Assembly (NCBI GenBank): GCA_026398285.1 | Contig: JAPLTI010000158.1 | Location: 1-37,171 of the forward strand | Reading direction: 5' to 3' | From: Verrucomicrobiota bacterium | GTDB taxonomy: Bacteria > Verrucomicrobiota > Verrucomicrobiia > Chthoniobacterales > Terrimicrobiaceae | DNA length: 37,171 nt | In this document: positions 1-37,171 of the stretch, piece after piece | Layout: every line of letters begins with the position of its first letter | Position numbering within the stretch: position 1 is the stretch's first letter | Translations under genes and position numbers: made by a program | Notes under the pieces: generated by a model | Databases searched by the model: none | Seen by the model: only the letters and a program-made list of their open reading frames with translations | What the model was told of the DNA's origin: nothing

Positions 1-915
1 CATCGTGGCCACCATAACCGCCAATTGTCCATGCGTGAATCCGAGCACCTTCAGTGTCGTAAAAGCGCGGGCGTTCTCTTTGACAAACATCAGAAAAGTC
101 TGCCCTGAAAATGCGGCACCAACGATCAGCCCGACGGTGATGGTGATGTAGAAGAGGTGTGGCACTCCCTGGTCCGCGTAGAACTGGGAACTGGCCGCCT
201 CAAACTCCTCGCGGGTGAACGCTTTCCAACCAGTCGCCGCACGAATCTCGCGCGTCACTTTCCCCCGATCCGCGTCGGCTTCGAAACGACCGACAACAAA
301 TGTTGTGCATCGGCTTTCGGCCCGATTAAGTTGGATGGCAGTGGAATGACTTACATGAATGATCGGGAATCCGGTGAAAGGAGGTGACGCATTGCTGACT
401 CCTTTAATTTGCAGCCATTTATCATGGATGCGAATCCTCATTCCGGGGCGAAAATTCTCGCCGGGATACAGGAGGGCCATGCCGCCTGGATCGATAACTG
501 CGGAATCGCGCTCGTCAAGGACCGAACTGTCGCCAATTTTCATCCGCGGTTCCCCCACCTTGCTCTGCTCCGGCACTCCCAAGAGGGTGACCATACTCAG
601 TTTTCCGGCTTCCGTGCGGGCGAGGGCATCTACCTTGAGCAAGGGCAAGGCCCACTTCACGCCAGGAAAACCGCGCACAATCTCAGCTGCCGTGTCTTTG
701 AGCGGCTTAGCCTGATCAAAGCATTCGGTTGAGGAATCCATAACCCAAAGATCGGCTTCCCGCACATCGCGAATCTGGGAACCAGACATGGCGAGGAAAC
801 TAACAAGAAACGAGGCTTGGTTTTGCGTCAAAAATGCCGCCATCGCAATGGCCAAGACCATCGCAAGAAACTTTGGACCATCGTGACTCAACATCGTAAA
901 GGCCATCGAAATCAT
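1..915 (-). CDS. ABC transporter permease, FtsX/DevC-like (partial, runs off left edge)
   Basis: Minus-strand translation from ATG at 915 (MISMAFTMLSHDGPKFLAMVLAMAIAAFLTQNQASFLVSFLAMSGSQIRDVREADLWVMD...) continues open to the window edge with ...FYITITVGLIVGAAFSGQTFLMFVKENARAFTTLKVLGFTHGQLAVMVATM, typical of DevC/FtsX-type permeases. Confidence 0.75.
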   Translation of the reverse strand, partial: MISMAFTMLSHDGPKFLAMVLAIAMAAFLTQNQASFLVSFLAMSGSQIRDVREADLWVMDSSTECFDQAKPLKDTAAEIVRGFPGVKWALPLLKVDALARTEAGKLSMVTLLGVPEQSKVGEPRMKIGDSSVLDERDSAVIDPGGMALLYPGENFRPGMRIRIHDKWLQIKGVSNASPPFTGFPIIHVSHSTAIQLNRAESRCTTFVVGRFEADADRGKVTREIRAATGWKAFTREEFEAASSQFYADQGVPHLFYITITVGLIVGAAFSGQTFLMFVKENARAFTTLKVLGFTHGQLAVMVATM

Positions 916-1562
916 CGCCCTCTGGCCTCCTTGGTTTTGGCTGCTGGCTTTTTCATCGGGCCCTTGATTTTCAGATCAAATGCAGTGCAGATCCATGTTT
1001 GGAAAAGCCGGGAGGACGCGCGCGAGTCCAGGCCAGGATCGCACGCCATCCGGGCTATCAGCCCGTCAACGCACGCGATCATGAAGACGGCCGCCTCGTG
1101 TGGCTGGATGGATCCGTCAATCTCGCCCCTCTCAATAGCAAAGCAGATCAGCGTTTCGATGCGCTTAGTAAGCACTGCATAGTATTTCTTAAGGACAAGA
1201 GCAATTTCGGGGTTGGTGGTGGCCTCAGCCGTGATTTGCAAGAACATGGCGAGCTCATCTCGATTCGCGCACCCCTGCTCTGCGATCGAGCCAAGGGTGG
1301 CAATCACCTCGGAGAAAGGCATCGCTGGAGGAATTTCCGCCACCGCTGCCTCCCAGCGGGCGCGATCCAGATCAATAATGCCCTTGATGATCGCTTCTTT
1401 GGAATCGAAATATCCGTAGAGAGCACCAACGCTGAGAGACTGGAATTCGCAGAGGTCGCGCATGGAAGTGCTGTGGAAGCCCTTTCGGGCGAAGCAGCGC
1501 ATGCACCCATCGAGGATGGCGAGCTTCTGCTTTTCGTAACGTTCGGAAGTGAGTTTAGGCAT
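912..1562 (-). CDS. TetR family transcriptional regulator
   Basis: ORF 912..1616; N-terminal HTH pattern LAILDGCMRCFARKGFHSTSMRDLCEFQSLSVGALYGYFDSKEAII. Start MPKLTSERYEKQ at 1562 preferred because a palindrome overlaps the upstream extension. Stop overlaps the downstream permease ATG (ATGA). Confidence 0.85.
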   Translation of the reverse strand: MPKLTSERYEKQKLAILDGCMRCFARKGFHSTSMRDLCEFQSLSVGALYGYFDSKEAIIKGIIDLDRARWEAAVAEIPPAMPFSEVIATLGSIAEQGCANRDELAMFLQITAEATTNPEIALVLKKYYAVLTKRIETLICFAIERGEIDGSIQPHEAAVFMIACVDGLIARMACDPGLDSRASSRLFQTWICTAFDLKIKGPMKKPAAKTKEARGR

Positions 1563-1577
1563 GGCGATTGATGGAAG

Positions 1578-1603
1578 ATAAAAAACGAATGTTCGTTTTT
1601 TAT
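1578..1603. promoter_or_regulatory. Inverted repeat, candidate TetR operator
   Basis: ATAAAAAACGAA-TG-TTCGTTTTTTAT: perfect 12-bp arms with 2-bp centre, 15 bp upstream of the proposed tetR start. Confidence 0.65.
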
Positions 1604-1667
1604 TTTGAGAAGTCAAAGCTTAATTCTCATTTCTTCAAGATGAGATGTATTTTGCTTCATTGCGTGA

Positions 1668-2225
1668 ATGGCAAGAACCCCCACCATCGACACAAGCCTC
1701 TTCAAGAAGGCTAAAGAAATCGTCAACAGCACCAAATGCGCTGCCACTCTTTTCCTCTGTCAGTCAGTTTTGCTCCCCGTATTCATGGGAGCCTCGCTTG
1801 AACAGACAGCAAAAGTCTGGGTCCGCTAGGGCCTCCACCGTCACCGCCGCCGTCAAATACTGGACCAACCGCCCCGCACACTTGCCCTCTCCGAATTTCA
1901 CCAAAGCCGCGACGTGCGCCTCTTGGAAGACCATAGCCACAACCTGCCCTAAGCCCACTGCCTCGAACTCCTCCTCAGAGACGAAATCCACATCCGCCAG
2001 CAAAGCCAAATCCTGCGCCCCACCCCATCTCAAAACGAACTATGCGTCGAAATCCACGGCCAAGCCAACCCCATCCACGACGCGACCCTCGAGGCCATCT
2101 GCCATGAACTCAACGCCACAGAAATCTGCTATCCTGGAATCGTCCTCCGCCTCGTCTACCGCCCAATCACACCATCCTTCTTCCCGCAAAGTCAGGATGT
2201 CGGAAATTGGCGATATTTTCTTAAT
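1668..2225 (+). pseudogene. Possible degraded coding sequence (in-frame stops)
   Basis: From ATG 1668 one frame reads MARTPTIDTSLFKKAKEIVNSTKCAATLFLCQ...AKVWVR* and continues past in-frame TAG (1827-1829) and TAA as LALSEFHQSRDVRLLEDHSHNLP*AHCLELLLRDEIHIRQQSQILRPTPSQNELCVEIHGQANPIHDATLEAICHELNATEICYPGIVLRLVYRPI, which has protein-like composition. Confidence 0.35.
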
Positions 2226-2229
2226 AATT

Positions 2230-2688
2230 TTACGGCGCGGACCCCGCCGCAGGGGTTGCGGTCGATGAATCCGCACGGCCGCCGGGTGGTTCCGACCAGG
2301 CTGGACGCGGGATGTAGATTTTATCTCCGGTGGATGGGTTGCCAGACACGATGTCGGCGATGAGAAAGGGATGCGCTTTGAGCGATGTCATGCGCAATGT
2401 CCCAGATTCGCGTCCATTCTGAACGGAGAGGTATTTCTCGCCCGGTATGACCGGCGTGGCGGACTCTGACTCGATCAGAACGAAATTTTCGGCCGTGTTC
2501 ACCAACTGGATCGTGCCGGCCCAATTCACCGGTGTGGCGGCAGGCGGGCGCGGCTTTTTTTTAGGGAGGAACTTACCCAGGCCACCAAGCCAAGAAGTGG
2601 GCGGGGCGAGCGGCTTGTTGCCAGACGGGTGCGTGCAGGCTCCGAGCGAAAAAACGACAGCAGCAGCAAGGAGGGGTGTGATTTTCAT
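2230..2688 (-). CDS. Putative lipoprotein
   Basis: MKITPLLAAAVVFSLGAC lipobox signal peptide; start overlaps upstream stop (TGATG). Confidence 0.65.
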   Translation of the reverse strand: MKITPLLAAAVVFSLGACTHPSGNKPLAPPTSWLGGLGKFLPKKKPRPPAATPVNWAGTIQLVNTAENFVLIESESATPVIPGEKYLSVQNGRESGTLRMTSLKAHPFLIADIVSGNPSTGDKIYIPRPAWSEPPGGRADSSTATPAAGSAP

Positions 2689-3197
2689 CAGGGAAGCCAG
2701 GCAGGGTCGCGGGAAGGCGTTTTAGCAAAAGCCGCCGCACCGGTTTCATCACGGAAAACCGCCCATTGCCCGTCCTTGCGGACGAGCAGGATGGTCTTAT
2801 CGGGTTGCACGAGTTTAAGAAATGCGGTTTCGCCCGAGTCGGCATCGCTCAGATTCGCGATCATCCACTCTTGATCAGACCATTCGCCGGCCTCGGAGGG
2901 GAGGAATCCCTCGCGAATCAGTTTTTCAAAGTAACCCGCCGCAGAATTCGCGCTGACTTCATAGGGCCAGCCGAGATGGTTTTTGCCGAACTGAAACCCG
3001 TCCAGCGCCATTTCTTGGGCCGCGTGGTGGATTGAAAGAGCATTGCGTGAAAAATCCGGCGCCGACACGGCATTGGAAATCGGATTCGGTGCGGGAACAT
3101 CGGGTTCGGTCGGTGTCTGGCTTTTCCGACAGGCGGTTGCCGTAAGCAGGCAGACGATGCCAGCGAAGAAAAAAAATCCGAGCCATCCGGGTCGCAT
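2688..3197 (-). CDS. Putative lipoprotein
   Basis: ORF 2688..3233; start MRPGWLGFFFFAGIVCLLTATAC at 3197 gives a lipoprotein signal peptide. Confidence 0.65.
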   Translation of the reverse strand: MRPGWLGFFFFAGIVCLLTATACRKSQTPTEPDVPAPNPISNAVSAPDFSRNALSIHHAAQEMALDGFQFGKNHLGWPYEVSANSAAGYFEKLIREGFLPSEAGEWSDQEWMIANLSDADSGETAFLKLVQPDKTILLVRKDGQWAVFRDETGAAAFAKTPSRDPAWLP

Positions 3198-3393
3198 GAT
3201 TGGGATGTATCCGAAGCGGCCCCTGCAATGCAAACCCCAAGCCCCTCCGAACCGTGGCCCACTGGGATTTTTGCATCAAATTAATACCCTTGCCGCTTGA
3301 CCCGACTTGGATGACTCGCCATAGTGACCGATTCCGAAGGGGAAAGCGCTGTGGCTACAGCTCGTCGCTTTCTGTTTCGGCAGAAACGATTTT

Positions 3394-4653
3394 ATGAATT
3401 CCGAACTCATCACAATGCTGGACCTGCTGGAGCGTGAGAAGGGCATCAAACGCGATGTCCTCGTGGAGGCTATTTCCACATCCATCCTGGCGGCTTCGAA
3501 AAAAAGTTTCACCTCGGGCACCCGCGAGCTTCGCATCGAGATCAACCCGCAAAGCGGCGCCATTCGCGCCATGGCGAAGCTTATCGTGGCTGAGAAAATA
3601 TCGAGTCCGCATGAAGAGATTCTCCTTTCCAAGGCTCGCGCCATTAAGCCAGACGCCCAGCCGGGTGAAGAGCTTGATGTCGAGGTGACGCCACGCGACT
3701 TCGGCCGCATCGCCGCACAGGCGGCCCGTCAGGCCATCAACCAGCGCCTCCGCCAGATCGAGCGGGAGATGATTTATGATGAGTTCAAGGATCGCACCGG
3801 AGAGATCGTGACCGGCACCGTCCGCCGCTTCGAGCGTTCGGATGTGATCGTGGATCTTGGCAAATTTGAAGGCGTCATGCCATCCCGCGAGCGCGTGCTC
3901 ACCGAGGAATACAATGTCGGCGACCGCCTGCGCGCCTATGTCGTCGCCGTGGAAAGCGGCAACCGCGGACCGGAGATCATTCTCTCCCGAAGCCATCCGA
4001 ATTTTGTCCGCCGCTTGTTTGAACTGGAGGTCAGCGAAATTGCCGACCGCACTGTAGAACTCAAGGTCCTCGCCCGCGAAGCAGGTTTCCGCACGAAGGT
4101 CGCCGTCCACAGCGCCGATCCGAAGGTCGATCCCGTAGGCGCCTGCGTCGGCATGCGCGGAGCCCGCGTCAAAAATATCGTCCGCGAACTCAACAACGAG
4201 AAAGTGGACATCATCCGCTGGGATGCCGACCCGCTCAAATTCGTGAGCGCCGCGCTCAAGCCGGCTAACATCAAATCCATCACCGCCGACGAAGCGAAAA
4301 AAATCATTCAGGTTCTTGTGCCGAAGGAAGACCTATCGATTGCCATCGGACGCAAAGGCCAGAACGCCCGCCTCACCGCAAAAATGTGCGGATGGGAAGT
4401 TGATATTCAAGAAGACAAACGCGAGGAAAAAGCCCTCAAGCACAAGACTGACGAGGCCGCCCACTCGCTTGCTGAGATTCTTGGAGTTTCCGAGGAAGAG
4501 GCCCTCAAACTAACCGCAGGCGGCATGAATTCCATCGAGGTCATTCAATTGGCCGGCGCAGAGGACATCGCCGAGGCGCTCGGTTCCGACATCGAAACCG
4601 GTCAGCGAATCCTCGCAGCGGCACAGGCTACACAAAAAACTCCCGCCGCCTGA
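3394..4653 (+). CDS. nusA: Transcription termination/antitermination protein NusA
   Basis: 419 aa; S1/KH architecture, DPVGACVGMRGARVKNIVRELNNEKVDIIRW and SIAIGRKGQNARLTAKMCGWEVDI motifs; next to infB. Confidence 0.97.
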   Translation: MNSELITMLDLLEREKGIKRDVLVEAISTSILAASKKSFTSGTRELRIEINPQSGAIRAMAKLIVAEKISSPHEEILLSKARAIKPDAQPGEELDVEVTPRDFGRIAAQAARQAINQRLRQIEREMIYDEFKDRTGEIVTGTVRRFERSDVIVDLGKFEGVMPSRERVLTEEYNVGDRLRAYVVAVESGNRGPEIILSRSHPNFVRRLFELEVSEIADRTVELKVLAREAGFRTKVAVHSADPKVDPVGACVGMRGARVKNIVRELNNEKVDIIRWDADPLKFVSAALKPANIKSITADEAKKIIQVLVPKEDLSIAIGRKGQNARLTAKMCGWEVDIQEDKREEKALKHKTDEAAHSLAEILGVSEEEALKLTAGGMNSIEVIQLAGAEDIAEALGSDIETGQRILAAAQATQKTPAA

Positions 4654-4689
4654 GGGGTATGAAAACGTTCCCCCGGCTCGCAATTTACC

Positions 4690-6831
4690 ATGGCAGAGAA
4701 AACAAAGAAAAAAACCACCGAGGAGAAGCCGGCCGCCACGAAGCGTCCAGCAGGATCCTCGCGCTCCACGCGCACTCCACGCTCCGCTGAAACTCCCGCG
4801 CCATCTGCCACCCCAGCTCCCGAACCGAAGGTTCAGGGTCCGACGGTCGACCTGCTCGAGCCGGTTAAAAAAGTAAAAAAAACTTCCGATAAGCCTGGCC
4901 TCAAGCCTTTCATCAAGCCTCTCGTAGCCACGCCGGTCTCGCAAACGCCACCTCCGCCTGAACCAGAGCCGATTCCTGAATCAGTTCCTGCAGAAGAGAT
5001 ACCCGCTAACGAGGAATCCGAGCTCGAGGTGTCCAGTGCAGATTTGTCGGGGAAAAAAGTCCTCAACATTAAGCCTCCGATCGCCGTAAAGGCGCTGGCC
5101 GAGGAACTCGGTCTCAAGCCCTTCCAGCTCATCAAGGACCTGATGTCGCTCCAGATTTTTGCGAATCTGAACCAGACTGTTGAGGCGGATGTCGTCGCAA
5201 AGGTCTGCGATATGCATGGCTTTGTTTTCGAGCGTGAGCGCAAGGATACATCGAAGGGACATCATAAGGTCGAAGCGAAGGTCGAGGTTCCCAAAGCTCC
5301 CGAGCCAGCCAAGATCGACGAACTCCAGCTTCGCGCCCCGATTATCACTTTCATGGGTCATGTGGACCACGGCAAAACATCCCTTCTCGATGCCATTCGT
5401 AAGGCCCGCGTCGCAGCCGGTGAAGCCGGTGGCATCACCCAGCACATCGGCGCTTACAGCGTCGAACGCAATGGCCAAAAAATCACTTTCCTCGACACCC
5501 CCGGCCACGCCGCTTTCACCGCGATGCGCGCCCGGGGAGCCAATGTCACGGATATCGTGGTTATTGTTGTGGCAGCAGATGACGGCCTCATGCCGCAGAC
5601 GCTCGAAGCGATCTCCCACGCCAAAGCCGCCAAGGTCAAAATCATGGTGGCGATCAACAAAATCGACATGCCTTCGGCCAATCCCGACCGTGTCCGCACC
5701 CAGTTGCAGGAAAAAGGCCTCACTCCCGAAGATTGGGGCGGTGAAACGATCTGCATTCCGGTGAGCGCCACAAAAGGCACCGGCATAAGCGACCTTCTCG
5801 ACTCCATGCTCTTGGAAGCGGAAATGCTGGAACTCAAAGCCAGCTCGTCCTTGGACGCCCGCTGCACAGTCATCGAAGCCCAGGTCGAGCAAGGCCGCGG
5901 ACCGACAGCCACTGTGATCGTTCGCATGGGCACCTTGAAAGCAGGCGATGTCTTCATTTGTGGCAACCACTGGGGCAAGGTGAAGCAACTCATCAATGAC
6001 CTTGGAAAACCCGTCAAGGAGGCTGGTCCTTCGATGCCGGTGAAAATCCTCGGATTGAGCGGACTCCCGAATGCGGGCGACGAATTGGTCGTGATGGATT
6101 CGGAAAAATCCGCGCGAATTCTGAGTGAAGAGCGCCTGGCCGATCTCCGCGACACCAAACTTTCCACACCTCAGCGCACCACGCTGGAAAACCTCTTTGC
6201 CAGCATCGCCTCCGAGTCGAAGCCCGCGCTCAAAGCCATCGTCAAATGCGATGTGCAAGGCTCGCTCGAAGCCGTCGTGGCGTCGCTCAAGGAGATTCCT
6301 CAAAAGAAAATCACCCTCGATATCATCCACAGCGCCGTCGGCCCGATCACGGAGTCCGATGTCCTTCTGGCCAGCGCGTCCAATGCCGTCATCATCGGCT
6401 TTGGCACCAAGACCGAGAACAGCGCCGCGCAAGCCGCCAAGCGCGAGGGCGTTCAGATCAAGCTCTACAGCATCATTTACGAATTGCTCGACCAGGTCCG
6501 CGAATCCATGAGCGGCATGCTCGCGCCGGAACACCGCGAAGCCATCATCGGCCACGCCGAGGTCAAGCAGGTGTTCGATCTCACCAAGGGCAAGGTGGCC
6601 GGTTGCATTGTCATTGATGGCCGGATCGCCCGCAGCGCCCGAGCCCGCGTGTTGCGCCGCCGCCAGCCGATTTACGACGGCGGCATCGCCACACTCCGCC
6701 GCTTCGCCGACGAGGTTAAGGAAGTGCGCTCGGGTCTCGAATGCGGCATCAAGCTGGGTGATTTCACGGAATACCTGCCCGAAGATATCATCGAGTGCTA
6801 CACGCTCGAGAAGATCGCGCAGCAACTGTAG
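4690..6831 (+). CDS. infB: Translation initiation factor IF-2
   Basis: 713 aa; G1 [36 protein letters not shown] motifs. Confidence 0.98.
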
Positions 6832-6892
6832 ACTTTAATCCTAATCCCACGACCGACCGCAGGCTGAAGACCTCGTCCGGACAAACAGTGCC

Positions 6893-7261
6893 ATGAAAAA
6901 CCGACTCGTCAGGGTATGCGAAGTGCTGAAACGCGAAATCGGCGTAATCATTCGCCGCGAGCTGGAGTTTGAAAACACTCTCGTGACCGTAAGCGATGTA
7001 GACATCACTCCCGACCTCAAGCAGGCCCATATTTTTATTTCCGCGCTGGGCACGCCCGCCGGACGCCGCAAGGCGATGGAGGCCCTTGAGAACCACCGAG
7101 TCATGTTCCAGACCGAGCTGTCCCGCCGCGTGCAAATGAAACACACGCCCCACTTGAATTTCCGCCTCGACGACGCCATCGAGCGCGGCACCCGGGTCAT
7201 CGACATCATGGATGAGCTCGGCCTAAAGGAGGAATTGCCAAATGACGAAAATGAACTTTGA
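6893..7261 (+). CDS. rbfA: Ribosome-binding factor A
   Basis: 122 aa; RVCEVLKREIGVIIRRELE..VTVSDVDITPDLKQAHIFIS; position between infB and truB. Confidence 0.93.
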   Translation: MKNRLVRVCEVLKREIGVIIRRELEFENTLVTVSDVDITPDLKQAHIFISALGTPAGRRKAMEALENHRVMFQTELSRRVQMKHTPHLNFRLDDAIERGTRVIDIMDELGLKEELPNDENEL

Positions 7262-8216
7262 CATCATCTCAGATGCACTTCGCGATGCCCGCACGGTGGG
7301 AGTTGCCAGCCATATCCGCCCCGATGCCGACGCGCTGGGATCGACCATTGCCTTTGCCCTCTGGCTGCGCGATTGCGGCAAGGAAGTGACGGCCTACAAC
7401 GAGGAGGGTTCGACTGCGAAGTTCCACTACCTGCCGTGCCACGAGATCGTAAGCCTGCCTCCCGCCACGCCGCAGAAATTCGATGTTTTTGTCGCGCTCG
7501 ATACCTCGGTGAAAAACCGCCTCGGCACGGTGAACAAAGCGATCGCCCCCGGCACGACGGTCCTCAATATCGATCACCACATCAGCAACGAGAACTACGG
7601 CGATGTGAATTTCATCGATGCCTCAGCACCAGCCACCGGGCAGATCCTTTTGGAATTTTTCCAGCATGTCGGCGCCCGCGTTTCTGCAGAGATGGCGACC
7701 AATCTGTTTGCGGCGATCTCCACCGACACCGGCTCATTCCAATACGCCGGCACAAACGAGCGCACCTTCGCCGCTGCCTCGCATCTCATCAGCTGCGGCG
7801 TGGATGTTCCCGGCCTCTCCCGTGCGATGTATGACAGCCAGCCCCGCCGCCGCTTCGAACTTCTCCGGCACGCGCTGAATACTGCCGAGTTTCATTGCGA
7901 CGACCGCATCGCAACTTTCTCCCTCCCGATGGATCTCGTGGAGAGACTGAAGGTCCTCCCCGAGGACAACGAGGGGATCATCGACCATCTGCGTTCCATC
8001 GAAGGCGTCGAAGCCGCCGTGTTTTTCGAGGAACTTCCCGAAGGCAAAGTGCGCGTGAGCGCCCGCTCGAAGTTTCCGAGGATCGATGTCTGCAAAGTGT
8101 GCAAAAAATTTGAAGGCGGCGGACACCCTATGGCCGCCGGCGCTCGCGTCGATGGCACGCTCACCCAAGTCAAAAACGATTTTTTAAAAGCTCTCTCTGA
8201 TGAAATCCGGAACTGA
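7242..8216 (+). CDS. nrnA: DHH-family phosphoesterase (NrnA-like bifunctional oligoribonuclease/PAP phosphatase)
   Basis: 324 aa; SHIRPDADALGS, NIDHHISNENYGDVNFID, C-terminal GGGHPMAAGA. Confidence 0.88.
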   Translation: MTKMNFDIISDALRDARTVGVASHIRPDADALGSTIAFALWLRDCGKEVTAYNEEGSTAKFHYLPCHEIVSLPPATPQKFDVFVALDTSVKNRLGTVNKAIAPGTTVLNIDHHISNENYGDVNFIDASAPATGQILLEFFQHVGARVSAEMATNLFAAISTDTGSFQYAGTNERTFAAASHLISCGVDVPGLSRAMYDSQPRRRFELLRHALNTAEFHCDDRIATFSLPMDLVERLKVLPEDNEGIIDHLRSIEGVEAAVFFEELPEGKVRVSARSKFPRIDVCKVCKKFEGGGHPMAAGARVDGTLTQVKNDFLKALSDEIRN

Positions 8217-8922
8217 AATTGACGGCGTCCTGCTCGTAGACAAAGCTCCAGGCATGACATCCCACGATGTCGTGGCGATAACCCGCCGTGCGCTGAACAC
8301 CAAAAAAGTCGGCCACTGCGGCACGCTGGACCCGCTCGCTACAGGGCTCTTGATCATCACCATCGGCCGAGGAACAAAAATCCAAGACCTCCTCATGAGC
8401 GAGGACAAGGAGTATGTCGGCACGCTGGGCCTCGGTGAGATCACGGACAGCCAAGACTCCGACGGACAGGTCATCGAAACCCGGCCGGTCCCCGATTTTA
8501 CCCGCGATCAATTGGATGCGGCGTTCGCCAAATACCATGGCGATTTTTATCAGACGCCGCCGATGGTTAGCGCCATCAAGAAAGATGGTGTGCCACTCTA
8601 CAAGCTCGCGCGTCAGGGCAAGACCGTGGAACGCGAGCCACGCTTCGTTCATGTTTACGCACACGAGATTCAATCCGTGAGAATGCCGGAAGTGGATTTC
8701 CGCGTTGTGTGCAGCAAGGGATTTTATGTCCGCACCTACGCAAACGACATCGGCATGGAGCTCGGCTGCGGAGCACATCTCAAATCCTTGCGCCGCACGA
8801 AATCCGGACGATTCAATGTGGAAGGTGCGGTGACCATTGAAGAACTCAAGGCGGGACCGATTGAAGCCATCGCGCAGCGCGTCCTCAGCCTCCCCGCCGT
8901 TTCGCGGCTTCGCGGTGCCTGA
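8200..8922 (+). CDS. truB: tRNA pseudouridine(55) synthase TruB
   Basis: 240 aa; GVLLVDKAPGMTSHDVV and KVGHCGTLDPLATGLL motifs. Confidence 0.96.
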   Translation: MKSGTEIDGVLLVDKAPGMTSHDVVAITRRALNTKKVGHCGTLDPLATGLLIITIGRGTKIQDLLMSEDKEYVGTLGLGEITDSQDSDGQVIETRPVPDFTRDQLDAAFAKYHGDFYQTPPMVSAIKKDGVPLYKLARQGKTVEREPRFVHVYAHEIQSVRMPEVDFRVVCSKGFYVRTYANDIGMELGCGAHLKSLRRTKSGRFNVEGAVTIEELKAGPIEAIAQRVLSLPAVSRLRGA

Positions 8923-9863
8923 TGAAAATCCTTCGTTCCATCGAAGCCCTTGCGGAAATCGATGCGCCGGTCGTGCTGGCAGCAGGTGTCTTTGATGGCC
9001 TGCATCTCGGCCATCAGGCAGTGCTCCGCGCGGCCATAGAATCCGCCGCCCGCATTGGAGGCGTTCCAGTCGCACTGACATTCGACCCCCATCCCGCTGT
9101 CATCCTGCGTCCAGACAAGGCCCCAAAACTTCTGACGCCTCTGGATTTCAAGCTGGAACTCATTGAGCGCCTTGGCATCGAACACGCCCTCGTCATCACA
9201 TTCGACGCCGCTTTTGCTGCCATCGAAGCTGAGGACTTTGTTTTGAAGCTCTGCCACACCGCGCCAGAGCTTACCGGCATCTGCATCGGTGAAGGCTGGC
9301 TGTTTGGCAATGGCAGACGGGGAAATGCCCGTTTGCTGCAAACACTCGGAATGAAAAACGGCTTCTTCACTAGCGCCACCGCGCCAGTCCTCATGGATGG
9401 GGAAGTCGTCAGCAGCACACGCATCCGGGAAGCCCTCGCTTCAGGCAATCTGCCCGCAGCCGCACGCCTCCTTGGCAGAGACTTTGCCGTTCGTGGCAAG
9501 GTCACACGCGGTGCCGGACTCGGAGCAAAACTCGGCTTCCCCACGGCCAATATCGCCACCGGCCATCAGCAATATCCAACGGACGGGGTTTACGCCATCC
9601 AAGCAACATGGAACGCCAAGACATACCAAGGCGTGGCAAACATAGGGCTGCGTCCGACCGTTTCGGATGACAAGCAACGCGTTCTAGAGGTGCATCTTTT
9701 TGATTTTTCCGCCGACCTTTACGACACCGAAATCGAAGTCGCGTTTCTTAATTATCTCCGGCCTGAGAAGAAATTTGAAAACAAAGACGCCCTCTGCGTG
9801 CAGATCCGCGAGGATGTGGGCGCAGCGCGTGAGTGGTTTCAAAACCGGACTGCCGCAGCATGA
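8922..9863 (+). CDS. ribF: Bifunctional riboflavin kinase/FAD synthetase
   Basis: 313 aa; GVFDGLHLGHQAVL, STRIREALASGNLPAAARLLGRDFAVRGKVTRGAGLGAKLGFPTANI. Confidence 0.96.
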   Translation: MKILRSIEALAEIDAPVVLAAGVFDGLHLGHQAVLRAAIESAARIGGVPVALTFDPHPAVILRPDKAPKLLTPLDFKLELIERLGIEHALVITFDAAFAAIEAEDFVLKLCHTAPELTGICIGEGWLFGNGRRGNARLLQTLGMKNGFFTSATAPVLMDGEVVSSTRIREALASGNLPAAARLLGRDFAVRGKVTRGAGLGAKLGFPTANIATGHQQYPTDGVYAIQATWNAKTYQGVANIGLRPTVSDDKQRVLEVHLFDFSADLYDTEIEVAFLNYLRPEKKFENKDALCVQIREDVGAAREWFQNRTAAA

Positions 9864-12382
9864 ACTCGCCTTGGCATTTCGGCACCTACGACGAAATGTC
9901 CGGCCCAGATGGCCGTCCGCGCGAGGTTTACAAAGCCCTCTCCGAACGGCTTCAAAAAACACCGCGCGCACAATTGCGGAGCCTCGACGAGCAGCTTGAA
10001 GCAACCATGCGCGAGATGGGGGTCACTTTCGACATCCACCGCGACCGCCCATGGGGAGCCCGCGCCTGGTTCTGCGACCTCCTACCCCAGATTTTTACGC
10101 CCACCGAGTGGGGGCCACTGGAAGCCGGAGTGCGCCAGCGTCTGCGGGCTTTCGAGCATTTTCTCAAAGACATCTACGGTCCTAAACAAATCCTGCACGA
10201 CGGTGTGTTGCCGGTTTCCCTTGTTCTGGGCAGCGAGTTTTTCCAGCGCCCGGCAGCCGGCCTCCCGTTGCCGGGGGATGCATTTCTGCACTTGAGCGGT
10301 GTCGCGGTTTGCCGCCTGCCGGATGGAACGCTCGCCGTGAAGCACCATTATTTCAGCCACGCTTCCGGCATGTCCTACATGATCCAGAACCGCCGTGCCC
10401 TCACGCGGGTCATCCCCCAATCCTTCCACGACACCGGCATCCACTCGATTTCCGATGTTCCCACCGGCATTCTGGAAATGCTGCGGTCGCATTCTTCCCA
10501 GCCGGATCCCATGGTCGTGCTCCTGACTCCCGGCCCGCTCAGTCCGGCCTATTCGGAGCATAGCTTTCTTGGCCGCCGTATGGGCATCCCGCTCGTGCAA
10601 GGCGGGGATCTCCTGGTGCTCAATGACGAGGTCTATTTGAAAACCGTCTCGGGCTTGAGCAAGGTGGATGTCATCTACTCGCGCCTTACCGACCGGTGGC
10701 TCGACCCCATGGTTTTCCGTCGTGACTCAATGCTCGGCGTTCCCGGGCTCATACACTGCATCCGCAAAAAAAGCGTGGCCGTCGTCAATGCCATCGGCTC
10801 CCAGCTTTCGGATGACCGCGCGCTGTTGCCATTCTCCTCGCAAATCATCCGCTACTATCTCGGCGAGGCGCCCCTTCTACCCACGCTTCCAACTCATTGG
10901 CTCGGCGATCACGATCAGCGCGAACTGGTGCTGGCGGACATCGAGAAATTCACAATCCGGGGGCTCTACGGCGAACGCATCTACCTTGGAGGTGATGGCC
11001 ATCTCCCGTCGCAGGAAAAAATCGACGCCGTTCGCGCGGAAATCCTCGGCGACCCCGCACGCTATGTGGCGCAACCGCAGGCGTGTGATGCCCAGACCAT
11101 TTCCTTTCAGGATGGGGAGCGCCGGAAAAGCCGTCAGGACCACATTCTTTTCGCTCTTCGCAAAAGCGGCGGGGATATCGAAGTTTTCCCCGGCGCACTC
11201 ACGCGCGTCTCGACGAAAGATTCGGAATTCACCTCCTCCGAACTTGGCGGCGGCAGTAAAGACACTTGGGTTCAAGTGGGCGTGGATAAAAAATCCGACG
11301 AATGGGATCCCTCGCGGCAAGTGGACTCGAAAATTCCGCTCCATGGCGTGACTAGCCGCGTGGCAGAGGCCTACTACTGGCTCGGACGCTATCTCGAGCG
11401 CGCCTACGACCTGGCCGGAATGGTGAGCGTCATCGAATCCCTCGAGCTCGAGGAGCTGAATCCCACCGAGCGGATGAACTACCGTCCCGTCTGGAACCGC
11501 ATCCTCCCTATGCTGGAAGGGTCGGGCTCCGCGTCCCGCCGCACGATTTCAAGCCCAGAGGGCCGCTACCGCCTCACCTTCGATCCCGCTGAGCCCGGCT
11601 CGGTCATCAGCACGATCCACCGTGCCTTCAGCAACGCCGAGTCGGTGCTCGAAACCTTAAGCCTCGATGCTTGGGGCGTGATGAGCGGACTCCGCGCGCG
11701 TTTTGATGCGGTGAATTTCCAACCCGATGCTCCCACCGAGACGCTGGCAAACGCGAGTCGCGAGTTCTGCTTGTTCGCCCGCGAGATGATTCCCCGGTTT
11801 TTTGGAACGGCTAAATGCACGATGCTGGCGGATGATGGATGGAGCTTCTGCGAAATTGGGCAGCTTCTCGAGCGCGCGGCCATCACGGCAAATGCCGTCA
11901 CCTCCATCGCCGGTCCGCTTCTGCAGACCTCCCGCGCAAGCCTGCGGCCGCACGCGGTCGAGATTCGCCTTTCCGCTTTTCTACGCCTCCTAAACAGCCG
12001 CGACATCTACCGGCGCGTTTACCAGATGCGCATCGAGCCGCTGCCTCTTCTCGAGCTTCTTTGGACAAATCCCGTGGCTCCGCGCTCGGTCGTTCGCTGC
12101 CTGCAAGGCTGCGCCGCGCGCATCCGCGAAGGGGAGAATGTGCTCTCGCCCGCCACAGACAAGGCCCTTTCAACAATCGAACGCCTGATCGAATCCATCC
12201 AGGCCAGCGATTGGGAGGCATTGCTCTCCAGTAAAAAATCAGGCGCGTCGAAATCCGCCCTGCAGGCCCATTCCGATGACCTTCTCCAAAGCCTGCTCGG
12301 ACTTCACACCGTGATCTGCGACAGCTTTCTGAACCATCAAGTGCTCATGCACGACGAAACAAAGCCTCTTTTCACCGCCTGA
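9860..12382 (+). CDS. Circularly permuted ATP-grasp (DUF404/DUF407) fused to alpha-E (DUF403) domain protein
   Basis: ORF 9833..12382; start ATG 9860 overlaps ribF stop (ATGA). ...LPLPGDAFLHLSGVAVCRLPDGTLAVKHHYFSHASGMSYMIQNRRALTRV..., then VTSRVAEAYYWLGRYLERAYDLAGMVSVI typical of alpha-E. Confidence 0.85.
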   Translation: MNSPWHFGTYDEMSGPDGRPREVYKALSERLQKTPRAQLRSLDEQLEATMREMGVTFDIHRDRPWGARAWFCDLLPQIFTPTEWGPLEAGVRQRLRAFEHFLKDIYGPKQILHDGVLPVSLVLGSEFFQRPAAGLPLPGDAFLHLSGVAVCRLPDGTLAVKHHYFSHASGMSYMIQNRRALTRVIPQSFHDTGIHSISDVPTGILEMLRSHSSQPDPMVVLLTPGPLSPAYSEHSFLGRRMGIPLVQGGDLLVLNDEVYLKTVSGLSKVDVIYSRLTDRWLDPMVFRRDSMLGVPGLIHCIRKKSVAVVNAIGSQLSDDRALLPFSSQIIRYYLGEAPLLPTLPTHWLGDHDQRELVLADIEKFTIRGLYGERIYLGGDGHLPSQEKIDAVRAEILGDPARYVAQPQACDAQTISFQDGERRKSRQDHILFALRKSGGDIEVFPGALTRVSTKDSEFTSSELGGGSKDTWVQVGVDKKSDEWDPSRQVDSKIPLHGVTSRVAEAYYWLGRYLERAYDLAGMVSVIESLELEELNPTERMNYRPVWNRILPMLEGSGSASRRTISSPEGRYRLTFDPAEPGSVISTIHRAFSNAESVLETLSLDAWGVMSGLRARFDAVNFQPDAPTETLANASREFCLFAREMIPRFFGTAKCTMLADDGWSFCEIGQLLERAAITANAVTSIAGPLLQTSRASLRPHAVEIRLSAFLRLLNSRDIYRRVYQMRIEPLPLLELLWTNPVAPRSVVRCLQGCAARIREGENVLSPATDKALSTIERLIESIQASDWEALLSSKKSGASKSALQAHSDDLLQSLLGLHTVICDSFLNHQVLMHDETKPLFTA

Positions 12383-12384
12383 CT

Positions 12385-13263
12385 ATGCTGTTCAACATTG
12401 TTCACACCACGGGCTATGTTTACGCAGACACGGCTATGGAGGCTTACCTGGAAGTGCGCCTCACACCGCCCGTCAGGCCTGAACAGGGTGTCCTCCGCCA
12501 CCGCATCGTATTCAAACCCGCCGCCGAAGCCTCCGACTACATCGACTATTTCGGAAACCGGACGACTTTCTACTCGATGACATTGCGCCACCGGCAACTC
12601 AAGGTGACGAACCGTTTGACCGTCCGCACACTCCCTCGCGTCCTGCCAGAGAGTGGACTCGCACTCACCATTGCTGAGGCCCGGCAGATTTTAAAATCCC
12701 GAACCGGAGTTTTCGACTACTTGCAACCGACCGAGGCGATACCGGTGGATGCCGAATCGAGTGCATGGGCGAGGGACATCTTGCGGGAAAACCGGCCTCT
12801 GCGGGAGGGCCTCGATGAGCTGAACAAAACGATTTACCGGGAGTTCAAATACCGCACGGGTTCGACGGAGATCGAGACGCCTCTTTCGCTGATCTGGAAA
12901 AAACGCGAAGGCGTCTGCCAGGATTTCGCCCATGTGATGATCAGCGTCCTGCGAGCCGCTCGCATTCCCTGCCGCTATGTGTGCGGCTACATCGAGTCCG
13001 AGCCGTCCGTTTCAGCCAACCCTTCCCTCAAGCGCCTGGTCGGATCTCTGGCCACACATGCGTGGGTGGAGGTCCTGGTTCCCGGCATGGCTTGGGTGGC
13101 GCTGGATCCGACAAACAACCAATGGTGCGGCGAGCAACATGTCACAGTCGCCGTGGGCCGCGACTTCCTCGATGCCGCCCCCGTGCGGGGAACTTTCAAA
13201 GGTTCAGCCTCGCAAAAGCTGAAAGTGCATGTGAGCATGCAGCGAATTCCTGAAAAACTATGA
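12385..13263 (+). CDS. Transglutaminase-like protein
   Basis: 292 aa; GVCQDFAHVMISVLRAARIPCRYVCGYI, ATHAWVEVLVPGMAWVALDPTNNQ: Cys/His/Asp triad context intact. Confidence 0.9.
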   Translation: MLFNIVHTTGYVYADTAMEAYLEVRLTPPVRPEQGVLRHRIVFKPAAEASDYIDYFGNRTTFYSMTLRHRQLKVTNRLTVRTLPRVLPESGLALTIAEARQILKSRTGVFDYLQPTEAIPVDAESSAWARDILRENRPLREGLDELNKTIYREFKYRTGSTEIETPLSLIWKKREGVCQDFAHVMISVLRAARIPCRYVCGYIESEPSVSANPSLKRLVGSLATHAWVEVLVPGMAWVALDPTNNQWCGEQHVTVAVGRDFLDAAPVRGTFKGSASQKLKVHVSMQRIPEKL

Positions 13264-14108
13264 AACTCAAAATCAAAAAGGAATCGGTCTACACCTACGA
13301 GGGCAAGGTGTCATTTTCACCACACCATGTGCGAATTTTTCCTCGCATCGACTTGTCCGTAAAGGTCGAGCGCATCCATTTCGATACCCAATCGGGTGCC
13401 GATGTGCAGTTCCGGCAAGACCTCTTCGATAACCATATCGCTTATTGTTTCTACCCGGAGATGTCAGTGACGCTTCCCTTCCGCGTGGAACTCGATCTCG
13501 AAGTGAAGGAGAAAAATCCCTTCCATTTTCTACTGGAGCCACATGCCCTGCAGGTTCCGCCCCAATATACCGAGGACGAACTTGCGGTTCTTGCTCCGTA
13601 TCTCGCACCGGTGGCCGGATGCAAACTTCCAGCCCCTCTAGCGCCCTCCGGTCCGCGCCCAACGGTCGAGACGATTCTAAATTTCAACCACTGGATTTTC
13701 GACAACATCGAGTATGAGACGAGGCCGCAAGGCATGCCGCACACGCCGGAAGAGACTTTGAAAAAAGCCAGCGGCTCCTGCCGGGACTTTGCGGCTCTTC
13801 TCACGGAAAGTCTCCGCCAGAACGGCGTGGCCGCGCGCCTCGTCAGCGGTTTTGTCTGGGAAGGCGATAAGCCCGAGTCCGAAAAACGCGCCTCCAGCTC
13901 CATGCACCTCTGGGTCGAAGCCTGCCTGCCAGGCGCAGGGTGGATTGGCATGGATCCGACCAACGGTGTGCTCACAGACCATCACTTCGTCGCCACGGCA
14001 GTCGGCCGCCGACATGATGATGTGGCACCAATCAGCGGCGTTTACTACAGCAGCACGCCATTTGCCAGCAGCCTTGCCACCAGTATCTCGGTGGAGAAAA
14101 TCGCGTGA
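13260..14108 (+). CDS. Transglutaminase-like protein (second, divergent copy)
   Basis: 282 aa; GSCRDFAALLTESLRQNGVAARLVSGFV, SSMHLWVEACLPGAGWIGMDPTNG; ATGA overlap with the preceding gene. Confidence 0.9.
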   Translation: MKLKIKKESVYTYEGKVSFSPHHVRIFPRIDLSVKVERIHFDTQSGADVQFRQDLFDNHIAYCFYPEMSVTLPFRVELDLEVKEKNPFHFLLEPHALQVPPQYTEDELAVLAPYLAPVAGCKLPAPLAPSGPRPTVETILNFNHWIFDNIEYETRPQGMPHTPEETLKKASGSCRDFAALLTESLRQNGVAARLVSGFVWEGDKPESEKRASSSMHLWVEACLPGAGWIGMDPTNGVLTDHHFVATAVGRRHDDVAPISGVYYSSTPFASSLATSISVEKIA

Positions 14109-14216
14109 GGACTTCACCAACCCTTCACCGCACAATATCGGGAAACCAGCCAGGCCTCCCAATCGTAAATTAAAAAGCAGGCAGGTTCACATGGGCCGAC
14201 CACACGCTCACACATC

Positions 14217-15029
14217 ATGAAATTTTTTGAAGGCTGCACGGCACTGATCACAGGAGCATCCTCCGGACTGGGGGCGGAATTCGCGCGCCAACTCGCCCCG
14301 CTCGCCTCGTGCCTCGTTCTTGTGGCCCGGCGCAAAGATCGTCTCGAGGAACTCGCCTCGACGCTGCGTTCGATCCACCCCCAACTCGATATCCGTGTCT
14401 TCGAGGCTGACCTGACCCTCTCCGACCGTCGCCACGCTCTGGCCGATTGGCTCGCCAACGAAAAGCTCGATATCAATTTCCTCATCAACAACGCAGGCCT
14501 CGGCGATCACGGGCATTTCGAGTCCAGCGACTGGACCCGCGTGCAAGAGATGATCGACCTCAACATCACCGCGCTCACCCATTTGACCCACCTGCTTGCG
14601 GGACGAATGATCGTTCGCGGCCGGGCGGCCATACTCAATGTCAGCAGCGTGGCGGGATTTTTCCCTCTGCCGAACATGGCAGTTTACGCAGCCACAAAAG
14701 CGTATGTCACCAGCCTGTCGGAGGCCCTTGCCATGGAGTTGCGTCCAAGAGGCATCACCGTCACCGCCCTCTGTCCCGGACCCGTGCCGACAGAGTTTTT
14801 CGATATCGCCACCCGGCCTGGCGAGCAGGATCAGGCCTCCCATTTTGAAACCTTCCCGGCCTTTGTCGTTTCCGCTGCCGAAGCCGTGCGCGATGGTCTC
14901 CGCGCCGTGGCCAACGACCGCACCCGCGTCATTCCCGGCCCACTGCTCGCGGCAGCCGTTGCCGTGGCACTTGCCATCCCCTTCTGTATCGTCCGCCGCA
15001 TTCTCACTGCAAAAGCCGCATCTTTTTAG
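14217..15029 (+). CDS. Short-chain dehydrogenase/reductase
   Basis: 270 aa; ALITGASSGLGAEFARQLA, NNAG, YAATKAYV motifs. Confidence 0.93.
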   Translation: MKFFEGCTALITGASSGLGAEFARQLAPLASCLVLVARRKDRLEELASTLRSIHPQLDIRVFEADLTLSDRRHALADWLANEKLDINFLINNAGLGDHGHFESSDWTRVQEMIDLNITALTHLTHLLAGRMIVRGRAAILNVSSVAGFFPLPNMAVYAATKAYVTSLSEALAMELRPRGITVTALCPGPVPTEFFDIATRPGEQDQASHFETFPAFVVSAAEAVRDGLRAVANDRTRVIPGPLLAAAVAVALAIPFCIVRRILTAKAASF

Positions 15030-15041
15030 AAAATCCGTCCG

Positions 15042-16043
15042 ATGCCCACATCCACCACGAGCCACTCCGAGTCCCTCTCCTTCGCCGAGGCATTCGAACT
15101 CATCAATCCACACCTCTACACAGTCGAGGAACGCATCCGCGCCCAGGCCAAATCGTTCGATCCTGCCGTGGAGGGTTATGTCTCCTACATCTGCGGCGCG
15201 GGCGGTAAACGCCTGCGACCCGCTCTGGCGCTTCTCTCCGCCGGAGCCACTGGAAAAATCACCCCCGGCCATGTGGATCTCGCGGTGATCCTTGAACTCA
15301 TACACATCGCAACGCTCGTTCACGATGACATCATCGACGGCGCGGAACTCCGCCGCGACCAACCCTCGGCCAATGCCAAGTGGGGCAACTCCATCAGCGT
15401 CCTCCTCGGCGATGTGCTCTTTGCCCACGCGCTTAAGCTTTCCACAAATTTCAGCAACAGCGAAATCTGCCGCCGCATCGCGGATGCCGCCTCCGAGGTT
15501 TGTTCCGGCGAGATCATCCAGACCCAGCGCCGCTTCGATCTCAAGCTGACCACGGCCGATTACTACCGCATTATCGAAATGAAGACGGCCGCCCTCTTCA
15601 CCGCAGCCTGCGAGCTGGGCGCATTCATCAGCGAGGCCAGCCCCGCTGTGATCGGATCTTTCAAAACCTTCGGCACCAAACTCGGCGTCGCCTACCAGAT
15701 CTACGACGATATTCTCGACTTCGCCGGTAATGAGGAGGAGACCGGCAAAACGCTCGGGACCGATCTCCAAAAAGGAAAATTCACCCTCCCCGTGCTGCTG
15801 ATGCTCCAATCTGGAAAAGATGTCACCGCCCTGCGCGACATGCTGCTCAATGATGAGCCCGGAAGCACAGCCGCCCTCGCTGCTATTCTTCAAGAGGCGG
15901 GAACGATTGAGAATGCGAAAGCTATCGCCAACAGACTCATCGCCGAAGCCGTCGAACAACTCGACGGAGTTCAGGACAACCGCTACGCACGCGGCCTGCG
16001 CGCGATTCCTGAGCACTTGCACAGCCTCCTCAAGGGGCTGTGA
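15042..16043 (+). CDS. Polyprenyl synthetase family protein (trans-isoprenyl diphosphate synthase)
   Basis: 333 aa; GGKRLRPALALLSAGAT, LIHIATLVHDDIID, YQIYDDILDFAGNEEETGKTLGTDLQKGKFTLP. Confidence 0.95.
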   Translation: MPTSTTSHSESLSFAEAFELINPHLYTVEERIRAQAKSFDPAVEGYVSYICGAGGKRLRPALALLSAGATGKITPGHVDLAVILELIHIATLVHDDIIDGAELRRDQPSANAKWGNSISVLLGDVLFAHALKLSTNFSNSEICRRIADAASEVCSGEIIQTQRRFDLKLTTADYYRIIEMKTAALFTAACELGAFISEASPAVIGSFKTFGTKLGVAYQIYDDILDFAGNEEETGKTLGTDLQKGKFTLPVLLMLQSGKDVTALRDMLLNDEPGSTAALAAILQEAGTIENAKAIANRLIAEAVEQLDGVQDNRYARGLRAIPEHLHSLLKGL

Positions 16044-17436
16044 CAATCTGATCCGCAATCTCCTCGGCTGGATAGGTCCAAATCTCCGAGAGCGTGGGAT
16101 GATAGTGCGGGACAGCCGCAAACTCCCGCGCGGTGGCGCGGTAGCGCATGGCCATGACGACTTCGTGGATGAGCTCGGACGCCTCCGGGCCCACAACCGC
16201 GCCGCCGAGGATTTCGCCTGTTTCCCGTGATGCCGTGAGTTTCACAAGCCCGTGGGTCTCACCCATGAGAAGGGATTTTCCATGGTCGTTGAAGGGATAT
16301 GTTGCCGTGAGAAAAGGAATCCCCGCCGCCTCTAGCTCCGCCTCGGTGGCGCCGACGCTGGCAAATTGAGGATCCGAGAAGACGGCGAAAAGTTTCAGCC
16401 GGTAGTCCATGGTTGCAGGCTGGCCTGAATGACGGTCCAAGTGGATGGCCGCATTGGTGGCGGCGATCTCGCCCTGCTGAATGGCGATATGGACGACTTC
16501 GAGTCCGCCGCACACATCGCCTGCCGCGAAAATGTGAGGGATCGATGTGGCCTGCGTGGCAGCGACTTTGATGCGCCCGCCATCCATCGCCAGGCCGAGC
16601 GCTTCCAGTCCGCGCAGAACTGGCGTGCGGCCGAGGGCGTTGAGGACGCGCTCTGCATGAAGCGTATTGGTGGTGCCGTCCTTTTCGAAAACGACACGCA
16701 TGCCATCGCCTTCTCTTTCGACGCGCAAAAGTTTAGTCCCCGTGTGGATCGTGATTCCATCCGCCCGCATGCCTTCTTCCAAAGCAGCCGCCGCATCGGA
16801 ATCGCTGCCGCGCAGAATTTGCGGGCTGCGTTGAATTATGGTCACCTCGCACCCGAAAGCTCGGCAATAGGAAGCCATCTCCAGCGCCACCGGTCCCGCC
16901 CCAAGCACAATGATCGACTTCGGAATCTCCTCCAGATCGAGGATGTCATCACTCGTGAGGCAACCCGCCTCCGCCAACCCTGGCACAGGCGGCGTCGATA
17001 TTTCAGAGCCGGTTGCGATGAGAAAGGTTTTGCCACGAAGAGTCGTTGAGGAGCCGTCCGACGAAACAATGCGAACTTCGTTGGCATTCAAAAACTCTGC
17101 GCGTCCTCGAAAAAAATCGAACCTGCCGGATTCCAGCTGTCCCTTGCGGTAATCGGCGAACTCCGCGATGAGGCGGCGTTTCCGGGCAACGATCGCCGAG
17201 GCATCGAAGCGGGGATTGTCACATGCCAAACCGAACTCTTCGGCCCGCATCAGAACGCGGAAGCGCCGCGCGGATTCGAGCAGCGACTTGCTCGGCATGC
17301 AGCCGCGAAGAATGCAAAGCCCGCCAACCTCGCGCCCGCCTTCGACCACAGCCACGCGAAGCCCGAGGGATGCCGCCGTTCTCGCGCCGGCATATCCTGC
17401 GCTGCCTCCTCCAATGACGACGAAGTCGTATTCCAT
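16030..17436 (-). CDS. Pyridine nucleotide-disulfide oxidoreductase (dihydrolipoyl dehydrogenase/mercuric reductase-like)
   Basis: ORF 16030..17538; start MEYDFVVIGGGSAGYAGARTAASLGL at 17436; CILRGC redox motif (CX4C), C-terminal HYHPTLSE. Confidence 0.88.
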   Translation of the reverse strand: MEYDFVVIGGGSAGYAGARTAASLGLRVAVVEGGREVGGLCILRGCMPSKSLLESARRFRVLMRAEEFGLACDNPRFDASAIVARKRRLIAEFADYRKGQLESGRFDFFRGRAEFLNANEVRIVSSDGSSTTLRGKTFLIATGSEISTPPVPGLAEAGCLTSDDILDLEEIPKSIIVLGAGPVALEMASYCRAFGCEVTIIQRSPQILRGSDSDAAAALEEGMRADGITIHTGTKLLRVEREGDGMRVVFEKDGTTNTLHAERVLNALGRTPVLRGLEALGLAMDGGRIKVAATQATSIPHIFAAGDVCGGLEVVHIAIQQGEIAATNAAIHLDRHSGQPATMDYRLKLFAVFSDPQFASVGATEAELEAAGIPFLTATYPFNDHGKSLLMGETHGLVKLTASRETGEILGGAVVGPEASELIHEVVMAMRYRATAREFAAVPHYHPTLSEIWTYPAEEIADQIVTAP

Positions 17437-17465
17437 AATGCTTCTCCGCGCCTTCGCGGGCTGCC

Positions 17466-18035
17466 CTACATTCTCGGAATCGTGATGCCGCGCTGGCCCA
17501 TATATTTCCCGGCGCGGTCGGCGTAGCTCGTCTCGCAAGTCTCCTTGGACTCAAAAAACACAACCTGCGCCAGCCCCTCGTTCGCATAGATGCGGGCGGG
17601 CAGCGGCGTGGTGTTTGAAATTTCTAGCGTCACATGCCCTTCCCACTCGGGCTCAAAGGGCGTCACATTCACAATGATGCCGCAGCGCGCGTAGGTGGAT
17701 TTGCCGACGCAGATGGTGAGCACCTCGCGCGGGATGCGGAAGTATTCCACGCTGCGGGCGAGGGCGAAGGAATTGGGCGGCACTACGCACACATCGGTTT
17801 TCATGTCCACAAAGGAGCGGTCATCGAAGGCCTTCGGGTCCACCACGCTTCCAAAGACATTTGTGAAAACCTTGAACTCGTTCGAAACGCGGAGGTCGTA
17901 GCCGTAACTCGAAAGCCCGTAGCTGATGACGCGCTCGCCGGACTCGGTCTTCTTGATCTGACCATCCACAAAGGGCTCGATCATGCCGCGTTCAACCGCC
18001 ATGCGGCGGATCCATTTGTCGGAGCAGACTGACAT
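17466..18035 (-). CDS. dcd: dCTP deaminase
   Basis: 189 aa; [69 protein letters not shown]. Confidence 0.96.
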
Positions 18036-18346
18036 TACATCGAGAGGCCGGGAATTTTCATTCCGCCCGTAAGTTTGCCCATTTCATCACTGCCCAGTTT
18101 TTTCGCATCCTCAAGGGCCTGCTTCACTGCCGTGAGAACAAGGTCTTCGAGCATCTCGACATCATTCGGATCCACAACCTGCGGGTCGATTTTGATAGCT
18201 GTCACATCCCCCGTTCCCGTGGCCGTGACCTTCACCTTGCCGCCGCCGGTGGTGGCTTCGACTGTGCGACTGGCCAATGCGACCTGCGCTTCCGCCATGC
18301 GTTCCTGCATGCGCTGCGCTTCCTTCATCATTTTTGCGATATTCAT
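18035..18346 (-). CDS. YbaB/EbfC family nucleoid-associated protein
   Basis: 103 aa; [21 protein letters not shown]...; adjacent to dnaX as in many bacteria. Confidence 0.92.
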
Positions 18347-20115
18347 GTTTTTTGAGTTTGTAGAGTGCCCTTGAAAATTTCGAGGGCTTTTTCGATCAGC
18401 GGGTCATTGAGAAATTCTTCCATCGGATCCACCGGCGGCGCTTCAACCACAGGCTCGGTGATCTTGGGCACATCGGGTTCCGGTTCAGGCTCCGGCTCGG
18501 GAGCTGCCGCTTGCAAGGCCTCGTCGAATTCAAAAACGATCTTCGTCGGCTGACCCAAATCCTGGAGCAGGCGGGCTTCGATGTCTTTGATGCCCTTCTC
18601 CATGAACATCGAGCTACCGGCCTCTTGCAGCGCGGCGGGGAAACGAACGATCAGCCGGCCGCCTTCGAGACGGTCGAAAACACCCTCGCGGAACCAGCCA
18701 AAACGGATCACGGAGTTTTTAGAAAACTCCGCCGCGATGCGCTCCCAACAAAGGGCGGCGTCCACCGGAGCAGCGGGTTCGGGATCTGGTGCAGGTGCGG
18801 CTTTTGGCACGACAGGCGGCGGGGTTCGCACAACAGCCGGAGCCGGCTTCGGAGCCTCGATCTCCAAGACAGGCTGCGGCTCAACTGGCGCGCTCACGAC
18901 AGGTGCCGGGGGAGCGGGCTCAGGCACAGGGGCTGGGCTCGGTGGTAAAACCGGTGCTGGAGCAGGCGGAGGCGTTGCCGCTATTGGAGCAACCCTTGCT
19001 GGACGCTCTGGACGCGGCGCGGGCGGCTCGCCATTGCAGAGACCGGTGAGTGTTTCAATGACATCCGTGAGACTGGTCTCATCCAAAAGGTGGAGGGCTT
19101 TGATGACGGCGACATCGAGTTGGAGTTTCTTGTCGGCGACCCACTTCATGGCGGATTCCGCCGCGCTGAAATGATCCACCAGATCCAAAAGCTTGCCTTG
19201 CGGGATCGCACACTCGCCGCCCGTGGCCTGGCTAACCAACAGGTCGCGCAAGTGAGACACAAGCTCGGCCGTGAGGCGGGAGAGGTCTTTGCCGAGGTTG
19301 GACTGCGCCGCCACCGTGTCGAGTGCCGCGCTGGCATCACCCGCAAACAAACTGTCCGCGAGGCTCACCACGACTTCATGTGGGGTGAAGCCGAAGACAT
19401 CCATGACATCACTCGCCCGAATGTGCTCGCCGCAGAAGGCGACCATCTGGTCGAGCATGCTCTCGGCATCGCGCAATCCGCCCTCCGCGCCGCGCGCGAT
19501 GGCATCCGCCGCCTCGCCGTCGAGTTGGATTTTTTCTTTTTCCGCGATGAAAAGGAGGTGCTTTTTGATCAGGTGCGTGGGAATCCGCCGTAGGTCGAAA
19601 CGCTGGCAGCGGCTGGTAATGGTGGCGGGAACTTTTTGCGCCTCAGTGGTTGCGAAAATGAATTTCACATGCGGCGGCGGCTCCTCGAGCGTTTTGAGCA
19701 GTGCGTTGAACGCGCCCGTGCTGAGCATGTGCACCTCGTCGATGAGGTAGATTTTGAATTTTCCACGCGCGGGCGCATAGGCGGCGCTGTCCCGCAGGTC
19801 GCGGATGTTTTCCACGCCGTTGTTGCTGGCCCCGTCGATCTCAATGACATCGAGGCTGCGCCCTTCGGCGATTTCCAGACACGCCGGGCACTTGCCGCAA
19901 GGCTCCGAGGTCGGACCGGCCTCGCAGTTCAAAGCCTTCGCCAGAATGCGGGCGGTGGAGGTCTTGCCGATTCCGCGCGGACCCACAAAAAGATAAGCCT
20001 GCGCAAGCCGACTGGAATTCACCGCATTCTGAAGCGTGCGCGTGATGTGCTCCTGCCCGACGACTTCGGCGAATGTTTGCGGACGATACTTGCGGGCGAA
20101 AACTCGGTAACTCAC
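18343..20115 (-). CDS. dnaX: DNA polymerase III subunit gamma/tau
   Basis: 590 aa; MSYRVFARKYRPQTFAEVVGQEHITRTLQNAV, GPRGIGKTSTARILAKALNC, CGKCPAC zinc motif, LIDEVHMLSTGAFNALLKTLEEPP. Confidence 0.97.
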   Translation of the reverse strand: MSYRVFARKYRPQTFAEVVGQEHITRTLQNAVNSSRLAQAYLFVGPRGIGKTSTARILAKALNCEAGPTSEPCGKCPACLEIAEGRSLDVIEIDGASNNGVENIRDLRDSAAYAPARGKFKIYLIDEVHMLSTGAFNALLKTLEEPPPHVKFIFATTEAQKVPATITSRCQRFDLRRIPTHLIKKHLLFIAEKEKIQLDGEAADAIARGAEGGLRDAESMLDQMVAFCGEHIRASDVMDVFGFTPHEVVVSLADSLFAGDASAALDTVAAQSNLGKDLSRLTAELVSHLRDLLVSQATGGECAIPQGKLLDLVDHFSAAESAMKWVADKKLQLDVAVIKALHLLDETSLTDVIETLTGLCNGEPPAPRPERPARVAPIAATPPPAPAPVLPPSPAPVPEPAPPAPVVSAPVEPQPVLEIEAPKPAPAVVRTPPPVVPKAAPAPDPEPAAPVDAALCWERIAAEFSKNSVIRFGWFREGVFDRLEGGRLIVRFPAALQEAGSSMFMEKGIKDIEARLLQDLGQPTKIVFEFDEALQAAAPEPEPEPEPDVPKITEPVVEAPPVDPMEEFLNDPLIEKALEIFKGTLQTQKT

Positions 20116-20241
20116 GCGGGCACATTAAGCCCGCCCTCCCGCGTCATCCAGCACGATTTGAAAATGCCACGCCTTCGCAGAGTGAACAATTTGTTGAATA
20201 AAAAACCTTGTTCCTAAAAAAGGCTGCCCAAGACTCAAAGC

Positions 20242-21369
20242 GTGCCAGCATCCATTCTCCTTCGACGGACATCCGCTCTCTCGATCCTTGCCTGCGTCTC
20301 CTTGTTTCAGGCTCACCCGGCTTCCGCCCAAAAGACGGAAATCCTGAATCTTTCCTACGAGAAAAACCCTCCCTACCCGGAAGCTCAAAATCCCCAACTG
20401 CCGCTGGAAGTTTACGATCCCGCGTTTGCTGAAATCCTTGGCAAGCAGCCCGCACTGGTGCATCTCGCCAAGGGCTTTGGCTTCACGGAGGGTCCTGTCT
20501 TTCTCTCGGTGAAAAACTCCGACGAGGGCTTCCTCATTTTCACAGACCAGATCAACGACAACATCAACCTCATCCGCTGGCACGGCCTCACGCCCTACAA
20601 TACCATCACGCCAGCCTCTTGGAGCGAGCCGGTGGTTTTTCGGCATCCCTCGAGTATTGCGGATGGTCAAACGGCCGACCTCAACGCGAATTTGCTCACG
20701 GCCGAGACGACCGGACGCCGGGTTTCCATCACAAAACATGATGGCACGGTCGAAACGCTCGCCGGTTCCTACGAAGGCAAGCCGCTGAATTCCCCAAACG
20801 ACCTGGTGGTGAAATCCGACGGCTCCGTGTGGTTCACCGATCCCAGCTACGGCTCGCTGCAATTTCCGCAGGAGGCGTTTTTGCCGAATAATGTCTACCG
20901 CTACGATCCAAAAACCAAGGCCCTCACCGTGGTAACCGGGAACCTGCAAATGCCCAATGGCATCGCCTTTTCACCGGATGAAAAAATCCTCTACATCATC
21001 GATAGCGGAGCGATCCAGGCGCCGCGCACCTACTACTACGACAAGCCGCACACGATCTATGCGTTCGATGTCTCGGCGGATGGCAAAACGATCTCGAACC
21101 AGCGCGAATTTGCGGTCGTCTATCCCGGTTTCCCCGACGGCATGCGGCTCGACGCGAAAGGCAATGTCTACTCCGGCGCCCTCGACGGCATCCATGTTTT
21201 CAACCCGAAGGGCAAAATGATCGGCAAAATCAAGCTGCCGAAGCAGACGGCTAACCTGACCTTCGGCGGCCGCGACAACAACATCCTCTTCATTTGCTCG
21301 TCCGACTCGGTCTGGGCGATCAAACTCAACACAACCGGTGCGAAACCCGTGCCACAAATCGAACGCTAA
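20242..21369 (+). CDS. SMP-30/gluconolactonase-like beta-propeller protein, secreted
   Basis: 375 aa (GTG start); signal-peptide-like N-terminus; GFTEGPVFL, NSPNDLVVKSDGSVWFTDPSYG, MPNGIAFSPDEKILYIIDSG. Confidence 0.88.
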   Translation: MPASILLRRTSALSILACVSLFQAHPASAQKTEILNLSYEKNPPYPEAQNPQLPLEVYDPAFAEILGKQPALVHLAKGFGFTEGPVFLSVKNSDEGFLIFTDQINDNINLIRWHGLTPYNTITPASWSEPVVFRHPSSIADGQTADLNANLLTAETTGRRVSITKHDGTVETLAGSYEGKPLNSPNDLVVKSDGSVWFTDPSYGSLQFPQEAFLPNNVYRYDPKTKALTVVTGNLQMPNGIAFSPDEKILYIIDSGAIQAPRTYYYDKPHTIYAFDVSADGKTISNQREFAVVYPGFPDGMRLDAKGNVYSGALDGIHVFNPKGKMIGKIKLPKQTANLTFGGRDNNILFICSSDSVWAIKLNTTGAKPVPQIER

Positions 21370-21375
21370 AAATCC

Positions 21376-22926
21376 ATGAACAACGACTACGACATCATCA
21401 TCATCGGCAGCGGCGCGGGCGGCGGCACATTGGCCCGTCACCTGGCTCCCTCCGGAAAACGCATCCTCATCCTCGAGCGCGGTAGCTGGCTCCCGCGCGA
21501 GCCGGAAAACTGGTCCGCCTCGGAAGTCTTCATCGCAAACCGCTACACATCGAAGGACACCTGGCGCGACAAGCACGGCAAGGAATTCCAACCCGGCGTC
21601 CACTACTTCGTCGGCGGTGCCACGAAACTCTACGGCGCTGCCCTCTACCGCCTGCGCAAAGAGGACTTTGGCGTCCTGAAACACCACGACGGCATCTCCC
21701 CCGCCTGGCCGCTTGGCTACGACGATTTCGAGCCCTACTACTCAAAAGCCGAGCAGATGTATCATGTCCACGGCGCCCGAGGCGAGGACCCCACCGAACC
21801 ACCCTGCTCCGCGCCCTACCCGCACCCCGCCGTCTCCCACGAGCCGCGCATCCAAAAGCTCGCCGACGACCTCAAGCGCGCCGGCTACCACCCGTTCCAC
21901 TCGCCCTGCGGCATCATGCTCAACGAGGCGAACATGCCCTACAGCCAATGCGTGCGCTGCGAGGATTGCGATGGATTTCCCTGCCTCGTCCAGGCGAAAT
22001 CCGATGCCGAAGTCCTCGGCGTCCGCCCCGCGCTCGAGCACTCGAATGTCACGCTCCTCACCGATTCGCAGGTTCTCAAACTCGTCACCGACCCCACGGG
22101 TAAATCCGTTAGCGAAGTCCTCGTGGACCGCGGTGGAAAAACCGAAACCTTCCGCGCCAACATCGTCGTCGTTTCCGCCGGAGCCGCGAATTCCGCCCGA
22201 CTCCTCCTCATGTCGGCCAATGACAAACATCCGAACGGCCTCGCAAATGGCTCCGACCAAGTCGGCCGGAACTACATGTATCACAACAGCCAGGCCGTCC
22301 TCGCCATTTCCAAGGAGCCGAACCCCACGAAATACCAGAAGACTCTTGGGTTGAATGATTTTTATTTCGGCATGAAGGATTTCGAGTTCCCGATGGGAAA
22401 CATCCAGATGGTCGGAAAATCCCAAGGCCCGATGTATAAAGGCGAGAAGCCGATCGAAGCAGGGCTCGCGCCGATGTTCACGCTCGATTTTGTCGCGAAG
22501 CACGCCGTCGATTTCTGGCTCTCCACCGAGGATCTCCCCTCGCCCCACAACCGCGTCATGATCAACCGCGACGGCCAAATCACGCTCAGCTATACGCCGA
22601 ACAACCAGGAGCCGAAAAACCGCCTCTACGCGAAGCTCAAGTCGATGCTCAACCACCTCGACATGCACGAGCACCTCATCCCGAGGAATCTCTACATGAA
22701 AAACGAGATCGACATCGGCGGCGTGGCCCACCAGTCCGGCACCTGCCGCTTCGGCACCGATCCCGCCACCTCCGTGCTCGATACGAATTGCAAGGCCCAC
22801 GAACTCGACAACCTCTATGTCGTGGACACCTCGTTCTTCCCGAGTATCGGCGCCGTGAATCCCGCACTCACCGCGATGGCGAACGCCCTCCGCGTCGGCG
22901 ACCATCTCCTCGAGCGGCTGAAATAA
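21376..22926 (+). CDS. GMC family FAD-dependent oxidoreductase
   Basis: 516 aa; DIIIIGSGAGGGTLARHLAPSGKRILILERG; C-terminal GVAHQSGTCRFGTDPATSVLDTNCKAHELDNLYVVDTSFFPSIGAVNPALTAMA. Confidence 0.93.
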   Translation: MNNDYDIIIIGSGAGGGTLARHLAPSGKRILILERGSWLPREPENWSASEVFIANRYTSKDTWRDKHGKEFQPGVHYFVGGATKLYGAALYRLRKEDFGVLKHHDGISPAWPLGYDDFEPYYSKAEQMYHVHGARGEDPTEPPCSAPYPHPAVSHEPRIQKLADDLKRAGYHPFHSPCGIMLNEANMPYSQCVRCEDCDGFPCLVQAKSDAEVLGVRPALEHSNVTLLTDSQVLKLVTDPTGKSVSEVLVDRGGKTETFRANIVVVSAGAANSARLLLMSANDKHPNGLANGSDQVGRNYMYHNSQAVLAISKEPNPTKYQKTLGLNDFYFGMKDFEFPMGNIQMVGKSQGPMYKGEKPIEAGLAPMFTLDFVAKHAVDFWLSTEDLPSPHNRVMINRDGQITLSYTPNNQEPKNRLYAKLKSMLNHLDMHEHLIPRNLYMKNEIDIGGVAHQSGTCRFGTDPATSVLDTNCKAHELDNLYVVDTSFFPSIGAVNPALTAMANALRVGDHLLERLK

Positions 22927-22961
22927 AAGCGTGGAGAAAAAGCGCAATCAAAAGAGGGGAG

Positions 22962-22980
22962 CACAGGCGTCCCGCCTGTG
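22962..22980. repeat. REP-like short palindrome
   Basis: CACAGGCG-TCC-CGCCTGTG, perfect 8-bp arms with 3-nt loop. Confidence 0.5.
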
Positions 22981-23055
22981 TGGGCGTTGATGAATCGGTC
23001 CGAATCCGACTCGCCGACTGCAAAGAGTGTAAGTCTCGACACGGCCGGGACGGCC

Positions 23056-24240
23056 ATGCCCCCTTCTTCATCAAAACCCTCCCGCGCCGCCGTGGGAGCG
23101 GTTTTCGGCGCGGGCGTGGCGCAGGGCATCGCCCTCGTCACATTCCCCGCAGCGGGGGCGATTTTCACGAGCACGCAGCACTACGGCCTGAGCAGCACGC
23201 AATACGGCATGCTCTTCGTGCCGCAGGCCATCATGGCAATCATCAGCTCCCTCCTCGGCCCAACCCTCGCGCGAAGCCTAGGGGCGAAGAATGTCTTTCT
23301 GGCAGGAATGCTGGCGAATCTCCTATCCATGGGGCTTCTCATCGCGAGCCAGTTCCTCATAGCAAACCACACCGCCGCCTACGCGGTGCTCCTACTGGCA
23401 ACAACCTGCATGGGCCTGGCCTTCGGCCTCACCGTTCCCGTCATCAACACCTGCGCCGCCGCGTTTTTTCCAAAAACCGCCGACCGCGCCTTGCTAACAT
23501 TGAATACGCTGCTCGGCCTTGGCACGGCGCTGGCGCCGGCCTTCGTCGCCGTTTTCGTCGGCCTCGGATTCTGGTGGGGATTGCCCGTTCTCGTCGCCGT
23601 CCTTTGTGCCGGACTCTTGGTTTTCGCCATGCCGCTCAGCATTTCGGCAGGTTCGCCAACCGATGATAAAACCTCCGGCGGACTGCCGACTGCCTTTCCA
23701 GCCTTCGCCGCCGCCGCCCTGCTCTACGGAATTTGCGAAACGATGAACGGTAATTGGGCGTCGATCCTCATGTCCGGCGCTCTCTCAAACACGACCGCCA
23801 CAGCATCCCTCTCCCTCACGCTCTTCTGGGGCGCTGTCACCGGCGGACGCTTGCTCTTCGCCTCGATCGACCGATGGATGCCCGAACGGCTCGTTTTCAA
23901 AATCCTCCCCGCTATCATTTGCGCAGCCTTCCTCCTCGTTCCGCTCATTCCCGCAGGAAACCCGCTCGCCGGCCTTGCTCTCTTCGCCCTCGCAGGCCTG
24001 GGTTGCTCTGCAATGCTCCCTCTCATCATCAGCTTTGGCCAAAAAAGCATGCCCACAATCGCCGCCTCGGTCGCCGGCCTGCTGATCGCCTTCTATCAAC
24101 TCGGCTACGGCCTCGCCGCCTTCGGAGTCGGCCCGCTTGAGAACATGGCATCGCTTTCCCTCAATCACATCTTCGCCGCCACCGCAGTCCCCGCAATCGG
24201 CCTCGCGATTCTTGCCGCGTTGCTGAGCAGGAAAAATTAA
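23056..24240 (+). CDS. MFS transporter
   Basis: ORF 22978..24240; multiple hydrophobic segments typical of MFS. Start at 23056 (MPPSSSKPSRAAVGAVFGAGVAQGIALVTFPAAGAIF) preferred because the upstream extension lies in palindromic sequence. Confidence 0.82.
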   Translation: MPPSSSKPSRAAVGAVFGAGVAQGIALVTFPAAGAIFTSTQHYGLSSTQYGMLFVPQAIMAIISSLLGPTLARSLGAKNVFLAGMLANLLSMGLLIASQFLIANHTAAYAVLLLATTCMGLAFGLTVPVINTCAAAFFPKTADRALLTLNTLLGLGTALAPAFVAVFVGLGFWWGLPVLVAVLCAGLLVFAMPLSISAGSPTDDKTSGGLPTAFPAFAAAALLYGICETMNGNWASILMSGALSNTTATASLSLTLFWGAVTGGRLLFASIDRWMPERLVFKILPAIICAAFLLVPLIPAGNPLAGLALFALAGLGCSAMLPLIISFGQKSMPTIAASVAGLLIAFYQLGYGLAAFGVGPLENMASLSLNHIFAATAVPAIGLAILAALLSRKN

Positions 24241-24252
24241 AGCGCTCAAGAA

Positions 24253-24370
24253 TGGGACGGCTCGGCGATCCATCCCTACCATGGGTTTTCGATGGGCGCT
24301 GCCGCGCCGCCCGCGCGGTTGGCTCCACCCGTCGTTCCCCTGGGTAGGGATGGCTCGCCGAGCCGTCCCA
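24253..24370. repeat. Long REP/BIME-like hairpin element, copy A
   Basis: Arms 24253-24280 and 24343-24370 are inverted repeats matching 27/28; shares identical 25-mer GTTTTCGATGGGCGCTGCCGCGCCG with copy B. Confidence 0.8.
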
Positions 24371-24445
24371 AGATTCAGGCGCGCAGCGCCGTCTCCGTCG
24401 AAAAAAAGCTCCTCATAACACCCTATTCCCCCCAATCATTATGGG

Positions 24446-24892
24446 ATGGATGTCGGCCGCAAATCGCTACCCCACGAACTTCCGCTGTGGGTTGATGTTC
24501 ACGGGGCCGCGTTTTTCATCACCTGTTGCGCAAAGGATCGCGCGTTGAGTCCATTTGCCTGCCCGAAAACTGCAACCGGACTTTTGGAATCGATCCGTCA
24601 CCGGATGCAAATCCGCATTTGGTATGTCCATGCCGCCATCATCATGCCCGACCATGTCCACCTTGTTCTGGGATTTCCCCCGGAAACGAATGTGGCCAAG
24701 TGCATCCGAGATTGGAAACGATGGACGGCACGCGTCCACGGGTTCGACTGGCAGCGAGATTTTTTTGAACACCGACTTCGCCATGACGAAAGCCTTCAAG
24801 AGAAAATCCAGTATGTCCTCGAAAATCCCGTTCGGGCCGGGCTCGTAGAGGACTGGCAGGATTGGCCTTTTACTATATTGCCTGAAGAGTAG
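24446..24892 (+). CDS. REP-associated tyrosine transposase (RAYT, Y1/HUH superfamily)
   Basis: 148 aa; FFITCCAKDRAL, IIMPDHVHLVLGFPPE (HUH motif), IQYVLENPVRAGLVEDWQDWPF (catalytic Tyr region). Confidence 0.9.
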   Translation: MDVGRKSLPHELPLWVDVHGAAFFITCCAKDRALSPFACPKTATGLLESIRHRMQIRIWYVHAAIIMPDHVHLVLGFPPETNVAKCIRDWKRWTARVHGFDWQRDFFEHRLRHDESLQEKIQYVLENPVRAGLVEDWQDWPFTILPEE

Positions 24893-24920
24893 GGGAAGAT
24901 GAAGGCGGCTGCGCCGCGAG

Positions 24921-25037
24921 AATGGGGCGTCTACGGCGATCCGCCCCTACCAATTGTTTTCGATGGGCGCTGCCGCGCCGACCGCGCGTTTGGCAGCGCC
25001 GTCGTTCCTCTTGGGACGGCTCGCCGAGCGGTCCCAT
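24921..25037. repeat. REP/BIME-like hairpin element, copy B
   Basis: Same layout and near-identical length as copy A, identical 25-mer at 24956-24980; inner hairpin GGCGCTGCC (24966-24974)/GGCAGCGCC (24992-25000); outer arms imperfect. Confidence 0.75.
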
Positions 25038-25090
25038 TTTTGCGGCGAAGCCGCCATTGACTTGGTCAGAAGTTGACTAACACTACAGCC

Positions 25091-25330
25091 GTGACGGTGA
25101 CGATTTACCAAGCCAAGACCCATCTTTCGCGAATTCTGCAGCGAGTGGAGCAGGGTGAAGAGGTGGTGGTGTGTCGTGGCAAGCAAGCGATCGCCCGGAT
25201 TGTTCCTACCGACTCCGCCAAACCCAAACGCCCGAAAGTCGGTGTGCCTACTTCGCCGCGATTTGAAATTCCGCCCAATGCCTTTGCGCCACTTGGGGCA
25301 GAGGAACTCAAAGAGTGGGGGCTGGAATGA
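25091..25330 (+). CDS. Phd/YefM-type antitoxin
   Basis: ORF 25073..25330; TVTIYQAKTHLSRILQRVEQGEEVVVCRGKQAIARIVP. GTG at 25091 preferred over TTG at 25073. Confidence 0.85.
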   Translation: MTVTIYQAKTHLSRILQRVEQGEEVVVCRGKQAIARIVPTDSAKPKRPKVGVPTSPRFEIPPNAFAPLGAEELKEWGLE

Positions 25331-25545
25331 CGCTGCTGCTGGATACTTGTGCCTTCATTTGGTTGACGAGCGCGCCCGCGTTGTTGGGGGCGAAGGCGGC
25401 CAAGGCTCTGGATGAGCCGGCAAATGATCGGGTGTTGAGCTTGGCTTCGGTGTGGGAGGTCACGCTCAAGCACCGCACGGGCAAGCTGCCGTTGCCATCA
25501 CAGCGAAAAATCGCGAACTCGAGTGGGTTGGATTTTTTATCGTGA
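25327..25545 (+). pseudogene. VapC-type PIN-domain toxin, apparently C-terminally truncated
   Basis: MTLLLDTCAFIWLTSAPALLGAKAAKALDEPANDRVLSLASVWEVTLKHRTGKLPLPSQRKIANSSGLDFLS*; 72 aa, has the first Asp and the SVWEV region but not the C-terminal acidic half; ATGA overlap with antitoxin. Confidence 0.7.
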
Positions 25546-25599
25546 GATTGTTCTCCTGCGGCGATTGACTTCGCGCCACAAATCACCCATCACCAACCC

Positions 25600-28248
25600 A
25601 TGCCTAAAGACAAAGAATCCCTCCGCATCGAAGCCCGCGATTCCGGCAAAGAAGACTGGCAACTCTGGGGCCCCTACCTGAGCGACCGCCAATGGGGCAC
25701 GGTGAGAGAGGATTATTCGGCGGATGGCGACGCTTGGAGCTCGTTTCCGCACGACCACGCCCGCTCGCGCACCTACCGCTGGGGTGAGGATGGACTTCTC
25801 GGCATTTGTGACAAAAACGGGCTGCTGTGCTTTTCCGCCGCGCTCTGGAATGGCAAGGATCCCATTTTAAAAGAACGCGCGTTCGGGCTTTCCAACCCGC
25901 AGGGCAACCACGGTGAGGACATCAAGGACTACTACTACCACCTCGCCAACACGCCCACGCATTCCTTCATGCGCGGCCTCTACAAATACCCGCAGCAGGA
26001 ATTTCCCTATCAGCACCTCATCGAGGAAAATGGACGCCGCTCCCGCCTGGAGAAAGAATACGAGCTGGTCGATACCGGCATTTTCAACGAGAGCCGCTAC
26101 TTCGATGTGTTCTTCGAATACGCCAAGGCAGCGCCGGACGAGATGGCGATCCGGCTGCGTATCGTGAATCGCGGCCCCGTTGCGGCCCCGCTGACCGTTC
26201 TTCCGACACTATGGTTCCGTAACACATGGACATGGGAAGTCGCCCCTGCCTCGAAGCCTGAAATCCGCCTGTTGCCAGATGGCCAGGGCCTCCGCGCGCA
26301 TTCCACCGAACTGGGCGATTACAGCCTCCAAGCCGAGGGTCGGCCGGAGTGGATTTTTACCGACAACGAAACCAACGACCGCCGCCTCTACAATGCTCCA
26401 AACCGCACGCCGTTTGTGAAGGATGCCTTCCATGATTATGTCGTGAGTGGCGCTACCGGCGCGGTGAACCCGGCCCGCATCGGCACCAAGGCCGCAGCAG
26501 TCTACCAACGCACGCTCGCACCCGGTGAGGAGTGGGTGATCCGCCTCCAGCTCGCCCCGAGTTCACAGGAAAAGTCCTTCGATGCGTCCTTCGACACGCT
26601 TTTTGCCGATCGGGAAAAAGAACACCTCGCCCACTTCGAAGCCGTGGTTCCCGGAATGCCCGAGGAATTGTCGCTCGTCATGCGCAGCGCCATTGCCGGC
26701 CTTCTCTGGGGTAAGAAATTTTATTCCTACCAAGTGAACCGCTGGCTCAGCGGCGATCCAACCATGCCGAAACCGCCGGCCGAACGCTGGAAGGGACGCA
26801 ATGTTTTCTGGCAGGAACTTTACGCGAACGATGTCATCTCGATGCCCGATTGTTGGGAATACCCCTACTTCTGCGCTTGGGATCTCATGTTCCAATCCGT
26901 GGCCTTCGCCATCACCGATCCCGCCACCGCGAAGAGACAGAACATGCTGCTTCAAGGCGAGCGCTACACCTCCCCCAGCGCGCAGCAGCCCGCCTACGAA
27001 TGGGAGCTCTCGGATGCCAACCCGCCCATCGGCGGCTGGGCGGCGTGGAGGATTTATTCCATCGAACGCGGAGAAACGGGCACAGGCGACCGCGCCTTTC
27101 TCAAAAAGGCCTTCAACAAACTCCTCCTCAACTACGGCTGGTGGGCGAACCGCGTCGATCAAACGGGAGACAATGTCTTCGAAGGCGGATTCCTCGGACT
27201 CGACAACATCGGCGTGTTCGACCGCCGCTACCCGCTTCCCGACGGCTCGCGCATCGCCCAGAGCGACGGCACGGCTTGGATGGCGACCTTCTCGCTTAAC
27301 ATGCTCAACATCGCCATCGAACTCGCCCACGAGGAGCCGGAGTTCGAGGACATAGCCGACAAATTCCTCAACGATTTCATCTACCTCGCCGCAGCCATCA
27401 ACTCGACAGGCACGGGCGGCCTCGCCTTATGGGACGATGAGGATGGATTTTACTATGATGTCCTACGGCGTCCGGACGGCTCCTCAGCCTACCTCAGAAC
27501 CCGCTCGGTTGCGGGTCTCACCCCTCTCTTCGCGGTGGAGAGCTTCGATCCCGCGACCGTGTTGAAGTTTCCACTCCTGCGCAAACGCTACCAGTGGTTC
27601 GAACAACACCGCCCGCATCTGATGGCGAAACTTCAGCACATCAAGGAAGATGTCGATGGCCGCAAACTCATCTCGCTTGTCCCGCCTGAGCACCTCCGGC
27701 GCATCTGCGAGCGTTTGTTCGATGAATCGGAATTCCTTTCACCGCATGGCATCCGTGCCCTCTCAAAAATCTACGAAGAGCATCCCTACACCTTCACCGA
27801 AGGAGAAAAAACCGAGACGCTCGCCTATAGCCCCGCCGATAGCCCTGTGGCGATGTTCGGGGGCAACTCAAATTGGCGCGGCCCAGTATGGATGCCGATG
27901 AATTATCTCGTCATTGAGTCACTCCAAAAATTCGGCTTTTACTTTGGCGACACATTCAAAGTGGAGTTTCCGACCGGCAGTGGAGTCCAGATGAACCTCT
28001 GGGAGGTTTCCTTGGAACTCGAAAAACGCCTCGTCGGCATATTCACCCGCGACAAAGATGGCCGCCGTCCCTTCAACGGCGGAGTCGATCTTTTCCAAAA
28101 CGATCCCCACTGGCGCGACCTCCTCCTCTTCAACGAATATTTCAACGGCGATAACGGCTCAGGCGTCGGCGCCAGCCACCAAACCGGCTGGACCGCCCTC
28201 GTGGCCAAAATGTGCCGCCAGCTCCACACATTCCAAAAAAACATCTGA
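25600..28248 (+). CDS. Glycoside hydrolase, GH63-like (MGH1-type glucosidase)
   Basis: 882 aa; DRQWGTVREDYSADGDAWSSFPHDHARSRTYRWGEDGLLGICDKNGLLCFSAALWNGKDPILKERAFGLSNPQGNHGEDIKDYYYHL; SNWRGPVWMPMNYLVIESL. Confidence 0.85.
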   Translation: MPKDKESLRIEARDSGKEDWQLWGPYLSDRQWGTVREDYSADGDAWSSFPHDHARSRTYRWGEDGLLGICDKNGLLCFSAALWNGKDPILKERAFGLSNPQGNHGEDIKDYYYHLANTPTHSFMRGLYKYPQQEFPYQHLIEENGRRSRLEKEYELVDTGIFNESRYFDVFFEYAKAAPDEMAIRLRIVNRGPVAAPLTVLPTLWFRNTWTWEVAPASKPEIRLLPDGQGLRAHSTELGDYSLQAEGRPEWIFTDNETNDRRLYNAPNRTPFVKDAFHDYVVSGATGAVNPARIGTKAAAVYQRTLAPGEEWVIRLQLAPSSQEKSFDASFDTLFADREKEHLAHFEAVVPGMPEELSLVMRSAIAGLLWGKKFYSYQVNRWLSGDPTMPKPPAERWKGRNVFWQELYANDVISMPDCWEYPYFCAWDLMFQSVAFAITDPATAKRQNMLLQGERYTSPSAQQPAYEWELSDANPPIGGWAAWRIYSIERGETGTGDRAFLKKAFNKLLLNYGWWANRVDQTGDNVFEGGFLGLDNIGVFDRRYPLPDGSRIAQSDGTAWMATFSLNMLNIAIELAHEEPEFEDIADKFLNDFIYLAAAINSTGTGGLALWDDEDGFYYDVLRRPDGSSAYLRTRSVAGLTPLFAVESFDPATVLKFPLLRKRYQWFEQHRPHLMAKLQHIKEDVDGRKLISLVPPEHLRRICERLFDESEFLSPHGIRALSKIYEEHPYTFTEGEKTETLAYSPADSPVAMFGGNSNWRGPVWMPMNYLVIESLQKFGFYFGDTFKVEFPTGSGVQMNLWEVSLELEKRLVGIFTRDKDGRRPFNGGVDLFQNDPHWRDLLLFNEYFNGDNGSGVGASHQTGWTALVAKMCRQLHTFQKNI

Positions 28249-28346
28249 CCTCGGTCGCCACCTCGTGCATCAGAGTTCGAGATGTCTAAAAAACCTCTGT
28301 GTTCTCTGTGAGCTCTGTGGTCAATTCCTCGCAGGAAACCCCCGCA

Positions 28347-28808
28347 TCAACCCCCGTGCGGAACCGCAGAGCGTTCGCGGTTCAACCACACGCGGGCGAC
28401 CCCCTTCATGCGGGTGAGAATATAATACACCGTCTGGCTGCGCTGGCGCACGAGTTCCGCACCGACAATTTTCGGCACAAAGTCCGCCGGCACTTCCATG
28501 ATCTCCTCGGGGGTCAGGCCATCCAGCCCCTTGCAAAGAATCGCCGTCATGGCCTTCGTGAGAGTCTGCACCTGCGGGCCAAGCGTAATACGGAAGGCGC
28601 AGTTGCGCTGTGGCGTGACTTTTAAAAACACGCCGACCGTGTCGGTGCATTCTTCATCTTTGCGGATGTCCTCGAGGTCGAAGGTCTCTCCGTCGCGCGG
28701 CCCTTGTTTCATGGCGGCGGCGGCATACGAGATGAGTGACTCGCGCTTTTCGGCATCCGGCAAGGACTCGAAGAGCGCGATGATTTGATTGAGCTTACCG
28801 GGATACAC
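28347..28808 (-). CDS. SufE family Fe-S metabolism protein
   Basis: 153 aa; KLNQIIALFESLPDAEKRESLISYAAA, single Cys-containing sulfur-acceptor-like loop DEECTDTVGVFLKV, GLDGLTPEEIMEVPADFVPKI. Confidence 0.75.
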   Translation of the reverse strand: MYPGKLNQIIALFESLPDAEKRESLISYAAAAMKQGPRDGETFDLEDIRKDEECTDTVGVFLKVTPQRNCAFRITLGPQVQTLTKAMTAILCKGLDGLTPEEIMEVPADFVPKIVGAELVRQRSQTVYYILTRMKGVARVWLNRERSAVPHGG

Positions 28809-28816
28809 AGCGTTCC

Positions 28817-29674
28817 CTAGCCTCTCTCGATCGGAGCCCCCACGCGGTTACCCCACTCGGTCCAAGATCCATCGTAGTTGCGGACATTTTTGTAGCCGAG
28901 GAGGTAGGTGAGCACGAACCAAGTGTGGCTCGAACGCTCGCCGATACGGCAGTAGGCCACGACATCCTGCCCGGGTTGCAGACCGGCCTCGTCCTCGTAA
29001 ATCTGGCGGAGTTCGTTCACGCCTTTGAAAGTGGAGTCATCCTTCACAGCCATCTTCCAAGGAACACTGGCCGCGCCGGGGATGTGACCGCCGCGCAGAA
29101 CACCTTCCTGGGGATACTCCGGCATGTGGGTGACCTCACCGCGAAATTCCGCCGGCGACCGCACATCGATGAGCGCCATGCCGGCACGGCTCTGGGCGAG
29201 GGCCTGATCGTAAAACGCGCGGATTTCCGCATCGCAGCGGGTTTCCAGCGGCGTGTAGTGGCCATGCGCAAAGTGCGGCACGGCGCGCGTGAGGTGCCGC
29301 CCCTCGGCGACCCACTTGTCGCGTCCGCCGTCCATGATTTTCACTTTCGTGTGACCAAACAGCCGGAAGACCCAAAGCGCGTAGCAGGCCCACCAGTTCG
29401 ACTTGTCACCGTAGAAAATGACCGTCGTGTCGTTCGAAATGCCATTGCGTTCGCACAACGCCGAGAATTGCTGCGGAGTGATGTAGTCGCGGATCGTCTG
29501 GTCCTGCAAATCCGAGCGCCAGTCGATATGCACCGCGCCCTGAATATGGCCGGTATCGTAGAGCAGGATGTCCTCGTTGCTTTCGACAATTCTGACATGT
29601 GGATCCGCAAGGTGTCCTTCAACCCACTCGGTGGTGACGAGGGCCTCAGGATGCGCGTAGTTTTTATCGCTCAT
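28817..29674 (-). CDS. Sulfurtransferase (tandem rhodanese)
   Basis: 285 aa; [17 protein letters not shown], active site [39 protein letters not shown]. Confidence 0.92.
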
Positions 29675-29828
29675 ATACGGTCAAAATAAAGATTCGCCGC
29701 CGCTGTGCAAGCCAGACGGGAGCCAATCTCGAAAAAGGCAGCGCACGAAGGCACGATCTGAACGGGCAGTAGCCGTCTTTCGCATTGGCGATTTCAGACG
29801 CGATCTGCTTAAGTCTCGCCTCGATCAA

Positions 29829-30692
29829 ATGGTTTATTTTGTCCTCCACAACGACGCACAGGAAGGCCCATACGAGACAGCGGATGTAAAACGCCTGCTT
29901 CGCGAGGGCCGCTACGCCCCCGAGAATCTGTGCTGGCGCGAAGGCTGGGAGGACTGGCGTCCGCTCTCATCCGTGATCGGCATGGTGGCAAAATCCACCG
30001 ACTCCGGGGAAGACACCCAACCCGCCGAAAACCAGCCAGCCTCATACGAACCCGAAATTTCCGCACCGCCGGTTCCTTGGCAACAAGAACGGACCGGTCG
30101 TGTTGAGAAACGGGTCGTGCTGTTAGTGGTCCTTGTTTTGTTGCTGGGAGCAGTTTCCATCGTTCTCGGTCTCCTCTTGTTCGATTCGCAATCCCACATC
30201 AAGCGGGAGGCGGAACCAGCCGTATCACGCGCCGAACTGGAACGCGGCTTACTCGAGGCAAGCGTAACCCTGCGAGGCCCACAAGCCGCAGATGAAATCC
30301 GGACATGGGTGACCTACGAAGACGCCACGACAAATCGCCCCGTTGCGGTCTCCCGCGCGAACATCCTCATCTATCCCGAAGCAATGGTCGCCGATGTCTT
30401 AAGCACTCCGGCTGTCGGCGGCGCCTCCGAAATGATGTTGCGCCTCCAATCCTCGCTGCCCCCACCCTGGCGCGAAACCATCACCGATTCAAACGGCGTC
30501 GCCTCTGTGAGCGGCATCCAGCCCGGCAAATACATCATCATCGTCTTCGCCCAAAAAACCGGCCAAGCCGAACCCGAAAACTACTTCTGGGTCGCCAGCC
30601 GCGAACTCGACGAGCACCCCTCCCAGTCCCTCATCTTCTCCGAAAAAAACGCAACCACACCCAAAAGCGTTGATTTCATCATCATAAAATAG
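29829..30692 (+). CDS. GYF_2 domain-containing membrane protein
   Basis: 287 aa; N-terminal VYFVLHNDAQEGPYETADVKRLLREGRYAPENLCWREGWEDWRPLSSVI; one TM segment (VVLLVVLVLLLGAVSIVLGLLLF). Confidence 0.75.
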   Translation: MVYFVLHNDAQEGPYETADVKRLLREGRYAPENLCWREGWEDWRPLSSVIGMVAKSTDSGEDTQPAENQPASYEPEISAPPVPWQQERTGRVEKRVVLLVVLVLLLGAVSIVLGLLLFDSQSHIKREAEPAVSRAELERGLLEASVTLRGPQAADEIRTWVTYEDATTNRPVAVSRANILIYPEAMVADVLSTPAVGGASEMMLRLQSSLPPPWRETITDSNGVASVSGIQPGKYIIIVFAQKTGQAEPENYFWVASRELDEHPSQSLIFSEKNATTPKSVDFIIIK

Positions 30693-30698
30693 CCCCCC

Positions 30699-31592
30699 TC
30701 ACCGCGCCTTGCTGTCGAAAGCATCCCGCAGGGCGTCGCCAAGGAAGTTCAACGCGAGGAGAGCAAGAGCCATCGAGGCCGCCGGAAAAACAAGGAGCCA
30801 CCAGAAACTGCGGACAGGATTGATCGCGCCTGCCCCATCAGCCAGGAGCGAACCCCAGCTCGCCTGCGGCGCCTGGATTCCAAGCCCCAGAAAACTCAGG
30901 AACGACTCATCGATGATGACCGCCGGAATAGTGAGGGTGAGATAAACCAGGATGATGCCGGCAAGATTCGGCAGCAGGTGACGGGTTAGGATTTTGACAT
31001 GCGACTGCCCGAGCGCGCGGGCTGCTGTGACGAATTGGCGTTCCTTGAGCGAGAGCACCTGACCGCGCACGATGCGGGCCATCGTGAGCCATTCGATGAA
31101 GCCCAGCGTGAGGATCAAAATCGCAATGCGGGACGACTCCACACGCCACTCGAGGCCCTCTCGGTTCGCCCACTCTTGAAGCCCGGCATTGAAAGCATTG
31201 ATCGCGATCAAAATGAAAATCAACCGCGGAACCGAGTAGAGGATGTCCACGAAGCGCATCATGAGCGCATCGGTGCGTCCACCGGCATAACCCGCAACCA
31301 GTCCCCAGGCGGTGCCAATGAAAAGACTCACCACCGCGCCGCACAGGCCGACCAGAAGCGAGATACGGCCACCGGTCAGAACACGGTAGAGCAAGTCGCG
31401 GCCATTCAAATCTGTGCCGAAGGGATGCTCCCACGAGGGCGGCGCGTATTGGTTCGGACCGGGTTCGCCGAGAGCGGATGGCATGAAAAATGGCCCGGCG
31501 ACACAGGCGAGAACCATGAATGCCAGAAACACCGCAGAGAGCACGGCGGCGGGATTTTTTCGGACTCGCTGAAAGACGCGCGGATCAAGCAT
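30699..31592 (-). CDS. ABC transporter permease, OppC/DppC-like
   Basis: ORF 30699..31634; HPFGTDLNGRDLLYRVLTGGRISLLVG; EAA-like ARALGQSHVKILTRHLLPNLAG. Confidence 0.93.
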   Translation of the reverse strand: MLDPRVFQRVRKNPAAVLSAVFLAFMVLACVAGPFFMPSALGEPGPNQYAPPSWEHPFGTDLNGRDLLYRVLTGGRISLLVGLCGAVVSLFIGTAWGLVAGYAGGRTDALMMRFVDILYSVPRLIFILIAINAFNAGLQEWANREGLEWRVESSRIAILILTLGFIEWLTMARIVRGQVLSLKERQFVTAARALGQSHVKILTRHLLPNLAGIILVYLTLTIPAVIIDESFLSFLGLGIQAPQASWGSLLADGAGAINPVRSFWWLLVFPAASMALALLALNFLGDALRDAFDSKAR

Positions 31593-32505
31593 GGGATTTG
31601 ATTCGCGGGTCAAGGAACCCGTAGGCCAGATCAACGAGGAGATTGAAAAAAACCAACATCGCGCAATAGACGATCACCATCCCGCCGAGAAGGAATCCAT
31701 CGCGATTCAGAATGGAATGCACAAAAAATCCGCCCGCGCCGGGGATATTGAAAACGGTTTCGACGACGATGGATCCTGTGAGCAGGTGCGCAGCAAGCGG
31801 CCCCAGATACGAGACCACGGGCAGGATGGCGATACGCAACGCGTGGCGATAGACGACGGTGGATTCCTTCAGGCCCTTCGCTCGTGCCGTCCGCACAAAA
31901 TCCATCTGCAGAGTCTCGACCATGCTCCCGCGCATGAGACGCGCGATCACCGCCGCCGCTGGAGCAGCCAGCGTGAGCGCGGGAAGAATCAAATGCGAAA
32001 ATCCACCCCAGCCCCCGGCCGGCAACCATCCGAGCGTGAGGGCGAACACAAGAATCAAAAGCGGGCCGATGATGTAAGACGGCAACGAAATCGCTGCCAG
32101 CGCAAGAAACATCGCTCCGAAGTCCCGCCAAGTATGGCGATACATCGCCGCCAGCGTCCCAATCCAAACACCAGCGAATGTTGCAAGCAAAAAGGCCGCC
32201 CCACCGAGCGCCAGTGTGACCGGCAATGTCTGCGCGAGGATTTCATTCACCGAGCGGTTGCGATACTTCGTGGAAAGCCGCAAATCCCCGCGCAACAAAT
32301 CGCCAATGTAGCCCGTGTATTGCTGCCACAGCGTCCCATCGAGTTTGTATTTCGCCAAAAGCTGCTTCTCAATCGCCTCCGGAATCTTCCTCTCCCCGTC
32401 AAACGGCCCGCCCGGCGACGCCCGGATCAACAGAAAAGTGATCGACACAACGCAGAACAAAACCACAAGCAGCGAAACAAGGCGTTTTGATAGGAGAGCA
32501 AGCAT
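31585..32505 (-). CDS. ABC transporter permease, OppB/DppB-like
   Basis: ORF 31585..32520; MLALLSKRLVSLLVVLFCVVSITFLLIRASPGGPF; RTARAKGLKESTVVYRHALR. Confidence 0.93.
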   Translation of the reverse strand: MLALLSKRLVSLLVVLFCVVSITFLLIRASPGGPFDGERKIPEAIEKQLLAKYKLDGTLWQQYTGYIGDLLRGDLRLSTKYRNRSVNEILAQTLPVTLALGGAAFLLATFAGVWIGTLAAMYRHTWRDFGAMFLALAAISLPSYIIGPLLILVFALTLGWLPAGGWGGFSHLILPALTLAAPAAAVIARLMRGSMVETLQMDFVRTARAKGLKESTVVYRHALRIAILPVVSYLGPLAAHLLTGSIVVETVFNIPGAGGFFVHSILNRDGFLLGGMVIVYCAMLVFFNLLVDLAYGFLDPRIKSHA

Positions 32506-32616
32506 GGTGCGCAGGCCCAAAAAAATCCTTGAGCCAGATCCGCAAGTCCTACCGCAACGAACCGCAAAACACCACCACCCACTGCACCCGCTGCCTCACA
32601 GTCTGCAAAAGCGGCG

Positions 32617-32652
32617 AACCAAAAATTTGGACGATCGTCCAAATTTTTGGTT
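32617..32652. repeat. 36-bp perfect palindrome
   Basis: AACCAAAAATTTGGACGA|TCGTCCAAATTTTTGGTT, identical to its reverse complement, no loop. Confidence 0.9.
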
Positions 32653-32777
32653 TGGCGAGAAAGGCGAGAGCGATGGTTTTGGTTCTTTGGTTTGCGTTGA
32701 AGCGGGGGAACCAGCGATGCGAACTTCGTTTGCAATCCTCTCACAGTTTGGCTGAAAACAACGAAGAGGAGGTATGA

Positions 32778-33470
32778 TTATTTGGCTGGCCAATGGTGCC
32801 GGAGTTTTTCGATCCAAGGATCCAGCCCGTCAGCGCGTGTCTGGGAATAGCGGTCCAGTGCCTCGGCTAACTCGCGCAGTTCGGGTGCGATCCAGCCGAT
32901 TACTTCCAAAAGCGATGCGTGTTGTTCATCAAGATTTGTCCAGTGAATGATGCGCTCGTGGTGGAAGGCGCGGTTGCGGAGTTCACGCAAACGAGTCAAG
33001 CGGCGGTTCAGAGTCTGGAGGTCTCGCTGGGACTTGGGTGCGGCACAAAAGGTGAGGGTGGCGATGTGAACGATGTCCCGGCTCTGTGCATAATGCTTGT
33101 TGAAAAAGGCAGTCCAAAATCCAAAGGTCAGCTCCGCAACCATCCTCCCCGGAGATACGGGTTTGCTCAGGCGTTGAAGGTTCTCTTTGGCATTGGAAAT
33201 TTGACTTTTCTGGGTCTTGGTGAGCAATTCGTAGCAGGCACTCTTGTCATACCACTGCGCGGTGAGGAAATGGTTTTCCAGAGCCCTTTGAAGTGCGTTA
33301 CGCAGTCCCACCTCCACCATTTGCAGCGGCGAGTAAAGAGACTCGCAAAGCGCCATATTCCAAAGGTAGCGTGCAAGCGTGATGTGCGGCTCGGCTTGAT
33401 CCTGACGATAGGCCTCAAGTCTCTCTGCTGCCAGAGCTGGTTTAAGATTTTCAAAAAAGACCGTATTCAT
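32778..33470 (-). CDS. Abi family protein (HEPN-like)
   Basis: 230 aa; LARYLWNMALCESLYSPLQMVEVGLRNALQRAL and C-terminal RLRELRNRAFHHERIIHWTNLDEQHASLLEVIGWIAPEL containing an Rx4H motif (RNRAFH). Confidence 0.75.
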   Translation of the reverse strand: MNTVFFENLKPALAAERLEAYRQDQAEPHITLARYLWNMALCESLYSPLQMVEVGLRNALQRALENHFLTAQWYDKSACYELLTKTQKSQISNAKENLQRLSKPVSPGRMVAELTFGFWTAFFNKHYAQSRDIVHIATLTFCAAPKSQRDLQTLNRRLTRLRELRNRAFHHERIIHWTNLDEQHASLLEVIGWIAPELRELAEALDRYSQTRADGLDPWIEKLRHHWPAK

Positions 33471-33580
33471 TCTTGCTTACCAGAATAATTGAGGAAGAGT
33501 AATCGAGTGCACCCCGGGTGCCCTTCTCCCGTCCTTTGCGACGGTGTAGGGTCCGGGGTTTCTTTTTTTCAGGCTTTGCC

Positions 33581-34675
33581 TCAACCCCTCAAAGCCTGCC
33601 TGACGGCGGCAATGATACGGTCTTGGTCTTCTTCGCTCAGGTAGGGATTGAGCGGAAGGCTGAGGACTTCGCGGGAGGCGGATTCGGCTGCGGGGAAGTC
33701 GCCGTATTTGTAGCCCAGCGGAGCGAAGACCGGTTGCTCGTGGAGGCACTTCGGGTAGTAAACAGCCGTGGGGATTCCGAGCGTTTTGAGTTTCTCGGCG
33801 AGGGCGTCGCGGTCTGGCACGCGGATTGTGTATTGGGCGTAAACATGGGTGTTCCCTTCACGGATGACGGGAGTCGCACAGACATCGCGGAGCTTTTCGG
33901 AGTAGCGGGCGCCAATGCGGTTGCGGGCCTCGACCTCGGCGGCAAAGCCGGGCCACTTGGCGAGCATGATGGCTGCCTGCAGCGTGTCGAAACGGCCGTT
34001 CATTCCCACGAGGTCGTGGTAGTGGCGGCGGATGCCACCGTGCGTGCGGATGGCTTTCATTTTCACAGCGAGGTCGTCGTCGTTTGTAAACAGCGCACCG
34101 CCCTCGCCGTAGCATCCGAGCGGCTTGGCGGGGTAGAAGCTCGTGCTGGCGATCTCCGTGACATTGCAGCTTTTCACTCCGTGTCGCGTAGCGCCAAAAC
34201 TCTGCGCGGCATCTTCGATGACGGTGAGGCCATGCTTCGATGCGATGGCATTGATAGTATCGTAGTCCGGCATCTGGCCGAAGAGGCTAACAGGCAAAAG
34301 CGCTTTCGTGGCGGGTGTGATGGCTGCCTCGATTTGCTCGACAGCGATATTGAAATCTAAGGGATCAATGTCCACGAACACCGTCTTTGCGCCCACCTGC
34401 GCAATGACCTCCGCCGTGCTGATCCAGGTGAAGGGAACCGTGATGACTTCATCGCCGGGCCCGATCTCCAGCGCGCGCAAGGCTATTTCCAGACTGTCCG
34501 TGCCGCTGGCCACCGTGATGGCATGACGACAGCCTACATAATCGGCGAGTGTGTTTTCCAGCGCCTCGACCTCGGGTCCCATAATGAAGCGCCCGTGCTC
34601 AAGCACGCGGTCGATCGCTTCGTGGATGGCGGGCTTGAATTTGAGATACTGGGTCTTGAGATCGATGAAATCCAT
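33581..34675 (-). CDS. DegT/DnrJ/EryC1/StrS family sugar aminotransferase
   Basis: 364 aa; ASGTDSLEIALRAL, VPFTWISTAEVIAQVGAKTVFVDID, VIEDAAQSFGA, STSFYPAKPLGCYGEGGALFTND (PLP lysine). Confidence 0.95.
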   Translation of the reverse strand: MDFIDLKTQYLKFKPAIHEAIDRVLEHGRFIMGPEVEALENTLADYVGCRHAITVASGTDSLEIALRALEIGPGDEVITVPFTWISTAEVIAQVGAKTVFVDIDPLDFNIAVEQIEAAITPATKALLPVSLFGQMPDYDTINAIASKHGLTVIEDAAQSFGATRHGVKSCNVTEIASTSFYPAKPLGCYGEGGALFTNDDDLAVKMKAIRTHGGIRRHYHDLVGMNGRFDTLQAAIMLAKWPGFAAEVEARNRIGARYSEKLRDVCATPVIREGNTHVYAQYTIRVPDRDALAEKLKTLGIPTAVYYPKCLHEQPVFAPLGYKYGDFPAAESASREVLSLPLNPYLSEEDQDRIIAAVRQALRG

Positions 34676-34913
34676 GGCTCGGTTTTAGCACTTCATACGC
34701 AGGGAGGAAATACACCAAATCACCCTTGGCTTATTTCACAGGGGTATTCTTTCCAAAATTCATCGATACAAACTTGCACGACGAGATGGCTTCAAAGGTC
34801 GCGAGAATTTTTTGTCACACATTTCAGTAATTTTGTTCATTCAATCTATCTTCTATTGCCGGATTCGCAGGCAGGCTTTTGTTTTGCAGGAGGGGCTGAT
34901 CTGATCGGACATC

Positions 34914-35309
34914 ATGGATTTTCTCCTCTTTCTCATCGGCACAGACGAGCCTCTCGAAGGCCGCTGGGAGCGCTTGGACGACGCCTTCGCGGGTTGCGTG
35001 ATCCAGATCGAAAAAACGGGCGAGGGAATTCTCGGTCGCATCGTCTCACTGCCCCAAACCATGGCCGAGGCAGGCTGGCAAATCGGCGAACCCAAATGGC
35101 AGGACATCCGGCCCCAGGGTCAATCCCGCTGGCTCATTCGCGATCTGCGCAAGCACTTCGACACGCGCACCGGACGCGTTGTCGGCATCGACCTTCAGGA
35201 ATACAACCTCTCGCTCGCCGCCGGCGGACGCCTCCGCCTTCACACCGGCAGCCTCCCGATGTTTCCCGTTCAATCGTGGAAACGCATCGCTTCCCCTTCC
35301 CAAAAATAA
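34914..35309 (+). CDS. Hypothetical protein
   Basis: 131 aa ORF with even codon use; GRWERLDDAFAGCVIQIEKTGEGILGRIV. No family recognised. Confidence 0.5.
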   Translation: MDFLLFLIGTDEPLEGRWERLDDAFAGCVIQIEKTGEGILGRIVSLPQTMAEAGWQIGEPKWQDIRPQGQSRWLIRDLRKHFDTRTGRVVGIDLQEYNLSLAAGGRLRLHTGSLPMFPVQSWKRIASPSQK

Positions 35310-35359
35310 AATTCATTTTGAATTGAACTCTCCGGCTGTTCGTGGAAGGCTGTCCCCCG

Positions 35360-35902
35360 ATGAGCCTCGCCGCACCGCCTCTTCCTGAAACGCAAGCCAC
35401 CGATACGGCTTCCCGCGAACACTTTGAAAACACGCTCGTCGAGGTCTTTTCCGAGCTGGCCGATCTCTTCGGCAACCCCCGCTCCCACGGCCAGATCTAC
35501 GGCATACTCTTCGCCTCGCCCGAACCGCTGACGATGGATGACATCGCCGCGCGACTCGGCATCAGCAAAGGCTCCGCAAGCCAAGGCCTCCGCGCCTTGG
35601 AGACGCTGGGAGCCATCGAGCGCGACGCCAGCACACGCACCGCCACCTACGCAGCCAAGCTCGAGCTGAAACTCCTCATTTCCGGCTTCGTCCGCCAGCG
35701 CCTACTCCCCCGCATCGACTCCAGCAAAACCCAACTCGCCACGCTCAAGCCCCTCCTGCCCAGCCTGCCCCAAAAGCACAGCGCCGACTACCAACTCCGC
35801 CTCAAGCGCGTCACCCAATGGCACGACCGCGCCCTCCGTTTCCTCCCACTGGCCCAAAAACTCCTCGATACCGCCTCGAAGTTCCCCACATCCATCGACT
35901 AA
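35360..35902 (+). CDS. GbsR/MarR-like HTH transcriptional regulator
   Basis: ORF 35342..35902; LADLFGNPRSHGQIYGILFASPEPLTMDDIAARLGISKGSASQGLRALETLGAIERD. Confidence 0.82.
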   Translation: MSLAAPPLPETQATDTASREHFENTLVEVFSELADLFGNPRSHGQIYGILFASPEPLTMDDIAARLGISKGSASQGLRALETLGAIERDASTRTATYAAKLELKLLISGFVRQRLLPRIDSSKTQLATLKPLLPSLPQKHSADYQLRLKRVTQWHDRALRFLPLAQKLLDTASKFPTSID

Positions 35903-36140
35903 AAAAAACGCGTGCTGGAAACGCCACCACCTGACTCCTCTCGCCATGGAACGACTACTCACAAAAGTCGCAACCAAGGGCGGCAGCATGGGTTGAAATA
36001 ATCAGCCCACCGGCTTCTTTGCCTGGCACCTCAAAGCCACTTTGCTGAGCCACCAGAACCAGAAAGAGTAAAAAATCATTTTGCTGTCCAAGATTTTGTC
36101 AAAAAAAGTCGAGCGGCAAGTGTCGAAGTGCTGATACCAA

Positions 36141-36169
36141 CGCCCGGCGCTCACAGAGACGCCGCTACA
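36141..36169 (-). repeat. REP-like element copy 1
   Basis: Reverse complement TGTAGCGGCGTCTCTGTGAGCGCCGGGCG matches 37121-37145 at about 21/25. Confidence 0.6.
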
Positions 36170-36220
36170 AACTGACAACCAGCGACTCGTCACTCGCCAC
36201 TTCTTCCCGCTTTTCCCCGC

Positions 36221-36952
36221 ATGCCCTCAACCCGCCGAGTCCTCTCCACCGACCTCGCCTGCACCGATTATGAGGCCCTCGGCGCGCACCTCCTTACCCG
36301 CTGCCGACAACCTGGCTCCTATGCTGTCGATTTTTCCAATACCCATATCGTCACCATGCGGCGGCACGACCCCGCATTCGCCGCCACCACAGCCAGCATC
36401 GACCTCTTCGTCCCCGATGGAATGCCCCTCATCTGGTGCCTTAATCGCCAAGGCGCCGCGCTCCGAGACCGCGTATACGGCCCCACCTTCCTGCGAAAAT
36501 TCCTCGCAACCTGCCCAGCTGAATTCTCGCACTACTTCCTCGGCGGCAGTCCAGAATGCAGAAAAAAACTCCGCGAACGCCTGCTCAAAAAAAATTCTCA
36601 GCTGAATATCGTTGGCTCACAGCATGGCTATTTCACAAGCGAGGAGGAGCCTAGTATTTTTAAAACTATCACTGCCAGTCGTCCCGACTTCATCTGGATC
36701 GGCCTTGGCACACCAAAGCAGCAGGAACTCCTCCAACGCCTCAAGCCCCTCCTTCCCAGTGGCATCCTTCTCGCAGTAGGCTTCGCCTTCGATGTCAACG
36801 CCGGCACCAAACCCGACGCCCCCGCCTGGATGCAGCGCGCAGGCCTCACATGGACCTACCGTCTTGCCACCGAACCCCGCCGTCTCGCAGGCCGCTACTT
36901 CTATTGGAACTCGCTCTTCATGTATTACTTGCTGAAATACAAACGTCCATAG
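36221..36952 (+). CDS. WecG/TagA/CpsF family glycosyltransferase
   Basis: 243 aa; VDFSNTHIVTMRRHDPAFAATTASIDLFVPDGMPLIW, RPDFIWIGLGTPKQQ, GVGFAF-like AVGFAFDVNAGTKPDAPAWMQRAGLTWTYRLATEPRRLAGRY. Confidence 0.93.
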   Translation: MPSTRRVLSTDLACTDYEALGAHLLTRCRQPGSYAVDFSNTHIVTMRRHDPAFAATTASIDLFVPDGMPLIWCLNRQGAALRDRVYGPTFLRKFLATCPAEFSHYFLGGSPECRKKLRERLLKKNSQLNIVGSQHGYFTSEEEPSIFKTITASRPDFIWIGLGTPKQQELLQRLKPLLPSGILLAVGFAFDVNAGTKPDAPAWMQRAGLTWTYRLATEPRRLAGRYFYWNSLFMYYLLKYKRP

Positions 36953-37120
36953 CGCGATACGAAGAGATAGAACCGCGGAGGACAAAAAGGTTAAGAAACC
37001 TTTGCAACATCCCGTGCATTCTGGACACTCAACCTGCTCTTCCAAATCAAGATTTCCTCGACGACGCCATAAAAACTCACGCCCTCACAGACATCTGGTC
37101 CACAAACCAACAGCCACCCC

Positions 37121-37170
37121 TGTAGCGGCGCGTCTATGACCGCCGAAAATCGCCCCAACCCCGGCGGTCA
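37121..37170 (+). repeat. REP-like element copy 2 with hairpin
   Basis: TGTAGCGGCGCGTCTATGACCGCCG..., with perfect 9-bp arms TGACCGCCG (37137-37145) and CGGCGGTCA (37162-37170). Confidence 0.6.
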
Positions 37171-37171
37171 C

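Follow-up and report, generated by a model that had tools for sequence, protein, structure and literature searches.

A reduced ATP-grasp/Alpha-E/transglutaminase locus attached to the truB-ribF operon in one genus of Verrucomicrobiota, with a probable pseudo-ligase

The ATP-grasp/Alpha-E/transglutaminase/Anbu system occurs across bacteria; it has been connected with nitrogen stress, and its biochemistry has resisted assignment. Iyer et al. 2009 reportedly predicted a peptide system of ATP-grasp, Alpha-E, transglutaminase and GS-like amidoligase that occurs with or without Anbu, and its families are said to be the circularly permuted ATP-grasp COG2308, the Alpha-E COG2307, the transglutaminase, DUF2126 and Anbu. 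We know of no experiment or biochemistry on any long form of the ATP-grasp. The Anbu operons encode ATP-grasp and Alpha-E as separate genes, the ATP-grasp protein of the Yersinia operon releases Pi from ATP, and the Anbu peptidase assays were negative (PMC6376114). A homologous cluster in Burkholderia cenocepacia is strongly activated by NtrC/sigma-54 (PMC5491218), Anbu is up under nitrogen limitation in Pseudomonas putida (PMC5666114), and in marine metagenomes these domains cluster with urea metabolism (PMC3597751). On the function of DUF403/404/407/2126 the literature surveyed gave only regulation and metagenome correlations of this kind, with no assigned product. The Rlo system, in which an inactive transglutaminase membrane protein, RloB, goes with the ATP-grasp RloC (PMC12239564), was set aside as a comparison, given that RloC resembles RimK, RloB is a seven-helix membrane protein and the architecture differs.

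The DNA analysed here (the window, 37,171 nucleotides) comes from a freshwater Verrucomicrobia bacterium whose genome assembly, in 379 contigs, has a completeness of 82%. Its closest relatives are Spartobacteria/Terrimicrobiaceae MAGs (Chthoniobacterales), and the fused ATP-grasp/Alpha-E protein has 95% identity to that of UBA5019. The cassette of this fused gene and two transglutaminase genes extends a nusA-infB-rbfA-DHH phosphoesterase-truB-ribF operon that runs from 3394 (Table 1). A preliminary description of the window had reported ATP-grasp, Alpha-E and transglutaminase genes closely coupled to truB and ribF; each junction that it named was located in the sequence, and Pfam upheld the family assignment domain by domain. 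Thus truB and ribF have TGATG in common (8920-8924), ribF and the fused gene share ATGA (9860-9863, a -4 overlap), 2 bp lie between the fused-gene stop (12380-12382) and the TG1 ATG at 12385, and TG1 and TG2 share ATGA at 13260-13263. The ATP-grasp and Alpha-E of that description are a single 840-aa protein. A consensus scan gave no sign of a promoter belonging to the cassette, the plus-strand sigma-70-like matches within 6800-16100 being at 14074 and 14583 only, and sigma-54-like sites in the window were at chance level by the same kind of scan. The SDR and polyprenyl diphosphate synthase genes adjoin the cassette in the window's genus only and lie outside it in other genera.

Table 1. Genes of the housekeeping operon, the attached cassette and its downstream neighbours (window coordinates)
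Feature	Position	Strand	Basis	Remark
nusA	3394-4653	+	Pfam/NCBIfam	start of housekeeping operon
infB	4690-6831	+	Pfam/NCBIfam	
rbfA	6893-7261	+	Pfam/NCBIfam	
DHH/DHHA1 phosphoesterase, NrnA-like	7242-8216	+	PF01368 + PF02272	
truB, tRNA pseudouridine-55 synthase	8200-8922	+	Pfam TruB; TIGR00431	
ribF, bifunctional riboflavin kinase/FAD synthetase	8922-9863	+	Pfam FAD_syn, Flavokinase; NCBIfam TIGR00083	
Long-form fused ATP-grasp/Alpha-E, 840 aa	9860-12382	+	PF14403, PF04174, PF04168	predicted pseudo-ligase
TG1, transglutaminase-like	12385-13263	+	PF08379 + PF01841	papain-like fold
TG2, transglutaminase-like	13260-14108	+	PF08379 + PF01841	
SDR oxidoreductase	14217-15029	+	Pfam	downstream neighbour
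Polyprenyl diphosphate synthase	15042-16043	+	Pfam	downstream neighbour

The system is a real one, already well described in outline, and here it is reduced and relocated. The likeness to the Iyer-type system lies in the domain families and the logic of gene order, and the window holds the permuted ATP-grasp, the Alpha-E with its ER motif and two transglutaminases with intact triads. It differs in having neither Anbu nor DUF2126 (neither of which is in every member), in the unlinked long and short halves, in the coupling to the ribF operon and in the absence of the metal-ligand motif. The Anbu operon of Yersinia bercovieri and Pseudomonas also encodes ATP-grasp, Alpha-E and transglutaminase-like proteins together, whereas in the window the long form is fused, there are two transglutaminases and Anbu is missing. 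Closer in arrangement is the Enterobacter roggenkampii plasmid p1_120063, where a TG1-type gene directly follows the long form and TG2 matches the start of a TG-DUF2126 protein; all five genes stand together on the plasmid, and of these the window has just the long form, TG1 and the TG half. What appears to be new is that a strongly conserved protein, apparently an obligate partner, has lost a predicted metal site.

The fused protein is not a decayed one. Its circularly permuted ATP-grasp covers residues ~76-451 (PF14403, CP_ATPgrasp_2, 6e-110; PF04174, 1.5e-91) and its Alpha-E domain residues 498-824 (PF04168, 1e-48), and in the ER motif of the latter R514 is invariant and E513 nearly so among 30 long forms. 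The AlphaFold model (pLDDT 82) retains the ATP-grasp fold, with PDB 3n6x (Mfla_0391, a putative glutathionylspermidine synthase) as the best match at a target TM of 0.88 and eukaryotic glutathione synthetases next at about 0.6. The Alpha-E model, which is confident (pLDDT 86), had no PDB match at E <= 0.001. In comparisons with two relatives, dN/dS came to 0.047 and 0.023 for the ATP-grasp part and to 0.02-0.15 over the cassette; ribF, with 0.21 and 0.14, ranks with the least constrained proteins in this block. The fused protein is therefore under strong purifying selection.

Despite the retained fold, the predicted Mg-binding Asp / Glu-x-Asn motif of active ATP-grasp carboxylate-amine ligases is absent from the window protein. 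This becomes apparent when the long forms are set against the short ones, which carry D(158)...V-L-E(171)-D-N(173)-x-R-x-P-S-G. All 21 true short forms keep D158/E171/N173, the four apparent exceptions being contig-edge fragments of long forms, and none of 66 long forms keeps both the Glu and the Asn. In the window protein the positions are A149, H162 and Y164. The His-His-Tyr replacement is largely conserved in Chthoniobacterales long forms and could be a new active site; in alignments 3n6x keeps EDN where the window protein has HHY. At short-form position 378, where the ATP lysine stands, the window protein has Arg, and for Arg 440 it has Ile; D250, R275, D282, N310, Q405 and K467-D468 are retained. 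An intact short-form paralogue in the same genome has all the motif residues, the ATP lysine and R440. We infer the Mg-ligand role of the lost positions by motif from E. coli GspS (glutathionylspermidine synthetase), whose equivalents D318/E330/N332 have nearly identical spacing and bind Mg. When the ATP-grasp alignments were compared with E. coli GspS by profile-profile alignment, the match was not significant, so the mapping relies on the D-x(11-12)-E-x-N spacing, on the EDN/EYN motif around it and on the fold. The preliminary description had envisaged an amide-bond ligase; the ATP-grasp domain itself stands, but the ligase activity is doubtful for this protein because its ATP-grasp lacks the predicted Mg-ligand residues. 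Probably the protein forms no amide bonds itself and is a pseudo-ligase that partners the intact ligase encoded on another contig.

That ligase lies on contig C202 of the same genome, where a short ATP-grasp and an Alpha-E gene, unlinked to the window, are followed by a squalene/phytoene-synthase-like gene. Within the family, 24 of the 26 genomes have both forms at separate loci and the other two have neither. The wider phylum gave a similar picture in a first look that scored three candidates or fewer per genome: among 289 sampled genomes, many of them incomplete MAGs, 61 had both forms, 13 the short form only and none the long form only, with the class assigned by alignment span and stop codons. 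Because the unlinked halves are retained together, the two forms appear to belong to one pathway. The pairing could also reflect old co-inheritance with no physical complex.

Both transglutaminases have intact triads. That of TG1 (C178-H225-D241) shows no change in any relative whose sequence covers it, and that of TG2 (C174-H216-D232) is invariant in 42 of 42, although the fold by itself does not tell acyl transferase from protease activity. On the tree TG1 groups with the transglutaminase that follows the long form, and TG2 with its orthologue, the N-terminal transglutaminase of TG-DUF2126 proteins (support 98/94). The layout of related clusters is in keeping with this. Other families of the phylum (loci L101, L108 and L110) encode a short ATP-grasp, an Alpha-E, a TG-DUF2126 protein of ~1100 aa, the long fused ATP-grasp/Alpha-E and a transglutaminase; the Enterobacter plasmid has the identical five genes under PGAP names, and in sister genera the DUF2126 putative amidoligase begins where TG2 ends. 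By the tree placement of TG1 and TG2 and the layout of these clusters, the window holds the long-form half of the five-gene cluster, less its DUF2126.

By profile searches, DUF2126 has been lost from the window locus and from most of the genus. There was no match to PF09899 at the locus or in its own 82%-complete genome, and only 2 of 16 genomes of the genus have the domain, in unlinked places. The cassette itself is present in 24 of 26 family genomes and in all 16 genomes of the genus that were searched; three genomes of the genus have lost TG1 and kept TG2. The fused gene also occurs in culturable relatives, Chthoniobacter flavus Ellin428 and the LR76 isolate. The absence of an Anbu-type peptidase, remarked on in the preliminary description, was borne out, with no match to the proteasome fold (PF00227) in the genome of origin or in the 26 family genomes. 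It is no peculiarity of the window, being usual in the phylum, and none of the proteasome-fold proteins found elsewhere in it stands beside an ATP-grasp locus.

The link to ribF is tight within the genus. Wherever both ends are assembled (14 of 14 same-genus loci), ribF and the fused gene overlap by ATGA, and RibF identity falls to 49-58% across these same loci, so the conservation of the overlap is far above chance. The coupling described earlier is thus confirmed at this level, but not as the mark of a special flavin- or tRNA-linked system. In genera g2, g4 and g5 the block of fused gene, TG1 and TG2 has other genes upstream and does not adjoin ribF, and none of 19 neighbourhoods examined in the wider phylum has ribF beside the cassette. 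The preliminary description had held that a separate promoter together with unconserved ribF linkage in relatives would count against it, and outside the genus the survey largely found the latter, save for one distant MAG (L138). There truB-ribF is followed by an M24 peptidase gene and then by a cassette with DUF2126; the peptidase was considered as a hidden conserved partner and rejected, as it occurs only in this MAG. On a tree of 54 sequences, two changes must be assumed to explain the loci that are linked to ribF and lack DUF2126: one in the main genus clade, the other in L174, a long-branch, fast-evolving copy (end branch 1.79) whose placement is unsure, and L138 stands apart from the other ribF-linked loci. 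The absence of the link outside the genus and the few separate changes on the tree argue for a capture at the level of the lineage, here the genus, and the coupling is probably positional.

The reading that we favour, and consider somewhat better than even, is that one Terrimicrobiaceae-like genus captured the long-form half of an Iyer-type system at the tail (3' end) of its nusA-infB-rbfA-truB-ribF operon, that the fused protein, as a subunit which does not ligate or has been re-purposed, aids the pair on C202, and that the ribF link serves expression only. With the help of Alpha-E, the short-form ATP-grasp of C202 would use ATP to activate a carboxylate, to which it would join an amine, and the fused long protein would bind or position the substrate for these two proteins or scaffold them. 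With their Cys-His-Asp centres, TG1 and TG2 may then act on amide bonds in the product, by hydrolysis or by transfer. The location after truB and ribF would provide steady housekeeping expression and translational coupling, and not flavin chemistry. We also put forward, tentatively, a conserved pseudo-ligase role for the long form, whose His-His-Tyr site is largely fixed in Chthoniobacterales: it would be an obligate partner of the active short-form ATP-grasp/Alpha-E in an active/inactive heteromer, and in this genus the inactive half would have moved under the control of a housekeeping translation operon after the second amidoligase was lost. It is unlikely, on the other hand, that the fused ATP-grasp is an active amide ligase using other residues for metal or ATP. 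The intact fold, the strong purifying selection, the retained residues named above and the conservation of His-His-Tyr itself would all suit such an enzyme, but all three predicted Mg ligands are gone, together with the ATP lysine and R440, and the paralogue in the same genome keeps every one of these.

That the whole system serves nitrogen scavenging or amide recycling and not peptide tagging, and is made constitutive here by the housekeeping operon, is possible if rather doubtful. The activation by NtrC/sigma-54, the rise of Anbu under nitrogen limitation and the clustering with urea metabolism all argue for it, but sigma-54 sites in the window do not exceed chance, and the idea is compatible with our capture reading and not exclusive of it. 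We find it very improbable that the link to ribF and truB is functional, with the system modifying flavin, a flavoprotein, or tRNA or ribosome components. Such a role would fit the overlap kept throughout the genus and the cassette just downstream of ribF in L138; it is hard to square with the missing link in sister genera and other Verrucomicrobiota clusters examined, with the M24 peptidase gene that intervenes in L138 and with the low constraint on ribF. The cassette might also be a decaying remnant after the loss of DUF2126 and Anbu, to which the absence of DUF2126 from most of the genus, the loss of TG1 in three genomes and the fast-evolving L174 copy would lend themselves. Decay is disfavoured by the dN/dS values, and with the invariant triads and the retention of the cassette throughout the genus we regard it as scarcely credible.

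These findings have consequences for how the family may be approached. Should the long form be inactive and an obligate partner, ligase assays of that protein by itself, or of operons that lack components, would fail; the proper assay would be one with the short form, Alpha-E, the long form and the transglutaminases co-expressed. The window's genus, with no Anbu and mostly no DUF2126, forms a natural minimal set, and this narrows the choice of essential components.

One clade of the genus (L125, L132 and L171; also L040-L042) has lost TG1, the first transglutaminase-like gene, so that the fused ATP-grasp/Alpha-E protein and TG2 alone remain. In one genus member (genome G022, loci L174 / L053) the fused protein has evolved very fast, with an end branch of 1.79 and 45% identity; the gene order there is unchanged. 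The Alpha-E domain is confidently predicted to adopt an all-helical fold, and its model has no PDB match at E <= 0.001.

Both halves of the system have a possible isoprenoid link. At the unlinked short-form locus of the window's own genome (contig C202), the end of the Alpha-E gene is overlapped by a squalene/phytoene-synthase-like gene, which is retained across the genus loci examined, and a polyprenyl diphosphate synthase gene comes after the long-form locus in the same genus.

Coordinates of the features discussed and of other genes in the window
Feature	Location	Remark
Alpha-E domain	window 11351-12379
IS200-like (Y1) transposase gene	window 24446-24892
Protein with Abi_2 (abortive-infection-like) match	window 32778-33470	3.5e-06
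Squalene/phytoene-synthase-like gene	L003:11472-12359 (contig C202)	PF00494, 4e-37
M24 metallopeptidase gene	L138:6856-7974	between ribF and cassette
DUF2126 gene	L058:3853-5823	site unlinked to cassette
DUF2126 gene	L059:3860-5836	site unlinked to cassette

DUF2126, a putative GS-like amidoligase, is retained alongside the cassette in the distant MAG L138, where an M24 metallopeptidase gene separates ribF from the cassette; this arrangement (ribF, M24 metallopeptidase, cassette with DUF2126) may represent a transitional stage, or the cassette may have been captured there independently. Two genus members (G011 and G015) carry unlinked DUF2126 genes that are 47-49% identical to DUF2126 of the sister genus g5, and which may reflect relocation or re-acquisition.
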